From contig MIAY01000001.1 in NCBI GenBank assembly GCA_001829315.1, forward strand, positions 386,927-450,926: a stretch of 64,000 nt of DNA, given 5' to 3'. Source of the stretch: Spirochaetes bacterium GWE1_32_154 (GTDB taxonomy: Bacteria; Spirochaetota; GWE2-31-10). The notes beneath the pieces were generated by a model. That model saw nothing but the letters and a program-made list of their open reading frames with translations. It searched no databases and was not told where the DNA came from. Positions 1 through 64,000 of this stretch are shown piece after piece (position 1 is the stretch's first letter; each line of letters opens with the position of its first letter). A program made the position numbers and the translations under genes.

Positions 1-921
1 GGACTTATAAAAGTAATAATTAAAACTGGAATTAAACAAAGCTGATGCCAAAATAGATGTAGTCCTGCCATTCGTGTATGATTTTTGGAAGATCTCACCT
101 TCTTTATTATAAATAAGACTTGCTAAATGCCTTGAAACATCAACAACTCCGCCACCATTATATCGTAAGTCAATTACTAAATCAGTAATACCGGAAAATG
201 TTCTAAATACCGTATCTAAATCATTATATCTATACGTGTTCAATTCGTTATCTTGATTGTATGGTTCTTGAGCAAAAGCGAATTCAGTATATGCAAAATA
301 CCCTATCCTCCTGTCGTCTGAGGTGATAATTTTATCTGAAAAAACACGCTGAGAATTAAATTTTTCTTTATTCAAAACTACGGTATTTTCAGTCCCACTT
401 ATATCTTTATAAATTAATGAGATTTTACTTTTTCCATTAAATGCTTTTTCTAAATTACTCATACATTCATCGTAGTCGGCAATACCTGATAACATAATAC
501 CATCAATTGATAAAACAGTATCACCTCTTTTAATACCAGCATCAGTTGAAGGAGAACCTGCATTTACATATCCAATTCTTATATTCCATACATTATTTTC
601 TTTAACTGATAATAAATAAAGCCCAAAACCATATTTTTCATTATACTCTAAATCAAGGCTATTATCTATTTTATACATATAACTCCACTTATCTCTTTCC
701 TTGTAAAGTAGAGCATCGTATAATTCCTCAGGAGTAGTGTAATCCGCATAATTTACGTCAGGGATTTTATCATTCCATAAATAAACATCTTTCATTGTTT
801 CATAAATAAATTCATTTATCCCGGGATGAGTATCCTTAAATTTTACTTCAGGTGAACACTGAAATAAAAATGGTAAAACGATTGCTAATAATATTGATTT
901 TGTTATAATATTTTTTTTCAC
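1..921 (-). CDS. S41-family peptidase-like lipoprotein, partial at window edge
   Basis: The reading frame is open to the left edge, so only the first 307 residues are seen. It starts at GTG (921), preceded by AAGGA five bases upstream. The N-terminus is a lipoprotein signal ending in a Cys at about residue 18 (LPFLFQCS). A PDZ-like segment follows at about residues 95-175 (GSPSTDAGIKRGDTVLSIDG), then the S41 core motif DLRYNGGG. The family (C-terminal processing and tricorn-like peptidases) uses a Ser-Lys or Ser-His-Glu arrangement; the catalytic Ser region lies beyond the edge, so activity cannot be judged. Only 13 bp separate it from the Ig-repeat lipoprotein gene upstream, so the two are probably co-transcribed, which suggests processing of surface or periplasmic proteins. 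Confidence 0.8.
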   Translation of the reverse strand, partial: MKKNIITKSILLAIVLPFLFQCSPEVKFKDTHPGINEFIYETMKDVYLWNDKIPDVNYADYTTPEELYDALLYKERDKWSYMYKIDNSLDLEYNEKYGFGLYLLSVKENNVWNIRIGYVNAGSPSTDAGIKRGDTVLSIDGIMLSGIADYDECMSNLEKAFNGKSKISLIYKDISGTENTVVLNKEKFNSQRVFSDKIITSDDRRIGYFAYTEFAFAQEPYNQDNELNTYRYNDLDTVFRTFSGITDLVIDLRYNGGGVVDVSRHLASLIYNKEGEIFQKSYTNGRTTSILASALFNSSFNYYFYKS

Positions 922-934
922 TTTAATTCCTTGT

Positions 935-3900
935 TTAATTCTCCGAGATTTTAACCGCGTATGTTCCATAACTCCATCCCTCTACAAGAATAGTTATAAT
1001 TTCATCTGCTATAGGATTTATAACCGGTGAAGAAGTAAAGCCTGAATCCCGGTTTTCAAAATATGTTGAGGTTTTATCAGCGTGAAATAAAGAAACCCTG
1101 ACATCGGCTGTTTTATTTCCATCACCACTATATTTATCATTCCATTGAATGGTATAGCTTTTGCCTGAGCTTACTTGAAACTTAAAAGAAGCTATAATGT
1201 CGTCACTAAAAGTTCCATCATACCAGGTATTATTTACAAGTAACACACTGTCAACTACTGTTATATTACACTCTGCATATTTAGTTGAATTCTGAACTGA
1301 GGTGGCTTTAATTTTTACATTTCCTAATTTTTTTGGTGTTACCAAACCGCTTGACGATACTGTTGCTATTGATTCATCAGTACTTGTCCATGTGACTGTT
1401 TGAAGAGTTTCTTTAGGAAGTACCGATGAAGTAAGCTGTACGGTTTTTACCATATTTATCCTGGCAGTTCCCTGCAAAACAACAGAGTCGGCAGGAATTA
1501 ATTCAGGACATTCATATCTTAATGCAAAAGTTCCTTTGTAATAATAAATATTTTCTGGTGCGACTTTTATATATATTGTTTCATTTTCTGTAGGCGTTAT
1601 CGTTGGTGCAGTTATATAGTTATCCCTCTTATTAAAATAATAGGTGTATTTATCTTTATGATAAGTACTCACTGAAATATCACAAGTTTTAGTTTTATCT
1701 TCTGTATCATAATCATTCCAGCGGATTCTATATGTTTTCCCGGCTATACCATCAAATTTAAACCACATATCAGAATTATCATCGCGAGTCATATCTTTCC
1801 ATGTATTATGAGTCAGCTGATATGCATCTAAGATTGTTAAAGAACATTCTGCATATTTAGTTGAATCCTGAACGGAGGTTGCTTTAATAGTTACATTCCC
1901 TACTGTTTTTGGTGTTACCAAACCGCTTGATGATACAGTTGCTATTGATTCATCAGCACTCGTCCATATGACTGTCTGGAGAGTTTCTTTAGGAAGTACC
2001 GATACAGATAACTGTTTCGACAATGCAATATTAACTTCGGCAGTTGCCGTTAAAATAACAGATTCAGCAGGTATTATTTCAGGGAATTCATATTTTACTG
2101 CAAATGTACCTTTTGAGCCGGTAGCTTTTATATATATAGTTTCATTTTCTACAGGTGTTATTGTTGGGGCAACAGAATAATCAGACATTCTATTAAAGTA
2201 ATAAGAATATTTATCTTTATGATATACAGTAATGTATTCATCGCTTGTTTTAGTCCTTAAATCCGTGTAAGAATCATTCCAGCGGATTCTATATGTTTTC
2301 CCGGCTATACCATCAAATTTAAACCATATATCAGAATTATCATCACGAGTCATATCTTTCCATGTATTATTCGTAAGTGAATATGCATCAATTATGGTAA
2401 TATTGCATTCTGCGTATTTTGAGGTATCGTTTGTTGATGTTGCTTTTATCTTTAACGTACCGGCTTTTTTAGGAGTAACAACTCCTTCTTCTGATACTGT
2501 GGCAATAGTGCTATCGGCAGTGGTCCAGATAACATCTTGAATTGAACCTTCCGGCAATACTGTATGTACAAATTTTTTAGTTGACATTAAACTCATTTCG
2601 ATGGTTGCCGGTAACTCTACTTTTTCCACCGGTATTAGTTCAGGGCAATCATATCTTACTGCAAATGTACCTTTATCGTTACTATAGTTACTCCCATCTA
2701 CTTTTAAATAAATTATTTCATTTACTGTCGGTTTTATTGTAGGGGCTGTTGTGTAACTATTATTTGCAAGAATATAATTATAAGAATCAACTTTGTCTTG
2801 ATGGTAAGCATATACATATATATCACAGGTTTTAGTCTTATCTTCCGTATCATAATCATTCCAGCGGATTGTATACGTAAGACCTGATTTCGCATTAAAT
2901 TTAAACCATTTATTCTGATTTGAATCAATATTTGAATCTTTCCAATTATTTGGAACAAGTTCAACAGCGTCATTTACTGTTAGTAAACATTCCGCATAAA
3001 TAGAAGTATCTTTAACTGAGGTCGCCTTGATTTTTACTTTACCGGGTTTAATTGCTGTTACTAAACCTGTTGAGGATACATATGCAATACTGCTGTCAGC
3101 ACTTGACCACATAACTTCTTGTAATGTTTCCTCCGGTAACAAAGATGCTGTAATATATTTTGAATTTATGAAATCAATTTGTTCTTCTGCCGGTAGATTA
3201 ATCTTTGTTACAGGAGTTAATGAGGGAGTTTCATATTTTATTGAATATGTTCCATCATAACGATTATATGAGTCAGATTGGACTTTTAAATAAACTGTAT
3301 CATCATCAGTAGGTTTTATTAATGGAGCAGTTGTGTAATAATCTTTTCGATAAAAATAGTAATCGTTTTTATCTTTATAATAAGCAGTCACATAAATATC
3401 AGAAGTTTTAGTTTTATCTTCTGTGTTATAATCATTCCAACGAATTCTGTACGTTTCACCTGCTTTAACATCAAATTTAAACCACTCTATTGAATTAATT
3501 GTGTCACGAGTTACATCCATCCATGTATTGTTAATAAGAGGATAAGCATCAAGAACTGTAATAACGCATTCTGAGAATTTAGATGCGTCTTTTGTTGATG
3601 CTGCTCTAATTATTACCGTCCCTGTTGTTTTAGATGTTACCAAACCGCTTGATGAAACTGTTGCAATCGCACTATCGTTACTGGACCAGGTAATATCCTG
3701 GATTGTTTCAACCGGTAACAAAGAGGCTGTTAGTTGTTTAGAATTATCAGTTAGCATTTCTGCTGTAGCAGACAATACTACTTTTTCAACAGGAAATAAT
3801 GAAGGACTTTCGTATTTTATTGAATATGTACCAGTGGTATTTCCATAATAAGCAAGTTCAACTTTTAAATAAACTGTTTCATCAGCAGTAGGTTTTATTA

Positions 3901-5605
3901 ATGGAGCAGTAGTATAATAATCAGTTTTATAAAAATAATAATCATTTTTATCCTGACGATAAGCACTTACAACTATATCACAAGTTTTAGTATTATCTTC
4001 AGTGTCGTAATCATTCCAGCGAATTCTATATGTTTCCCCTGCCTTAACATCAAATTTAAACCATTCGACTGTATTATTATAATTGTCACGAGTTAAATCC
4101 ATCCAGGTATTGTCAGTTAGAGGGTAACCATCAATAACTTTGACTATACACTCCGCATATTTAGAAGCATCTTTTGTTGATGTTGCTCTAATTGTTGCTT
4201 CACCAACTTTCAATGCTTCAACGTTTCCATTACTATTGACTGTAACAGTTTTTTCGTCACTCGTTGTCCAATTAACACCGGAGTCGATATCCTCAGGCAA
4301 TACTGTGGCTGTAAGTTGTTTTGAATTATTAATATGAATTGTATTTTCTTTTTCAATGGAGACGCTTTCAACAGCCAGTAATTCCTGGCAAACATACTTT
4401 ATAGCATAGCTTCCCGGGGTATTATTATACATTGAGACATCAATGATAATATTTTCTGATTTATCCAAGGTAAATTCCTTTCCATAATAATAATAATAAG
4501 TATAGTCGGTGAATAAAGTTTCTCCTGAATACTTATACCCTTTTAAATTTACAAGTCCTTTTTTAGAACCGGAAGAATTATTTTTATCATCTATCAATAT
4601 TTTATATATTTTACCAATAACTGCAGGTATTACATAATAATCTACTTTGTCAGCTGTAGTGTCCCCATCAAACCATAATCCATTTTTCAGTTCAATACAG
4701 CTCTTAACACTAACTAAACAAGTTGCTGTTTTGGAAGAATCGTTCTTACCTGTGCATAGTATCTCGGTTTGCCCTTCATTAACTCCGGTAACAATTCCAT
4801 TACTATCAACAGTTGCTATAGTTTCATCTTTAGAACTCCAGTTAACTAAAAATGATGATAAAGGAGGATCTGCTGTAATAGTTATTTTTTCTTTCATCGA
4901 CTTTAAAACAGAAATTGATTTTTCTAAATCAATTGATTTCATAGTAATATCTGCTGTACATACATATACAATTGAATATTTTCCGCTTGTTTTTACTGTT
5001 GTTCCTGTTATTTTCAGATATGCAACTTCTGTCTTTAATGCTTTAATAACAACCGGTTTATTATATGCTGAATCCACAACTTCGAAATACGGGGTCTTTT
5101 TATCATTTTGATAAGCAGAAACAAATATATCAGCATAATTATAATCATAATTTTCATTCTTATCTTTCCAGAAAATAGAGTACTCCTTGTCTTTTTCCAA
5201 ATTCATAGGAAACCAGACGGTTTCATTTGCTTCAAGAGTAAATAGAGTATCCCAACCAAGTGTATCTCCTATCTGATTAGTAGCAGTTACATGTACAAGA
5301 CAGTCTACTTTAATTGATTGATTTTTCTTATAACTTGCTGTTATGATAGCTTCTCCGGCAGCAATTCCCGTTATTATACCTTTTGATGAAACCACAAGAA
5401 TATCATTATTTGATGAACTCCAGATTACTTCCTGACTTTCAGATGCCGGGGTTACAGTAACTTTGAGTTCTTTATCAACCCCGGATTTAATTGTAATATC
5501 TGATTCTGAGATTTTTAATTGAATACTTGGAGGAGTTATCATATCATTTTGAGTACATGCTGTTACTAAGATTAGTGCAAGAAGTAAAAATATAATTTTC
5601 TTCAT
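935..5605 (-). CDS. Large surface lipoprotein with eight Big_2 Ig-like / PPC-like module pairs
   Basis: About 1556 residues. I prefer the ATG at 5605: GAGG lies nine bases upstream, inside the codons following an earlier ATG at 5620 that has no ribosome binding site of its own. The signal peptide ends in a lipobox (LVTACT). The rest is eight repeats of about 195 residues, each an Ig-like Big_2 domain (pattern xxVxWxSxDxSIATVSxxGLVT, ending ATSxxDxxKYAEC) followed by a jelly-roll module resembling bacterial pre-peptidase C-terminal domains (WFKFDxxAGxTYRIRWND). Such proteins are usually extracellular adhesins or scaffolds; no catalytic motif is visible. The first two modules diverge most and the last few are nearly alike, as expected from recent internal duplication. 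It lies between a candidate barrel protein and an S41 protease in one leftward operon. Confidence 0.85.
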   Translation of the reverse strand: MKKIIFLLLALILVTACTQNDMITPPSIQLKISESDITIKSGVDKELKVTVTPASESQEVIWSSSNNDILVVSSKGIITGIAAGEAIITASYKKNQSIKVDCLVHVTATNQIGDTLGWDTLFTLEANETVWFPMNLEKDKEYSIFWKDKNENYDYNYADIFVSAYQNDKKTPYFEVVDSAYNKPVVIKALKTEVAYLKITGTTVKTSGKYSIVYVCTADITMKSIDLEKSISVLKSMKEKITITADPPLSSFLVNWSSKDETIATVDSNGIVTGVNEGQTEILCTGKNDSSKTATCLVSVKSCIELKNGLWFDGDTTADKVDYYVIPAVIGKIYKILIDDKNNSSGSKKGLVNLKGYKYSGETLFTDYTYYYYYGKEFTLDKSENIIIDVSMYNNTPGSYAIKYVCQELLAVESVSIEKENTIHINNSKQLTATVLPEDIDSGVNWTTSDEKTVTVNSNGNVEALKVGEATIRATSTKDASKYAECIVKVIDGYPLTDNTWMDLTRDNYNNTVEWFKFDVKAGETYRIRWNDYDTEDNTKTCDIVVSAYRQDKNDYYFYKTDYYTTAPLIKPTADETVYLKVELAYYGNTTGTYSIKYESPSLFPVEKVVLSATAEMLTDNSKQLTASLLPVETIQDITWSSNDSAIATVSSSGLVTSKTTGTVIIRAASTKDASKFSECVITVLDAYPLINNTWMDVTRDTINSIEWFKFDVKAGETYRIRWNDYNTEDKTKTSDIYVTAYYKDKNDYYFYRKDYYTTAPLIKPTDDDTVYLKVQSDSYNRYDGTYSIKYETPSLTPVTKINLPAEEQIDFINSKYITASLLPEETLQEVMWSSADSSIAYVSSTGLVTAIKPGKVKIKATSVKDTSIYAECLLTVNDAVELVPNNWKDSNIDSNQNKWFKFNAKSGLTYTIRWNDYDTEDKTKTCDIYVYAYHQDKVDSYNYILANNSYTTAPTIKPTVNEIIYLKVDGSNYSNDKGTFAVRYDCPELIPVEKVELPATIEMSLMSTKKFVHTVLPEGSIQDVIWTTADSTIATVSEEGVVTPKKAGTLKIKATSTNDTSKYAECNITIIDAYSLTNNTWKDMTRDDNSDIWFKFDGIAGKTYRIRWNDSYTDLRTKTSDEYITVYHKDKYSYYFNRMSDYSVAPTITPVENETIYIKATGSKGTFAVKYEFPEIIPAESVILTATAEVNIALSKQLSVSVLPKETLQTVIWTSADESIATVSSSGLVTPKTVGNVTIKATSVQDSTKYAECSLTILDAYQLTHNTWKDMTRDDNSDMWFKFDGIAGKTYRIRWNDYDTEDKTKTCDISVSTYHKDKYTYYFNKRDNYITAPTITPTENETIYIKVAPENIYYYKGTFALRYECPELIPADSVVLQGTARINMVKTVQLTSSVLPKETLQTVTWTSTDESIATVSSSGLVTPKKLGNVKIKATSVQNSTKYAECNITVVDSVLLVNNTWYDGTFSDDIIASFKFQVSSGKSYTIQWNDKYSGDGNKTADVRVSLFHADKTSTYFENRDSGFTSSPVINPIADEIITILVEGWSYGTYAVKISEN
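1150..5550 (-). repeat. Tandem ~585 bp coding repeats (eight units)
   Basis: The Ig/PPC-like module pairs are visible at DNA level. Blocks such as the codons for RIRWNDYDTEDKTKTCD recur near 1690, 2860, 3410 and 4000, and codons for SIATVSSSGLVTPK recur near 1350 and 1910. Spacing is close to 585 bp. Recombination between units could change repeat number without breaking the frame. Unit edges are approximate. Confidence 0.75.
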
Positions 5606-5626
5606 AGTTTTTTTCCTCATTATCTC

Positions 5627-6703
5627 TTAAAGTGATTTTTTAATATTTATATTTAACCGTATTTCCATTCCAACAACTACATTAACACTTACCAAAGAAG
5701 AATCATTATACGGATTTTTGTTTGTACCGCTTGGGAAATAATATGTTTTACCGAATAACATCTCAAAAAAAACTCCCAATGATGTTGATGCGTATTTTAC
5801 ATGAGCTCCCGGGAAATATGCAGAAACATAAGGGCCGAATGACCAATATGGGGAAATATGATGAAATTCTGTATAATCTACAAATGTCGAAAGAAAATTA
5901 TACCGAACGCTCGTTCCATATTCAATACCAATGTAAGGGATAAAATTTCTTGCAAATAATGTCCTCATAAAAAACTTGCTGTTAAAACAAATATTGCCAT
6001 CAATTACTGTTCCAAGATAACCGCTTAGCCCTATTTTAGCTACAGCACCGCCACCGAAAGCTATTTTCCTGTTTATAAAATAATCTACGGAAAAAGGCAG
6101 GTTTAGTGAAATAAATGAATTAAAAGCATATTCAGTACCCAATGCAAAACCACCATTATCAAAATCGTAACCAATACCAAATGAAACTGATAAAAGGTTT
6201 TTTGATGTTATAATTTCTATAAGACTTTTCAATCTCGAAATCATTGCCATATCAAGATTATTGTAGTTTATTAAAAGGTAGGAATCATATTTTACTGTTA
6301 ATTTGCTTAATTTAACATATGTCTTTGATTTACGATAAACAATAACGGTATCTTCCGGTTTAGAAACCTGGTTGAAACCTGATTCTATAAAATACGCTTT
6401 ATACTTCTCAAGTTTATCGTTATAATTCATATCATTACATTTTATAGCCTGAATAACACATGAAATAACTGAACCTTTCAATTTAAAATAAACATAATTT
6501 ACTTCATCACTATTATTGGTTATAGATCCATCGTATATCCATTCTTTATAATAACTATCTATTAGCGCCGGCTTAATTTTCTTCTGGTAATAGTTGAATT
6601 CTTTGAGATTCATTTTTAGTGATAAGTCAGGAATATTCACAATATCATCTGCAAAAATTGCTGTCAGGCAAGAGAAAAAGATATATAGTAAAAAACGTTT
6701 CAT
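5627..6703 (-). CDS. Secreted protein with probable C-terminal outer-membrane barrel
   Basis: 358 residues with a clear signal peptide (MKRFLLYIFFSCLTAIFADD). Residues about 20-160 form a soluble region without a motif I recognise. From about residue 170 onward the sequence alternates short amphipathic strands rich in Gly and aromatics (VSFGIGYDFDNGGFALGTEY, GAVAKIGLSGYLG, FGPYVSAYFPG) and ends VNVVVGMEIRLNINI, a pattern typical of small outer-membrane barrels. AAGGGAAA lies six bases before the ATG. It is the first gene of the leftward operon and is followed after about 20 bp by the Ig-repeat lipoprotein, so it could assist its surface display; that is inference. No family is assigned. Confidence 0.6.
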   Translation of the reverse strand: MKRFLLYIFFSCLTAIFADDIVNIPDLSLKMNLKEFNYYQKKIKPALIDSYYKEWIYDGSITNNSDEVNYVYFKLKGSVISCVIQAIKCNDMNYNDKLEKYKAYFIESGFNQVSKPEDTVIVYRKSKTYVKLSKLTVKYDSYLLINYNNLDMAMISRLKSLIEIITSKNLLSVSFGIGYDFDNGGFALGTEYAFNSFISLNLPFSVDYFINRKIAFGGGAVAKIGLSGYLGTVIDGNICFNSKFFMRTLFARNFIPYIGIEYGTSVRYNFLSTFVDYTEFHHISPYWSFGPYVSAYFPGAHVKYASTSLGVFFEMLFGKTYYFPSGTNKNPYNDSSLVSVNVVVGMEIRLNINIKKSL

Positions 6704-6740
6704 TTATTTTCCCTTGAGAATTAAAATCTGTATGAAGTTC

Positions 6741-6770
6741 ATAATATACAACAATATCAATTTAATGTAA
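6741..6770 (-). promoter_or_regulatory. Candidate sigma70-type promoter for the barrel/Ig/S41 operon
   Basis: Reading leftward, TTACAT at 6770-6765 and TATTAT at 6746-6741 are separated by 18 bp and lie about 40 bp upstream of the ATG at 6703. The region is very AT-rich, so a chance match is possible. Confidence 0.35.
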
Positions 6771-6906
6771 ACTCTTAAGATTCTTATGTGAGATCTTTTG
6801 AGTTATATCTCCCGCCTCAATAAATAAAAACTGACTTTATTAAAAAAAAAAGCTAAAATGTAAAAAAAGTGACGATACAATAAAAAGAACTACTATTAAT
6901 ATAAGT

Positions 6907-9372
6907 ATGATGAAAAGAAAAATTATTCTGACATTTTTTACTATATTCGCATATTCAAATAATATTTTCGCCGAGGATGTGGTATCTGAAATTAATAAAG
7001 CAAAACAATTAATTAAAGAAAATAATTATAAAGCAGCTTTAGAGATTTTATCTTCTAAAATTGTCACCGGAAGTGACAATATTGAAGAAGTATTACAATT
7101 AATTAATACTATTGAAAAAAAGAAACTGAATCTAATAGATACATCTAATAAAGTTATGAATTTATTTTCTAAAAATGAATTTGAAGAAGCAAATAAATTA
7201 AGTAAAACACTTGATTTATCAGGTATTTATGATGAAGAAACCAATTTTATTATTGAACGTTCAAAAACACTTCAAAATACAATTTCTAAAAGAGTAGGAT
7301 TTATAAATTTTGTATTGTTAATTGAAAATGCGATTATACAATATAGATTCAAAGATGGTTTAAATTCTATCATGGAAGCTGTCACAATTTACGATACAGT
7401 AGTAGATTCTACACTAAAATCAGATTTTAATGCTCTTTATAAAGAAATATATACCAGTACAATTTTTGACTATCCTGAATCAACTATAAAAAATATAGAA
7501 AATTTTGAAATTAAATTAAAATCATTAAATGAGATTTATACAAAATTAATTATTATTGAAGACAAAGTAAGATCGCTATCTCTTCAATTTAATTCAGCCA
7601 TTGAAAAAGAATCAAATCCTTCAGTTCGATTAGGTCTAAGTGCCTATAAAGCGGGAGCCGATAGAACAATAGATATAATTATCAGAACCGTTCAACGAAA
7701 TTATCGAAATTTTCTTAATGAGATTTTTAGTTATTCGGAAAATATAGTAAATGCCAACGATCCGGACATTATTTCAAAATTATTATATTTAAATAACTTT
7801 CTAAAAAACAATAGTTTTGACCAATTAGCTTTTTATAAAAATAGAATTGATTTTAATGATTCACGATATTTTGAGCGATCTAAACTTAATATTTATGATT
7901 ATCTGACTTATATTTCAAAAAAAGACCGATTGTATTATAAGTACAATGAACAAATTCTGATAAGTAAAGCACAAACGTTAGAAAATGTTCTGATCGATCA
8001 CAAAAAAAATATTAATGATGGTGAATTAATTCTTGCCGGTGAAACATTAAGAAAATTAATAACCAATAATACCGAAATTAGAAATATGAAAACAGCTTTT
8101 GAATCATCAATCTCCGGTGCTTTTTTTGAAACACCACTTAATAAAATTGATAAACCGGTTTATGCAACCCTGACAAAAAGAATTGAAGAAATAAACAACA
8201 GAATCTATGATGAAACAGCCCAACTTGAAAATACAAGAATAACAATCAGTAACCTTTTAGTCTCAGCTGATAAACAATTTAGAAGTGGTGAAATATCCCA
8301 GAAAAACAGTTCATTCGATAATGCGACTCAATTTTATGAAGCTGCTAAAAATGATTATATTCAAATTATTTCACTGACAAAATCAAAAGAAATTGACCAG
8401 AAAATTGGATTAATTAATCAGCGATTAAAAGAAATCGAAACTGAATTATTCCGTAGAGATATTGAATTAGCAGAAAATTTTGTTCTTTCCGCACGTAAGT
8501 TTTTATATAATGATGATTATATAAATGCTAATACTGAAATAAAAAAAGCACAGGAATTATATTTAAAACATAATCAGAAAAGTGAGTTTGCCGATAATTT
8601 ACAACAGAGAGTTGAAACCGCGATAAAGTTAAGAAGAGAAGTTGTTCTTAATTATGACGACGCTGCATATAAAAACATTATTGAATGGTACGAAAATGCA
8701 TTACAAAGTCTTGAAAAAAAGGATTATACCAAAGCAGAGCAATTTAAAGATAAGATTTTAAGTGAAAAACCGTTTTATGAAAAAGCACGACAATTGGAAA
8801 TTAAAATACTTCTGGCACGAGGTGATACTGAATTTTTCAAAACTAAATACAATGGTTACCTGACTGAAGCAATGAATTATTACAATGAAGGTAATTTTGC
8901 CAGAGCACTTAACGGATTTACTCAATTACTCGAATATAATTATGATACAAAAAGACTTAATGACCTTATTTACAATTGTAACCTCAGACTCGGGTTTATT
9001 GCAAAACCGGTTCAAACTGTTGATAAAGGTAAAGCCGTTGCACTTATTGACCGGGCAAAAAAATTGTATGAATCAGGCAATTTTGATAATGCCTTAACTC
9101 TGGTAAATCAGGCATTAACGATTTGGGAAGAAGTGCCGGGCGCAAGTGCAATCAGAATAGGTTCATTGCGAAGACTTCATAAACCTTTACCATCAATGTC
9201 TGTGGATAATGAAAGAAAATATGCTCAGGCAACAAGAGCGTATTCGGAAGAAGACTTTAAAAGAGTTATAGAACTAACAGATCAAATACTCGCTATTGAA
9301 AAAAGTGAAAAGGCAATACAGTTAAATAGTAATGCAAAAAAATTGCTTCTGATACGGGAAAGGGGATTGTAA
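6907..9372 (+). CDS. Periplasmic TPR-like repeat protein
   Basis: 821 residues beginning with a signal peptide (FFTIFAYSNNIFAEDV). The remainder is almost wholly alpha-helical, with charged heptad-like stretches and TPR-like motifs, clearest towards the C-terminus (ALTLVNQALTIWEEVPGA; YSEEDFKRVIELTDQILAIE). There is no enzymatic motif. The start is one of two adjacent ATGs with only a weak ribosome binding site. The stop lies five bases before the ATG of the giant SpoIIE phosphatase, so the two are almost certainly one operon. A periplasmic partner that presents a ligand to, or scaffolds, the phosphatase's extracytoplasmic sensor is a reasonable guess, not shown by sequence. Confidence 0.65.
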   Translation: MMKRKIILTFFTIFAYSNNIFAEDVVSEINKAKQLIKENNYKAALEILSSKIVTGSDNIEEVLQLINTIEKKKLNLIDTSNKVMNLFSKNEFEEANKLSKTLDLSGIYDEETNFIIERSKTLQNTISKRVGFINFVLLIENAIIQYRFKDGLNSIMEAVTIYDTVVDSTLKSDFNALYKEIYTSTIFDYPESTIKNIENFEIKLKSLNEIYTKLIIIEDKVRSLSLQFNSAIEKESNPSVRLGLSAYKAGADRTIDIIIRTVQRNYRNFLNEIFSYSENIVNANDPDIISKLLYLNNFLKNNSFDQLAFYKNRIDFNDSRYFERSKLNIYDYLTYISKKDRLYYKYNEQILISKAQTLENVLIDHKKNINDGELILAGETLRKLITNNTEIRNMKTAFESSISGAFFETPLNKIDKPVYATLTKRIEEINNRIYDETAQLENTRITISNLLVSADKQFRSGEISQKNSSFDNATQFYEAAKNDYIQIISLTKSKEIDQKIGLINQRLKEIETELFRRDIELAENFVLSARKFLYNDDYINANTEIKKAQELYLKHNQKSEFADNLQQRVETAIKLRREVVLNYDDAAYKNIIEWYENALQSLEKKDYTKAEQFKDKILSEKPFYEKARQLEIKILLARGDTEFFKTKYNGYLTEAMNYYNEGNFARALNGFTQLLEYNYDTKRLNDLIYNCNLRLGFIAKPVQTVDKGKAVALIDRAKKLYESGNFDNALTLVNQALTIWEEVPGASAIRIGSLRRLHKPLPSMSVDNERKYAQATRAYSEEDFKRVIELTDQILAIEKSEKAIQLNSNAKKLLLIRERGL

Positions 9373-9377
9373 TCATA

Positions 9378-12300
9378 ATGCTGCTAAAAAAATTATGCAT
9401 AATTTTATTATTGTATTCTTCAACACTCCTTTTTTCTGAAAATATTTTCTGGGATAATGAAAAACTGATAATTAACGGAAAAATCGGAAAAATAAAAACG
9501 ATTGCAGAGGGTAATTCAATCTATTTATTCTATGCTGATATGAAAAATTACACAGCAACAAATACAACTTTTGACATACAGTGTATGATATCAAATGACG
9601 GAAGAACTTTTAAGACCACAAACATATCGATAGAAAATGGATATACCAATACTGAATACGGTTACGATTTCGATGCCACTATTATAAACGGGAAAATATA
9701 CATAATTTATCGTGAAACATTAAAAAAAATCACTCTATATGAAATTGAAATTGCTCGAGGCTTTAAGAGACAACTGTATGTATTCGAGGAGAATGAAAAT
9801 ATCCTTTATCTCCCTAAGATTGATTTAGATACGAAAGGAAATATTAATATACTATACTATTCCTACGGTTTATCGGAAGAGCTTATTTTTAAAAGCATTA
9901 CATTAACCGGATCACTCGTAAATTCCAGTAAAATTGGTAAGAATCTTCAATCTGTTTTAAACCCGGAAATAAAATTTTATAATGACATCATTTATGTTGT
10001 GTACCAGGCACGAGAAGCAACCGCTTCAGGAGAAGGAAGACAGTTATACTATAAAATATTTATTGATTATTCAAACGATTTCGGGGCAACCTGGACGACA
10101 AGCCCTCTTGTTAAAGGTGATGAGGAATTCAGGCAAAATCAAAGACCGCATTTTATTCTGGATGGCACAAAAATTTATATTGTATGGGAAAAAGATGATG
10201 AGAGTTTTCTATCACATATTGCATATAAATGTATTGATTTATCAACAAACACCGAATTGTTCAACTCTACAATATCATCTATTCAAAGTGAAGGGTATTC
10301 ACCACGAATTTTGAGATCAAAAGGTGTTAATTATATATTCTGGTATGATAATAAATCGGGAAGTTTTCAAAATTATTTTCTTCAGGGCGTTGAAAATGAA
10401 TTAACCGAAATTCAACCGTTAAAACAGATAAAAACACGAACAGTTATGTTAAATCCTGTTTTATACAAATCAAAACCTTTGTTAATATGGAATAACACCG
10501 ATGCAAAGCAAAATAGACTTTTTCTTCAAAAAAATGATGAATTTGTTGAATCACCAACGCTTTTTGTAAAAGGCGTTGGCAGGGAAGGAATAACCAATAA
10601 TACTTCAGTCGTACTCAATTGGACACCTGTTCAGGATATTTCCGGCATAAAAGAATACCGATTAATTCTGACACAGGACGCTAACGAAAAAATGGATAGA
10701 ACTAGAGTCGGTTTGTCATCTTTTATCGATGAACGAACCTTTAACAACCTTGCTGACGGAAAATGGTACGCAAAAATTGCTTCGTATGATAATGCCGGTA
10801 ATGAAAGTGCAATTCGTGAATTATCTTTTGAAATTGATACCGTTGCACCTTACCCGCCATTATTTAATGATATGGAAAAAAAAGAAGACGGTTCACTTAC
10901 AAGCAATTCTCCGGTAATTTCATGGCGAAGTGAAGAAGAGGAATATTCAAAATATGAAATAGTAACCAATTATTTTAATGGTGAATTTAATCTTGAAGCA
11001 GCGAGAAATAATGCTCAAAAATACATCGCCGGCGCCGGAAAGATAAAAAAAGGTACGATTACCGGTGATTCAATGAGTTCATTTAACAGTCTTGATAACG
11101 GCGTTCTTGTTGTCGGTGTTGCAGGATATGATAAAGCGGGAAATAAATCTGATTTTACCTTTCAATCATTTGTACTAAACAGTTACGTTCCTGTGACGTA
11201 CATAGATTCTGCTGCATTTGTAATGTATGGAATAGTTGATAAAGTTTTAAAAATAACCGGACGTGGTTTTAGTGTCGATGGTGAATTAGAAAGAATAATT
11301 ATTGACCGTGATAAAATTGAACCGTATGATTATGTTCTTGAAAAAAGAAATCTCAGGGTTGTATCAGATCGTGTTGCGATACAACGTTTTCCAATAGAAT
11401 TAAATGATGGCAGATATTTTATCGGTGTTGAACATCCTCAACGTGGATTAGTTTTTTCCAGTAAATTTGTACGATATACAACTGAATGGTTATTTTCTTT
11501 TGAAAGTAAAGATTACTTTAGTTTTGAACGCATTAAAGGTCTTGGAAAAAGCATAAATGCCACAATGCTCATCTTAACTGCTATAGCAGGTATCTGGTTT
11601 CTTCTGTTTTTTCTTTTATTCCGCGGGATATTAATAACGGCAAATGAAAAACGATATGTGAATATGCTGCTCATTGAATTTGAAAACCATAAAGATAGTT
11701 TAAGCGACAAAATTATATCAGCTCAAAAAGAGGTTATTATGAAAATAAAAATGAGTCTAACCGTAAAATATACGTTATTAATATTATCACTGGTAATATT
11801 AATAGTAACATCAACATCAACTGTTGTCGGAATATTTGCTCTGCGAAGCAGTTCTATCAATTTAACAGAAGAAATAAAAAAACGGTTTGATCAGACACTC
11901 ACAAATTATCGTGGTGGTATCAATGATATTATTTTCTTTAATAAAGAACGGTTTGAAGCCAATGACCTTTCACGAAGCACAGCAGCCTTGCCGAATATCG
12001 GTTTTATTTATTCAGTATTTGATAAAGGACAGGCTGTCGGTTTTTCTGCAGGCGGAAGTGATGATATAACCTATAATAATTTTAATATTTCCGACTTTAA
12101 AACTATGGACTCAACAAAAAGAAATGAAACAATTAAAAAATATTTCTATAATGATGATTTAAATAAAGTCGTTGAAATGTATACAAAAAGAATCCTTCCT
12201 GAAACTATATCCAATACTGAGTTCACAACCATTTTACCTTCAAAGATCGCAGCGTATCGATTAAAAGTTGATGAACAGATAAAGAAATCTTCGACCCGGG

Positions 12301-13697
12301 TTGACAGTATCAAATTTGAAAACATTCTTAAAGATATTGATTCTTTTTCATCTCATATTAAAACCCTCTATTCGTATGATTCTAAAAATAAAAAATATAT
12401 ATTAAGTGCTAATACCGAAGAAAAAACAATGAAATCTCTTTTTGATTTTTTTGTAAGTATTGAATGGATTCATAATTCAGTTCATATAGTACCGGAGCTA
12501 AATCCAAATGACATACAGGACAGTTATTTATTTTACATGCCGATTTTCCCGATTAATATTGAAGGCGGGGCAAAACAATATGCCGGGGATGTTTTAATTT
12601 GTTATTCATTTAAAGATACAAAAAAACTACTTGATGAACAAAGAAAAAATTTAATATTCATTATGCTTGTTGTAACGCTAACGGCAATAGCATTAAGTGC
12701 CGTCGGTTCGGTAATTCTCGCTTCATCAACAATCAGGCCTATAAAAAAAATGTATAATCATGTTAATGTAATTTCAACAACTGAGGATTATGAAAAACTT
12801 GTCGGTACTGTCAATGAAACCCTGACTATAAATACCGGGGATGAAATTGCAATTCTTGCCAATTCGATTAATGCTATGACTCATAAATTAATTGAAAAAG
12901 CAAAAGCTGATAAACAGCTATTGCTCGGTAAGGAAATCCAGAAAAAATTCATTCCTCTTGAGCCTTTTCAGAATGATGAAATTGATATTTACGGTTTTTA
13001 CGAGGGGGCAAAAGGGGTTTCAGGAGATTATTTTGATTACAAAAAAATCGATGATGAGCACTATGCATTTATTATTTGTGATGTTGCCGGAAAAGCTGTT
13101 CCTGCAGCACTTATCATGGTGCAGATTTCAACAATTTTCCATTCATTTACAACAAATTTTAAACCGGGTATTGATAAAATTGAAACAACAAAAATTGTAA
13201 CAGAAATAAATGACACCGTTGCCGAACGGGGGTTTCAAGGTCGATTTGCTGCAATTCTTGTTCTTATTATGAATATTAAAACCGGTAAAGCATACATTAG
13301 TAATGCTGGTTATACACAATTATTAGTTCATAGAGAGGCAACCGGCAAATGTGAATGGGTAAAACTTGACGCTGACAGCGGAGCGGCGGGGGTTTTCCCT
13401 TCGTATATGTTACCACATCCGTACAGACAGGAAATTATTAAAATAAATCACGGGGATATCATATTTTTCTTTAGTGACGGTATTGAAGAGTCAAGAAACG
13501 GAGAAACCTTTGTTAATGAAGTCGGTGAAGTACAATTTGATGAATTTGGTTTACCGAGAATAATTCAGACACTTGATGCTGCACATGAAAAAACAGCTGA
13601 AGGTGTTATAAGTCATTTAATGCAAACAGAAAGAAAATATCGTGGTAATATGGAACAGTATGATGATTTAACTATTCTGGCAGTAAGAAGAGTTTAA
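9378..13697 (+). CDS. Membrane SpoIIE-type PP2C phosphatase with large extracytoplasmic sensor
   Basis: 1439 residues. Order: signal peptide (1-20); a repetitive beta-rich region (about 25-400) resembling a sialidase or propeller fold; Ig/FN3-like segments (about 405-700, NWTPVQDISGIKEYRL); a membrane helix at about 727-747; a second at about 793-822; a further sensor domain to about 1090; a third helix (1090-1117); HAMP (to about 1175); and a C-terminal SpoIIE/PP2C domain. The phosphatase motifs are intact: GVSGDYFDY, CDVAGKAVPAAL, SDGIEESRNG and YDDLTILAV, which supply the metal-binding Asp residues. Family members dephosphorylate Ser/Thr on anti-sigma antagonist-type proteins; no such partner is encoded nearby. 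The start has AGGGGAT about ten bases upstream, inside the end of the TPR gene. Confidence 0.88.
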   Translation: MLLKKLCIILLLYSSTLLFSENIFWDNEKLIINGKIGKIKTIAEGNSIYLFYADMKNYTATNTTFDIQCMISNDGRTFKTTNISIENGYTNTEYGYDFDATIINGKIYIIYRETLKKITLYEIEIARGFKRQLYVFEENENILYLPKIDLDTKGNINILYYSYGLSEELIFKSITLTGSLVNSSKIGKNLQSVLNPEIKFYNDIIYVVYQAREATASGEGRQLYYKIFIDYSNDFGATWTTSPLVKGDEEFRQNQRPHFILDGTKIYIVWEKDDESFLSHIAYKCIDLSTNTELFNSTISSIQSEGYSPRILRSKGVNYIFWYDNKSGSFQNYFLQGVENELTEIQPLKQIKTRTVMLNPVLYKSKPLLIWNNTDAKQNRLFLQKNDEFVESPTLFVKGVGREGITNNTSVVLNWTPVQDISGIKEYRLILTQDANEKMDRTRVGLSSFIDERTFNNLADGKWYAKIASYDNAGNESAIRELSFEIDTVAPYPPLFNDMEKKEDGSLTSNSPVISWRSEEEEYSKYEIVTNYFNGEFNLEAARNNAQKYIAGAGKIKKGTITGDSMSSFNSLDNGVLVVGVAGYDKAGNKSDFTFQSFVLNSYVPVTYIDSAAFVMYGIVDKVLKITGRGFSVDGELERIIIDRDKIEPYDYVLEKRNLRVVSDRVAIQRFPIELNDGRYFIGVEHPQRGLVFSSKFVRYTTEWLFSFESKDYFSFERIKGLGKSINATMLILTAIAGIWFLLFFLLFRGILITANEKRYVNMLLIEFENHKDSLSDKIISAQKEVIMKIKMSLTVKYTLLILSLVILIVTSTSTVVGIFALRSSSINLTEEIKKRFDQTLTNYRGGINDIIFFNKERFEANDLSRSTAALPNIGFIYSVFDKGQAVGFSAGGSDDITYNNFNISDFKTMDSTKRNETIKKYFYNDDLNKVVEMYTKRILPETISNTEFTTILPSKIAAYRLKVDEQIKKSSTRVDSIKFENILKDIDSFSSHIKTLYSYDSKNKKYILSANTEEKTMKSLFDFFVSIEWIHNSVHIVPELNPNDIQDSYLFYMPIFPINIEGGAKQYAGDVLICYSFKDTKKLLDEQRKNLIFIMLVVTLTAIALSAVGSVILASSTIRPIKKMYNHVNVISTTEDYEKLVGTVNETLTINTGDEIAILANSINAMTHKLIEKAKADKQLLLGKEIQKKFIPLEPFQNDEIDIYGFYEGAKGVSGDYFDYKKIDDEHYAFIICDVAGKAVPAALIMVQISTIFHSFTTNFKPGIDKIETTKIVTEINDTVAERGFQGRFAAILVLIMNIKTGKAYISNAGYTQLLVHREATGKCEWVKLDADSGAAGVFPSYMLPHPYRQEIIKINHGDIIFFFSDGIEESRNGETFVNEVGEVQFDEFGLPRIIQTLDAAHEKTAEGVISHLMQTERKYRGNMEQYDDLTILAVRRV

Positions 13698-13706
13698 CAA
13701 AAACAG

Positions 13707-13735
13707 TTGATAAAATCATGTAATTGTTTTATATA
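13707..13735 (+). promoter_or_regulatory. Candidate promoter for hydrogenase-GGDEF-EAL gene
   Basis: TTGATA (13707-13712) and TATATA (13730-13735) are spaced by 17 bp, 38 bp upstream of the ATG at 13774; an overlapping TATAAT lies at 13734. It sits in the 76 bp gap after the phosphatase stop, so this gene may be transcribed separately. Confidence 0.45.
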
Positions 13736-13773
13736 TAATATACTTTTTGCAGTTTTTCCTCATAGGATACTAA

Positions 13774-16347
13774 ATGAATTTGAAAGTTGTTAAAATAAAT
13801 CACGACAAATGTCTCAGTTGTTACCGGTGTATATCAGTATGTCCGGTTAAATTCTGTAATGATGCATCAGGTGAGAACATAATAGTTCATAGTGAGATTT
13901 GTATTAAATGCGGTAAATGTATTGATGCATGTTCTCATAAAGCCCGATATGGTGAAGACGACTTTGAAGAAGCATTTACTGCAATTGAAAATAACAAAAA
14001 ATGTGCAATACTTATTGATTCTCCTATTAATGCTTCTTTCAGTGGAAATATTTCCAATTTAAATAATTTTTTTAAGAAAAATGGCATATCAACAATAATT
14101 GAAGCCGGGTTCGGTCATGAATTATGTGCAAAAAAATATGCAGAATACATAAATTCCAAGGAAATCGGCTCAATTGTATTAACATCCGTTTGTCCGGTTA
14201 TCGTCAATTATATTGAGTTATACAAACCTCACTTATTACAATATCTTGCACCTATTGATTCACCGATAATGCATGCAGTGCATATCATTCGTTCGCAATA
14301 TCACGACCTCAAAGACCATGAACTTTTTTATATTTCACCTTGTCTTGCAAAAAAACAGGAATTCACAAAAACTTTTGACGATAAAGTCTATAATATTACA
14401 TACAAAAAAATATCGCATTATTTAGATACTAATAATATTGATATTAAATCTGACTATGAGTCTGAAAATGTTGATTATTATGACAGTACTCAAATATTTC
14501 CTACTACTAACTGGCTCGGAAAAAACATAAAGAAATATATTACCGATGATACAGAAATCAGAAAAATTACAGGGATTCATGATGTAATTCGCTATTTAGA
14601 ATCATTTGACTCGTATGATTTTCCATCTGATAAAAAAACCCTTATTGACTTATTAAGTTGCAAGGGCGGATGTGAAGGTGGAAGCGGAACTACTGTTTCA
14701 TTTGAAAATCAGGATAAACTAATACGTCATACCCTGAAATATGTTGAAAATATAAAAGACTCTGTTATGAACCATATATCGTATACTGATATTGTTAATA
14801 AATATTATGACTTAATAAAATCAGGCAGAAAATTTAACGATCGCTCTTCAATAAACTGGGTTGAAAAACCAAGAAAGAATGAGTTAGAACAAATATTTAT
14901 TTCATTGTATAAAAACAGTCATAATGATATTAAAAACTGTTCGAGTTGCGGTTATCATGAGTGTGATAAAATGGCAACTGCAATTTATAATAATTTAAAC
15001 AAAACTCAAAATTGCCATTTTTTTCTTCATCAGAAACTTTCCTATCTTGCTTTTCATGATGATGTAACCGGGCTTTTAAACAGAACCGCATTCTACTCAA
15101 GAATGGAAGAATCAATAAATCTTGAGATTAAATTCAACATAACAAATCCGAGAATCATTCTGATTCTAGATATCTGGGGTTTTCGCGAAATCAATGAAAC
15201 ACTCGGCAATGATGTTGGTGACGAAGTTCTCGTTAGAACAGCGACACGATTGCGATCAGTTTTATCAGATGGTGACCTGTTATTTAGAATCGGTAGTGAT
15301 GAATTTGCAATAGTTATGAATGGAGAAAAAACTGAAGCTGAGCTTGAGTCGTATGTTAATGATGTAAATTCATTATTCACGACAAGTATGTATATTGATG
15401 ATAATGAACTATTTATCAGTATGAACTGTGGTGCATCGGTATTCCCGTTAGATGGCGATACTTCTTCAGCGGTAATAAAAAATGCTGAAACAGCACTTCA
15501 TGAAGCTAAATTTATAAAAAAAGATTTTGTAAAATTCACCGTTGATATGCATATTAGAACTATAGAACGATTAAACATTATCAACAGTCTTAGAAACGCT
15601 TTAGAAAAACACGAATTTGAATTATACTATCAACCTCAATATTCATCACTCGGGCATTTAATAGGCGCAGAAGCATTAATACGATGGGTTCGCCCGGAAT
15701 TTGGCATTGTTTCACCCGATCGTTTTATTCCGCTTGCCGAGGAGTCAGGTCTTATCGTTCCAATCGGTGAATGGGTTATTGACACTGTATGCAGGGATTT
15801 TGTAAAAATAAGAGATCTCGGGTTAGACTTAACATTATCAGCAAATTTATCTGTTCGCCAATTTAAAGATAAAGAACTTATCAATAAAATTGAAATGATG
15901 ATGAACAAATATAATATCGATAAAAATAAAATGCACCTTGAAATTACCGAAAGTTTTATCATGGACAATGCAAGTGAGTCGGTTGACAAACTTAAACAAC
16001 TAAGCGATATGGGGCTGAAAATATCCCTTGATGATTTTGGAACAGGTTATTCATGCCTCGGATATTTAAATCATTTGTCTCTTGATGTATTAAAAATTGA
16101 CAAATCGTTTATCGACCAGATTACCAGTGAATCAGTATGTGTGCCCCTTGTTGATACTATAGTTTCAATGGCAATGGGAATGGGGCTTGATGTTGTTGCT
16201 GAGGGAGTCAGTGAATTGCATCATGTTGAATATTTGCGGAAATTTGATTTTGATATCATTATGCAGGGGTTTTATTTTGGCCGGCCTGTACCATTTGACA
16301 CATTTATTGTGTATGCAATGAATGATTCTTTGAAATTACCGGGTTAA
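13774..16347 (+). CDS. Sensory [FeFe]-hydrogenase-like protein fused to GGDEF and EAL domains
   Basis: 857 residues. Order: two ferredoxin [4Fe-4S] motifs (residues 12-53, CLSCYRCISVCP and CIKCGKCIDAC); a [FeFe]-hydrogenase H-cluster domain (about 75-330) with TSVCP (138-142), SPCLAKKQE (about 188) and SCKGGCEGG (294-302), which keep the four cluster cysteines; a small Fe-S domain with CSSCGYHEC (about 388); GGDEF (about 425-575) with GSDEF in place of GGDEF; and EAL (about 595-850) with EALIRW, ANLS, ITES, DDFGTGYS, LKIDKSFI, AEGV and MQGFYFG intact. The cysteine that passes protons in catalytic hydrogenases is Val here (TSVCP against TSCCP), as expected of sensory forms. The inferred role is an H2- or redox-sensing c-di-GMP phosphodiesterase. 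There is no transmembrane segment. AGGA lies seven bases before the ATG. No maturation genes (hydE, hydF, hydG) are in view. Confidence 0.88.
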   Translation: MNLKVVKINHDKCLSCYRCISVCPVKFCNDASGENIIVHSEICIKCGKCIDACSHKARYGEDDFEEAFTAIENNKKCAILIDSPINASFSGNISNLNNFFKKNGISTIIEAGFGHELCAKKYAEYINSKEIGSIVLTSVCPVIVNYIELYKPHLLQYLAPIDSPIMHAVHIIRSQYHDLKDHELFYISPCLAKKQEFTKTFDDKVYNITYKKISHYLDTNNIDIKSDYESENVDYYDSTQIFPTTNWLGKNIKKYITDDTEIRKITGIHDVIRYLESFDSYDFPSDKKTLIDLLSCKGGCEGGSGTTVSFENQDKLIRHTLKYVENIKDSVMNHISYTDIVNKYYDLIKSGRKFNDRSSINWVEKPRKNELEQIFISLYKNSHNDIKNCSSCGYHECDKMATAIYNNLNKTQNCHFFLHQKLSYLAFHDDVTGLLNRTAFYSRMEESINLEIKFNITNPRIILILDIWGFREINETLGNDVGDEVLVRTATRLRSVLSDGDLLFRIGSDEFAIVMNGEKTEAELESYVNDVNSLFTTSMYIDDNELFISMNCGASVFPLDGDTSSAVIKNAETALHEAKFIKKDFVKFTVDMHIRTIERLNIINSLRNALEKHEFELYYQPQYSSLGHLIGAEALIRWVRPEFGIVSPDRFIPLAEESGLIVPIGEWVIDTVCRDFVKIRDLGLDLTLSANLSVRQFKDKELINKIEMMMNKYNIDKNKMHLEITESFIMDNASESVDKLKQLSDMGLKISLDDFGTGYSCLGYLNHLSLDVLKIDKSFIDQITSESVCVPLVDTIVSMAMGMGLDVVAEGVSELHHVEYLRKFDFDIIMQGFYFGRPVPFDTFIVYAMNDSLKLPG

Positions 16348-16360
16348 TTGTGGAAAAACA

Positions 16361-17602
16361 ATGAATGAATTATATGATCTTATAATAATCGGTGGCGGAC
16401 CTGCCGGTTTATTCGCAGCGATTACAGCATCTTCATCCCATAAAAAAACACTTATATTTGAAAAAAATGATCGTGCCGGCAAAAAATTTCTTATGTCCGG
16501 TTCAGGACGATGCAATATAACCAATGCAATTGATATTGATTTATTTCCTCAAAAATACGGTGAACAACAACGATTTGTCAAACCTGTTTTATCAGCATTT
16601 ACCAATTCTGATTTAATAAACTGGTTTAAATCCCGTGGTATAATTATGAAAGTTTTACATGACAATAAAGTGTTTCCGGGTAATGAGAGTTCAAAAGAAT
16701 TACTTGATGTATTACTTGCAGAATGTAAAAAAGCGTCTGTTATCATACAATATGGCGAAATAATAAACAAAATTACGAAAACTGATGATATTTTTACTAT
16801 TACAGCTCAATCCGGAACATACTACACAAAGAACCTTCTTATTTCAACCGGAGGAGCCTCATATCCGTCAACTGGTTCAACAGGTGATGGATACCGGTTC
16901 GCAAAAGAATTGGGTCATACTATCATACCAGCAAAACCTGCTCTCACGCCAGTTTTAATAGAAAATTATCAGTTCTCAGATTGTAGCGGTATAAGTTTTG
17001 AAAATATCTCTGTATCTATCATCCGGGAGAATAAAACAATCTACAAAACCCGTGGCGATTTATTATTTACACACAAAGGACTCTCCGGGCCGGTAATACT
17101 TGATGCTTCCCGGTTTATAGAAAAAGGTGATACCATCACGATAAATCTGACCCGTTTTAATGATGCTATAGAATTCGAAAAAGATATTAATACGACAAGT
17201 AACATTCAAGGAAAAAAAGATATAAAAAACTTTCTCACTTTGTATGAGATTCCTGAAAAAATCATACTCAATGTACTTTCAATGCTATCAATACCTTGTA
17301 ATACAAAAACAGCTGAGTTGAATAAAGTATGCAAAAAGCAAATTACACAACAACTAACAGTCTTACCATGCAAAGTTGCACAGAAATCTGGATTTAATGA
17401 GGCGATGGCAACAAGCGGCGGGGTAAATACTTCTGAGATAAATAGAAAAACAATGGAATCAAAAATAGTTAAAGGGCTTTATTATGCAGGTGAAGTTGTT
17501 GATGTTGACGGTGACACTGGTGGATTTAATCTTCAATTTGCATTTTCATCAGGATATACTGTTGGAAAAGCAATTTCACCTTCTCCAACCGGGCTGGTAT
17601 GA
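16361..17602 (+). CDS. HI0933/YhiN-family FAD-dependent oxidoreductase
   Basis: 413 residues. An N-terminal dinucleotide-binding motif (IIIGGGPAGLFAA, residues 9-21) is followed by the family signature GKKFLMSGSGRCNITN, and the C-terminus has the second FAD motif GLYYAGEVVDVDGDTGGFN. This matches the HI0933-like (BaiN/RdsA-related) flavoproteins, whose substrates are mostly unknown. Length is normal for the family. GTGGAAA lies five bases before the ATG, and only 13 bp separate it from the hydrogenase-GGDEF-EAL gene, so co-transcription is likely. Its last 27 bp overlap the convergent lipoprotein gene on the other strand. Confidence 0.85.
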   Translation: MNELYDLIIIGGGPAGLFAAITASSSHKKTLIFEKNDRAGKKFLMSGSGRCNITNAIDIDLFPQKYGEQQRFVKPVLSAFTNSDLINWFKSRGIIMKVLHDNKVFPGNESSKELLDVLLAECKKASVIIQYGEIINKITKTDDIFTITAQSGTYYTKNLLISTGGASYPSTGSTGDGYRFAKELGHTIIPAKPALTPVLIENYQFSDCSGISFENISVSIIRENKTIYKTRGDLLFTHKGLSGPVILDASRFIEKGDTITINLTRFNDAIEFEKDINTTSNIQGKKDIKNFLTLYEIPEKIILNVLSMLSIPCNTKTAELNKVCKKQITQQLTVLPCKVAQKSGFNEAMATSGGVNTSEINRKTMESKIVKGLYYAGEVVDVDGDTGGFNLQFAFSSGYTVGKAISPSPTGLV

Positions 17603-18901
17603 TTTTCCATCTGTAGAAATTGGTAATAATTCATTATTGACAAGAGAAATCAAATAAATCGATGTCGGACAAATTGGCATTGTTTCATCTTTCGTATCTG
17701 CCATTGACACTGCGATAAGGTCATTCATTTTTGACATAACAAAATTCATCGGATACAAACCGGTTTTTAAAATCTCTTTATGGTAACCTGACATAGAATC
17801 ACGCATAATAAGCGAATAGCTCACCGTTCCATCAGTGTTCATAATATTTTCAACTACAATAACCCTGTTACTGTCAACCCTGTATTCGGTTGATTTTAAT
17901 ATTTGAATACGAATAAACGAACCGTCAACCATTGTGATGAGATACCCTTGATCTTCGTCCGGTGATTTAAAACGAACGACACCCATCTGGTTGTCATATT
18001 CAAGATGGATCGCACCGCCTCGTTCCCTTGTTAATGCTTTTATAAATGCACTTGATCCGCCTGAACTGGAAAATGGTGATATTGCTATGTTTGAAAAAAT
18101 TTGTTCAGTGCCTGTTTCAATATCAATTGATTTGAAAACCCAACTGTTTTCTCTCTCAAATTTTGACTGTTCAACAGAAATTATTTTACCTGAAGCAAAA
18201 TCGATACAAAATTGAGCTGATTTTTTTACAATGAGTTCATTTATTTTATTAGTATAATCGTATTTATATAAACCGGTATTTTGATCAAGTTGTACTAAAT
18301 AGTATATATAATTTGAATCCGGTGAAATTGTATAACTTAATATAACCCCATCTTCAATTGTATTTAAAATAGTTGCTTTTTTTCTCGTAGAATCGGTAAT
18401 TTCTAAAATCTTACCATCAGAAATGAAAAGTAAATTTTTATTTATATAATTATTAATAAAATCGTAATTAACTATATCACCTTCATCAACTGCAGATTCT
18501 CCGGAATATTTTTTTGAAGCATTTTTAGCGTTCTGGTATGTATTATATGTTTCAAGATAGTAACCAAAAAGCCATCCTCTTGTTTCCTGGAATTCAGCCT
18601 GATACCAATAATCCTCTACATCGTTAATTCGTACCCGTTCCTCGCTTTTTGAAATAATATTTACAATATCACCCTGATCTACATATCGGATTGTTTTTGC
18701 ATGTATATCATTTGCTGTCCTGAACCGTAAACGATTAACGGTTACAACGCCATATAAATCAAATTCTTTTGTATATGATTTTGTTTCATGAAAAGAGCCG
18801 CTTGTTTCTAACAAAACATCAAGACTCTTAAATTCCTCTTTTTTCATACAGCCGGAGAATATAATAAGTAATGTTAGAAACAAAACGATCAATTTTTTCA
18901 T
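17576..18901 (-). CDS. Lipoprotein with bacterial SH3 domain and propeller-like C-terminus
   Basis: 441 residues. A lipobox (IIFSGC, Cys at 18) marks an exported lipoprotein. Residues about 50-120 form an SH3b-like domain (VNRLRFRTANDIHAKTIRYV then WLFGYYLETY), a fold that often binds peptidoglycan peptides. The rest has repeated beta-hairpin patterns with SPDSNYIYYLV-like blades, suggesting a beta-propeller. The ATG follows the prs-like stop by a single base, so translation is probably coupled, though no functional link between the two is obvious. Its end overlaps the convergent flavoprotein gene by 27 bp. Confidence 0.65.
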   Translation of the reverse strand: MKKLIVLFLTLLIIFSGCMKKEEFKSLDVLLETSGSFHETKSYTKEFDLYGVVTVNRLRFRTANDIHAKTIRYVDQGDIVNIISKSEERVRINDVEDYWYQAEFQETRGWLFGYYLETYNTYQNAKNASKKYSGESAVDEGDIVNYDFINNYINKNLLFISDGKILEITDSTRKKATILNTIEDGVILSYTISPDSNYIYYLVQLDQNTGLYKYDYTNKINELIVKKSAQFCIDFASGKIISVEQSKFERENSWVFKSIDIETGTEQIFSNIAISPFSSSGGSSAFIKALTRERGGAIHLEYDNQMGVVRFKSPDEDQGYLITMVDGSFIRIQILKSTEYRVDSNRVIVVENIMNTDGTVSYSLIMRDSMSGYHKEILKTGLYPMNFVMSKMNDLIAVSMADTKDETMPICPTSIYLISLVNNELLPISTDGKSYQPGWRR

Positions 18902-18902
18902 T

Positions 18903-20156
18903 TTAGCTTTTTGACTCCGGTTCTACTTTTGTCGCTAAATATTCAATAGCATCTAATGGTTTAAAATACTTATCAAGTGATCTGCCCTGGTTCGTTTTTT
19001 GAATAACCCTCGCGGTTGTATATGTTGTATCAGCTACTTCAATATAAGGGTTTCTTGCAAAAAACTCATCGGAATGAAGTATAAGGTCAGTTACAATGAC
19101 TTTATTTAACACGCCGTCTTTTACTAATTTCGATAAACGTTCTTCTGCAGGAGGTGAAAACAATCCATAAACAACGGCAACATTTACCTCTTTAGCACCC
19201 AATTCTTTATATTTTTTACAAACATCAACAATACTGCCACCTGAATCAATCATATCATCAACAATGAAAACGGTTTTACCTTCAATAGATAAATAATCAG
19301 GTTTTAATATTGTTACTTCTTCTACATTATTAGTTAACGAATTTCTTCTTTTATCAACAACAACTAACGGTGTTTGAAACGATTTCGAAAATGATGCAGC
19401 AAACTCTTTACCACCGGCATCAACCGAACTGAAGATCCAATCTTTTTTAACTATTTCTTCAAATGCTACAGTTGTTTTAACATGATTTCTTAAAATATAT
19501 TTCTTTAATAAAGCCTCACCACGTAAATTATCATATACCGTTTGTCGTATGTCAATACCTATTAAAGATTTCATAGAATGGATTTGATACATAATTATAT
19601 GATCAGCACCATTTGCTGTAATGTTTCTGAAAAAAGTTCGTAAATTACAACTTCCACGCCCTTTTGGTCTGTCACTTCGAGCCTGTCCTAAATTTAATTC
19701 CATAATTCTGATTGAATCAACTTTAGATTCCATAAATGCATCAAGTGTATTGTATAATAATAATTCCTGATCAGATAAAGAAAGATTAAGATTTACTCCA
19801 TTATAATCAGTTATTTTACACTGACTGAAAGTGTGAAAAATAAAAACATCTTTACCTCTGGCACTATTCTTTAATGACACTTCAATTGCACCATTTCTAT
19901 GTGAAAAATAATTGCATCCTCCGGTTATTGAATCAGCGATAAATTCTAAAAGCTCTTCATCACTGTGAAGATGCTTATCGAGCTCCATTACTTCTTCTTC
20001 ATCAAAAAAGAAAAACTTCGCGATATCTTCTCTATCCTTTCCGATATCCTTTAAAAAATTTCCGGCAAGCCATTTTGCAACTTTTCTGACATACTCTTCC
20101 GTACCCGGTAAAGGATATAACTTAATAGGTCCTCTACTGAAAATTAAATGATGCAT
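18903..20156 (-). CDS. prs: Ribose-phosphate pyrophosphokinase-like protein
   Basis: 417 residues. The C-terminal half carries the PRPP-binding loop of type I phosphoribosyltransferases and PRPP synthetases (VFIVDDMIDSGGSI, about residues 288-301), with the flanking pattern KELGAKEVNVAVVYGLFS. The N-terminal half follows the PRPP synthetase fold, including a segment FHTFSQCKITDYNG in place of the usual ATP-loop wording. Canonical enzymes are about 315 residues and convert ribose 5-phosphate and ATP to PRPP; this longer, diverged form could be a lineage-specific active enzyme or a regulatory homologue. GGAGG precedes the ATG. The next gene, an SH3 lipoprotein, starts one base after the stop. 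Confidence 0.75.
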   Translation of the reverse strand: MHHLIFSRGPIKLYPLPGTEEYVRKVAKWLAGNFLKDIGKDREDIAKFFFFDEEEVMELDKHLHSDEELLEFIADSITGGCNYFSHRNGAIEVSLKNSARGKDVFIFHTFSQCKITDYNGVNLNLSLSDQELLLYNTLDAFMESKVDSIRIMELNLGQARSDRPKGRGSCNLRTFFRNITANGADHIIMYQIHSMKSLIGIDIRQTVYDNLRGEALLKKYILRNHVKTTVAFEEIVKKDWIFSSVDAGGKEFAASFSKSFQTPLVVVDKRRNSLTNNVEEVTILKPDYLSIEGKTVFIVDDMIDSGGSIVDVCKKYKELGAKEVNVAVVYGLFSPPAEERLSKLVKDGVLNKVIVTDLILHSDEFFARNPYIEVADTTYTTARVIQKTNQGRSLDKYFKPLDAIEYLATKVEPESKS

Positions 20157-20204
20157 TTAGTATCCTCCAAAAAAAATTATTACCTTAATTAAAACTTTTG
20201 TATA

Positions 20205-20253
20205 GAACTTCGTGCAAAATCTCTTATTTATCTCGAATTTTTGCAAGAGCCTC
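20205..20253. repeat. Dispersed hairpin repeat, copy A
   Basis: An imperfect inverted repeat with arms at 20205-20220 and 20237-20253 around a 16-base loop ending TTATCTCGA. It belongs to the same family as copies at 46384, 54207 and 56123 (right arm ATTTTTGCAAGAG). The left arm is degenerate. It sits between two leftward genes, downstream of the stop at 20267. Confidence 0.7.
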
Positions 20254-20266
20254 TATAAACAATAAA

Positions 20267-20797
20267 TTAACCCTCGTGAAATGTAAGTTGTTCAGCTATT
20301 TGTGAAGATAATGAATAAGATTTAACTTTAATAATATCTACCCGGTGTATCGTGAAAATTTCACATTTCTGCTTGAGTTTTTCGTACATATTTTTATAAT
20401 CAAAAAAGTCAGTACTAATTAGAAAAAAACGGTCAATGTTTTCGTTGTAAATATAAAACCCTTCATTAAAACCAAATTTTGTATTTTCATATGATTTTTT
20501 ATACAGTCCGGCTAGAGTTATATCACAATAATTAATTGTAATCATATCTTCAGCAGGTAATTTATAATGCAACGCTGAGTTCCCGACAATAACTATTTGC
20601 GATGCAATTTTGTGCATCACATAAATGAAATAAATTAAAAAAATAAATAGTAAAAATATGATAATAAATATATGATTATTTTTAAACAGGATGCCTGTAA
20701 TAAAAAGTGATACAATCGTAAAAAAGAGTAAAAAAGAAATAGTCATGAATCTAAAATTTTTGGTAAGAATTATTGTGTATTTGTTACCATCTTCCAT
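20267..20797 (-). CDS. Membrane protein of unknown function, two helices
   Basis: 176 residues. Two adjacent hydrophobic helices (about residues 16-37 and 41-64) are followed by a soluble domain of about 110 residues with alternating strands (IVIVGNSALHYKLPAEDMIT, FGFNEGFYIYNENIDRFFLI). That layout resembles small bacterial PH-like membrane proteins, but no signature is strong enough for a family call. It is transcribed towards prs, 110 bp away with hairpin copy A between them, so it is probably a separate unit. The upstream gap of 160 bp is shared with the divergent SpoIIE gene. Confidence 0.55.
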   Translation of the reverse strand: MEDGNKYTIILTKNFRFMTISFLLFFTIVSLFITGILFKNNHIFIIIFLLFIFLIYFIYVMHKIASQIVIVGNSALHYKLPAEDMITINYCDITLAGLYKKSYENTKFGFNEGFYIYNENIDRFFLISTDFFDYKNMYEKLKQKCEIFTIHRVDIIKVKSYSLSSQIAEQLTFHEG

Positions 20798-20957
20798 AAT
20801 CGATTTTCTCTTTCTAATTAATTTCTGATTTTTATTATCTCCCTTTTATAACATTTTTATTGAATTAATGTAAATTATTAGTTATTATTTTTGAAAATTG
20901 TTTTTAATCCGATACTGTAATGAGGCTTGTAGTATATAAAGAATTAAGGAAAATAAT

Positions 20958-22442
20958 ATGACAAAGATTAGTATGAAGTTAGGAATTATTTATATATTCC
21001 TCGTTTTTTTAAACATTACATTTTTTACCGTCATGGTTTTTGAAAATCAAGTAGATTTGATTATAGATAATGCAAAATTTAGAACAGTAGAAATTACAGA
21101 TAAACTTATATCATCTATAAATTCATTAAACTATTCAGTTTCAACCTCAAATGAGAATTCAAATCAATTAATTACAAAAATTGTTGATATACTAAAAACC
21201 AATGTAAATAATTATGTGATTTTTAATGAAAAGAAAGAAATCTTTGCTTCCTCAGTTAAAGATATTGAAATTTCAGAGAACTATATAAAAAATGCCATAA
21301 ACGCTTCTTCTGCTAAGAATTTTAGTGATAAAAAATATTCTTTTGAAGTTTCACGTGATCAAATATCCTATTTTATTCCTTTTTATTCTGAAAAAACCGG
21401 TGATATTACAATTTCATTTATCATGTCACTTAAAGAAATTGATAATAGGATGAAAAATTTATATCTTCAGGTTTTTGCTATCGTAATTATTTTAATAATA
21501 CTTCATACATTAATAGGTTACCTTTTAAACATTATAATTGTTAAACCACTGATGGCACTCAAAAGGAAAACTGATGATTTTTCAAGTGGAGATTTCAGTG
21601 TGCGGGTAAAAGTTAAAGGTAATGATGAACTTGCCCTTGTATCCTCAACATTTAACAGTATGGCCGAGTCTGTTGAACAATTTATTAAACGATTAAAAAA
21701 CCAGAATGATCTTCTTAATATGGAGTTGGAAGTCGCAGCTCAAGTTCAGGAAGGTATTTATCCGAAAGTAAAACCAAACGATCACTTTTTAGTATCAATT
21801 TATAACAATCCTTTAGAAAAGGTTAGTGGTGACTTTCATGATTTAATCAAATTACCCGGGAATAAATATGGTTTTTTTATAGCTGATGTTTCCGGTCACG
21901 GAGTTCCCGCTGCTCTTATTACTATGAAAATTAAAGACTTAATTACCGTTACATCGTCAAACTTTGTTGATCCTGCTGCATTACTGAAATTTTTTAATAT
22001 TTCATTTGCAGATTTAATGGAACGGTTTTCTTCATATTTCACAGCATCATATTTGATACTTGACTGGGATTCAAATGAAGTTCTATACTCAGCTGCAGGT
22101 CATCCTGATGCCTATATCCTTAGAAAAAATGGCACAATAGAGGATCTTAGTGCAGAAGGTTTTGTTATTGGTGTTTCAAAAGAAATGTCTGATACTTTCA
22201 GAACAGTAAAAGGTCATATTGAAAAAGGTGATGTAATCATACTTTATACTGATGGAATAACAGAATCAAGAAATGCCAAAGGTGTTTTTTATGGTGATAA
22301 AGCATTTCCTGATTGTATTAAAAGCTCAATCGGTAAGAGCGCAGATGAAATTAAACATGAACTTGTTTCTAATCTCAAAATGTATACTGAAGGATTGGAA
22401 CGAAAAGATGATGAAACTCTCATTATTATTGAGGTAAAATAA
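20958..22442 (+). CDS. Membrane SpoIIE-type PP2C phosphatase with HAMP domain
   Basis: 494 residues. Membrane helices lie at about 8-28 and 170-195, enclosing an extracytoplasmic sensor of about 140 residues; a HAMP domain follows (about 196-245, ending ELALVSSTFNSMAESVEQ), then a SpoIIE/PP2C domain. Phosphatase motifs are intact: SGDFHDLIKL, ADVSGHGVPAAL, YTDGITESRN and KDDETLIIIEV. This is a standard transmembrane regulator that should release an anti-sigma antagonist-type substrate on signal. It is the second such enzyme in the window and is much smaller than the one at 9378. AAGGAAA lies six bases upstream of the ATG. Its stop shares one base with the start of the next gene. Confidence 0.88.
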   Translation: MTKISMKLGIIYIFLVFLNITFFTVMVFENQVDLIIDNAKFRTVEITDKLISSINSLNYSVSTSNENSNQLITKIVDILKTNVNNYVIFNEKKEIFASSVKDIEISENYIKNAINASSAKNFSDKKYSFEVSRDQISYFIPFYSEKTGDITISFIMSLKEIDNRMKNLYLQVFAIVIILIILHTLIGYLLNIIIVKPLMALKRKTDDFSSGDFSVRVKVKGNDELALVSSTFNSMAESVEQFIKRLKNQNDLLNMELEVAAQVQEGIYPKVKPNDHFLVSIYNNPLEKVSGDFHDLIKLPGNKYGFFIADVSGHGVPAALITMKIKDLITVTSSNFVDPAALLKFFNISFADLMERFSSYFTASYLILDWDSNEVLYSAAGHPDAYILRKNGTIEDLSAEGFVIGVSKEMSDTFRTVKGHIEKGDVIILYTDGITESRNAKGVFYGDKAFPDCIKSSIGKSADEIKHELVSNLKMYTEGLERKDDETLIIIEVK

Positions 22443-23755
22443 TGAAGAAAAGAAATTTTACTCTTTTTATTTTAATTGTACTTATTGTCGCTTTAACATT
22501 GATGATCATTTTTATTAATAAATCACTTATTTCTGTCCGACTGTATGAGCTTTCACAAAATTTAGAAGAAATCAATAACGATGAAAGCGGGCAAGGGTAT
22601 ATGGATGTGCTATTTAAATATGAAATGAATAGAAGAATGTATAGTGGTAAGATGAAAGAAGAAGACTTAGATTTGGAAGAACTTAAAATATTATCTACAT
22701 TATCGACCGGTAGTGTTTCACATGACAAGATTAAATCTGATGCTCTTGCAGTTTTACCGTTTGTGAATAGTATTCGTTTTATACTGGGAAAAGATCAAAT
22801 CTCATATTCAATAGAAAAAAACAAAAGCCATTTTGATATTGCATACTATTATGAAAGAAACGGCTATTTTAAGAAAGCACTTGATTTATATAATGTTATT
22901 ACCGGGAACTCATCAAAAATTACATCTAATTTATTACTTCATAAGGCATATTGTTTTGCACTTACCGGCGATACTGATAATGCAGAAAAGTCATTAACTC
23001 AAATTATTTCAAAATACCGTGATACTGAAATTGCAATTACTGCAGCAACATTGCTTATGCACATTCGTGATTTCAGGCTTGAATCTGAAAAAATACTGCA
23101 AAATGATAATCCGACACTTGAGAACTCAATAAAGCTACTTCAATTAACCTCATTTAATAAGGCATTTGAAATGCTGGGGCGTCTTCAATCTGAGGATAAA
23201 AACACTGAGTCAAAAATTAAATATTATAAAGCACGATATTACGAAGAAACCGGCGACAAGAATCAAGCAATTGAATTATACCAGGATATAATAATAAATG
23301 ATACAGAATCTCAATCGGCCGTGCGGGCAAATCGACGAATTTTTCTTGTTTCAATATCTCAACCGGAAAATAAAGAACTTAGAGAGCTGACTTTTAGTAA
23401 CAACGAATTGCTTCAGGATGATGTTTTTGATACTATGAGAAACCTTGAAAGTAATCTTAAAAATACCGGTCTTATTCAGAATGAAATTCTTGAATTTGAT
23501 TCAAAAAAGATTGAAGAATATTCTTTGGTTGTAAAACAAGCAGTTGAAAACTTAAAAAAAGTTGAAAAGAAACAAGCTTCAAATGGAAGTTACAGTCTGT
23601 CTTACTTTAATCGAAATGGCGAAATAAAGAAAATTGAAAACTATAATAAAAAAGGCAATAAAACAGGTTTCTTTCTCTATATCTATAATTCAGAAGGTAA
23701 TAGAATTAGAATAGATGCATATGATAAAGATGGAGTTTTATTACAATATTATTAG
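22442..23755 (+). CDS. Membrane-anchored TPR protein
   Basis: 437 residues. One N-terminal membrane helix (about 6-27) is followed by TPR-like repeats (FDIAYYYERNGYFKKALDLY; KYYKARYYEETGDKNQAIEL). The C-terminal 55 residues form an YD/MORN-like repeat (YFNRNGEIKKIENYNKKGNK). The start overlaps the stop of the SpoIIE phosphatase by one base (TAATG), so translation is coupled and the two probably act together. No catalytic motif is seen. Confidence 0.65.
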   Translation: MKKRNFTLFILIVLIVALTLMIIFINKSLISVRLYELSQNLEEINNDESGQGYMDVLFKYEMNRRMYSGKMKEEDLDLEELKILSTLSTGSVSHDKIKSDALAVLPFVNSIRFILGKDQISYSIEKNKSHFDIAYYYERNGYFKKALDLYNVITGNSSKITSNLLLHKAYCFALTGDTDNAEKSLTQIISKYRDTEIAITAATLLMHIRDFRLESEKILQNDNPTLENSIKLLQLTSFNKAFEMLGRLQSEDKNTESKIKYYKARYYEETGDKNQAIELYQDIIINDTESQSAVRANRRIFLVSISQPENKELRELTFSNNELLQDDVFDTMRNLESNLKNTGLIQNEILEFDSKKIEEYSLVVKQAVENLKKVEKKQASNGSYSLSYFNRNGEIKKIENYNKKGNKTGFFLYIYNSEGNRIRIDAYDKDGVLLQYY

Positions 23756-23762
23756 GATCTCT

Positions 23763-24062
23763 TTAGAATTCAAAGTCAATACAAGACCTTGCTTCACGCA
23801 AATTACTAATGACGGTTGCAACTTCTTTATGTAAAGGATGTATCTGGTACTCTCCGAGAGCTTCAAAACTCTCAAATGTAGTATCCAGCATAACATCCCA
23901 GTTATCGATAGGCGCTTTATTGCTATTAATAGAAATTGTTAATTCTTTAATCGACGGAACCTTTCCTTTAAGACCATTCAGTAAATCAGATATTTTCTGA
24001 CTATTTTCTTTACGCTCTACAATGCTACCTTTTAATTTCCACATAACAATATGTCTAAGCAT
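23763..24062 (-). CDS. Dabb-family stress-responsive A/B barrel protein
   Basis: I place the start at the ATG at 24062, where GAGGAG lies nine bases upstream, rather than 63 bp earlier, giving 99 residues. MLRHIVMWKLK at the start, WDVMLDTTFESFEALGEYQ in the middle and HPLHKEV are hallmarks of the dimeric alpha/beta barrel (Dabb) family, whose members are about 95-100 residues long. Biochemical roles in the family vary and none is inferred. It is convergent with the TPR gene, with seven bases between stops. Confidence 0.82.
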   Translation of the reverse strand: MLRHIVMWKLKGSIVERKENSQKISDLLNGLKGKVPSIKELTISINSNKAPIDNWDVMLDTTFESFEALGEYQIHPLHKEVATVISNLREARSCIDFEF

Positions 24063-24182
24063 TTTTAATGTCTCCTCAACTAAAATCTTGTAATATTTTT
24101 CAATTGTTTTTAATCTAAATTCCAAAAAATTTCAATATTTTATATCTATACGATAAATATACTTACAAAACCAGGAATATGA

Positions 24183-24188
24183 TATAAT
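24183..24188 (+). promoter_or_regulatory. Candidate -10 element
   Basis: A perfect TATAAT lies about 27 bp before the ATG at 24215. No convincing -35 element is seen at 16-18 bp spacing. Confidence 0.3.
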
Positions 24189-24214
24189 TATGTATAAAAA
24201 AAGGGGTTTTACAA

Positions 24215-24913
24215 ATGAATAATAAAAAATATTATATATACATACAATTACTATTATCAATTTTCATTTTTAATTCAACCGAATTAGAAATGAGCCCTGA
24301 AATTAACGGAACAATAAATAAAATAAGAACATTAAATAATATGGATATATTAAAAATATCATTCTGGACAGGATATACCGTAAACGGCGGTCTCGGTTTT
24401 TTTACTATGATCGGACAAACAATCAATGCAATAGAAATAAAAAACAAACTCGATTCTATAAGTTCAAATATGAATACCACATACGGAACTGATATGTCGG
24501 AATTAACGTCCTTCGCAAATGCTTATCCGGTTATAGTTTTTGGCATTAACTCAATAGCTGCAGGAACTTCATTTATTCCAGTTACCGGCGGGTTAATATA
24601 TGGAACATTAAATTATTCTATGGCAATACTTCTGGCAACATTAAGTTCAGTATATCCGTTTAGACTACCCTATTTTAATGATTTCCCCGGTTATAAAGAC
24701 GATTCATTGTATAATGATATTGTTCAGGTGAACACTTCAATGTTTGATCCGACAAGTTATTTTGCTGTGGGTACGATTTCAATTATTTCAGGGATCGTGG
24801 AATTTATACTCTACTTTCACTATCAAAGAGAGATACGAAGAAATAAATATCCCTATTTTCAGAAAATTATAACAATGATTCCCGGAGGAATTTCTATCGG
24901 ATTAAAACTATGA
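24215..24913 (+). CDS. Membrane protein of unknown function
   Basis: 232 residues. An N-terminal hydrophobic segment may be a signal anchor. Further hydrophobic stretches follow at about 60-75, 100-150 (VIVFGINSIAAGTSF then GTLNYSMAILLATLSSVY) and 185-207 (FAVGTISIISGIVEFILYF). GGGG lies eight bases before the ATG. The stop overlaps the start of the OmpA-like gene by four bases (ATGA), so they form an operon and the two products probably act together in the envelope. I recognise no family. Confidence 0.55.
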   Translation: MNNKKYYIYIQLLLSIFIFNSTELEMSPEINGTINKIRTLNNMDILKISFWTGYTVNGGLGFFTMIGQTINAIEIKNKLDSISSNMNTTYGTDMSELTSFANAYPVIVFGINSIAAGTSFIPVTGGLIYGTLNYSMAILLATLSSVYPFRLPYFNDFPGYKDDSLYNDIVQVNTSMFDPTSYFAVGTISIISGIVEFILYFHYQREIRRNKYPYFQKIITMIPGGISIGLKL

Positions 24914-26079
24914 GAATCTACCGTTTCATTTTATTTGTAATAATCAATATTTCATCCACATTACATGGATTTGATAAATTCAGTTTTATCAAAGATCAAA
25001 GCATTTATATAGAATCAACAATTTCAACATCATTAATCATTAATGGTGAAAATCATGGAGTAAGTGAAAATATTGAAAGAACTATACAAAAAATTAATGA
25101 GCTCACTAAAGAAGGCGCTTTTATTCAAGGGGTGACGTATTCTTTGCAAAAAACAGGTTTAGCTACTAATAAATTTTTTAAAGTTGATGATAAATATGAT
25201 TACACTTTTATTAAAACACAATCAGGAAAAGAAACATTTAAAACAGGACGATTCGGTTTAAGAGATTTTCCGATATTGCCCTCAAAAGATTTACTCATTG
25301 GGGAGTCCTACCAGGCAGGTGCATCATATTTACTAACTATGTTTAATAAAAAAATACCTGATTTATTATTGGATATTAACTTTGTCTATAGATATCTCGG
25401 TGATGAAATTGTAAATGATACAAAATATTCAATTTATTCAGCTCGAGGTATTATAAATCAGGAAAAAGGTAAGGCACTATTTCAAAGTTATCAAATATTA
25501 AAAATACTTGGTTTTTCAGATACAATATTCAAATTTAATCAAACCGAAGGTATTGTTTCTTCCATAGAGGAAATATTTGACTGGTGCCTGATTCTTAATG
25601 ATTTTACGGTCATTGAATTAAGTGGAAGAACTATGACTGCGGCTAAAACACCGCCTCCATTACCTGTTAATAATATGATTAAAATTATTGAAAATAAACA
25701 ATTCAGTGACATAACCTTAAATAAGGATTTACTCTTATCAATCAATATTGAAAATATACAATTTGCACCGGACAGTCCGGTATTGATGGATAGCGAAATA
25801 TCACGAATTGAAAGCGTTATTGAAATATTAAAAAGTGCCGGTGTTAGTAAATTTATAATTGTCGGACATACAGCAAATGTTGGAGATCCCGGTATTCAAT
25901 TAAAACTATCAGAACAAAGAGCACAATCAGTCTTTAATTTTATTATGAAAAAATACACTTTTGATATAAATAATATCTCTTTCACCGGAAAGGGGGGAAC
26001 TCAACCAATTAAATCAAATGAGACTGAAGAAGAAAAAGCCAAAAACCGGCGGGTTGAATTTATCATTCTGCCCAATTAG
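24910..26079 (+). CDS. OmpA-family peptidoglycan-binding protein
   Basis: 389 residues: a signal peptide (about 1-20), a large N-terminal domain of unknown fold, and a C-terminal OmpA-like domain from about residue 275. The domain motifs are present: FAPDSPVLMD, FIIVGHTANVGD, LKLSEQRAQSVFNFI, ISFTGKGGTQPI and KAKNRRVEFII, including the Asp and Arg positions that hold diaminopimelate in the family. It probably anchors an envelope structure to peptidoglycan. It is coupled by an ATGA overlap to the membrane protein upstream. Confidence 0.85.
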   Translation: MRIYRFILFVIINISSTLHGFDKFSFIKDQSIYIESTISTSLIINGENHGVSENIERTIQKINELTKEGAFIQGVTYSLQKTGLATNKFFKVDDKYDYTFIKTQSGKETFKTGRFGLRDFPILPSKDLLIGESYQAGASYLLTMFNKKIPDLLLDINFVYRYLGDEIVNDTKYSIYSARGIINQEKGKALFQSYQILKILGFSDTIFKFNQTEGIVSSIEEIFDWCLILNDFTVIELSGRTMTAAKTPPPLPVNNMIKIIENKQFSDITLNKDLLLSINIENIQFAPDSPVLMDSEISRIESVIEILKSAGVSKFIIVGHTANVGDPGIQLKLSEQRAQSVFNFIMKKYTFDINNISFTGKGGTQPIKSNETEEEKAKNRRVEFIILPN

Positions 26080-26086
26080 ACTCATA

Positions 26087-26857
26087 TTAAAAGAATTTTA
26101 AAACAGTTTCAACTTGTGCTTTTGATGCTTTTATATTTTCATCTGCTAATAATGTAATAATTTCAGACAGAGTTACATCATATTTTTTCCGTTTAATGCT
26201 GATTATTGCATCTATCAGATTATCATTAACTTTCACGAAAAAAGAATCTTTATTAATTAAATATCTTTTCATACGGTCACTATCAGTCATTGATATCTCA
26301 AGCATCTGATTTAATTTATTTATTTTAGCCATATAAAAATCAGGATCATGTCTTTCAATATAATTTTCAGGATTTTTTATAGCATCTTCAAGTTTTGTAA
26401 AAAACTCTGCTGAATTGATATACACACCATTAATTCTTAGAAAAAAGTCCTCGGCGTTAATTCTAAAGTCGTATTCCAGTCCTTGTGATGTAATATAAAA
26501 AAGCATACCGGACGGAATATATTGTATGAGATTCACTTTATTCAATTTTATTTCATCGAGGAGAACTATGATTTCTGTTATATTTTCCAGAACTGAAAAT
26601 TTTATTAATTCATACCGTACAGAATCCCAACTTGTTATCTGCGTTAATGCTTTTTGAATTTTTGCAGCACTCTCATCAGTAAAATTTAACGGATATTTTA
26701 CCACAACTCTATTATTCTTTGTATCGAGAAGAGAATTCTTAATTGAAACACCATCACTTGTTGTATCAACTATAGTGAGATTGGTTTTAAACCAGGTTTC
26801 AGGATAAAGACTTATACCGGTTACAATAAAAATTATTAGTACTATTTGTTTAATCAT
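26087..26857 (-). CDS. Secreted protein of unknown function, last gene of cyclase operon
   Basis: About 256 residues from the ATG at 26857, which has GGGGAAA six bases upstream; an ATG 18 bp earlier is less well placed. The signal peptide is IVLIIFIVTGISLYPETW. The mature part has mixed helices and strands and no motif I recognise. The start overlaps the stop of the coiled-coil membrane protein by eight bases, so translation is coupled. With that gene and the cyclase it forms a tight leftward operon. It is convergent with the OmpA gene, with seven bases between stops. Confidence 0.55.
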   Translation of the reverse strand: MIKQIVLIIFIVTGISLYPETWFKTNLTIVDTTSDGVSIKNSLLDTKNNRVVVKYPLNFTDESAAKIQKALTQITSWDSVRYELIKFSVLENITEIIVLLDEIKLNKVNLIQYIPSGMLFYITSQGLEYDFRINAEDFFLRINGVYINSAEFFTKLEDAIKNPENYIERHDPDFYMAKINKLNQMLEISMTDSDRMKRYLINKDSFFVKVNDNLIDAIISIKRKKYDVTLSEIITLLADENIKASKAQVETVLKFF

Positions 26858-28226
26858 TTGATTTCCCCATATCATTCGTTATTGATTTAAGATCAAAAAA
26901 AAGCTTATCAAATGGAAGAATACTCTTACCTTGTCTGACTTCAATTATTTTTCCCGTATATAAACCATTAGTATTTTCAATTATCATAGAACCAATATAT
27001 TCATTATCATTTCTAAATATTTTCACAAGCATTCCTGTTTTAACAGGAATAATATCATTATAGAAAAATGTTATCATATTCAGATTATCTGCATTAACGA
27101 CTATGCCGGTGTCACCGCTATTTCTTAAATAATGACTAAAAGCATTTCTATGTTGGGAAATGACGGCTGTATTTGTTTGTATAATTGATTTTTTGATAAG
27201 CAGATCATCATTTAGTTGCGTAATGATTGCAGTTAATTCTCTTTTAATTCCCTCGGCAGATTGTATAACACTCTCAATAAGTGGAGGTACCGAATTAATA
27301 TATGGAATGGTTTGTAATATTGAACTAAAGTAAGCAAAGTTTTTAGTCATTTCATCAAGACTATACACCCCGGAAGAATTATTTACTGTATCAAGCGTAG
27401 CATCAACAAGAACAGGATTATATGTTGTGATTAATGCAGCAATGTCCGATTCATGTTTTTTATTAATATTTTTAATCTGATATGCATAATAATTATCTTT
27501 TTTTGCAATAGTTTTTTTATGCTCTGCATTTATTGAATGTATTTTCTGTTCATAGTTGTCTATAGTTTTTTTTAATTCCAAATCATTAAGCTGTTTCTGA
27601 CTCTGTAACATTTCTTCATTCTTTCGTGCTTTATCAACCTGCCTCATATCATAGGATTCTATTTTGCTTAAAACCAAATCTCTTTCTTGTAATTTCATTG
27701 TTATTTCGTCATTATATTGTGATTTTATAGCATTTATTCGCATTTCTTTCTGATTTTTGTACGATTGCGACATTTTTTGTATAAACGATTTATTTGTTTG
27801 AGTTTTCAAAAGGGTGTCGATATTTGCTTCATATTCTTTATTGATTTCTGTCGTTTTCGTATCAATTTCATTTTGAATATCAAGCAGGCTTCTGTTTATA
27901 ATATTTAAATCGTTTTCATACTTTTTTGTTGCATTCAATAACTCGACAAGATTAACATCTTCAAAATCATCAATATCTATATGTAAATTCTGAAAATTCT
28001 TTTCTATATACGTTGTTAAGCCAATAGCAACAATTGAAATTAAAATAATAAACAGAAAAAGAACAATGAGAACAAAATAATTTCTGTTGAACTTAGTTTT
28101 AACAAATTCTCCAGAGAGATCATACAATTTTGGAGCTCCTGAAGCAATTTCTTTAAATTCAGGAATAATTTCCGAAGGTAATAATGATTTTTTTATTTCG
28201 TCGTCATTGTCCATATTCCATTCCAT
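26850..28226 (-). CDS. Single-pass membrane protein with long periplasmic coiled coil
   Basis: 458 residues (an alternative start lies four codons later at 28214). A short cytoplasmic tail is followed by one membrane helix at about 49-71, then a coiled coil of about 160 residues rich in Lys, Glu and Gln (about 90-250). A helical region and a C-terminal beta-rich segment follow (DIIPVKTGMLVKIF, EYIGSMIIENTNGLYTGKII) that resembles the barrel-sandwich of membrane-fusion proteins. The 5' end overlaps the cyclase gene by 34 bp, so translation is coupled. It may relay or scaffold the periplasmic side of the cyclase; that is inference. Confidence 0.6.
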   Translation of the reverse strand: MEWNMDNDDEIKKSLLPSEIIPEFKEIASGAPKLYDLSGEFVKTKFNRNYFVLIVLFLFIILISIVAIGLTTYIEKNFQNLHIDIDDFEDVNLVELLNATKKYENDLNIINRSLLDIQNEIDTKTTEINKEYEANIDTLLKTQTNKSFIQKMSQSYKNQKEMRINAIKSQYNDEITMKLQERDLVLSKIESYDMRQVDKARKNEEMLQSQKQLNDLELKKTIDNYEQKIHSINAEHKKTIAKKDNYYAYQIKNINKKHESDIAALITTYNPVLVDATLDTVNNSSGVYSLDEMTKNFAYFSSILQTIPYINSVPPLIESVIQSAEGIKRELTAIITQLNDDLLIKKSIIQTNTAVISQHRNAFSHYLRNSGDTGIVVNADNLNMITFFYNDIIPVKTGMLVKIFRNDNEYIGSMIIENTNGLYTGKIIEVRQGKSILPFDKLFFDLKSITNDMGKSND

Positions 28227-29902
28227 CCGTCTGGTGATTTATTATTTGCTGTTCTCTCGATAAAAACATTTGAAACAGGTAATGCGGATTGTTTAAAAAA
28301 CGAATATGCAGCCTCCCAGTCACCTTCAAAATATAGTTGCAACCCTTTTGTAAAAAAATCAATCGCATTCCGCATCGAACTGTCTACTTCAGTAATCTTT
28401 ATTGGCCAATATACCTTTTTACCCTCAGTTTTCCCTTTTACTTGTACTATATCAATATGGAGAAAATAATACTCAGTTTCATCAACCTCTTTTAAATAAT
28501 CATTCATTATATATTCTGAGCATATTACGCTAATTTTATAAATACGGGTTAAACCTTCTAATCGGGATGCAGAGTTGACATTATCACCAATAACCGTATT
28601 TGTCATTCTTTCGGATGAACCGATATTTCCATAAAATACTGATCCGCCATCAATACCAACACCGACTTCAAGCATAACCGCCTGAAAAATTCTTTTTTCA
28701 ATAGCCGTTATATACCCTCGCTCTTTAAGAAGTTCTTTTTCTTTTTCACTAATTTTTTGTCGTAAAGATTCAGCAACCATTTGTATCTGATATGCAGCCT
28801 TTAATGCATCAGATGATTTTTCCGGTTTATTTTCATCAAACGCACCAAATACCGCTAAAAGCGCATCTCCTATTATCGAACCGATTACTCCATTATTATT
28901 TAATATTTTATGTATTGCTCTTTCGTAATGAAGATTAAGTAATTTTATAATATCAATCCCTAACGTTTCTGTCATAAATGTAAAACTCTTAATATCAGAA
29001 AAAAGAATAGTTAATTCTTTTTGTGTTCCTTCCAGTTTAATTACTTTATCTTTGTATGCTTTTAATGCAATGTCTTTATTAACAAATTTTAAGAAAATAG
29101 AAAGCAGATTATTGATGGAACTCGATAATGAATTAAAAGCTGTACCTAAAAATGTTATATCATCATTAGTTGCACCTTTAAGATCAATAAGATCCATCTT
29201 TTGGGTATCTATCATAGCAATAATCGCCTGGGTAATCACTTCAACAAATCGTAAAATATATTGTAATATAAAAATACCGGTTACTGCACATATTAAAGAT
29301 AATACAAAAATTATAATTGATATATTTCTGAATATTACCCACGTTTTACTATAAAACTCTGTAAGTTGTTCACCTCGAATAATATACATATCCCATGCAG
29401 GATTATACTTATATACCCCAATATATTTCTTGTTATCAAACTGAAATGTCAAACCTCCCTCAGTAGCATTTTCTTTTTGCTTATCCAATAATGTTTTAAA
29501 CAATTCAGTATCTGTAATCAATTGATTACTTTCAATACCTGTAGCAGTTGACTGAAAAAATTTTTTACCTGATATATAATAACCGGCTGCTATGGATTTT
29601 TTATTTTTAAATTGGGAAATACCTTTTTTCATCATATTATCAATAGCAGCATCTGTATCATTATTGAATGTAAATATTTCTTTCTGAATATTCGCGTAAT
29701 TATAAAGTTCTTTTAAGTCTTTTACCATCAGCTCTTTCATCAGATTTACTAATTCAACACGATTAAAGGTAATATTTATATAATTGGTAATGAGATTAGA
29801 TGTAATAAGAAAGAGTGTAAATGCTAAAGTTATTTTGAGAGTTATCGGTATTATACGAGTATTATCTATTTTACTCCCGAATATATTTTTAAACTTGCCC
29901 AC
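28193..29902 (-). CDS. Membrane class III nucleotide cyclase, atypical substrate-specificity residues
   Basis: I prefer the GTG at 29902 (GGGGGA six bases upstream): a TATAAT at 29924-29919 lies inside the longer frame and may be this gene's -10. About 569 residues: a membrane helix (about 20-42), an extracytoplasmic Cache-like sensor, a second helix (about 188-215), a HAMP-like linker and a class III cyclase domain (about 290-490). Metal-binding residues are present (ILFSDIKSFT, IIGDALLAVFG), as are the transition-state Asn and Arg (GDNVNSASRLEGL). The lysine that normally reads adenine (DKFIGD) is Ser here (GSIIGD, about residue 342), and the second specificity position is Thr (RMTNTVIGD). 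Cyclase chemistry is likely; whether it makes cAMP or cGMP is open. Confidence 0.82.
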   Translation of the reverse strand: MGKFKNIFGSKIDNTRIIPITLKITLAFTLFLITSNLITNYINITFNRVELVNLMKELMVKDLKELYNYANIQKEIFTFNNDTDAAIDNMMKKGISQFKNKKSIAAGYYISGKKFFQSTATGIESNQLITDTELFKTLLDKQKENATEGGLTFQFDNKKYIGVYKYNPAWDMYIIRGEQLTEFYSKTWVIFRNISIIIFVLSLICAVTGIFILQYILRFVEVITQAIIAMIDTQKMDLIDLKGATNDDITFLGTAFNSLSSSINNLLSIFLKFVNKDIALKAYKDKVIKLEGTQKELTILFSDIKSFTFMTETLGIDIIKLLNLHYERAIHKILNNNGVIGSIIGDALLAVFGAFDENKPEKSSDALKAAYQIQMVAESLRQKISEKEKELLKERGYITAIEKRIFQAVMLEVGVGIDGGSVFYGNIGSSERMTNTVIGDNVNSASRLEGLTRIYKISVICSEYIMNDYLKEVDETEYYFLHIDIVQVKGKTEGKKVYWPIKITEVDSSMRNAIDFFTKGLQLYFEGDWEAAYSFFKQSALPVSNVFIERTANNKSPDGWNGIWTMTTK

Positions 29903-30046
29903 AAGAGTCCCCCATCTTATTATAGTATATACCATCTTTTAAAAAAAAGATCGAAAATTTTCATTTTATTCCATAAAAATAAGCCGTAAATAATAGAAAT
30001 TTTAATCAATTACAAATTATTCCAACTATTTTGATTTTATTTATTG

Positions 30047-30052
30047 TATAAT
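30047..30052 (+). promoter_or_regulatory. Candidate -10 element for GH13 gene
   Basis: TATAAT lies 29 bp upstream of the ATG at 30082, with no good -35 element. The 179 bp gap to the divergent cyclase gene holds nothing else recognisable. Confidence 0.35.
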
Positions 30053-30081
30053 TACCGGAATTATTTTCTACAGGGGGAAAA

Positions 30082-32430
30082 ATGAAACGATTATTTTTAT
30101 TATTAACGCTTGTATCATTATCATTATTTACAAGTAAAACGGACATCTTTGCAGCAAAAAAAACTGATAAGGTTTTATCGGTAACCACGGCTGATTTAAT
30201 TGAAATGAATTTAGTTCAATTAAAATGCTCAGGGCTTACCAATGATTTTGCCAAAGAAAAATTTGCAATTTCACCGGACATTACTATTACTAAAATGGTA
30301 AGAAAAGGGCCATATCTTGACATCTCAACAAAAGAACAATTTAAGGAAGGTGTTATTTATACGCTTACCTATGGAAAGACAAAAAAAACTATCGGGTTAA
30401 ATACAACATTTCTTGTTGAACAACGATTTAATGATATGTATTCAGATAAAAAAATGGGTTACACATTTGAAAATGGTAATTCAACTTTTAGAGTTTTTAT
30501 TCCAAGGGGAATAAAAGTAAATATCGTTGTTTTCAATAAATATGATGATGAGAACGGTCAGGTAATTGAAATGAAAAACGATGGAAATCAGGTATTTGAA
30601 TATTCACAACCCGGTGAAATGTGGGGAAAATACTATGGTTATCAGATTATAGAAAGGTCATATTCTCCGGGTAATTTTATACCAAATATGCCCCAGGATA
30701 CTATTTTTGCAGATCCTTACGGTAAAATTAATGCATCAAACAATGTATTTCCTGCAAAATACCGAACGCTTATTTATGATGACTCAAAGTTTGACTGGCA
30801 AAACACAAAGACATTAGGAATTGACATCAATGATACAATAATGCTTGAATCACATGTTAGAGATTTAACAGCACATCCATCCGCAAAATCAAAATTTCCG
30901 GGAACTTTCAAAGGACTTATCGATGCAGAAGTCGGTGGTATAAATTATATAAAAAAACTTGGAGTGAATGCCGTTGAATTTTTGCCTTTACACGATTTTG
31001 CAAATACAGAACCGCCTTACAAAATTGCTCAAAACGGCATAAGAAATGTATGGAATGTGTACAGCAGAAATTACTGGGGGTATATGACCAATAGTTTTTT
31101 CTCACCAGAAACATACTATGGTTCTGATGGTTCAATGGACTCAAAAAAATGGAATGGAACCGACGGAAAAACAGTTGAAGAACTGAAAACAGCAATCAGA
31201 GAATTTCATAAAAACGGAATAGCGGTAATGCTTGATGTTGTGTATAATCATATTTCCCAGTATGATGTTAATTCACTGAAACTAATTGATTACGATTATT
31301 ACTTCAAAAAAGTTGAAAAAACCGGATGCGGTAATGAAGTTGAAACACGACGAAAAATGGTTAGAAGAATGGTCCTTGACTCATTAAAATACTGGATGAA
31401 TGAATATAAAATCGATGGTTTCAGATTTGACCTTGCAGCATCACATGATGTTAAAACAGTACAAACTATTTATGATGAATTACGACTTATTAATCCAAAA
31501 GTTTATATCGTAGCTGAGCCATGGGGTGGAGAAGGTGCCAGTACCAAAGCAGATTTCAAGAAAATCGGCTGGTCACTTTGGAGCGATGAAATAAGAAATT
31601 CTATTCGTGGCGGAAATAACAGACCGACTGGTCCCGGTACTTCATTTATGTTAGGTACAGCAAACAATGCTTCCGGTTTAATTAATCACTGGAAAGGAAC
31701 AACATTAGGAAATCCATATCAGTCAGTTGGTTATATTGAATCACATGATGATGCAACAATTGGTGATATAGTACGGATTTTATCCGGTGCATATTCAATA
31801 CAAAACGCTGACGGCTCAATTAACAGAATTAAAAACCTTGAAGATTACCTTAAACTTAATCCTGAGTTAATTAATGCATCAAAAGTTGGGGCAACGGCAC
31901 TGTTTCTTACCCAGGGACCGATTATGATGCATCTTGGACAGGAATGGGCTCGTGGAAAAGTGACTCCGGACTTAACGAAATATGGCATTGAAGAACTTGA
32001 TAATAAAGGAAAACTTGGCAGTTCATCTGATAATGTTGTAGCATTTACCCCGACTCCAAATTCATATTCTGCTGACAATGAAACAAACTACATTAACTTT
32101 GATCACATTAAACTTAATCAGGATCTTTTTAACTATTATCAAGGGTTAATTAAACTTAGAAAATCAGAAAGTCTGCTTGGTAATGCAAAACCTGAGCAAG
32201 TTACCATTCTTGATAATGCTAATAAAAATTCACTTGGTGTAATCATTGGTGATAAAATAATCGGTTTGGTTAATTCAGATAAAACCAATAAAGCAACGTA
32301 TACTATCCCGACAGGTAAATATAAAGTTGTCGCTGATAAAAACAAAGCCGGAACTGATACTATTCGTGAAGTGAATGGCGGTGAAATAATTGTTGAAGAA
32401 GCATCTTCAATAATACTTATTAAACTATAA
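30082..32430 (+). CDS. Secreted GH13 debranching-type glycosidase (pullulanase/isoamylase-like)
   Basis: 782 residues with a signal peptide (about 1-25). A beta-rich N-terminal part includes a CBM48-like segment (FRVFIPRGIKVNIVVFN). The GH13 barrel has all the expected motifs: DVVYNHIS (region I), DGFRFDLA with the nucleophile Asp (about residue 445), VAEPWGG with the acid/base Glu (about 478) and ESHDD (about 554). NYWGYMTNSFFSP resembles the isoamylase/GlgX version more than the YNWGY motif of classical type I pullulanases, so exact linkage specificity is uncertain; hydrolysis of alpha-1,6 branches in extracellular or periplasmic alpha-glucans is likely. AGGGGGA precedes the ATG. A strong terminator follows directly, so it appears monocistronic. 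Confidence 0.85.
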   Translation: MKRLFLLLTLVSLSLFTSKTDIFAAKKTDKVLSVTTADLIEMNLVQLKCSGLTNDFAKEKFAISPDITITKMVRKGPYLDISTKEQFKEGVIYTLTYGKTKKTIGLNTTFLVEQRFNDMYSDKKMGYTFENGNSTFRVFIPRGIKVNIVVFNKYDDENGQVIEMKNDGNQVFEYSQPGEMWGKYYGYQIIERSYSPGNFIPNMPQDTIFADPYGKINASNNVFPAKYRTLIYDDSKFDWQNTKTLGIDINDTIMLESHVRDLTAHPSAKSKFPGTFKGLIDAEVGGINYIKKLGVNAVEFLPLHDFANTEPPYKIAQNGIRNVWNVYSRNYWGYMTNSFFSPETYYGSDGSMDSKKWNGTDGKTVEELKTAIREFHKNGIAVMLDVVYNHISQYDVNSLKLIDYDYYFKKVEKTGCGNEVETRRKMVRRMVLDSLKYWMNEYKIDGFRFDLAASHDVKTVQTIYDELRLINPKVYIVAEPWGGEGASTKADFKKIGWSLWSDEIRNSIRGGNNRPTGPGTSFMLGTANNASGLINHWKGTTLGNPYQSVGYIESHDDATIGDIVRILSGAYSIQNADGSINRIKNLEDYLKLNPELINASKVGATALFLTQGPIMMHLGQEWARGKVTPDLTKYGIEELDNKGKLGSSSDNVVAFTPTPNSYSADNETNYINFDHIKLNQDLFNYYQGLIKLRKSESLLGNAKPEQVTILDNANKNSLGVIIGDKIIGLVNSDKTNKATYTIPTGKYKVVADKNKAGTDTIREVNGGEIIVEEASSIILIKL

Positions 32431-32474
32431 AAAAAAGGGTCTGTTCTGAAACATTCAGAACAGACCCTTTTTAA
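32431..32474. terminator. Bidirectional rho-independent terminator
   Basis: A 14 bp perfect stem (32437-32450 with 32454-32467) with loop ACA is flanked by A6 on the left and T5 on the right, so it can act on both strands. It closes the rightward GH13 gene and the leftward PAS gene. Confidence 0.92.
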
Positions 32475-32479
32475 ATTAT

Positions 32480-33100
32480 TTACAAAATATGTCCGTAAAA
32501 CTTATGAACACAATCAGGACACAAACTATGTGTAATTTCCATTTTAACTTTCTGACGTAAAAACTCTTCAATCTCACACCATGTTTCTTCATTAATTCTA
32601 ACTTTTTTACAATGTGAACATAATGGTAGTAGCATAATGGCATGATTCATTTCTGAAGAAATACGATATGTTTCAATTCGTTGTAAAACTAAACCGCTTG
32701 TATCTTTTATCGGATATGATTTATAATGAAAATGTAATGTTTTATCATTGATTTTGAATAATAACCCATCACGTGCAATATCAATAGCAGATTTATTCCA
32801 CTCACTCAATATTCGTGCATCCTCTTTAACTATTGCATTATAGTGTGCTAACATATCACTCAGCACTATTTGAGGTTTTATACCAAATAACGTTTCATAA
32901 TTATCAGAAACATAGATAAATTTATTTTTCGTTCTGATTAGTATTGCAAGATCAATAACATTTATTATAGTATTAAGTCTTTCATTTGTTTTATTAAGTT
33001 CCTGAATGATTTTATTTTTTTGAAACAATTCAGATTCAAGTATTGAGATTTTTTGAAATAATTTATCAATATTCTGGCTACTAAAATCTTTTTCATTCAT
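32480..33100 (-). CDS. PAS-domain protein with C-terminal CxxC zinc-finger-like tail
   Basis: 206 residues. A coiled coil (about 1-45) is followed by a PAS domain (about 50-150, KFIYVSDNYETLFGIKP) and a tail with LCSHCKKVRINEETW and SLCPDCVHKFY. This CxxCKK...W...SHxxCPDC tail commonly follows PAS domains in signalling proteins, where a kinase or cyclase output often precedes or replaces it. No output domain is present, so it may signal by protein contact. AAGGA lies before the ATG. It is convergent with the GH13 gene and shares its bidirectional terminator. Confidence 0.75.
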   Translation of the reverse strand: MNEKDFSSQNIDKLFQKISILESELFQKNKIIQELNKTNERLNTIINVIDLAILIRTKNKFIYVSDNYETLFGIKPQIVLSDMLAHYNAIVKEDARILSEWNKSAIDIARDGLLFKINDKTLHFHYKSYPIKDTSGLVLQRIETYRISSEMNHAIMLLPLCSHCKKVRINEETWCEIEEFLRQKVKMEITHSLCPDCVHKFYGHIL

Positions 33101-33157
33101 TGAACATACTATCCTTACAAACTAAATAGAGGTTGTATTGCTACAACCTCCATTATA

Positions 33158-34120
33158 TTATATTTTATATAAACCGTCTTTTGTTTTAAACATTTTTTCC
33201 AGAGTATCTTTATGAAATAAGAAAAGATAAGGACTGCTTTCTGTTTTAACTATAAAGTTACCGATATCATCCCCGTCAGCCGGATAAAACTCAAGAATCT
33301 GAGTACCTGTTTTGAACTCAAGTTGAATATTACCAATTCTTGATTTGCCATCCAGATTACCACTAATCTTAAAATTATCAGACTTTAGTGTTAATAAACT
33401 ATTGACTAAACCTTTAACAATTAATTGATCAAGTTCTCTGTTTTCAGATTCGGGAATAACCGAATAGACATTATCAGGTCCTGACATAATTGTATAATCA
33501 GACTTAAAGAAATCAAGGTTTAAATCAAATCGAATGCTTTTCAAATCACTTGCTGTTTTACCGGTAACTATTCTTCTGTCGGTCCAGTCTTTATACAATG
33601 CAGTTGACATTGCTTTAAGATTTGAATCAATCTGTCTTACTCTATTCTCACCATCTTTTCTAATATATGTAGTTCCTCTTCTTGAACCGACACTACCAAT
33701 TTGAAGTTTGAACTCTTTTGATTTGTTATTTTTTATAGTAAGATTTTGAACAACTTTCTGATCCAAACCATACGTTGCATCACTTTTCTCATCACTACCT
33801 GTATATGTTACAAAACCATCGGACAAATTACCGAGTATATCAAGATAATCTTTAATTTTATCAGCATCTGCCGGTAATTTTGTACCTTCATATTCAATAA
33901 ACCATTTTTTATCTTCAAGAACTGCTTTAAAACCATCAATTGAATCATTTAATTCAAATGACACAATAGTTTGTTTATTAAGCCCTTTAAATAATTCTTT
34001 AGATACCTGTCGGGTTTTTAAACTTGAGAATGAAAACACATTTACAAAAATAAGTATTACAATTTGTATTGCAAGAATAATTGACAATCTTTTAATTAAT
34101 GTACTGTTTTTATCGTTCAT
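33158..34120 (-). CDS. DUF4340-type protein of Gld-like ABC operon
   Basis: 320 residues with an N-terminal membrane helix (about 11-31), then a predominantly beta extracytoplasmic domain with repeated patterns such as WFIEYEGTKLPADADKIKDY, typical of the DUF4340 family found beside GldG-like proteins. Its first base is the last base of the gldG-like stop, so translation is coupled. It is the last gene of a four-gene operon. The molecular role of the family is unknown; partnership with the ABC transporter is inferred from conserved context. Confidence 0.75.
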   Translation of the reverse strand: MNDKNSTLIKRLSIILAIQIVILIFVNVFSFSSLKTRQVSKELFKGLNKQTIVSFELNDSIDGFKAVLEDKKWFIEYEGTKLPADADKIKDYLDILGNLSDGFVTYTGSDEKSDATYGLDQKVVQNLTIKNNKSKEFKLQIGSVGSRRGTTYIRKDGENRVRQIDSNLKAMSTALYKDWTDRRIVTGKTASDLKSIRFDLNLDFFKSDYTIMSGPDNVYSVIPESENRELDQLIVKGLVNSLLTLKSDNFKISGNLDGKSRIGNIQLEFKTGTQILEFYPADGDDIGNFIVKTESSPYLFLFHKDTLEKMFKTKDGLYKI

Positions 34121-35784
34121 TATTTACCACCATCCTTTTCAAGAACTTCAGGATTACTAAATCTGTTCTCTATTAGTTTATATTTCTTTCGTCTGATAAC
34201 ACTGACAAAAATACCAATGATAATAAATAAAACAGGTATACCATATGTAGTAAAACCAATTATTATATTTTTATATGCATTAAACATAGTTTTATTTAAA
34301 ACTTTATTTAATGGTCTTGAAAATTTACCTTTATTTCGTATGCTGATTAACGAACCGTCTTTTGTTAACCAGTCAATAGCATTTAAAGCTAACAACAATT
34401 CATCTTCTCTATTAACAAAATCAGCAGAAAGGAAATCTTCATTAGCAATTACAACTATTTTTGATTTACCATTACTGATAAATGGCGTTTCTTTTGATGC
34501 ATCACCCTCATTTTTCGGTACCGGCTTATCAGCAAAACTACTTGAAACAGCACCGTCATAACTTACCCCGAGAACAAACTGCTCTTTTCCCTCTTGTGTC
34601 GGATATTTATAGCTATCAAGATCAACTTTGTAATCGCTTTTCATGCTCCATGCTTCTTTTGTTGTAGTAAATAATATTTTAGTATTTTCCTTTGCTCTAT
34701 CGGCAATAGTTATTGATGAAGGCCAGAAAAGATTAATTGTACTAAAATCTTCAACGATAACACTTTCCTTGTTAAGGTTTTCTGTAGCAATTTTTACCCA
34801 CAAAGGATATCGAAGTTTTTCTACAAATAACTGTCCTCTCTGAGCTACCGGGTTAAATGAAAGATTATCTCCGACAAGATCTGCATTGACCGTAATTCCG
34901 TAATCAGCTAACAATCGAATCATAGGATTTTGAGAAGGATAAGCCTGAGGACCGCCGTATTGACTGTTAAAATTGAGTACAACACCATTTAACACTGCGA
35001 GAATGTTACCACCGGACATAACAAACTGGTCTATTTTATACGTTTGATATTCAGTAAGTGCTTCACCACCAACTATAATAAGTGTTGTTACATCCTGAGG
35101 GATTTGTGCAGCATCAGAAATAATTTCTGCATCTTTATATTCTGCAGTTACGAACTGATATAAATGTCTGTAGTCTTTTTCAAGAGTCCTGGTATTTGAT
35201 GAAACTAATATTCCAATTTTTTCATTGTTTTCTGAACCCATTAATTGACTTAATTCAATATCAAGATCATATTCAAATTTGGCATCAGTAAACAAAGTTC
35301 CCATTGTTGTTGCCTTTCCCTTATAGTCTATAACAAGACCGGAAAAACCTAAGGTATTTTTTGCTTCAGCACCATCGTTTTGTGATAAAGAAACTGTTTT
35401 AATACCCAATTTTTCAATTTCATCAATTTTTTGACGATCATTAGGGTTTTCAAAACTTAATTCATTCAATTTATACTCAATCATACCTTTACTGTTATTT
35501 TCATATTCCTGTAATGTATCATCAATATATTGAATTACCTGTGCAATTCCCGGAACACCCTGAGTTCTTTTTTCATAGTAATAATTAATTATAAGTTTGT
35601 TTTCAAGTTTCTGAATAAGATCAATAGTAGGTTTACTGATTGAATATTTCTTTCCATCTGTAAAATCTAATCGTAGATACACTTTATTCATAAGCGTATA
35701 GAAAACAAAACCATTTATAAGTACAAGAACGAAGATAATCATCGTCTGTAACTTCTTCAATTTTATTCCTTCAATTTTTTTCAT
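34120..35784 (-). CDS. GldG-like ABC-transporter auxiliary protein
   Basis: 554 residues: an N-terminal membrane helix (about 13-33), a large extracytoplasmic domain with the GldG/ABC-auxiliary pattern (FTDGKKYSISKPTIDLI; IIVGGEALTEYQTYKIDQFV; DFVNREDELLLALNAIDWL), and a C-terminal helix (about 508-530, GIPVLFIIIGIFVSVI) before a basic tail. In gliding Bacteroidetes GldG works with GldA and GldF; in other phyla the same gene set exists without gliding and its cargo is unknown. Three bases separate it from the permease gene upstream. GGAG precedes the ATG. Confidence 0.8.
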   Translation of the reverse strand: MKKIEGIKLKKLQTMIIFVLVLINGFVFYTLMNKVYLRLDFTDGKKYSISKPTIDLIQKLENKLIINYYYEKRTQGVPGIAQVIQYIDDTLQEYENNSKGMIEYKLNELSFENPNDRQKIDEIEKLGIKTVSLSQNDGAEAKNTLGFSGLVIDYKGKATTMGTLFTDAKFEYDLDIELSQLMGSENNEKIGILVSSNTRTLEKDYRHLYQFVTAEYKDAEIISDAAQIPQDVTTLIIVGGEALTEYQTYKIDQFVMSGGNILAVLNGVVLNFNSQYGGPQAYPSQNPMIRLLADYGITVNADLVGDNLSFNPVAQRGQLFVEKLRYPLWVKIATENLNKESVIVEDFSTINLFWPSSITIADRAKENTKILFTTTKEAWSMKSDYKVDLDSYKYPTQEGKEQFVLGVSYDGAVSSSFADKPVPKNEGDASKETPFISNGKSKIVVIANEDFLSADFVNREDELLLALNAIDWLTKDGSLISIRNKGKFSRPLNKVLNKTMFNAYKNIIIGFTTYGIPVLFIIIGIFVSVIRRKKYKLIENRFSNPEVLEKDGGK

Positions 35785-35787
35785 CGT

Positions 35788-36534
35788 TTAACTCCATTTT
35801 CTGCTTTCAAGGCTCTTCATATTAAAATAGAAGAAAAGCATTGCAAGACCAAGATAGTAAACTACATCTTTTGTATGAATAACCCCTTTACTGAAGTTAT
35901 TAAAATGAGTTGATAAACTAATCTCATTCAGGATAACTTTTAACCAGCCCAGCCAATCAGGGAAAATCATAACATACGCGGATGTTATATAACCGCAGAG
36001 GGTTAATAAAAGTAAGATAGAACTGCTTAATAAAAATGAATCGATTAATTCCATTGTTAAACTTGACATGAAAAAAGTAATGGCAATATAGGTTGCAGCC
36101 ATCAGCATAGCACCGACATATTGAGTAAAAATCTGACCCCAGTCAAAATCACCCATTGTAAGCTGAGTTAAAATTGGAATAAATAATGTACTGCCGACAG
36201 CGATACCAACTAATGCCCAGGCAGCAAAAAATTTACCTGCAATTACTTTCCATTGAGATATTGGAAATGTAAAAAGCATTTCTATAGTACCCTCATTTTT
36301 CTCTTTTGCCCAGCTACCCATGGTAAGACCGGGAATAAATATGATAAACACATACGGCATCATTTGAAAAAATCTTCTCATTGTTGCCATTTCTTCTTTA
36401 AAAATTCCGCCAAAGAAATAGAAAAACATAAGATTTGGTATGAAAATAAATAAAACAATAAATACATACGCAATTGAAGAGTTAAAATAACTTGAGAACT
36501 CTTTTTTGAAAATAGGACCGATTTTATTATACAT
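35788..36534 (-). CDS. ABC-2 type permease, GldF-like
   Basis: 248 residues with six hydrophobic segments. The opening (GPIFKKEFSSYFNSSIAYVF) and the internal signature GSWAKEKNEGTIEMLFTFPI match ABC-2 permeases of the GldF group. Length is typical. The ATG overlaps the end of the ATPase gene by eight bases, and GGGGGA precedes it. It forms the membrane channel of the transporter. Confidence 0.85.
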   Translation of the reverse strand: MYNKIGPIFKKEFSSYFNSSIAYVFIVLFIFIPNLMFFYFFGGIFKEEMATMRRFFQMMPYVFIIFIPGLTMGSWAKEKNEGTIEMLFTFPISQWKVIAGKFFAAWALVGIAVGSTLFIPILTQLTMGDFDWGQIFTQYVGAMLMAATYIAITFFMSSLTMELIDSFLLSSSILLLLTLCGYITSAYVMIFPDWLGWLKVILNEISLSTHFNNFSKGVIHTKDVVYYLGLAMLFFYFNMKSLESRKWS

Positions 36535-37474
36535 TATCTTCCCCCTGACTCGTTAATTTGAGGAAAATTTCTTCAAGATTTGCTTTTTTGATTTCAGAAG
36601 AAACTAATTTCCAATTATTTGAATTAGACTTAAGATTTTTTTCAAAATCACTGCCTTCAGAAATAAGAGCTTTAAATCTGAATTGATTTTTACCTTCTTT
36701 CTTCTCAAATTCAATTTTCCATGCACCTTTTATTTGAGAAATTTCATCCTCAATTGATAATAAACTTTCACCTTCAACAACAAAGTCAATAAATTGCTCT
36801 TTATCATACGTTTTCATCAATTCCTGAATACTATTATCTGCAACTTTTTCACCATTATTGATAATGATAACTTTCTCACACATAGCTTCAATTTCTGAAA
36901 GAACATGAGTTGATAAAATAATTGTTTTCTTTTCGCTTAGTTTTCTTAAGATTTTTCTAAACATAATAATTTGATTAGGATCCAAACCGGCTGTCGGTTC
37001 ATCAAGTATTAAAATTTCCGGGTCATGAATCATTGCAGATGCAAGACCAACTCTTTTTTTATAACCGTTCGATAATTCTGAAATACGTTTTGACGCAACT
37101 TTTTCCAATGCAACAAGTTTAATCATACTTTGGATAGCATCATCGGCTTTTTCATTTGAAATACCACGAATTTCTGATATGAATTTTAAATATTCATATA
37201 CAATCATGTCCTGATACATCGGGGATTTCTCAGGAAGATACCCTATTTTACTTTTAATCTCGATAGGGTTGTCGATGGTATTTAATCCATCAACCAGCAC
37301 TTCACCCTCTGAAGGATTTAGAAAACCGGTAATAATTTTCATTATTGTACTTTTCCCGGCTCCGTTCGGGCCTAACAACCCAACAATTTCGCCTTTGCCT
37401 ATGGTAAAAGTTACCCCTTTAACAGCAGGTTTACCATGACCATAGCTTTTTACCAAGTTCTTAACACTAATCAT
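36527..37474 (-). CDS. ABC transporter ATP-binding protein, GldA-like
   Basis: 315 residues. Walker A is LLGPNGAGKST (about 33-43), the ABC signature is ELSNGYKKRVGLA (about 135), Walker B is ILILDEPTAGLD, and the His switch is STHVLSE. The C-terminal extension of about 80 residues (after about 230) is typical of ABC-2 exporter ATPases. AGGTGAGG lies before the ATG. It is the first gene of the ATPase-permease-GldG-DUF4340 operon; together they should export or extrude an unknown envelope substrate. Confidence 0.88.
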   Translation of the reverse strand: MISVKNLVKSYGHGKPAVKGVTFTIGKGEIVGLLGPNGAGKSTIMKIITGFLNPSEGEVLVDGLNTIDNPIEIKSKIGYLPEKSPMYQDMIVYEYLKFISEIRGISNEKADDAIQSMIKLVALEKVASKRISELSNGYKKRVGLASAMIHDPEILILDEPTAGLDPNQIIMFRKILRKLSEKKTIILSTHVLSEIEAMCEKVIIINNGEKVADNSIQELMKTYDKEQFIDFVVEGESLLSIEDEISQIKGAWKIEFEKKEGKNQFRFKALISEGSDFEKNLKSNSNNWKLVSSEIKKANLEEIFLKLTSQGEDNV

Positions 37475-37540
37475 AATGCCTCACCTGAACCTTATTTTTT
37501 TTATAACGGGATACACCCATTTTTTTACTACCATAGAACC

Positions 37541-37562
37541 GTAAAAAAGAGTTCTTTTTTAC
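37541..37562. repeat. 22 bp near-palindrome upstream of ABC operon
   Basis: GTAAAAAAGA and TCTTTTTTAC are exact reverse complements separated by two bases. A second short palindrome (CTCTTGCAAGAG) lies at 37582-37593. Both sit between the 71-residue gene and the ABC operon and could be an operator or an attenuating hairpin. Confidence 0.4.
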
Positions 37563-37598
37563 ATTTTTTTTATAACTGATTCTCTTGCAAGAGTTTCA

Positions 37599-37814
37599 TT
37601 AATTCTTTCTAATATCTATTATTTCATTCAACACTTTATTAAGTTTTTTCTTCATTTTTGCTTTTACTTTATCATTATAATATTCAACATTACTTTCTAA
37701 AGTGTTTAATTCATTTCTGATTAATATCACAATATTTTTCAAATCCTTATCAAGCGAATTCTCTTCATTGAAATTAAACCCGTTTAACTCTTCCTGAGAA
37801 ATTACGTTGCTCAT
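37599..37814 (-). CDS. Small helical protein of unknown function
   Basis: 71 residues, acidic at the N-terminus and strongly basic and helical at the C-terminus (KVKAKMKKKLNKVLNEI). AGGAG is placed well before the ATG. It follows the YD-repeat protein gene by nine bases and is likely the last gene of the ftsY unit. No family is recognised; the amphipathic helices suggest a dimeric or membrane- or RNA-associated peptide, without proof. Confidence 0.55.
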   Translation of the reverse strand: MSNVISQEELNGFNFNEENSLDKDLKNIVILIRNELNTLESNVEYYNDKVKAKMKKKLNKVLNEIIDIRKN

Positions 37815-37823
37815 AGAAAACTC

Positions 37824-38900
37824 CTATTTAAATTTATAATTTTCACTAATTTTATTACCATCAACATCATATTTCATTTCTATAACAACATTGTTTGTTC
37901 CATATACTAACACATCTTTTGACCCGTCGTCATGAATTGTTTCAATTTCCTTTATTGTACCATTTTCAATTGTTTCTGTTTTATACAGTTTTTCTTTGTA
38001 ATAAAAATTGGTTTGTTTAATATTTAAACCTACAATTTGTTTTTCCATAATCAAATTATCTTTATCATCAAATGCTTTTTCTTTAATCATTTCAATAGCA
38101 TTTTCAGATAATACATGTTCTTTTATATCCCGGCCATCTTCATCATACCATGTTTTTATCTGTTTCTTTGTTAACAGATTAGTTTCATCTTTTAAAATAC
38201 GAATACCGGCTTTAGAATAAGTGTTATCCCATTTTAAAGTTTCTTTTTCAATCCCTGCGGCATCTATACTTAAAACTTCACCTTTAATTTCCTGACCATT
38301 CGGATTATAATAGAAAATATACCGTTTATCTTTTAATGTATAATATTCTTTTACAATAATTCCTTTTGTCGTAAAAAAAGAATCCCAATAAACAATTTTA
38401 CCATCGTGCATTTCAGTTATAATCTGCTTAATTCTATACTGACTGTCATATCTGTACAAAATAGAATTAACTCTGTTTAAATATAAATCATTTATTATTT
38501 CTTTGCTTAAAAGACCGTCTTTATTATATTCATAGGATGTATTTTTCATAATTCTGCCGTCCCGATATTCGACAAGATTTAATTTATGACCGGCTGAATC
38601 ATAAATAAATTTTTCTGTTAAGTTAAAATCTTTGTAATAATTTTCTTCACGAAGTTTATCTTCAGAATAAATATATTCCCACCGTTTCACTTCTTTATCT
38701 TTTTCATACAAAGTTTTACTAAGTAACTTTTCATCTGTTATTATACTTTTTACAACAAATTTATATTCAGACTTTTCTGATTCTTTTATATTCAAAAGCA
38801 GAAGTCCATTATAGTTCGATCTATAAAACTGTATCTCAGTAAAAGCGTTAAGAATAAAAAAATTAATAAGTAAAAGTATGCTAATTAAAAATTCTTTCAA
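37824..38900 (-). CDS. Secreted YD/RHS-like repeat protein
   Basis: 358 residues from a TTG start at 38900 (GAGAG upstream); no later start keeps the signal peptide LISILLLINFFILNAF. The mature part is built from short YxYDxxGxxxKxxxY-like repeats (FIYDSAGHKLNLVEYRDGR; YEYNKDGLLSKEIIND; YRYDSQYRIKQIITE) resembling RHS/YD or YwqK-type repeats. There is no polymorphic toxin tip. The first 20 bp overlap the end of ftsY, so translation is coupled. A periplasmic or surface location is expected; the function is unknown. Confidence 0.6.
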   Translation of the reverse strand: MKEFLISILLLINFFILNAFTEIQFYRSNYNGLLLLNIKESEKSEYKFVVKSIITDEKLLSKTLYEKDKEVKRWEYIYSEDKLREENYYKDFNLTEKFIYDSAGHKLNLVEYRDGRIMKNTSYEYNKDGLLSKEIINDLYLNRVNSILYRYDSQYRIKQIITEMHDGKIVYWDSFFTTKGIIVKEYYTLKDKRYIFYYNPNGQEIKGEVLSIDAAGIEKETLKWDNTYSKAGIRILKDETNLLTKKQIKTWYDEDGRDIKEHVLSENAIEMIKEKAFDDKDNLIMEKQIVGLNIKQTNFYYKEKLYKTETIENGTIKEIETIHDDGSKDVLVYGTNNVVIEMKYDVDGNKISENYKFK

Positions 38901-39879
38901 TGAATTTCTCTCTGTTAAAAACTTCTATATCTTCAATTTTTTCGCCTTTACCAATAAATGTAAATGGAATATTTAATTTTTTTGATATATTAAAAACGAT
39001 TCCGCCTTTACTTAACGCATCATATTTAGTCATCATAATCATATTAACACCAACGACTTCATTAAAAACATGTGCCTGATGAAACGCATTTTGCCCTGTA
39101 GTTGCGTCAATCACAAGTAAATTGTGTGTGTCGCATCCGCCTTTAGTTTCTATAATTTTATACATCTTTTTTAATTCATCCATAAGATGTTTTTTATTTT
39201 GCAATCGTCCTGCTGTATCAATAATTAATAGATCAACACCTTTACTCTTTGCAGAATCAACAGCGTCATAAACAATACTTGCAGGATCAGCACCTTCACC
39301 CTGTTTAACAATTGGAATATCCATAACCTTTGCCCATCGTGTCAACTGTTCTGTAGCTGCAGCTCTAAATGTATCAGCGGCGGCAAGTAAAACAGTTTTA
39401 CCTTTTTTCAAGTGGAAATTTGCAAGTTTACCGATTGAGGTTGTTTTCCCTACACCATTCACGCCAAGAACGAGAACGATATTAAGCACACCATCTTTTA
39501 AGATATATTCTTTATCACATATAATATCATGGAGTTCTTTTTTTAAAAACTCAATAGCATTTTCAATAGTGTTAAGCCCTTTAAGACGTAATTTTGTAAT
39601 TAATGTCGAACTGATTTGCGGACCAATATCAGATGATAATAAAACTTCTTCCAGTTTTAATAAATCATTATCATCAAGACTTTTACCGGTGAACAATTTT
39701 CTGAGATTATCACCAAGACTATCTTTTTTTACTAAAGCACCGGTATAATAATCTTTACCTTTTACGCCTTTGCCATATAATTTTTTCGAATTTTGTAAAG
39801 CAAATCTAAAAATGAGGGCCACTATTACAATACTAAAAACAATACAAATCAATATAAAAACAGTGTTGCTTATCACCAT
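38881..39879 (-). CDS. ftsY: Signal recognition particle receptor FtsY
   Basis: 332 residues. A membrane helix at about 5-27 replaces the long acidic domain of E. coli FtsY. The N domain (about 55-120) and the GTPase G domain follow: G1 GVNGVGKTTS (about 136), AADTFRAAATEQL, G3 DTAGR, and the C-terminal FTFIGKGEKIEDIEVFN, all diagnostic of FtsY. The G4 region reads TKYDALSKGG rather than the usual TKLDGTAKGG: the specificity Thr, Lys and Asp remain but the closing loop differs. It docks SRP-ribosome complexes at the membrane. GGGAG precedes the ATG. Confidence 0.93.
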   Translation of the reverse strand: MVISNTVFILICIVFSIVIVALIFRFALQNSKKLYGKGVKGKDYYTGALVKKDSLGDNLRKLFTGKSLDDNDLLKLEEVLLSSDIGPQISSTLITKLRLKGLNTIENAIEFLKKELHDIICDKEYILKDGVLNIVLVLGVNGVGKTTSIGKLANFHLKKGKTVLLAAADTFRAAATEQLTRWAKVMDIPIVKQGEGADPASIVYDAVDSAKSKGVDLLIIDTAGRLQNKKHLMDELKKMYKIIETKGGCDTHNLLVIDATTGQNAFHQAHVFNEVVGVNMIMMTKYDALSKGGIVFNISKKLNIPFTFIGKGEKIEDIEVFNREKFIERIFN

Positions 39880-40055
39880 AAAAAAATCTCCCGAATACTA
39901 AAATCAAATTATACAAAGCGGATAGTATCATAGCTTAATAAAGAAGTAAACAAATAAAAATTACACTCTTAATTTTACATTTGCCGGATCAGAAATGGTT
40001 TAATTTGATTTTTTTAATTTATACAATACAGTTGAAAATACCGGCATTACTCAGA
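39880..40055. other. AT-rich gap upstream of ftsY
   Basis: A TATAAT read leftward (39913-39908) may be the ftsY -10, but there is no good -35 element. I see no gene in this stretch; it leads into the accessory island. Confidence 0.3.
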
Positions 40056-40131
40056 AAGCTCAGGAAAATTCAGAAGGGTCGGACCGGCTAAGGGCGGGTA
40101 CCGGGAGATTGTAGAGTAGTGAAGAAGTTCA
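40056..40131 (+). pseudogene. Remnant of the 3' end of an AlbA-type gene
   Basis: This stretch matches the last 76 bp of the AlbA gene ending at 43726. In one frame it reads RVGPAKGGYREIVE then stop, against RVGPAKGGYWEIVES in the intact gene, with a one-base deletion just upstream. The matching continues past the stop into the shared AAGAAGTTCACCATGAAAG trailer. The rest of the gene is absent. Confidence 0.8.
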
Positions 40132-40266
40132 CCATGAAAGAGCCCGGCGGACAAAACGGTTTTATGATTTTCGTGAAAACTACTATGACATTGCAACTTT
40201 CAGATATATTTGTTAAAATACAGCAGGATATTTTATAATAGTAAGATTTTCCATAGGGGGGTATCA

Positions 40267-40482
40267 ATGCAGGCAATAATAGATGTTTCAGATAGTATAC
40301 TAATGGCTTTAAATGAAAAAAAAGATGATTTTCTTGTAAAAATGAAAATATTTACAGCTGTTGCGTATTTCAAAGAAGAGAAGCTATCTCTTGGTAAAGC
40401 AGCAGCATTAGCAGGAATGAATAAAATAAGAATTTCCAGTAAATTATATGATGCTGCACTAAAAAAAGTGAATGAATTATAA
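40267..40482 (+). CDS. UPF0175-like small protein (possible orphan antitoxin)
   Basis: I place the start at the ATG at 40267, behind AGGGGGG, giving 71 residues. AYFKEEKLSLGKAAALAGMNK is the UPF0175 core, a winged-helix-like family usually paired with a PIN-domain toxin. No PIN gene is next to it, and the C-terminus after KIRISSKLYDA departs from the family pattern. It may be an orphan antitoxin whose partner was lost during decay of the surrounding island. Confidence 0.65.
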   Translation: MQAIIDVSDSILMALNEKKDDFLVKMKIFTAVAYFKEEKLSLGKAAALAGMNKIRISSKLYDAALKKVNEL

Positions 40483-40550
40483 TAACTCATTATTATATTC
40501 CGCACTCGTTAATTATCACTAAAACATACCATTCTATAGATGATAGTTAA

Positions 40551-40588
40551 TGAAGTTTACCATGAAGGACACGAAAAGCACGAAGATG
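40551..40588 (+). repeat. Shared island repeat ACCATGAAGGACACGAAAAG, copy 1
   Basis: TTTACCATGAAGGACACGAA followed by AAGCACGAAG recurs almost exactly at 43726-43764, and its core recurs at 42308-42330. It immediately precedes the vsr pseudogene. Confidence 0.8.
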
Positions 40589-40601
40589 AACGGAGCAAAC
40601 A

Positions 40602-40830
40602 ATGCCGGACAGGATTTCGGAAGAACACCGCAGCTGGAATATGAGCAGGATAAGGTCGTAAGATACAAAACCTGAAATTGCAGTCAGAAAACTGTTATTC
40701 AGTATGAGATACCGCTATCGTCTGATTATTGAAATGTCAAAAAGACTTTATCCCGATGGAGTTTTACCAGGTAAAACTGATATTGTTTTGTTGAAGTACA
40801 GGGCTATGGTTTCTGGAATAATTCGGAAAT
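40602..40830 (+). pseudogene. vsr: vsr (very short patch repair endonuclease) pseudogene
   Basis: The sequence reads MPDRIS, then after a one-base insertion EEHRSWNMSRIRS, a TAA stop (40660-40662), and DTKPEIAVRKLLFSMRYRYR. These are the characteristic N-terminal words of Vsr, where KDTKPE is expected, so the stop replaces a Lys codon. A little later LPGKTDIVLLKYRA matches the LPGKPDIV...KYR core with the catalytic Asp. The expected HGCFW region is scrambled and the C-terminal half is missing. Vsr normally nicks T:G mismatches left by cytosine methylation and sits beside a dcm-type methyltransferase; none is present here. Confidence 0.82.
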
Positions 40831-40864
40831 GATAAAAATGGGTATAATTACGGAGGCCTGCTTT

Positions 40865-42172
40865 ATGATTTATCAAGAAAACAGGGATTTGGAATATAAG
40901 CGTGAATTGACAGATAATCTTGAGAAAGAAGCCGTTGCTTTTTTAAACAGTCGCGAAGGCGGTCGAATAATTATCGGTGTTGATACTAAAACTCAAGCTG
41001 TACCGGGTGTTGATAATCCGGATAATATTCAGCTGCAGGTCAAGGATCGATTAAAAAATAACATCGAACCGTCTGTTATGGGACTCTTTGATGTTATTGT
41101 TGAGACTTGTGAAAATAAACCGGTCATTAAAATAATTCTTGCTGCAGGTTCAGAAAAGCCATACTATCTCAAAAAGTATGGAATGACTTCAAAAGGATGT
41201 TTCATTCGAGTCGGTAGTGCCTCAGAACCAATGCAACAGAACATGATCGAATCATTTTTTAGCACCCGCGTGCGGAACTCAATTGGAAAAATGATATCAC
41301 CACGTCAGAGCCTTACCTTTGAACAATTAAAGATATATTATCTTGAACGCGGTTTGAAACTGAATGACGCATTTATGAATAATCTTGAGCTTCTTACACC
41401 TGATGGAAAGCCGAATTACGCAGCGTATCTGTTATCAGATGATAATGGAATTTCGATTCAGATTGCAAAGTATGCAGATACGACCCGGGTTCATCTTACA
41501 GAAAACAGGGATTACGGGCGATGTTCACTTATTAAAGCGTGTAAGCAAGTATTGGAACGAATCGAAGTGGAAAACACCGTGTTTACTCAAATTGGTTATC
41601 CTCTACGGAAAGAACGGGAACTGATTAATAGTGTTGCTGTTCGCGAAGCTGTTATCAATGCAATAGTACATAATGAATATTCAAACGGTAGTTGTCCAAA
41701 GTTTGAATTTTTTTCTGACAGGATTGAAATTACCTCCGCAGGTGGTTTGCCGTACGGTTTATCAAAAGATGATTTCTTTGCAGGTCATTCAGCACCTCGT
41801 AACAAAGAGCTCATGAGAGTTTTTCGTGACCTGGAAATCGTTGAACAACTTGGTTCAGGTATTCCGAGAATTCTTGATGCTTATGGTGAGGAATGCTTTC
41901 AGATAAGCCAGAACTTTATCCGTCTGGTGTTTATTTATGCTAATGAGGGAGTAACTGAGGGAGTAACTGAGGGAGTAACTGAGGGAGTAACTATCGTCAT
42001 GAATTATATAATGACTCATCCCGGCTGCAGAGTTCCTGTTATCGCTGAAGCAGTTAATATTCCTGCTAAATCTGTAGAACGATATATCAGAGTACTGAAA
42101 GAACAGGGGAAAATAATATATTCCGGAGCACCAAAAAGCGGCGGGTATAGAATGATAATGAATAATGAATAA
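40865..42172 (+). CDS. AlbA/HATPase_c_4/winged-helix ATP-binding protein, copy 1
   Basis: About 435 residues from the ATG at 40865, which has GGAGG eight bases upstream. Order: an AlbA_2 (Schlafen-type) nucleic-acid-binding domain (about 1-130, LEYKREL, FLNSREGGRIIIGV); a GHKL ATPase-like domain of the RecG-related type (about 240-370, VREAVINAIVHNEYSNG; IVEQLGSGIPRI); a four-fold GVTE linker repeat (41945-41992); and a C-terminal winged helix ending SGAPKSGGYRM. Such proteins are often called transcriptional regulators or putative helicases and are common in mobile or defence regions; their function is unproven. It appears intact, unlike most neighbours in the island. Confidence 0.8.
   Translation: MIYQENRDLEYKRELTDNLEKEAVAFLNSREGGRIIIGVDTKTQAVPGVDNPDNIQLQVKDRLKNNIEPSVMGLFDVIVETCENKPVIKIILAAGSEKPYYLKKYGMTSKGCFIRVGSASEPMQQNMIESFFSTRVRNSIGKMISPRQSLTFEQLKIYYLERGLKLNDAFMNNLELLTPDGKPNYAAYLLSDDNGISIQIAKYADTTRVHLTENRDYGRCSLIKACKQVLERIEVENTVFTQIGYPLRKERELINSVAVREAVINAIVHNEYSNGSCPKFEFFSDRIEITSAGGLPYGLSKDDFFAGHSAPRNKELMRVFRDLEIVEQLGSGIPRILDAYGEECFQISQNFIRLVFIYANEGVTEGVTEGVTEGVTIVMNYIMTHPGCRVPVIAEAVNIPAKSVERYIRVLKEQGKIIYSGAPKSGGYRMIMNNE
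41945..41992 (+). repeat. Four exact 12 bp in-frame repeats (GVTE linker)
   Basis: GAGGGAGTAACT occurs four times head to tail inside the AlbA gene, between the ATPase-like domain and the winged helix. Units are multiples of three, so slippage would change linker length but not the frame. Confidence 0.95.
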
Positions 42173-42307
42173 TTGCGAATGTAGAATTTTATCTAAGGAC
42201 TCTTTATTGCCGGGTGGTAGAACCTCCAAAGAATTTCCACCACGAAAGAGCCCGCCGAACAAGGGATTTTGCTAATGCAAAGATTTCGCAGTAGCCTGCA
42301 AAACTCC

Positions 42308-42330
42308 GAAAGGACACGAAATGCACGAAG
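42308..42330 (+). repeat. Shared island repeat, diverged copy
   Basis: AAAGGACACGAAATGCACGA is a partial match to the repeats at 40551 and 43726. The adjacent 42236-42256 (CCACGAAAGAGCCCG) matches 40130-40148. Together they show the 210 bp gap between the two AlbA genes is built from recycled island sequence. Confidence 0.6.
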
Positions 42331-42382
42331 TTGGATAGATTTGATTATGAAAGATAGAATCAAAGGTCAAAAGGATGGAGTC

Positions 42383-43726
42383 ATGAATCATGAATCACAA
42401 ATTGAAGAATGGAAGGAAAGCTGGAAAGATGAGTATATAAAGTGGATATGCGGTTTTGCCAATGCATCCGGTGGTGTACTGATAATCGGGAAAAATGACG
42501 AAGGTCAAATCTCCGGGGTTCATAATCCTGAAAAACTTCTTGAAGATATACCCAATAAAATTAGAGATATTCTCGGAATCATCGTTGAGGTAAATCTTGA
42601 AATCATAAAAGATAAACCTTTGATCATAATTAAAGTTCCTTCATATCCATATCCGGTTAATTATAAAGGCGAATATCATTACAGAAGCGGTTCAACTAAA
42701 CAGATTCTAAAAGGTCAGGCGTTAAATGCATTCCTATTAAAATCGTATGGTAAACACTGGGACGGTGTTGAAGTTCCCGGAATTACTGTATCAGAGTTCG
42801 ATGAAAGATCATTCCATTCTTTTCTAAAGAAAGCAGTGAAATCACAGCGAATTGACAGTGATCATCTTCCTGTAGATTATACTGACTTACTGGATAAATT
42901 GCACCTCATGGAAAATGGATTTATAAAACGGGCTGCAGTGTTGTTATTTGCAGTAGAACCGCAGAATTATATAACCGGTGCATTTATTAAAATAGCATAT
43001 TTCGATACACCGGCAGAGATTATTTTCCAGGATGTTATTGAGGGAAACCTGTTGAATCAGGCGGATAGAGTATTTGATTTGCTCTTTTCAAAATACCTTA
43101 AAGCCCGGATATCTTATGAAGGTAATCAGAGAGTGGAAGAATTTGATTATGACCGGTATGCACTCAGAGAAGTTATACATAATGCTATTGTTCATAAAGA
43201 TTATTCAAGTGGCATACCTATTCAGATTGGCGTTTTAAAAGACAGACTTTTTGTGTACAATGCAGGCCATCTTCCTCAAAATTGGACTATTGAGACTATT
43301 ACCTCCCAACACCGTTCGATTCCTTATAATCCCGATATTGCCAATGCCTTTTTTAAAGCCGGACTGGTAGAGTCATGGGGAAGAGGAATTGAAAAAATAA
43401 TCAGCTCAACTAAATCGTTCAATAATACACTACCTGTATTTACATGGGATAACGGATTAAATGTTGAGTTTAAGTCTCAATACCCTGATACTGTCAGCAT
43501 TATAGAAAGTTCGGAGAAAAGTTCGGAGAAAAGTTCGGAGAAAAGTTCGGAGAAAATAGTAGAATTGATACGCAAAAACCGGGAAATATCGGCACTTACT
43601 ATTGCTGAAAATATCGGCATCACTCAAAGAGCAGTAGAAAAACAAATTTCTAAACTTAAAGATGAAGGAAAACTCAGAAGAGTCGGACCAGCTAAGGGCG
43701 GGTACTGGGAGATTGTTGAAAGTTAA
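42383..43726 (+). CDS. AlbA/HATPase_c_4/winged-helix ATP-binding protein, copy 2
   Basis: About 447 residues from the ATG at 42383 (AAGGATGGAG upstream); an apparent 38-residue N-terminal extension has no ribosome binding site and runs through repeat sequence. It has the same architecture as the previous gene but is distant in sequence: AlbA_2 (ICGFANASGGVLIIGKNDEG), an ATPase-like domain (ALREVIHNAIVHKDYSSG; GLVESWGRGIEKI), a four-fold SSEK linker repeat (43508-43555), and a winged helix ending RVGPAKGGYWEIV. A decayed 3' copy lies at 40056-40131. The two genes are probably old paralogues rather than a recent duplication. Confidence 0.8.
   Translation: MNHESQIEEWKESWKDEYIKWICGFANASGGVLIIGKNDEGQISGVHNPEKLLEDIPNKIRDILGIIVEVNLEIIKDKPLIIIKVPSYPYPVNYKGEYHYRSGSTKQILKGQALNAFLLKSYGKHWDGVEVPGITVSEFDERSFHSFLKKAVKSQRIDSDHLPVDYTDLLDKLHLMENGFIKRAAVLLFAVEPQNYITGAFIKIAYFDTPAEIIFQDVIEGNLLNQADRVFDLLFSKYLKARISYEGNQRVEEFDYDRYALREVIHNAIVHKDYSSGIPIQIGVLKDRLFVYNAGHLPQNWTIETITSQHRSIPYNPDIANAFFKAGLVESWGRGIEKIISSTKSFNNTLPVFTWDNGLNVEFKSQYPDTVSIIESSEKSSEKSSEKSSEKIVELIRKNREISALTIAENIGITQRAVEKQISKLKDEGKLRRVGPAKGGYWEIVES
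43508..43555 (+). repeat. Four exact 12 bp in-frame repeats (SSEK linker)
   Basis: AGTTCGGAGAAA occurs four times in tandem at the same domain boundary as the unrelated GVTE repeat of the neighbouring paralogue. Confidence 0.95.
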
Positions 43727-43764
43727 GAAGCTCACCATGAAGGACACGAAAAGCACGAAGAGGA
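43726..43764 (+). repeat. Shared island repeat, copy 2
   Basis: AAGCTCACCATGAAGGACAC followed by GAAAAGCACGAAG directly follows the AlbA stop and precedes the GxxExxY gene. It is nearly identical to 40551-40588. Confidence 0.8.
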
Positions 43765-43787
43765 AAGAATTTTTTAATTAACTCGAG

Positions 43788-44063
43788 GTGGAAATGGTTT
43801 TTGATGAATTATCTCACAAAGTAATTGGTTGTTGTATTGAAGTCCATAAATTTCCTGGTCCGGGTTTATTAGAGAATGCCTATAAAAGCTGCCTGGCATC
43901 AGAACTGCAGGAAATTGGTTTAAAGTATAAAATGGAATATGAATTGCCGGTTATTTATAAAGATAAGTTTATTGAATGTGGCTATAGAATAGATTTATTG
44001 ATTGAAGATTGCTTGATAGTTGAGTTAAAAAGTGTTGAGAAACTTTTAGCTATACATGGCTGA
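43788..44063 (+). pseudogene. Truncated GxxExxY-family gene
   Basis: 91 residues. The N-terminal words SHKVIGCCIEVHKFPGPGLL and the name-giving motif GLLENAY are clear, and the PD-(D/E)xK-like core RIDLLIEDCLIVELKSVEKL is kept. Family members continue after this point for about 35-40 residues (usually LLPIHEAQLLTYL and beyond); here the frame stops at LLAIHG. A different truncated frame begins at once, so a deletion or recombination joined two genes at about 44060. GAGGTGG precedes the ATG. Confidence 0.8.
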
Positions 44064-44071
44064 CATTTTTT

Positions 44072-44623
44072 TTGCAAAAGAATCTTGGTGGCAAATCTTA
44101 TACGTATAAAATTAGAAACTCCGATGATCTGTATCTTTCAGAACCCGCACGTATTCCACTGTACGGCATGAATCAGATAAGGTATAACGATTTAGTTCTT
44201 TCTGCAGAAATTAGAGATAAATCAGCAGAATATTCACGCGCATTTATCGAGGGTAAAGCCGAATATTATCATACACCCCTGGGTAAAACAGTAAAAGATG
44301 GTATTTCGAAAGAGATTGTCAAAGAAATCAAATATTTTGCACCGGTTTCGCTATTTCCAGACGGATTGAAAAAATGCATCTATCTCTATCCTGTTATTAA
44401 GATTGTGTTGAAAAAGAGAAAAGATATTAATCGTGAAGCAGGCAGTGATAATAAAGAGTATGCTGAAAATGATTACTGGCTTTTCAGACTTGGTAAACCT
44501 GTCCTTCTTGAAAAAGAAGTAATAAAAAAGTGTAAAGATGAATCTTTCAGGTTACGTCTTATTACTTCTGATTCGATTTTTTCTATGTCAGACTATGAAG
44601 AACTCAGTGAGTGTTATCAATAA
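44072..44623 (+). pseudogene. Headless ORF fused by deletion to GxxExxY gene
   Basis: 183 codons are open from a TTG at 44072 in a different frame from the GxxExxY gene, with no ribosome binding site and no ATG near the 5' end. The composition looks like real coding sequence (SEPARIPLYGMNQIRYNDLV; SRAFIEGKAEYYHTPLGKTV; YWLFRLGKPVLLEKEV). I do not recognise the family. It is most simply the C-terminal part of a larger gene whose start was lost at the junction near 44060. Confidence 0.6.
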
Positions 44624-44643
44624 ATCCCCACCCCCAATAGCAA

Positions 44644-44797
44644 ATCGCTATTATACAAAGTAAAACTCATTTTCATACCATAAGATAGCATAACACCAAC
44701 TCAGGGAATCAGGGAATGTCCGGAGTTTCTACTAGTGAACAGTCGAATTGATCAGAAATATTTTTTCTTCCGGGATAATATTGAAGAATAAATTGCT
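44644..44797 (-). pseudogene. Decayed copy of the TonB-receptor/lipoprotein gene junction
   Basis: Read leftward this gives FILQYYPGRKNISDQFDCSL then VETPDIP and a stop, against FIPQYYPGRKNIPDQYDGSI and IETPGIPW at the end of the intact receptor gene (47189). The Trp codon has become TGA. The neighbouring 44644-44664 is identical over 21 bases to 46498-46518 in the tail of the adjacent lipoprotein gene. The remnant therefore joins the two gene tails after an internal loss of about 680 bp. Confidence 0.88.
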
Positions 44798-44881
44798 TTG
44801 TATACGCCAGTTAATGAGTATGTGCATACTCTTTGAAAAATCCTTTACCAAAATCTGCTGTAAGCTGATGAGACAATTCCT

Positions 44882-45334
44882 CTAAAGCATATCCAGAATT
44901 TCTTTTGCATGATTTGCCGGCTTTACTTTTTCAAAAACCTTACTAACTCTTCCTGATTCATCAATAATGAAAGTAGTCCTCATTACTCCCATATATTTTC
45001 TTCCATACATGTTTTTCTCTTTCCAGACATCATATAATTCACAAATAGTATGTTCAGTATCTGTTAGAAGAAAAAATTGTAAATTATATTTAGCTCTGAA
45101 TTGAGCATGTGTTTTCTCACCATCAGGACTAACACCGATTATTATTGCATTTTTTGCCATAAAATCGTCATAACTGTCTCTAAATCCGCATGCTTCTGTT
45201 GTACAACCCGGAGTGTCATCTTTGGGATAAAAATATAAAACAATTTTTTTTCCTTGAAAATCTGAAAGTTTTAATGTGTTTCCATTATCAAGTGTTGCCT
45301 GAAAATCTAATGCCATATCATTTTCTTTTAACAT
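44882..45334 (-). CDS. bcp: Bcp-type peroxiredoxin (thiol peroxidase)
   Basis: 150 residues, normal for the family. The active site DDTPGCTTEACGFRD carries the peroxidatic Cys and, five residues on, the resolving Cys of atypical two-Cys Bcp enzymes. Other family words are VLYFYPK and IGVSPDGEKTHAQF. It reduces peroxides with electrons from thioredoxin in the cytoplasm. GAGG precedes the ATG. It lies 81 bp downstream of the MsrB-MsrA gene on the same strand, a natural oxidative-stress pairing. Confidence 0.93.
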   Translation of the reverse strand: MLKENDMALDFQATLDNGNTLKLSDFQGKKIVLYFYPKDDTPGCTTEACGFRDSYDDFMAKNAIIIGVSPDGEKTHAQFRAKYNLQFFLLTDTEHTICELYDVWKEKNMYGRKYMGVMRTTFIIDESGRVSKVFEKVKPANHAKEILDML

Positions 45335-45415
45335 ATCTACCTCTTTAGATTAAAGTCTATAGAAAATTAATAATACTGTCAATAAAAAATAGATCGAGTT
45401 TAAAACTGAATTGGC

Positions 45416-46345
45416 TTATTCTGAGGCGTCCCTTAATGGTTTTTCTGCCAATCCGAGGTCTATATGACAATAACCTCCGGGATTCATATCGAGATAGTCC
45501 TGATGATACTGTTCTGCTTTGTAAAATTGTGAGTGCGATTCAAGTAGAGTAACTATATGTTTACCGGCTAATTTCATAGCTGTTATAGTATCATGTGCTA
45601 TTTTCTGCTGAGTAGATGTCGTAAAAAAAATTGCTGAGCGATATTGAGTTCCAATATCATTACCTTGTTTGTTAAGTGACTCAGGATCATGCATGCGAAA
45701 AAAATGTTTTAAAAGATCAGCATAAGTTATTACCTGCGGTTGAAAAACAATCAGTATCGTTTCTGCATGACCGGTAGTTCCTGTACAAACAGACTGGTAA
45801 TCAGGATCCTTCATATCTCCGCCTTCATACCCGGTTTCTGTATATATAACGCCTTTGACTTTTTTAAAATATCCTTCAACTCCCCAGAAACATCCTGCAG
45901 CAAAATATGCCTTTTCGTATGCTGTGTCAGACATAATAAGATCTTTAAAAAGTGAAAGATAAATCCCGTAACCTTCACGGTTTATATCCTCAATGGGTAT
46001 GAATTTTAAAGAGGCTGAGTTGATACAGTAACGTAGACGGTTAGGGGCTGGGCCGTCATCAAAAACATGACCGAGGTGACTGTCTGCTGTACGGCTTCGT
46101 ACTTCAGTACGTTTCATGCCAATTGTATTGTCCTTATGTTCTACGATAGCCTCTGTTATTACAGGTTTTGTAAAACTTGGCCAGCCTGTTCCCGAATCAA
46201 ATTTGTCAAGTGACGAAAAAAGTACCTGTCCGTCATGTATATCAGTATATATTCCATGGTGTTTGTTATCCCAGTATTCATTATCAAAAGGAGGTTCAGT
46301 TCCGTTTTCACGGGTTACTTTGAATTGAAGTGGTGTTAATTTCAT
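45416..46345 (-). CDS. msrBA: Methionine sulfoxide reductase MsrB-MsrA fusion
   Basis: 309 residues. The MsrB domain is first (about 1-135: [33 protein letters not shown], catalytic Cys in RYCINSASL), followed by MsrA (about 145-300: [12 protein letters not shown] with the catalytic Cys, TGYEGGD, GHAETI, YRSAIFF). Both zinc-binding CxxC pairs of MsrB are missing (TDIHDG and [11 protein letters not shown] at their positions), as in the metal-free MsrB class. It reduces both epimers of methionine sulfoxide. There is no signal peptide, so it is cytoplasmic. AAGGAAAA precedes the ATG. Confidence 0.93.
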
Positions 46346-46383
46346 ATCATTTTTCCTTTTTATATCATTGCAGTTAAGTAATA

Positions 46384-46432
46384 AGGCTCATGCAAAAATT
46401 CGAGATAAAAGGAGTATTTTTGCAAGAAGCTC
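46384..46432. repeat. Dispersed hairpin repeat, copy B (inverted orientation)
   Basis: Arms GGCTCATGCAAAAAT and ATTTTTGCAAGAAGCTC flank the loop TCGAGATAAAAGGAGT, the reverse complement of the loop in copies C and D. It lies between msrBA and the lipoprotein gene. Confidence 0.85.
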
Positions 46433-46467
46433 ATGTAATAGTAAATTATACTATTAACCTGGAGTTC

Positions 46468-47175
46468 TCAATGATTTTTTAAGAGAATTATTTTATTATC
46501 GCTATTATACAAAGTAAATATCAATTCTACAGCTTCCTGAATATCCTTTTCAAGAGTCCCTGAATCTTTTAATCTTTGAAGATTTTCCGGTAACTTAACA
46601 TTCTTTGCTAATAAACTTTTTTTAACATCATAAAGAAATGCATTTGAATATTCAGATTTGAAATATACTTTTCCATACGGTTTCGTGTAGCCGTTTGTTT
46701 TAAGATATTCAATAATTGCTTTGATACGGGTAAATCTATCCTGAACCTTTTTGTATCCGTCTTCATTTTGATACATCGTATCGTAATACCGGAGATTCCC
46801 TTTTTTCAAGTCAAATAGTGTTATTTCTTCCTTAATAGAAACTATATTTTTACCGTTTTCATTATAAAATGAAATAATCCCCGTTGCATCAAAAATTCCT
46901 TCTGTCCAGCCATTTGCCCAGCTTGTGAGATAATGTATCGTATCAATATGCACATCAGTCGTTAATTCGGTTTTTTTTATCACACCGGAAATTTCTGCAC
47001 AAATAAGAAACGGAGATTTTATAATCCCGCGCAACGTACCATCAGAGTTTGATACAATTTTTAATGTATAAACACTCTCGGTTGAACTGAATTTTTCATC
47101 AGATTTAATAACCTCTTTAACTGTAAGACAACCTGAACAAACAAGACATAAACATATAATTTGTAATATTTTCAT
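46468..47175 (-). CDS. Lipoprotein of unknown function beside TonB receptor
   Basis: 235 residues from the ATG at 47175: AAGGAG touches an earlier ATG at 47184 and so can only serve this one, nine bases on. The lipobox is LVCSGC. The mature part is mixed alpha/beta with no motif I know (SWANGWTEGIFDATGIISFY; KVYFKSEYSNAFLYDVKK). It follows the receptor gene by a few bases, so it is co-transcribed and may be a surface or periplasmic accessory to that receptor. A partly decayed copy of its 3' end lies at 44644. Confidence 0.65.
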   Translation of the reverse strand: MKILQIICLCLVCSGCLTVKEVIKSDEKFSSTESVYTLKIVSNSDGTLRGIIKSPFLICAEISGVIKKTELTTDVHIDTIHYLTSWANGWTEGIFDATGIISFYNENGKNIVSIKEEITLFDLKKGNLRYYDTMYQNEDGYKKVQDRFTRIKAIIEYLKTNGYTKPYGKVYFKSEYSNAFLYDVKKSLLAKNVKLPENLQRLKDSGTLEKDIQEAVELIFTLYNSDNKIILLKNH

Positions 47176-47188
47176 TATAATCATCTCC

Positions 47189-49693
47189 TTAAAAACTTAT
47201 TTTCATACCGTATGATGGAATAACATCAGCCCAGGGAATTCCCGGAGTTTCTATTATTGAACCGTCGTATTGATCAGGAATATTTTTTCTGCCGGGATAA
47301 TATTGAGGAATAAACCGCAACATATCGTCTGCTGCTATATAAATCTCCATTTTTATCTTTGACCGCGGGATATAAAAATTCCAGTTCATTTTAAAACCAA
47401 GCGAAACATTGGTTATCGTCCGGTCGGCTTCTTCATCCGAATATATTTTCTTTCTGTAATACACTTCCATCGTTTTATTATTCACATAACCCGCCGTCAT
47501 CTCTGTCGTATCGGTAAATACTCCATCAGGTAATCCTGAATGAACGCCTACACTCGGACTTAGTGAGAAAAAATCGACCGGGCGTATATTAAGAACTAAA
47601 TTCATACTATGAAACCGGTGATACGAAGGATAGAACCAGATACCGGTCGGATCACCATCTAATGTTTGATTATTTGCAGTTCCATCTGTTTGCGGATTAA
47701 AATATCGTGCTTGAATAAATGAATATGATATCCAGCCGTCAATATATTTTGAAATAGTTTTCTGAATAATAAAATCAAACCCGCCGACATGTCCGAAACC
47801 ATCGGTGTGATGTGTATAAATATTCTCTTTACTCTGAGTATCATAAACATTATTCGCATAATATCTGTTAAAATAATATTTATAATACCCTTCAAGTTTT
47901 ATTTTTACACCCGCCGGAAAAACCACTTCCAGTCCCAGAACATTTGAAAAGGTTTTTTGCTGATCCAATTGAAAATCATGAACAGGATGTTCTTTCTGAT
48001 ATTTAAAATCAGCCATTTTTGAAAATAAACCTGAACCGAAACTTATGGTAAAGCGATCAAGGTATTTTAAATTTGAAAACGGAGTATATAAAATGGTTAA
48101 TCGCGGATTAACTGCGGGATATGTTTGCAGTGATTTATATTCATCATCAAATTTGATTATAGCAAAATAATGATCAATTCGACATCCAAGATCAATATTC
48201 AATACATCACGATACGGTTTAAAATTCAGATTTACATACGTTGACGAATTGATTCGATTGGTATCTCCAAAATCACTATCCACAACCGCTTCCACAAGAC
48301 TTTTTCCGGTATCATTACCAATTGTTATAAAGTCAAAAAAATTCCCCTTGTACTTTTCATTATATAGATCATAGATTACTGAAAATCCATACCCGAGTGT
48401 AATTGCTTCGTGAAGTTGTATTTCAGAATTAAAATTTGTCTGAAAACTATGATACCCTTTTGTATATTCAATTTCTGAATCAAGATCAATTGTAAATGAG
48501 TCTCCCAAAACCGGCGTGTAATACGGAGAGTTTTTAAAATCCTGTGAGTACAACGCCGTTCCGGTATCTTTTTTCCCGGTTGTTACGGTACTATTCAAAT
48601 ATTCATATCCAATAAGAAAATCAAGATATACTTTGTCATTTGGAAGTATTTTAAAACCGGTTGAGTTAATTGTATGTATTCCTGATTGACTATATAATCG
48701 CTCAAGTTTTACATTTTGCAATCGGCTGTCATTTTTAGTATTCCAATCGGTCATGGAAATACCGTCAAATCCGAGGAAATTATTAATATACCATTCTACC
48801 CGGTCATTAATCTTCCAGAACCATTTGATATAACCGTCACGAATATACGGGGCTACCGGGAAACTTATCCCGTCGAAAGTAAGCCAGGAGAAAGTCGATT
48901 CGCTAATCGATGATTTTATATCAATCATACAACCCGAATCTTTTAAACCGGTTGGAAATTGAACCATTGTTTCAACACCTGAGGTTGATAATTTATTGTA
49001 TGTTCTAAATCCGGTTTCAGGTTTAATTGTTTCAACCTCGAGTAAGCCGCTCATTGCCATTCCATATTTAACGGAGAAAATACCGTTAGAGAGTTTTACT
49101 GAATCAACGATATTGGGGTTAAATATCGATGCGCTGCCACCCCAGTAAAACGGGTTTCTCACGATAAAACCATCAAGGCTTGCTGTAACTTCATCAGATC
49201 TTCCACCGCGAATGGCAAGATCGGTATCATAACCGGATGTGTAACTTATTCCAGGAAGCGTTTTTATCGCATTATATAAATCTTCATTTGATCCTCGTAA
49301 TGCAAGTGTTTTAATTTCTTCTTTATCAACAACCAGTGATGTTCCTACCGTTTCTTCTTTTTTATACGACTCCCTTTCAATAACCAGTTCATCACCTTCA
49401 ATAACACTTTCAATATTCATATAAACTCTGTTTTCACTATCAAACCGTGTAACAAGATGTTTTTTTGTATGATATCCGGGATACATACAAAGTATCGTTA
49501 ACCTTTCAATCTGATCTTCTATGGAAAGTACAACAGTTCCATCCGGCGAACTTTCAACGACGGTGTTATTCACAAAGACTTGTACTCCTTCCATAGGAGA
49601 TTCAATTTCACGATCAATAAGAAGTAATTTCAATTCTTTACTATAACTTCCAATGCAAATAAAGGTAAATAAGATACATAGTATTTTTCGCAT
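47189..49693 (-). CDS. TonB-dependent outer-membrane receptor
   Basis: 834 residues: a signal peptide (about 1-18), a carboxypeptidase-regulatory-like beta domain (about 20-95, EGVQVFVNNTVVESSPDGTV), a plug domain (about 105-225: NEDLYNAIKTLPGI, DLAIRGGRSDEVTASLDGF) and a long barrel ending in aromatic YGMKISF. This is the SusC-like or outer-membrane efflux-independent layout of receptors that import large or scarce ligands. TonB, ExbB and ExbD are not in the window. The ligand is unknown. GGAG precedes the ATG. It is followed directly by a lipoprotein gene and preceded by a membrane AraC-type regulator that could control it. Confidence 0.88.
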   Translation of the reverse strand: MRKILCILFTFICIGSYSKELKLLLIDREIESPMEGVQVFVNNTVVESSPDGTVVLSIEDQIERLTILCMYPGYHTKKHLVTRFDSENRVYMNIESVIEGDELVIERESYKKEETVGTSLVVDKEEIKTLALRGSNEDLYNAIKTLPGISYTSGYDTDLAIRGGRSDEVTASLDGFIVRNPFYWGGSASIFNPNIVDSVKLSNGIFSVKYGMAMSGLLEVETIKPETGFRTYNKLSTSGVETMVQFPTGLKDSGCMIDIKSSISESTFSWLTFDGISFPVAPYIRDGYIKWFWKINDRVEWYINNFLGFDGISMTDWNTKNDSRLQNVKLERLYSQSGIHTINSTGFKILPNDKVYLDFLIGYEYLNSTVTTGKKDTGTALYSQDFKNSPYYTPVLGDSFTIDLDSEIEYTKGYHSFQTNFNSEIQLHEAITLGYGFSVIYDLYNEKYKGNFFDFITIGNDTGKSLVEAVVDSDFGDTNRINSSTYVNLNFKPYRDVLNIDLGCRIDHYFAIIKFDDEYKSLQTYPAVNPRLTILYTPFSNLKYLDRFTISFGSGLFSKMADFKYQKEHPVHDFQLDQQKTFSNVLGLEVVFPAGVKIKLEGYYKYYFNRYYANNVYDTQSKENIYTHHTDGFGHVGGFDFIIQKTISKYIDGWISYSFIQARYFNPQTDGTANNQTLDGDPTGIWFYPSYHRFHSMNLVLNIRPVDFFSLSPSVGVHSGLPDGVFTDTTEMTAGYVNNKTMEVYYRKKIYSDEEADRTITNVSLGFKMNWNFYIPRSKIKMEIYIAADDMLRFIPQYYPGRKNIPDQYDGSIIETPGIPWADVIPSYGMKISF

Positions 49694-49805
49694 AGTAAAT
49701 CTCCAAATAAGGTATTTGAGTATGTGTACCTCTAAAGATTTACTTCATTTGAAATTGAAAAGCGTCTTAGATATTTTTTGAGACCTGTTTTTTACATTAT
49801 TTATT

Positions 49806-50921
49806 TTATTTTTTATGCTGCAAAAGATACTCAGTTGGAGTCACACCTTCTGAATTTTTAAAAATGCGGTTGAATGTTGCTTTAGAGTTAAAGCCGGCAT
49901 CAAATGCCATTTCCAGGACTGATCTTTTGTGATTCTTTGGATTATGAAGAAGCTGTTTTACATAATTGATTCGGTATGAATTAATGAAATTTGAAAAGTT
50001 GCTATTGAAACCGGTTTTTATCAAAAATGATAATTTCAAAGAAGGTTTAATTCCTGTTATCAGCGATAAATCGTCAAGTGTCAGTTCGGTTTCAAGAAAT
50101 GGTTTTTCTTCATCCATAACCTTTTTTAAAATGATTGAATCATGCTCAATTGCATACTCTTTAAACTGTTTATTTTCCGGCAATACCGGTTCCTGTTCAA
50201 TAAGATCTTCAACAAAAATAATCGGATGTGCAATTGAGAAATAACCAAAAACAGCAATGAACAACGATAAATATATATTCAATATAATATGACAAAGTCT
50301 GATAAAGTCATTACTTGTTTCCGAGTTGAGATAGCCGACATAAACAAGCGGTATAATAATTAGCCACGGTGTTATTGAAAAGAATAATATAAGGAAAATC
50401 CATATTTTTCTTTCGCTAACGATCATCCAATTATAAAAATTACCTGAATTTTTTATAATAAGTATACCTGTTTTTATCATATAATAAAAAGATATTGTTA
50501 ATGATCCGATTCCTCCTATATACAAATAGTAGATTTCTTCAAAAGCTGAATGATGAAAAAGAAAAAATATCAACATGCATAAATCGATTATTCCGGGAAT
50601 ATATCCAATACTGTCTTTACCCGATAATCTATACGAAGGGGTTGTAAGAAACCGGGCATAATGAAAAAATAAAACTGACCGGATAATTAAGCTGAAATTA
50701 ATATATTTGAAATATTCAATTGAGGTTACTTTGTTTAATACTAATAACAGAGCAAATATCAATTCAAAAATAGCTGCTATAATCCAAAGGGAAAAAAATA
50801 AATTGGAAAGTGATTTCTTTATTTTTGTTAAAAGCGCAATCGCTATTATCAGACCATGAATTATACTGAAAATAAATATATATTGTGATACTAATTCAAG
50901 GGTTATAATTTCATTAAACAT
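49806..50921 (-). CDS. Membrane-bound AraC-family regulator
   Basis: About 371 residues from the ATG at 50921. The N-terminal 240 residues have seven or so hydrophobic segments, a membrane sensor region. A C-terminal AraC-type double helix-turn-helix follows (about 275-370: LSLITGIKPSLKLSFLIKTG; VLEMAFDAGFNSKATFNRIF; GVTPTEYLLQHK). The second helix-turn-helix keeps the family consensus strongly. It lies 112 bp upstream of the TonB receptor on the same strand and may control it. Membrane AraC regulators of this type occur again at 59649. Confidence 0.85.
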   Translation of the reverse strand: MFNEIITLELVSQYIFIFSIIHGLIIAIALLTKIKKSLSNLFFSLWIIAAIFELIFALLLVLNKVTSIEYFKYINFSLIIRSVLFFHYARFLTTPSYRLSGKDSIGYIPGIIDLCMLIFFLFHHSAFEEIYYLYIGGIGSLTISFYYMIKTGILIIKNSGNFYNWMIVSERKIWIFLILFFSITPWLIIIPLVYVGYLNSETSNDFIRLCHIILNIYLSLFIAVFGYFSIAHPIIFVEDLIEQEPVLPENKQFKEYAIEHDSIILKKVMDEEKPFLETELTLDDLSLITGIKPSLKLSFLIKTGFNSNFSNFINSYRINYVKQLLHNPKNHKRSVLEMAFDAGFNSKATFNRIFKNSEGVTPTEYLLQHKK

Positions 50922-51240
50922 TATAATAACCTGCAATAATTAATATAAACGATTGTACCATCAGAGTGCCTCGCTGTATTAATGTTGAGATTAATATAAT
51001 TATCATAACTTTTCAATAAAGAAAGTAGTTTTTTGTTACATACATCACATACATTTTTACAATTTTCTGGTATATACATAATCACTGTGAGGTGGCAGTA
51101 CTATGAATAGTTACAAAAAAATAATTAAACTTGGCATTCCGGTTGTATTGCCTTCATAAGAATACTTAGTATTTACGATATTCAATAGAAATGATAATTA
51201 TGACCATGCGAATAAAAAGGAATTTTTAAACCGGGTCTAA
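50922..51240. other. Non-coding stretch with a short ORF remnant
   Basis: AT-rich. At 51103-51159 an ATG behind GAGGTGG reads MNSYKKIIKLGIPVVLPS then stop; this resembles the first residues of a MATE-type transporter but is too short to call. Nothing else is recognisable. Confidence 0.3.
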
Positions 51241-51260
51241 AAACAAAAGAGGCAATATTG

Positions 51261-51396
51261 CGATTGATAACACCGAATAATGCGGATTTTCTTTCGCAGG
51301 GTGAGGATTATGTTGATAAATCTCCTGATCTTAATGATTTTCTAATAACACATCCTTCTGCAACCTGTTTTTCCCGGGTAGATGGGACATCGAGTT
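51261..51396 (+). pseudogene. umuD-like (LexA/S24) gene remnant
   Basis: One frame reads RLITPNNADFLSQGEDYVDK followed by SPDLNDFLITHPSATCFSRV and DGTSS then stop. The words DLN..LI.HPSAT.F.RV.G are the core of UmuD-type S24 proteins just before the catalytic GDSM. Here GDSM has become GTSS and the frame ends, so the serine-lysine dyad region is lost. There is no start codon or upstream part. It is a decayed fragment of an error-prone polymerase accessory gene; no umuC is nearby. Confidence 0.7.
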
Positions 51397-51441
51397 AAAA
51401 GAGGGAATGAAACTGCAAATATTATTATTTCACAGAAACAA

Positions 51442-51473
51442 TTGAAGGTTCTTTTTTAGTGAAGAACCTTCAA
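51442..51473. repeat. 12 bp inverted repeat
   Basis: TTGAAGGTTCTT and AAGAACCTTCAA are perfect reverse complements around an eight-base loop. No T-run follows on the plus strand; it lies 31 bp past the leftward methyltransferase stop and could act as its transcript end. Confidence 0.5.
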
Positions 51474-51504
51474 AATCTGTTGTGAAACGTACATAATAAA
51501 AGAA

Positions 51505-52353
51505 TTAATTAGAATATGGATTTTTTGTAAGTTTTATTACTTTATAGCCATTATGCTTCAAATTATGTGATATTGAATTATCTTTATCTTCTTTAATACA
51601 AATTATAATACCTGTTCCCCAGCTCATAAGTTTAAGATGACATAGAATATTCTGGATTAGAATACCGGCAATAAAAAAAGGTTTATTTAATATTTTAAAA
51701 CAAGAAGGAAATCCGGGAAAAAAAAATGAATTATATTTTTTAAATGCTATCAAATCATAATCTAAAGCGGTCATCATTTTTTCTATCTCTCTTATACTAA
51801 GGCGATAAACAAAATTACCTGATACCTCATAAAGATAATTTTTATCATTTCTAAGTACGCTTTTAATAAAATATTTTAATCTGTCAAAAAGCTTAACCGA
51901 TTCTTCTATTGGTTCAACAAAAACAATACCTTTTGATGAAACTCGTAACATTTCATAAAAGGCAATTGCAGGACGAGGAAAATGATGATAAGTATGCTTA
52001 CAAACCGTGAAATCAAACTCATTATCAATAAATGACATTTTTTCAACATTTTCACAACTATACTGTTTTATAAAACCTTTCTCTTTTGCAATCTCCAGGG
52101 TATATGTATTTATATCTGTAGCAGTAATTGATGACGCGCCTAAAGTATTAAGGAGATATGCATCACAACCATATCTTCCGTCCCCAACAGTTAACCATTT
52201 TGCTTCTTTAAATTGCTTTATAAGAGGTGTAATATTTTTTAATTCCCTAACATGTGAATCATTAGGGGAAAGTTTATTTGAAACCATAAAATCAGGTAAA
52301 TTGTCACAATTATGCAAACTATGTTTCTCATAGCTTTTTTCAATAAAAGACAT
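51505..52353 (-). CDS. Class I SAM-dependent methyltransferase
   Basis: About 282 residues from the ATG at 52353, placed by AAAAAAGGAG eight bases upstream; a frame opening 42 bp earlier runs through that site. The SAM-binding region is WLTVGDGRYGCDAYLLNTLG followed by SSITATDIN (motif I and the acidic end of strand 2) and DNEFDFTVCKHTYHHFPRP (motif IV-like). The C-terminal part has a hydrophobic stretch. The substrate is unknown; the fold resembles UbiE/small-molecule methyltransferases. It appears monocistronic, flanked by hairpins on both sides. Confidence 0.8.
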   Translation of the reverse strand: MSFIEKSYEKHSLHNCDNLPDFMVSNKLSPNDSHVRELKNITPLIKQFKEAKWLTVGDGRYGCDAYLLNTLGASSITATDINTYTLEIAKEKGFIKQYSCENVEKMSFIDNEFDFTVCKHTYHHFPRPAIAFYEMLRVSSKGIVFVEPIEESVKLFDRLKYFIKSVLRNDKNYLYEVSGNFVYRLSIREIEKMMTALDYDLIAFKKYNSFFFPGFPSCFKILNKPFFIAGILIQNILCHLKLMSWGTGIIICIKEDKDNSISHNLKHNGYKVIKLTKNPYSN

Positions 52354-52465
52354 GTACACTCCTTTTTTTTTTAATATAAACAAAAAAAACATCACTTTGT
52401 CAAGTTTCCGAATATATTACATTATTTTTTATTTTTGTAAAAAAGAATACTATAAGAATAATTAT

Positions 52466-52502
52466 TCAAGTTAGGCACTATTGTTAATAGTGTCTAACTT
52501 GA
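52466..52502. repeat. 17 bp inverted repeat between serpin and methyltransferase
   Basis: TCAAGTTAGGCACTATT pairs with AATAGTGTCTAACTTGA around the loop GTT, with one G-U pair. It lacks a T-run in either direction. It may be a transcript-end or processing structure for the small gene at 52520. Confidence 0.6.
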
Positions 52503-52519
52503 CATTTGTAGGAAGAGAA

Positions 52520-52615
52520 TTACGCCACTATATTTTTTTGTACTAAAACAAATATGATACCACACAGCAAAAGAGCACTGGTGTCGATTACAATAGTATT
52601 GATAATCTTTTTCAT
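52520..52615 (-). CDS. Possible 31-residue single-helix membrane peptide
   Basis: An ATG six bases after GGGGTG opens a 31-codon frame reading MKKIINTIVIDTSALLLCGI then IFVLVQKNIVA and stop. A Lys-rich start, one hydrophobic helix and a short tail are typical of small membrane proteins. It stands alone between the serpin gene and a 17 bp hairpin. No family is recognised, and chance cannot be excluded for so short a frame. Confidence 0.4.
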   Translation of the reverse strand: MKKIINTIVIDTSALLLCGIIFVLVQKNIVA

Positions 52616-52681
52616 ACTAACACCCCGTAACTAACTATAGTCTGATTTGTTATATTTAGAGGTACCCTTTATCAAAAAATA

Positions 52682-53971
52682 TTATTTCTCAACAGTCGGA
52701 TCTTCAATTTTGCCCATAAACAATATGGTTTTTGATCTGTCATCTCTAATCAAATAAATAAATGGTTTGTCACCGTAAAATCCCATAGGCATTGATGTTT
52801 CTTTCATTTCAACGGCTGTAACTGCGGCAGCTTCTGTGCCTTCTTCATTTACTTCAATGAATGTTTTGTGCAGAATATCTGAAATCGCAATATTATTGCC
52901 ATTATCTGCCAGATTAAGAAAACCGCCCGGTTCAAAACCTTTAGTCATACCAAGAGTTCTAAATATATCAACAAGTGATTTTTTATATTCAAATTTAAAC
53001 TTTGGCAACAGAACAGGAACTTCCTGTTCTGTCATTGAATTAATGTAGGTTTCAAGACCATTTTGAGCCAGTTTTCCAACAAAATCATTAATCGTGCCAC
53101 TATGAGGCATTAGACAATAAAAAGCTATTTTTCCCCTGCCATACGGTAATCTAACCGCAGTATATCCTGCATCATCAAATCCAGTAGAATAAAAAAGAAA
53201 TTTATTATTATCTTTATACCGCATCATTTTTACTTTCTTTACAGATGTATCTGAAAGAGTAAAATCCCAATCGATTGTTAAATCTTTGTCAAAGGTTTTA
53301 GTCCATGCGGCTTTAAAATAAATCGCATTGATTAAATACATAATAACACCAGGATCAATGTTTTCGATTATTTTTTCAATTTTATCACCGGTATTATTTT
53401 TGACCCAATTATTAATTTCATCTTTGGCTGTCGATTTTGTAAAATCCAGTGATTCAGTTTTTGCAGTATATTGATCTTTCATTATTGTAAGAAATGCCTG
53501 TTTTACAGCCGGTGCAAAAGCATCAGACATCCAGATTGAATTTGCTATTGAAAGCACAAGGTCTTTATCCACCTCAATCAGACTGCTAAGAAGATTAAAA
53601 AACTGTTTATTAACATCTTCCATACTCATATCAGCAAATTCCATAACGTCTTTCATTTCTTTAAGATTATCATCGCTTGCCCCGTTTGTTGTCATTGCAA
53701 GAGCAATTGATATCGATAACGGGGAAATCATGAGATTTTTACCATTTTCGGTTTTGGCTATTTCGTTAAATATTTTTAGAGCAAAATCAGAATTGGCTTT
53801 AATTATATCATCTGAAACATCCGCTGCAAAACTATCAGCGATTGCATATTTTTTTAAGAGCTCAGGACTTAAGGCATTGTCAGTTGTAACCTTAGGTTCT
53901 TCTTCCGAGCAACTTACAAAAAACATTATGATTAATAAAATCATCAGTACCATACGAAAACATGTTTTCAT
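52682..53971 (-). CDS. Serpin lipoprotein
   Basis: 429 residues with a lipobox (IMFFVSCS), so the protein is exported and lipid-anchored. The serpin fold is evident along its length: FNEIAKTENGKNLMISPLSI, LVLSIANSIWM, IMYLINAIYFKAAW and VRLPYGRGKIAFYCLMP. The reactive-loop hinge EVNEEGTEAAAVTAVEM (about 375-391) has the small residues expected of inhibitory serpins, and the C-terminal KPFIYLIRDDRSKTILFMGK is the family signature. It probably traps serine or cysteine proteases at the cell surface or in the periplasm by suicide inhibition. AGGAG precedes the ATG; a good promoter lies just upstream. Confidence 0.92.
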   Translation of the reverse strand: MKTCFRMVLMILLIIMFFVSCSEEEPKVTTDNALSPELLKKYAIADSFAADVSDDIIKANSDFALKIFNEIAKTENGKNLMISPLSISIALAMTTNGASDDNLKEMKDVMEFADMSMEDVNKQFFNLLSSLIEVDKDLVLSIANSIWMSDAFAPAVKQAFLTIMKDQYTAKTESLDFTKSTAKDEINNWVKNNTGDKIEKIIENIDPGVIMYLINAIYFKAAWTKTFDKDLTIDWDFTLSDTSVKKVKMMRYKDNNKFLFYSTGFDDAGYTAVRLPYGRGKIAFYCLMPHSGTINDFVGKLAQNGLETYINSMTEQEVPVLLPKFKFEYKKSLVDIFRTLGMTKGFEPGGFLNLADNGNNIAISDILHKTFIEVNEEGTEAAAVTAVEMKETSMPMGFYGDKPFIYLIRDDRSKTILFMGKIEDPTVEK

Positions 53972-54006
53972 TTTTTTTCTCCTGAGAATGAAATGTAATT
54001 ATATTA

Positions 54007-54035
54007 ATTATAAGATTATAACTATTTAAATTCAA
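54007..54035 (-). promoter_or_regulatory. Promoter of the serpin gene
   Basis: Reading leftward, TTGAAT (54035-54030) and TATAAT (54012-54007) are 17 bp apart, 35 bp upstream of the ATG at 53971. Confidence 0.65.
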
Positions 54036-54047
54036 TATATGTTTAAT

Positions 54048-54206
54048 TAATAAAACACCTGAATTCAATAAGTTCTTTCCGCACAATGCAGGCAGAACTT
54101 ATTTTTCATCTACATATTTCCATGCATGGTTTTAGCAAAATCCATGGGATTAAACGTGTGCATGAAATATATACCTGTAGCGATGATTGTGATAAGAATA
54201 ATAGTA
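54048..54206. repeat. 159 bp duplication, copy 1 (contains truncated small gene)
   Basis: Matches 56173-56331 with three substitutions and no gaps. Read leftward it encodes the last part of the 38-residue peptide at 56235 (GIYFMHTFNPMDFAKTM) but lacks its start. It includes the AATAAGTTCT/AGAACTTATT hairpin (54067-54103). Its right end directly abuts hairpin copy C. Confidence 0.92.
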
Positions 54207-54255
54207 GAGCTTCTTGCAAAAATACTCTTTTTATCTCGAATTTTTGCAAGAAGCT
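54207..54255. repeat. Dispersed hairpin repeat, copy C
   Basis: A perfect 16 bp stem (AGCTTCTTGCAAAAAT with its complement) around the 16-base loop ACTCTTTTTATCTCGA. Confidence 0.92.
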
Positions 54256-54259
54256 ACCC

Positions 54260-54345
54260 CGGTTGCATGTCCGAGCAGTAATGTACCCATTACGACCAGG
54301 TACAGTTTTCGGTACCCCGAAACACTGCGTAATGCGATTATATCG
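54260..54345 (+). pseudogene. Possible transposase scrap
   Basis: One frame reads SSNVPITTRYSFRYPETLRN then AIISN, which weakly recalls the FxYPxxIRxxIYTTN segment of IS256/mutator transposases. Local GC content is higher than the surroundings. The resemblance is short and may be chance. Confidence 0.2.
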
Positions 54346-54544
54346 AATATGGCTTCATTTTTTTTGGAATATTTTTATTCAAAAAATCATATTTACTTTT
54401 ATCATTTGAATCAAGGTCAGACATATACTCCTCAATTTTCTCATCAACTTTTTGTAATACCTTATCTATCTCATTACATTTGTAAATATTAGATAATCTA
54501 TTTTTACTTCTCATTTTAGTTCTATCAAAATCAACTAAGTACAA
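54338..54544 (-). pseudogene. Transposase fragment, IS1182-like
   Basis: 68 codons reading VDFDRTKMRSKNRLSNIYKC and EIDKVLQKVDEKIEEYMSDL then DSNDKSK. The order DGTKxRA..., a Lys-rich stretch, DKKIEEYLxELDENDK is characteristic of the middle of IS1182-type DDE transposases. No catalytic DDE region, no terminal repeats and no clear start are present. It is a relic of an insertion sequence in a stretch rich in other scraps. Confidence 0.5.
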
Positions 54545-54649
54545 ATGAAAGTAATTGTAATTTATGACAAAAATTCAAGAACTCTCTAAAGATATTTTTG
54601 AGTAACTTTTAAGATTACTATCTCTTTATTTAAATGGTATAATTATATT

Positions 54650-54790
54650 ATAGAAAAAAATGGGGTAAAAGTAAATTTTTTTTCAAACAGTCTGTGAGTT
54701 GTGAGGTACTCCGAACGGAGTCATACTTGCTGTTGTCTATATTGTGTGAACGTATTAACACAACATCTGTGGCACGGATGTTGTGTTTTT
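54650..54790 (+). ncRNA. Candidate small RNA
   Basis: A TATAAT (54638-54643, weak -35 TTACTA at 54615) and a strong terminator at 54757-54790 bracket about 140 bases on the plus strand with no convincing coding frame. Inside lies a short ACTCCGAACGGAGT hairpin. No rightward gene exists upstream for the terminator to serve. It would run antisense only to the extreme end of the CGGC gene region, if at all. Confidence 0.35.
54757..54790 (+). terminator. Rho-independent terminator (plus strand)
   Basis: AACACAACATCTGT pairs with ACGGATGTTGTGTT around the loop GGC, followed by Ts. On the minus strand no T-run follows, so it favours rightward transcripts although it sits two bases past the leftward CGGC stop. 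Confidence 0.75.
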
Positions 54791-54792
54791 AA

Positions 54793-55122
54793 TTAATGAG
54801 TATAGTCTATTATTTTAATAGTATCTCCAATTTTCTTAATAATAGCATTTTTCATTTGCTCTGCATGAGGACATGGAAACCCTATCGGATTGCCCCTAAA
54901 AATACAGGAAGCTAAAACTATCGCTTCTGCTCCTCTTTCAACCATTAATTTTGCTCTAGCTGACGCTTTTTTTCCGGGGCAACCACCACACGAAACAAAG
55001 CCCATTATTTCAACTGGACCAGTTTCTTCAAAAGCAAGTTTTCCTTCGGATGCAACTTTAAAATCTGTATTCCCGGGACACATATCCTCTGTCTGCTGAC
55101 ACCTGATAATTCCAACTTTCAT
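54793..55122 (-). CDS. CGGC domain protein
   Basis: 109 residues. It opens MKVGIIRCQQTEDMCPG, keeps VSCGGCPGKKASARAKLM (the CGGC motif) and continues IVLASCIFRGNPIGFPCPHA, giving several conserved cysteines. The family is proposed to bind metal or an iron-sulfur cluster but has no proven function. The ATG overlaps the stop of the methyltransferase gene by four bases (ATGA). Together with the ArsR regulator the three form a tight operon that suggests a metal or metalloid response. Confidence 0.88.
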   Translation of the reverse strand: MKVGIIRCQQTEDMCPGNTDFKVASEGKLAFEETGPVEIMGFVSCGGCPGKKASARAKLMVERGAEAIVLASCIFRGNPIGFPCPHAEQMKNAIIKKIGDTIKIIDYTH

Positions 55123-55703
55123 TTTGTATCTCCTTTTTTAAAAATTATTCCATAATGATATGGTGGTAAATCAATTTGATTAATTACTTTAAAACCAACA
55201 CTTGTTGCCCATTCCTTAATTTGTTCAGGTTTAGGACGAATATCCATTGATGGACCACGAGGGGTTTTTTCATATTTCCAATGAATTATACCAACTTTTC
55301 CATTATCATTTAATATTTTGTAAATTCTTCCTAATAATTTTATGGGGTCTTCACAATGCAGAATATTAAATAAACTAATATAATTTATTCTGCCGTTATA
55401 CTTTTTTAAAACATCTATTGATTGTTCTTCCGAAATATCAATATTCAGCAAATCAATATTGTGTATTTGATTATTTTTGATTTTATCTGAACAAATTTCA
55501 ATCATTTTATTATCTACATCGATACCAATTACTTTTCCTTTAATAATATTCGATGCGGGAAGAATAAAAGTTCCGTATCCGCAACCAACATCGATTAACA
55601 TATCAATTTCAGTATCCACTTCCATTTTTGATAATATTTTTGTAGGACTAAAAAACGAATCCCACATTTCCTCAGACGGCATACCAGAATCTCTATATTT
55701 CAT
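55119..55703 (-). CDS. SAM-dependent methyltransferase of ArsR operon
   Basis: 194 residues with a complete class I SAM domain: MLIDVGCGYGTFILPASNII (motif I), GIDVDNKMIEICSDK (post-I) and ISLFNILHCEDP (motif IV). It resembles small UbiE/ArsM-like enzymes but lacks the conserved cysteine set that defines arsenite methyltransferases, so methylation of arsenic is not supported. It overlaps the regulator gene by 11 bp upstream and the CGGC gene by four bases downstream. GGAG precedes the ATG. Confidence 0.85.
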   Translation of the reverse strand: MKYRDSGMPSEEMWDSFFSPTKILSKMEVDTEIDMLIDVGCGYGTFILPASNIIKGKVIGIDVDNKMIEICSDKIKNNQIHNIDLLNIDISEEQSIDVLKKYNGRINYISLFNILHCEDPIKLLGRIYKILNDNGKVGIIHWKYEKTPRGPSMDIRPKPEQIKEWATSVGFKVINQIDLPPYHYGIIFKKGDTK

Positions 55704-56043
55704 AACTATGATCTCCTGTATTTTTAATTTTATTTATTAAATTGGCTTTTTTATTACATTGTTCAATCATTAAATCGCGCATAATGATACACGCTTCAAG
55801 CGTTCTTGGATTCGAAATTTTATAATACATTTTGACTCCATCGCGCCGTACCTCAACGACACCTTTTTCTTTCATAATTGCTAAATGCTGAGATACATTG
55901 GAAATATTAATTCCCATAGTTTTAGCAATTTCATCAACGCATTTTTCATTATCTCCCAGAACAAACATCATTTCAATTCGTTTTGCATTTCCCATGAATT
56001 TACAGAAATCAGCATGTAATTTATATATTAATTTATTATCCAT
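55693..56043 (-). CDS. ArsR-family transcriptional regulator
   Basis: 116 residues with a winged helix (CVDEIAKTMGINISNVSQHL, MKEKGVVEVRRDGVKMYYKI). The metal-box ELCVCDL of classical ArsR is replaced by NEKCVDEIA, which keeps one Cys; two further Cys (ACIIM, EQCNK) lie near the C-terminus and could make another sensor site. It is the first gene of the operon with the methyltransferase and the CGGC protein and probably represses it. A good promoter lies just upstream. Confidence 0.9.
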   Translation of the reverse strand: MDNKLIYKLHADFCKFMGNAKRIEMMFVLGDNEKCVDEIAKTMGINISNVSQHLAIMKEKGVVEVRRDGVKMYYKISNPRTLEACIIMRDLMIEQCNKKANLINKIKNTGDHSYEI

Positions 56044-56080
56044 TCGTATTATCCGTTTATTGTATTTTCGAATATATGCA

Positions 56081-56109
56081 AATATACTAAATACATTTTA
56101 TAAAGTCAA
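56081..56109 (-). promoter_or_regulatory. Promoter of the arsR operon
   Basis: Reading leftward, TTGACT (56109-56104) and TATATT (56086-56081) are 17 bp apart, 38 bp upstream of the ATG. The following TATTTTCGAATATATGCAAA region holds short TATTT/AAATA inverted repeats that could be an ArsR operator. Confidence 0.65.
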
Positions 56110-56122
56110 TAATTTAAAAAGT

Positions 56123-56172
56123 GAGCCTCTTGCAAAAATACTCTTTTTATCTCGAATTTTTGCAAGAGGCTC
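56123..56172. repeat. Dispersed hairpin repeat, copy D
   Basis: A perfect 17 bp stem (GAGCCTCTTGCAAAAAT with its complement) around the loop ACTCTTTTTATCTCGA. Its right edge exactly abuts the second copy of the 159 bp duplication. Confidence 0.95.
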
Positions 56173-56331
56173 TAATAAAACACCTGAATTCAATAAGTTC
56201 TTTCCGCACAATGCAGACAGAACTTATTTTTCATCTACATATTTTCATGCATGGTTTTAGCAAAATCCATGGGATTAAACGTGTGCATGAAATATATACC
56301 TGTAGTGATGATTGTGATAAGAATAATAGTA
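56173..56331. repeat. 159 bp duplication, copy 2 (within the intact small gene locus)
   Basis: Identical to 54048-54206 but for three bases. It holds the 3' part of the 38-residue gene and the AATAAGTTCT hairpin (56192-56228), which may end the ABC operon transcript. Confidence 0.92.
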
Positions 56332-56351
56332 ATAATGATTTTCTTTAACAT
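56235..56351 (-). CDS. Small 38-residue membrane protein of ABC operon
   Basis: AAGGAAA lies five bases before the ATG at 56351. The peptide has a Lys-rich start, one hydrophobic helix (IIITIILITIITTGIYFM) and a short soluble tail (HTFNPMDFAKTMHENM). It follows the FtsX-type permease by 37 bp on the same strand, so it is probably the last gene of that operon and could be a small accessory subunit. A headless copy of it lies at 54048, which supports it having been a transferable gene segment. Too short for a family call. Confidence 0.6.
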   Translation of the reverse strand: MLKKIIITIILITIITTGIYFMHTFNPMDFAKTMHENM

Positions 56352-56388
56352 ATTGATTTCCTTTTTATAATTTATATTTTGTAAACTT

Positions 56389-58797
56389 TTATAAATACGA
56401 AAGTGACTCTCTAATGCTGATTCTTCCTGCCTTGTATGCCGGTATGAAGGATGAAATTGCTGAGCCTGAGATAACAAGAATGGTCCAGATGAGCATTCCA
56501 TGAAATGTTATAGCAAGCGGTAACGGTGTTTTAAATGCAATGTAACCGACTGCACTGCCGATTCCGAGTGAGAATGGAGCTGAAAGTATAACGGCAAATA
56601 CGATACTTACTATACTGATGAATACACCCTCTATTAGTACGATTGAAATAATTGTAAATGGTCTTGCGCCAATACTTTTTAGTATACCGAATTCTCTTGT
56701 TCGTTCAACTACCGTAGTTCCCATAGCCGCACTTAATCCGAGAACGCCGACAAATGCCATAATCATGGATAATCCGAGTAACAGGTAAATCAGTACTGCC
56801 ATATGTTCAGCCATTGCAGTTTTTAATTCTGATCCGCTAAAAAGAAGAGTTACATTGATACCATTATTTTCAAGTGTGCGTTCGATAGTAGCAATGATTT
56901 TACCACGAAGAGCTGGATCTTTCGTGTTTAAAGCGATTTTTAATGCAGTGGTTGAGTTTTCTGTACCTATGAGAATATTGAATAGTGCATTTGTGACATA
57001 CACCGCAGCTGGTGACGCTGTTTCACGTACGATGCCAACAAGTTTTTTACTGTATATTATGCCGTGTACTGAAAAAGTGATTGTATCACCAATTTTTGTA
57101 TCAGGGTATAATGGAAAGGCCAACTGGTTTAACATTACACTATCACCATCGGCAGTGTTGAGAAGTCTTCCCTTCATCAGGGGAAATGTTACAAGTGATG
57201 AGTTATCCGGTATACCGCGCAATGAAAAACTGCCATGATCTCCGTCAGGATATGTATGAATCATTTCGATACCGTTATATTCTTTATAACCGGCTTCACT
57301 GTACCCCCATGCTTCTGTAATAACTACTCCCGGAACTGAATTAACCAGAGAGATAAGTTCTGACGCTTTGTATGGTGTACTTAACCGTATTTCAAGATCG
57401 TATTTCATAGCATTGAAACTTTTATCGAGGTTGGTATTCCATGATTTTTCAACATTAAGACCAGATAAAAACATCGCCCCGGCAACAGAAAGCAAAACCA
57501 GATTAACTATTAGCCTTCCTTTTTTTCGCAAGGAATTTCTTATACTGTAAACAAGTGTCTGATTAATAAAAGATAGCTTATTCCATATTGATTTTGATCT
57601 TTTTTGTTCATTTTCGAGGGTGACACCGTAATCATTCAATGCCTTGTACACTGTCGTTTTACTATTTCGTATGACCGGAAAGTGTGCAATAAATAATGGG
57701 ATGAAAATACCAACTGCACATTGAGTAAGAAAAACCCAGTGTGGTATCGACATATTATCAATTCGCAAATTGAGCATCGAAGCCATCACTTGTGCAAAAA
57801 CCTTACCTGCCAATGCGGAAGGAATAACTGCTATCAGAAAAGAAACGATGCTGATAATAAAAACTATTGCGGAGTAAAGAATTAATAACTGGTTTGTAGT
57901 TGCACCTATTGTTTTCATTATCCCGATCTGCCTGATTTCTTTTGCCATCAGCGAGTTCATCATTGAACCAATCAGAACGGAACTTAAAACAAGTGTCATC
58001 ACACTGAACATGAGAAGCAGTACTAAAAGTGCCTGACTGGCATTTTCATGGGGGTGTTTTCCGGGAGGTGGTATACGAATCTCTTTTACGATAAAGCCGG
58101 CATTTTTAATTTGTGCGATTATAATAGAAGAAAGTGACTCAATGTTTTTCTCATTTAAACTTTTGTCATTGAATGTAACTTTGAGTTCATTAAGTATACC
58201 GGCCTCACCCAGTAGTTTCAGCGTGTCTCTTGTTATAAAACCGTACGCCGTTCTGCCCTGCCATGCCGGAGCCAATGTTGTATCATGGACAATTCCCGAA
58301 ACAAAAAGTTTTGTTCGCGTGCCATTCGGTGTTTTAATGGTGATATTTTTATTAACATTATTATTAATCATTTCAATAGCAGATTGTTCTACAAGCATAG
58401 TACCCGTAGATGGAGGAAACTCGCCACTTTTATAGATTAATGAATTAATGCTAATGCTGTTAAAATCATTTACGACAAAAAGTGAAATTGGTCGCCACTG
58501 GTCATCGCCGATAAGCACACGGGCAAATACTATTTTACTTTTTTCTACAAACTCTACGCCTGTTTGACTGACTACAGTAGAGATCAGAGTGTCGTCAATT
58601 TCTTTATCAAGTTCAAATGTGACTGCTGCCGGATTACCTGACATATAGCTTTTGTGTGTTTCTCTGGAAATAATTGAGTAATTTGATAGCACAAAACCGA
58701 AACTGAATATACTTGCAGCAATTGCAGCACTCATCAGCAGGATTCTTCCACGGGCATTAAGTATATCCCGTATTATTTTTAACAATTGAATATTCAT
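56389..58797 (-). CDS. FtsX/MacB-type ABC transporter permease
   Basis: 802 residues with eight hydrophobic segments: one at about 18-40, three at about 255-375, one at about 430 and three in the last 135 residues. Two FtsX domains are visible (IRQIGIMKTIGATTNQLLIL and TREFGILKSIGARPFTIISI are the paired cytoplasmic loop motifs), each with an extracytoplasmic domain before it. This duplicated layout is that of lipoprotein-release or export permeases of the MacB/LolCE mechanotransmission type. AGGAAGG precedes the ATG. Its ATPase lies 17 bp upstream. Confidence 0.88.
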   Translation of the reverse strand: MNIQLLKIIRDILNARGRILLMSAAIAASIFSFGFVLSNYSIISRETHKSYMSGNPAAVTFELDKEIDDTLISTVVSQTGVEFVEKSKIVFARVLIGDDQWRPISLFVVNDFNSISINSLIYKSGEFPPSTGTMLVEQSAIEMINNNVNKNITIKTPNGTRTKLFVSGIVHDTTLAPAWQGRTAYGFITRDTLKLLGEAGILNELKVTFNDKSLNEKNIESLSSIIIAQIKNAGFIVKEIRIPPPGKHPHENASQALLVLLLMFSVMTLVLSSVLIGSMMNSLMAKEIRQIGIMKTIGATTNQLLILYSAIVFIISIVSFLIAVIPSALAGKVFAQVMASMLNLRIDNMSIPHWVFLTQCAVGIFIPLFIAHFPVIRNSKTTVYKALNDYGVTLENEQKRSKSIWNKLSFINQTLVYSIRNSLRKKGRLIVNLVLLSVAGAMFLSGLNVEKSWNTNLDKSFNAMKYDLEIRLSTPYKASELISLVNSVPGVVITEAWGYSEAGYKEYNGIEMIHTYPDGDHGSFSLRGIPDNSSLVTFPLMKGRLLNTADGDSVMLNQLAFPLYPDTKIGDTITFSVHGIIYSKKLVGIVRETASPAAVYVTNALFNILIGTENSTTALKIALNTKDPALRGKIIATIERTLENNGINVTLLFSGSELKTAMAEHMAVLIYLLLGLSMIMAFVGVLGLSAAMGTTVVERTREFGILKSIGARPFTIISIVLIEGVFISIVSIVFAVILSAPFSLGIGSAVGYIAFKTPLPLAITFHGMLIWTILVISGSAISSFIPAYKAGRISIRESLSYL

Positions 58798-58814
58798 TGT
58801 ATACCTTCCTTTAG

Positions 58815-59549
58815 TTAGTTTCTGGTGTCGAGAACAATTTCGCCGTCAGAGAGTGTAATTGAACGGGAGACTATATTTTTTATGTCATTTTCATGAGTTA
58901 CCATAAGCACGGTGTTCCCGTCATCAGAAAGCTTCCTGAATATCCCGTGTACAACCTCTGCTGTTTTAGAGTCAAGATTACCGGTCGGTTCGTCTGCGAG
59001 AATCATTTTAGGATTATTAGCTAATGCGCGTGCTATTGATGCCCTTTGCTGTTGTCCGCCTGATAATTCTGATGGAAGTTTATTGGCCTGATCTGCAATG
59101 TTAAGTTTTTCAAGTATATGATAGGCTCGTGTTTTTCTTTCTTTCAACGGATAGGTTTTACAGAGATCCATCGGCATTATTACATTTTCAAGTATTGTTA
59201 ATGTTGGTAAAAGTTGAAAAAACTGGAATACCACACCGACAGATTTGCCTCTCCAGATTGAAGCTTTGTCCTGGCTTAAATTGTGAATCGGATTTCCTTC
59301 AAAATGGATCTCTCCCTCAGTTGGGACATCTATCCCGGCTATGAGATTGAGCAGGGTTGATTTTCCGCAGCCTGATTTGCCGACAATTGCGGTAAATTCT
59401 TTTTGTTTAATATTCAGGTTAATGTTCTTCAACGCGGTGCAATTGGTTTTTGACGAATTGTATGTTTTACATACATTCGTAATTTCAAGAAGATTACTTT
59501 CGGTTTCCCTGTGTAAATTACGGTTTTTTTCAGTAGTTGATAAAATCAT
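58815..59549 (-). CDS. ABC transporter ATP-binding protein, LolD/MacB-like
   Basis: 244 residues from the ATG at 59549; the GGAGG that serves it lies within the codons after an earlier ATG at 59561. Walker A is VGKSGCGKSTLLNLIAG, the signature is LSGGQQQRASIARAL, Walker B is MILADEPTGNLD, and the switch is VTHENDIKN. The wording (TEGEIHFEGNPI, GVVFQFFQLLPTLTILENV) is that of the LolD/MacB group. It powers the FtsX-type permease downstream. Confidence 0.92.
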   Translation of the reverse strand: MILSTTEKNRNLHRETESNLLEITNVCKTYNSSKTNCTALKNINLNIKQKEFTAIVGKSGCGKSTLLNLIAGIDVPTEGEIHFEGNPIHNLSQDKASIWRGKSVGVVFQFFQLLPTLTILENVIMPMDLCKTYPLKERKTRAYHILEKLNIADQANKLPSELSGGQQQRASIARALANNPKMILADEPTGNLDSKTAEVVHGIFRKLSDDGNTVLMVTHENDIKNIVSRSITLSDGEIVLDTRN

Positions 59550-59648
59550 TTTTTCCTCCATGGTTTTGCTGTTGCTTTACCTGGAATATATAGCAAAATA
59601 TGATTTTAATCGTTCAATCCTGACGGAACGAACTTTTTAATGAAAAAT

Positions 59649-60728
59649 CTACATTGAATTTCTGTATTCTTTCGGTGTGAACTCGGTAGTTCTTTTGAAA
59701 ACAGTATTGAATGTTGTTTTTGAATTAAATCCTGCTGCAAGGGCTATATCCAGAATGCTGTTGCCGTTTTTCTGAAGGAACAACATTTTCACCTCTTCAA
59801 TTCTATAGCTGTTAATTAAATCGTAAAATGTTGTATTCAAATTGGTATTAATGATTTGCGACAGATGATTGGCAGGAAGTCCGATTCGTTCTGCGAGCAT
59901 CCCGAGTGTCAGTTCAGGGTCAAGATACACTTTTTCATTCTCGATGTAAGTACTGATTTTATTTGTCCAGTAGGCTGAGTATTCATCAGGCAGTTTCGAT
60001 TTTGCATACTTTACCTTTTGTGTTTTCTGACTATCGAGCTGATGTTCTGCGGTTAACGAAACCGGTTTTCTGATAAGAGTTTTATATCCGAGTACCAGAA
60101 TAAAAGCTGCCATGATTAGTGAATGAATACGGCTTACATTTTCAATTTTGTGTACGGAGAGTGGAATAAGTGCTGCGTAAAAAACAGTAATCGTACAGAG
60201 CGAAGTGAAAATAAACTCAAGCCATCCCAAATCCCGGTTTTTAGTATCAGCAAAATTGTCCTTAAGGTCATGATTAAATAAAACAAGTTTTTTCTTTACG
60301 GTAAAAAGATAAAAGAAAAGCTGAATGATAATCAATATCCAGATAAGTTGATTTATAAGGCGTACATACTGTGTCAGATTTGTAAAAATATGAACGGTAA
60401 TCATAAAAATAATGTAGAGGATGAGTGGAATGAAATGAAAAATATCCTTGTGGCTATGTTTAAAATGACTATCGATTAATGATTGTACATAAAAATAAAT
60501 CATCGGGCCGAGTAAAAGCTGAAATGCTCCCGAACTTCCTGAAAAGTCTATATTGTTTCCTGAAACAAATCTGATAACTTCATTAAGAATAATTGTTGTC
60601 GAAAAAAACATCAAAATAGTAATAATGAAAGTTCTGCCCTTTCCTGTCTGATTTTTATAAATGAGAAATGATAAAAATATCCCTTGAATACCGCCGGCAA
60701 TTATTAATGGTGCAAGTAGCTGATTCAT
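59649..60728 (-). CDS. Membrane-bound AraC-family regulator
   Basis: About 359 residues from the ATG at 60728, which has GTGGAG six bases upstream; the longer open frame would overlap the next gene by 71 bp without a ribosome binding site. The N-terminal 225 residues hold about six to seven membrane segments, then a C-terminal AraC domain (LGMLAERIGLPANHLSQIIN; ILDIALAAGFNSKTTFNTVF; TEFTPKEYRNS). Same architecture as the gene at 49806. It lies directly upstream of the ABC exporter on the same strand and is its likely regulator. Confidence 0.87.
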   Translation of the reverse strand: MNQLLAPLIIAGGIQGIFLSFLIYKNQTGKGRTFIITILMFFSTTIILNEVIRFVSGNNIDFSGSSGAFQLLLGPMIYFYVQSLIDSHFKHSHKDIFHFIPLILYIIFMITVHIFTNLTQYVRLINQLIWILIIIQLFFYLFTVKKKLVLFNHDLKDNFADTKNRDLGWLEFIFTSLCTITVFYAALIPLSVHKIENVSRIHSLIMAAFILVLGYKTLIRKPVSLTAEHQLDSQKTQKVKYAKSKLPDEYSAYWTNKISTYIENEKVYLDPELTLGMLAERIGLPANHLSQIINTNLNTTFYDLINSYRIEEVKMLFLQKNGNSILDIALAAGFNSKTTFNTVFKRTTEFTPKEYRNSM

Positions 60729-60768
60729 TTTAACTCCACTTGAAAGTATATCGGATATTTGCATGAAA

Positions 60769-61620
60769 CTACTTCTGACACAATAAAATATGATTTTTTT
60801 CAGCATAATAAAAATCATTAATAGGATTTTCCATACCAATTATTCTTTTATTCATAGATATGAATGACTCGAGTTTACTAATTGGTGCCGTAATTGCATC
60901 GAATTTACAGCATACAACACAATGATAACAATGAATACATTTACTATTATTTCTCATTAATTCACTATCTTCAAACGACAATGCATTAACAACACATTCA
61001 TGTATGCATTTTTTGCATTTTCTGCATTGAGAACTATTAATAGTTATTTGTAATTCTCTCTTTTTTCCAACAAAATGAACAAACGGATAAAGCAGCCTTG
61101 TTCTGATTTTTTGAGGTTTAAATGAATACTTCAATTCTTTCTTTGTCATCTCAGTAAAATTATTGTTTCTGATTTTATCATAAAAATTGTGTACTGTTTC
61201 AATTGTTAAATCTGACGGAAAAATTTCATTTTGATAAAAATGAGGTGCAAAAACTTTTACAGCTCCCGCTATTTTTATATTCTTTTTTATGAGAATTTTC
61301 GACATATTTAAAAATGCAAACCCGCTCGTTATTCCAGCATAATTCATAAAGAAAAAAACTTTGGCCTTAATCGAACTTGATAAGTTGTCTTTAACAAATA
61401 TTTTTAAAGGATTCAAAAAATCCATATGATAAGCAGGACTCCCCAAACCAATAATATCCGCATTTTTAATTCGACTTCTAATTTCTTCTATAGAATTCAT
61501 ATCTTTTTCTATTTCAATATATGTCACATTACAACCATCTTTTATGAATAATTCCCCAATTATTTGTGCTGTTTTCCCGGTAGTTCCGTTGGGTGAAATG
61601 AAAATTATAATTACTTCCAT
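60769..61620 (-). CDS. EFR1-type flavodoxin-ferredoxin protein
   Basis: About 283 residues from the ATG at 61620 (GGAG seven bases upstream). A flavodoxin-like domain comes first (FISPNGTTGKTAQIIGELF binds FMN phosphate; GLGSPAYHMDF; FMNYAG), followed by two [4Fe-4S] clusters at about 200-240 (CRKCKKCIHEC and CIHCYHCVVCC; the last motif reads CVVCC where CxxxC is usual). This is the EFR1 family, common in anaerobes, thought to shuttle low-potential electrons. The partner is not identified. The 40 bp gap to the AraC gene downstream suggests a shared transcript. Confidence 0.87.
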   Translation of the reverse strand: MEVIIIFISPNGTTGKTAQIIGELFIKDGCNVTYIEIEKDMNSIEEIRSRIKNADIIGLGSPAYHMDFLNPLKIFVKDNLSSSIKAKVFFFMNYAGITSGFAFLNMSKILIKKNIKIAGAVKVFAPHFYQNEIFPSDLTIETVHNFYDKIRNNNFTEMTKKELKYSFKPQKIRTRLLYPFVHFVGKKRELQITINSSQCRKCKKCIHECVVNALSFEDSELMRNNSKCIHCYHCVVCCKFDAITAPISKLESFISMNKRIIGMENPINDFYYAEKNHILLCQK

Positions 61621-61803
61621 TTTATTCTCCAAATAATATTGTATGATAAATTTTGTCGAAGCTTATTCAATAAATTCATACGCTCCTATGTCTGTTGCAA
61701 GCCTCGTTTGAATAAAGCACTATCTCCTCCGGTAACAGAATCAATGTAGTAAACTATTTGAATAGAATCAACCGGCTTAACATCATTGACAGCATTATTT
61801 TTA

Positions 61804-62781
61804 TCAATTAAAAAGATAATTCCATACCGGTTGATATTGGTAAACTCCATTATCCAGCTGAGGAGTGGCTCCATTTTCGCATGTTGAAGGATGTGCCCGG
61901 TCGCCAGTTACATCCGAGGTTAGTAATAATCTCAGATTGCGATAAGGAGGGTTTTCCGTATTAACCGATGCAGTCATGGATGTATCATCAGGATTTTCAT
62001 TTAAAGTAATCAAATTGGCTTTAATGGCCGGATAAAATCCGTCGTTTTTACTGATAAAATACCGGATATCTGATAGGGGTGTTGCCCAACCGGTATTGGT
62101 AATCCAGGAAGCAGATTCCCGGGGATCACTAATTTTTCCATCCACGACACCTGAAAATAAAACAAGGCGCTTTACTTGATTTTTCTTTGCAATCCATGCT
62201 GCATGACCTGCTCCTTGAGAGTAACCCGAAATAATAACTGAGTTCCAAAGAACTTTATTATTCAAAAGATATCTTCCCCAATCTTCAGTTGGATATTGGT
62301 TATGAAGATAAATCAGCAATGTATTGATCCGATTGAAAATAGAATTCTCAGGAGTAATACTTATTGACGTTGTGGTATCAAGACCTTCTATAATTTCCTG
62401 ACGAATCAGACCATACTCATTGAGATTATTTAATGCTAATCCACCAACCGCAGTTGCATTCGGGTATTGCAGGCTAATGACATGATAACCAAGACCGATC
62501 GGTGTGGACAAAAGACCGGAATATGATGCCGGGTCGCTGGAAGTACCCCCAAGAAATAGTACCAGAATCTTTTTTACGGGTAGATTCATGTTTATTCCTG
62601 CATAATGAAAATAAGGTGAAGAATCGATAGAACTATCAGTATCAATTGGATTTATTTTGTGAATAGTTGCCTGAGTGCCGGAAATCCCAGGGATACTCTC
62701 ATCTTCAGGGGATATTTTACTACAAGTTGTGAATAAAAGTACCATTAGAAAAAATAGAATTATGCTTTTTGAAAAAATCAT
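61804..62781 (-). CDS. Lipoprotein alpha/beta hydrolase
   Basis: About 325 residues with a lipobox (VLLFTTCS). The nucleophile elbow GYSQG (VIISGYSQGAGHAAW) and the oxyanion-type loop KILVLFLGGTSSDPASY near the start mark an alpha/beta hydrolase; an Asp in SKNDGFYPAI and a His in DRAHPSTCENG are good candidates for the rest of the triad. An exported esterase- or lipase-like enzyme is likely, with the substrate unknown. GAGG lies before the start (TTG or the next-codon ATG). Its neighbours on the same strand are not obviously related. Confidence 0.75.
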   Translation of the reverse strand: MIFSKSIILFFLMVLLFTTCSKISPEDESIPGISGTQATIHKINPIDTDSSIDSSPYFHYAGINMNLPVKKILVLFLGGTSSDPASYSGLLSTPIGLGYHVISLQYPNATAVGGLALNNLNEYGLIRQEIIEGLDTTTSISITPENSIFNRINTLLIYLHNQYPTEDWGRYLLNNKVLWNSVIISGYSQGAGHAAWIAKKNQVKRLVLFSGVVDGKISDPRESASWITNTGWATPLSDIRYFISKNDGFYPAIKANLITLNENPDDTSMTASVNTENPPYRNLRLLLTSDVTGDRAHPSTCENGATPQLDNGVYQYQPVWNYLFN

Positions 62782-62853
62782 CAATCTTTACCTCGCATTA
62801 AAATGAGCTTTAACATACGTTTAAACCATGATAACAATAATTGACCCGTTGAA

Positions 62854-63666
62854 TTATTTGTCAGAAATCTGTTTTTTTGTCATTAGTATGATATATGGAA
62901 CAAAACAAACCAGACTCATAATCCATATAACAATACTATCAATTATTTCAAATTTGATGTTTGCACATATTGGTTTAATAATAAGATATCCTATTAAACA
63001 GAGAAATAACAAGGACGATTGAAAATATATTCCAATTATTGATGAATATCCGAATTTATTTTTTTTTAATAATAAAACACCGGCAAGAAACCAGATTATG
63101 CAAATAAAGATATCTGCAAAACTTACAGCTAAATCGGGTAGTGATACTGTTTTTATCCCGATAAAATTATTTATTATTACAGAAGAAGCTTTTGTAATAA
63201 ATAAAAGACCTAAAATGATGATGATAATACTATAGATTTTATTTGAAAAATGTAATGCAAATTTTTGTTTAACAGCAGTGTGATCTATAGCTTTGAAAAT
63301 TGATACATATGCAACGATGCAGGTTACCAGTATTATTATATTGATTATTTTATTTACAAAAATATGTATTGAAATTGAATAGACTATTTGATTATACATA
63401 ATAAAAAGCATCACCCCCGATAAACACAACTGCCATTGTTGTATTTTTCTAACAGATAAAATAAACACTATCGCAAAAACAGGTATGCCTATAATTAGAT
63501 TTACAATATCATTTGCGAGAAAAGCATTTTTTAAAACTAAAGTCGGATAAATTATATTTGATATAAGTATGTTAAGAATAGAATTAGCAAAAAATAATAC
63601 CATTGCAATAATGGATATAAAATATGCATTTTTTTCTCTTGATTTAATTAGTATCGAATTTTCCAT
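62854..63666 (-). CDS. Polytopic membrane protein of unknown function
   Basis: About 270 residues from the ATG at 63666, placed by GGAGAAAA six bases upstream. Seven to eight hydrophobic segments cover most of the length (FISIIAMVLFFANSILNILI; LIIGIPVFAIVFILSVRKI; IIIIILGLLFITKASSVII). It has a basic C-terminus (MTKKQISDK) and no motif I recognise. The gene upstream (63689) overlaps the longer frame; with the chosen start 22 bases separate them, so they are probably co-transcribed. Confidence 0.6.
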   Translation of the reverse strand: MENSILIKSREKNAYFISIIAMVLFFANSILNILISNIIYPTLVLKNAFLANDIVNLIIGIPVFAIVFILSVRKIQQWQLCLSGVMLFIMYNQIVYSISIHIFVNKIINIIILVTCIVAYVSIFKAIDHTAVKQKFALHFSNKIYSIIIIILGLLFITKASSVIINNFIGIKTVSLPDLAVSFADIFICIIWFLAGVLLLKKNKFGYSSIIGIYFQSSLLFLCLIGYLIIKPICANIKFEIIDSIVIWIMSLVCFVPYIILMTKKQISDK

Positions 63667-63688
63667 TTTTTCTCCATGTTTGCCTTTT

Positions 63689-64000
63689 CTAAAACTCCCA
63701 GTTTTCAAAAAAATCTTCTTCACTGAATAGTGTTATCAGCGACATTATAGAAAATATTTCCTGCCTGTGAGTTCGTGAATTTATTGTATTAATCGCCTGA
63801 ACGCAATCGATTATTAGTGAATCCTTCATTGAAAATATTGATGAGCGTAATTCGAGATAATTTCTTGAACCGGTAATAGTATTAAAATACTTTATGATAT
63901 TTGCTCTTGTTCGCTCAAGTTCATACTCATCTTTATGCAATTCGCCGGATAAAATATCTTTTCTGAAAAGCACGATGTATTTGAAATTTTCAAGAATCGC
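63689..64000 (-). CDS. Hypothetical protein, 5' end outside window
   Basis: The frame is open to the right edge, so the N-terminus is missing; at least 103 residues are seen. It is largely helical (ELERTRANIIKYFNTITGSR; SLIIDCVQAINTINSRTHRQ), soluble in character, ending ITLFSEEDFFENWEF. No family is recognised. It sits upstream of the polytopic membrane protein on the same strand. Confidence 0.5.
   Translation of the reverse strand, partial: AILENFKYIVLFRKDILSGELHKDEYELERTRANIIKYFNTITGSRNYLELRSSIFSMKDSLIIDCVQAINTINSRTHRQEIFSIMSLITLFSEEDFFENWEF

Follow-up and report, generated by a model that had tools for sequence, protein, structure and literature searches.

Hydrogenase-like sensors of termite-gut treponemes are, like the protein described here (P0001), H-domain sensor proteins of Spirochaetota, and Ballor, Paulsen and Leadbetter (2012) reportedly proposed phosphorelay and methylation outputs for them, not c-di-GMP. 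TamHydS of Thermoanaerobacter mathranii (group D / M2e) has been shown to bind an H-cluster and to react with H2. The spacing Cx2Cx4Cx16C has been described for this protein (PMC6984386), and with H2 its secondary structure changes and its C-terminal cluster stays oxidized (PMC13104023). HydDB recognizes the [FeFe] classes C1 (kinase), C2 (chemotactic), and C3 (phosphatase) and makes a link to c-di-GMP only for [NiFe] group 2c (PMC5037454). For want of a measurable output, [FeFe]-hydrogenases continue to be regarded as putative H2 sensors.

In the window, the whole 64,000-nucleotide stretch of DNA analyzed here, P0001 joins a sensor of this family to a GGDEF-EAL pair, an output without earlier description in the accessible literature for this known sensor family and one that recurs in Spirochaetota. 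Our search of the open-access literature found no description of a hydrogenase-EAL protein. We read P0001 as a DosP-like c-di-GMP phosphodiesterase gated by H2, with a probability of about one half. The domain layout, the ligand set, the catalytic residues, and the kinship to hydrogenase-methyl-accepting chemotaxis protein (MCP) chemoreceptors are directly supported.

Domain organization of P0001

P0001 is a single open frame running from ATG to stop at positions 13774-16347 on the + strand (857 aa), as the initial annotation had it, with the Shine-Dalgarno-like word AGGA directly 5' of the ATG. The domain search proposed there matched Fer4-type, Fe_hyd_lg_C, FeS (sub-threshold), GGDEF, and EAL, in that order. 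The features are as follows.

13774..16347, + strand: whole gene P0001, Fd(2x[4Fe-4S])-H-domain-FeS-GGDEF-EAL, 857 aa, from the open reading frame and Pfam; L016 has the identical layout and length
13774..13953, + strand: ferredoxin part, residues 1-60, with cysteines 13, 16, 19, 23 and 43, 46, 49, 53; Pfam Fer4 family
14050..14682, + strand: [FeFe]-hydrogenase H-domain, residues 93-303; PF02906 (Fe_hyd_lg_C), 91.8 bits, with a matching AF2 fold
14182..14196, + strand: motif L1 TSVCP, residues 137-141; V139 at the proton-relay site (CpI C299), C140 a cluster ligand
14335..14361, + strand: motif L2 SPCLAKKQE, residues 188-196; C190 a ligand, K193 (CpI K358), E196 (E361), S188 (M353)
14653..14682, + strand: motif L3 LSCKGGCEGG, residues 294-303; C296, C300, L294 (M497)
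14938..15015, + strand: small Fe-S domain Cx2Cx4Cx16C, residues 389-414; Pfam FeS sub-threshold, cysteines invariant in the alignment
15016..15081, + strand: predicted continuous helix, residues 415-436 (AF2 secondary structure), that starts after the last Fe-S cysteine and enters GGDEF, no PAS intervening
15049..15510, + strand: GGDEF domain, residues 426-579; motif GSDEF at 15292-15306, I-site arginine lost
15583..16287, + strand: EAL phosphodiesterase domain, residues 604-838; Pfam E 1.5e-60, catalytic E633 at 15670-15672

A frame or assembly artefact was ruled out, as P0001 lies in one open frame and L016, with the same layout, lies on another genome's contig; Pfam E-values of 1e-26 to 1e-60 together with this relative exclude chance or a mis-joined frame. 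The fusion of a hydrogenase-type sensor with GGDEF-EAL is real and recurs in relatives. A promoter scan at the gene gave a signal not clearly above that of shuffled sequence. None of the genes adjacent to L016 matched any gene of the window (0 matches), so P0001 has no conserved operon or neighbor partner by this comparison. Two HAMP-SpoIIE phosphatase proteins are encoded near the gene, at window positions 9378-13697 and 20958-22442, the former having 1439 aa and a long N-terminal part with only a weak Ig-like match.

Sensor half

Pfam places a Fer4-type ferredoxin at residues 4-56 of P0001 (E 2e-6 to 1e-5) and Fe_hyd_lg_C at residues 93-303 (E 6.7e-26; 91.8 bits against a curated cut-off of 22.1). 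The FeS domain matches at residues 388-415 with 19.2 bits, under the Pfam cut-off of 23, and exceeds that cut-off in relatives. The eight ferredoxin cysteines and the four of the FeS domain (389, 392, 397, and 414) are invariant across 37 aligned sequences, and the former are also kept in all 11 GGDEF-EAL fusions. With the H-cluster cysteines C140, C190, C296, and C300, P0001 keeps 16 of the 16 cysteines expected for its Fe-S clusters (8 ferredoxin, 4 H-cluster, and 4 C-terminal). Several readings made earlier from the letters are therefore borne out: the two ferredoxin motifs, the four H-cluster cysteines (in TSVCP, SPCLAKK, and SCKGGC), the small Fe-S domain, its sub-threshold score notwithstanding, and the replacement of the proton-relay cysteine by valine (V139). 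CpI-equivalent numbering was taken from the motif alignment (L1 TSxCP, L2 PCxxKxxE, L3 CxGGC).

The hydrogenase fold is present in an AF2 model of residues 1-437 (37 sequences; mean pLDDT, 85.7; pTM, 0.88), whose best PDB matches are all [FeFe]-hydrogenases, namely, CbA5H, the Desulfovibrio desulfuricans enzyme (DdH), Thermotoga maritima HydABC, and CpI (E 4e-17 to 1e-12; TM about 0.6). The C-terminal half of a full-length model, for which all alignment relatives were without EAL, has pLDDT values mostly below 60. P0001 combines V139 at the proton-relay site, a C-terminal Cx2Cx4Cx16C motif, and an attached signaling output, GGDEF-EAL, the features expected of a sensory hydrogenase. The H-domain tree, which includes no named HydS reference, recovers a sensory clade (support 100/99) apart from the group A/B types L001, L003, L033, and L035. 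Pfam profile, fold, and tree agree in keeping the H-domain inside the [FeFe]-hydrogenases, as initially annotated, and support its assignment to the sensory, nonmetabolic type.

Relatives and origins of the fusion

Searching 393 Spirochaetota genomes with the sensor profile A1 gave matches in 230 at E 1e-30 and in 89 at about 1e-85 or better. Sensor proteins sorted by output comprised 89 with MCP, 14 with histidine kinase (HK), 13 with SpoIIE, 11 with PAS, 10 with GGDEF-EAL, and 6 with CheA-like ends, from Spirochaetota, Bacteroidota, Fibrobacterota, Planctomycetota, Desulfobacterota, and other phyla. The usual output in the sensor clade of P0001 is therefore the MCP signaling domain and not the PAS plus kinase or phosphatase that had been supposed. 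With L289, added later, hydrogenase-GGDEF-EAL proteins in Spirochaetota number 11, and no EAL output was seen outside this phylum among the best 80 named of 433 relatives, classed by output. The earlier view that such a link is little described holds in that HydDB has no c-di-GMP-linked [FeFe] class; the protein is not unique, given 11 such fusions with at least two origins.

The H-domain tree splits the GGDEF-EAL proteins: P0001 and L016 group among MCP and SpoIIE types, and eight others form a clade of their own next to HK types. A single origin of all hydrogenase-GGDEF-EAL proteins was rejected (delta lnL 138; AU p 3.2e-5), with P0001 and L016 forming long branches. GGDEF-EAL thus appears to have taken the place of the MCP output at least twice, a count to be read with caution given these branches. 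By its sequence kinship, P0001 is an MCP-type sensor whose output was apparently exchanged. The independent clade in other Spirochaetota includes L065, L195, L196, L191, L192, L198, L199, L201, and L289; some of its members carry an extra C-terminal PAS (about 1160 aa), and GGDEF is strongly degenerate in most.

L016 belongs to a different genus within the family of the host and matches P0001 in layout and length, with identities of 52% (Fd), 32% (H-domain), 58% (FeS), 34% (GGDEF), and 45% (EAL). The EAL domains of the two are sisters (98/95); their H-domains are sisters in the quick tree but not in the careful one. Since GGDEF and I-site are intact in L016, the two proteins may balance cyclase against phosphodiesterase differently. 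Among other outputs, the H-domain sensors L183-L188 (about 890-930 aa) end in a CheA-like part with HATPase and, in one of them, Hpt; they have lost the L2 lysine in five of six cases and read AQCCP or SQCCP at L1 in three. The Bacteroidota proteins L085, L086, L093, L094, L113, L135, and L144 are stand-alone Fd-H-FeS modules of 463-481 aa with no output domain.

Evidence on the [2Fe] site

The host genome (4.03 Mb, 43 contigs, 97.6% complete) encodes seven Fe_hyd_lg_C proteins: three metabolic [FeFe]-hydrogenases with TSCCP or TSCSP at L1 (L001-L003), three hydrogenase-MCP fusions (L004-L006), and P0001. In L006, three of the four C-terminal Fe-S cysteines are lost and the H-cluster cysteines are kept. 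The initial annotation had looked to hydE, hydF, and hydG as support for an H-cluster in P0001. The maturases are indeed present elsewhere in the genome, all above curated cut-offs (HydF, 476 bits; HydG, 512 bits; HydE, 329 bits), but they are uninformative in this respect because the three metabolic hydrogenases need HydEFG anyway. A further HydG/ThiH-like radical SAM match (L047; G000:C1:206753-207766; 181 bits) has one in-frame TAA inside the matched stretch.

The best-surviving alternative to H2 gating is that P0001 has no [2Fe] site and gates its EAL domain by sensing redox (or O2/NO) at its Fe-S clusters: the [4Fe-4S] cube and accessory clusters would be retained, and hydrolysis would respond to cluster redox state or loss and not to H2; we regard it as possible but the weaker candidate. 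It draws on the L2 lysine, which is in place in 85 of 89 MCP, all 14 HK, and all 13 SpoIIE types, in 5 of the 11 GGDEF-EAL fusions, and in one of six CheA-like proteins, all cluster cysteines staying throughout. The replacements in the fusions vary (Q, A, N, D, V), which argues for repeated change. On the other hand, three of the six displaced cases have a lysine one residue later, and P0001 itself keeps K193 and E196 besides its 16 cysteines and has HydEFG in its genome. Other H-domain residues drift fast: P0001 retains 70 of the 97 positions that are at least 95% conserved in relatives, against 97 of 97 in the host MCP paralogue L005, and its branch in the H-domain tree is long.

Genome content bears on the same alternative. 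HydF and HydG are both found in 52 of the 89 Spirochaetota genomes with the sensor clade, one of them in 3, and neither in 34; in 33 of these 34 tested for HydE, 31 had nothing near the cut-off. Sensors in the HydF/HydG-less genomes keep the four cysteines, the lysine, and the glutamate as well as those elsewhere, which would imply a function independent of [2Fe]. The 31 genomes without HydE, HydF, or HydG near cut-off, among them G064, G080, G085, G137, G152, G156, G231, and G342, are in many cases 95-99% complete, G156 and G231 being in 2 contigs. They also encode [FeFe]-hydrogenase-like proteins (loci L210-L238) with the intact motifs of group A (TSCCP/MPCTAK/EVMACRGGC) or group B (TSCCS/GPCLAK/EVMACEGGC). 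Either the H-cluster is made there without HydEFG, or proteins with group A/B motifs exist without a [2Fe] site. A lack of HydEFG may therefore not mean a lack of the H-cluster, a point against the [2Fe]-free alternative, which the missing maturases favor. For the c-di-GMP fusions, and perhaps part of the Spirochaetota sensor clade, it is conceivable, though less likely than not, that the H-domain serves as a receptor without a HydEFG-made [2Fe] unit and passes redox or another ligand, not H2, directly to c-di-GMP control.

Gating of P0001 by H2 is plausible from its full set of ligands, its retained K193 and E196, its TamHydS-like second sphere, and the maturases encoded by its genome, and we put the claim at even odds because of the drifted H-domain, the displaced L2 lysine in the fusions, and the sensor-carrying genomes that have neither HydF nor HydG.

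Output half

The GGDEF domain of P0001 (E 5e-31; 108 bits) is degenerate, with GSDEF at residues 507-511 and SDGD instead of RxxD at the I-site, so that the GG(D/E)EF signature of an active diguanylate cyclase is absent and cyclase activity is unlikely. The EAL domain (residues 604-838; E 1.5e-60; 205 bits) has a complete catalytic and metal-binding set: EAL (E633), the N of NLS, the ExxE of LEITE, DDFGTG, the K of KID, the E of AEGV, and the Q of QG. The earlier reading of a degenerate GSDEF and a catalytically complete EAL in one chain accordingly stands on both Pfam and the residue check. MucR, MorA, and DosP, whose structures are solved, align over the full length of residues 420-845. With 6 EAL and 11 PilZ matches in the host genome, c-di-GMP signaling exists in this organism. 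From its residues, the EAL domain of P0001 looks able to destroy c-di-GMP; GTP allostery in the GSDEF domain, as initially suggested, could be proposed by analogy only.

It is unlikely that the EAL domain is nonenzymatic and that P0001 acts as a c-di-GMP-binding receptor or contact-signaling trigger protein, as LapD or FimX does. The degenerate GGDEF would fit such a role, as would a one-residue insertion before QG that P0001 and L016 have in common and that is absent in the 13 other EAL domains compared (15 in total). However, the closest solved relatives, MucR, MorA, and DosP, are described as active phosphodiesterases. All catalytic and metal-binding residues are also present in P0001, including the DDFGTG that FimX is without (PMC5301497).

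That P0001 is a decaying sensor, its H-domain now no more than a tether without function for a constitutive phosphodiesterase, is very improbable: the H-domain evolves fast and 27 of its 97 conserved positions are lost, but the 16 cysteines are kept in both P0001 and L016, whose H-domains are only 32% identical, and conservation is higher in Fd and FeS than in the H-domain, which points to selection on the clusters.

Proposed mechanism and significance

As a DosP-like phosphodiesterase gated by H2, P0001 would be a soluble cytoplasmic protein carrying a sensory-type [FeFe]-hydrogenase module where DosP has its haem-PAS. HydE, HydF, and HydG would supply the [2Fe] site, and H2 binding or oxidation, or redox poise acting via the two ferredoxin clusters, would alter the conformation of the H-domain. 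The change may reach the GGDEF-EAL pair by way of the C-terminal [4Fe-4S] lobe and then the helix at 415-436. We favor a conformational relay because H2 alters the secondary structure of TamHydS and leaves its C-terminal cluster unreduced (PMC13104023). Dimer geometry is the switch in EAL enzymes (PMC5301497); a shift in this geometry would shift EAL activity, by which c-di-GMP would be cleaved to pGpG. GSDEF would not readily make c-di-GMP; the domain is probably a dimerizing or GTP-sensing relay. The expected output is a lower c-di-GMP level, hence motility over attachment, and the three hydrogenase-MCP paralogues of the host may use this cue to direct chemotaxis.

P0001 places sensor and enzyme on one predicted soluble polypeptide, and its output, c-di-GMP to pGpG, should be simple to assay. 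Under H2 gating, an abundant gas of anaerobic settings would act directly on the switch between motile and sessile life; under gating by redox alone, the hydrogenase fold would have found a new use as a plain Fe-S receptor.

Comparison with known systems

The nearest class by sequence and tree is HydDB C2 (putative chemotactic, hydrogenase-MCP), which has the Fd-H-domain-FeS module in common with P0001 and three members in the host. Its output is MCP, whereas that of P0001 is GGDEF-EAL, and its L1 is usually AQPCP, whereas P0001 has TSVCP. P0001 therefore lies outside C2 as defined by MCP output, although its H-domain nests among MCP-linked relatives. TamHydS resembles P0001 in its two N-terminal ferredoxin clusters, its C-terminal Cx2Cx4Cx16C motif, and the loss of C299, and the two proteins have the second-sphere changes M353 to S and M497 to L in common (TamHydS, PMC11803613). 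In contrast to P0001, TamHydS has no attached output, and it has alanine at the C299 site where P0001 has valine. TmHydS of Thermotoga maritima (group C / M2f) likewise has a sensory H-domain and a C-terminal Fe-S cluster but, unlike P0001, also has PAS.

For [NiFe] group 2c (putative, diguanylate-cyclase-linked), an H2-to-c-di-GMP link is proposed, as it is here for P0001; its metal center is different, the protein is unrelated, and it is linked to a cyclase, whereas P0001 carries a phosphodiesterase. DosP of Escherichia coli (haem-PAS-GGDEF-EAL), like P0001, unites a gas or redox sensor, a degenerate GGDEF, and an active EAL in one chain, and the C-terminal half of P0001 aligns with it over residues 420-843 (E 1e-59); DosP reads O2 via its haem-PAS, and P0001 has the sensory-type [FeFe]-hydrogenase module instead. 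Overall, the known system that P0001 most resembles in its working is DosP, and its sensor family is sensory [FeFe] group C/D, not C2 by output.
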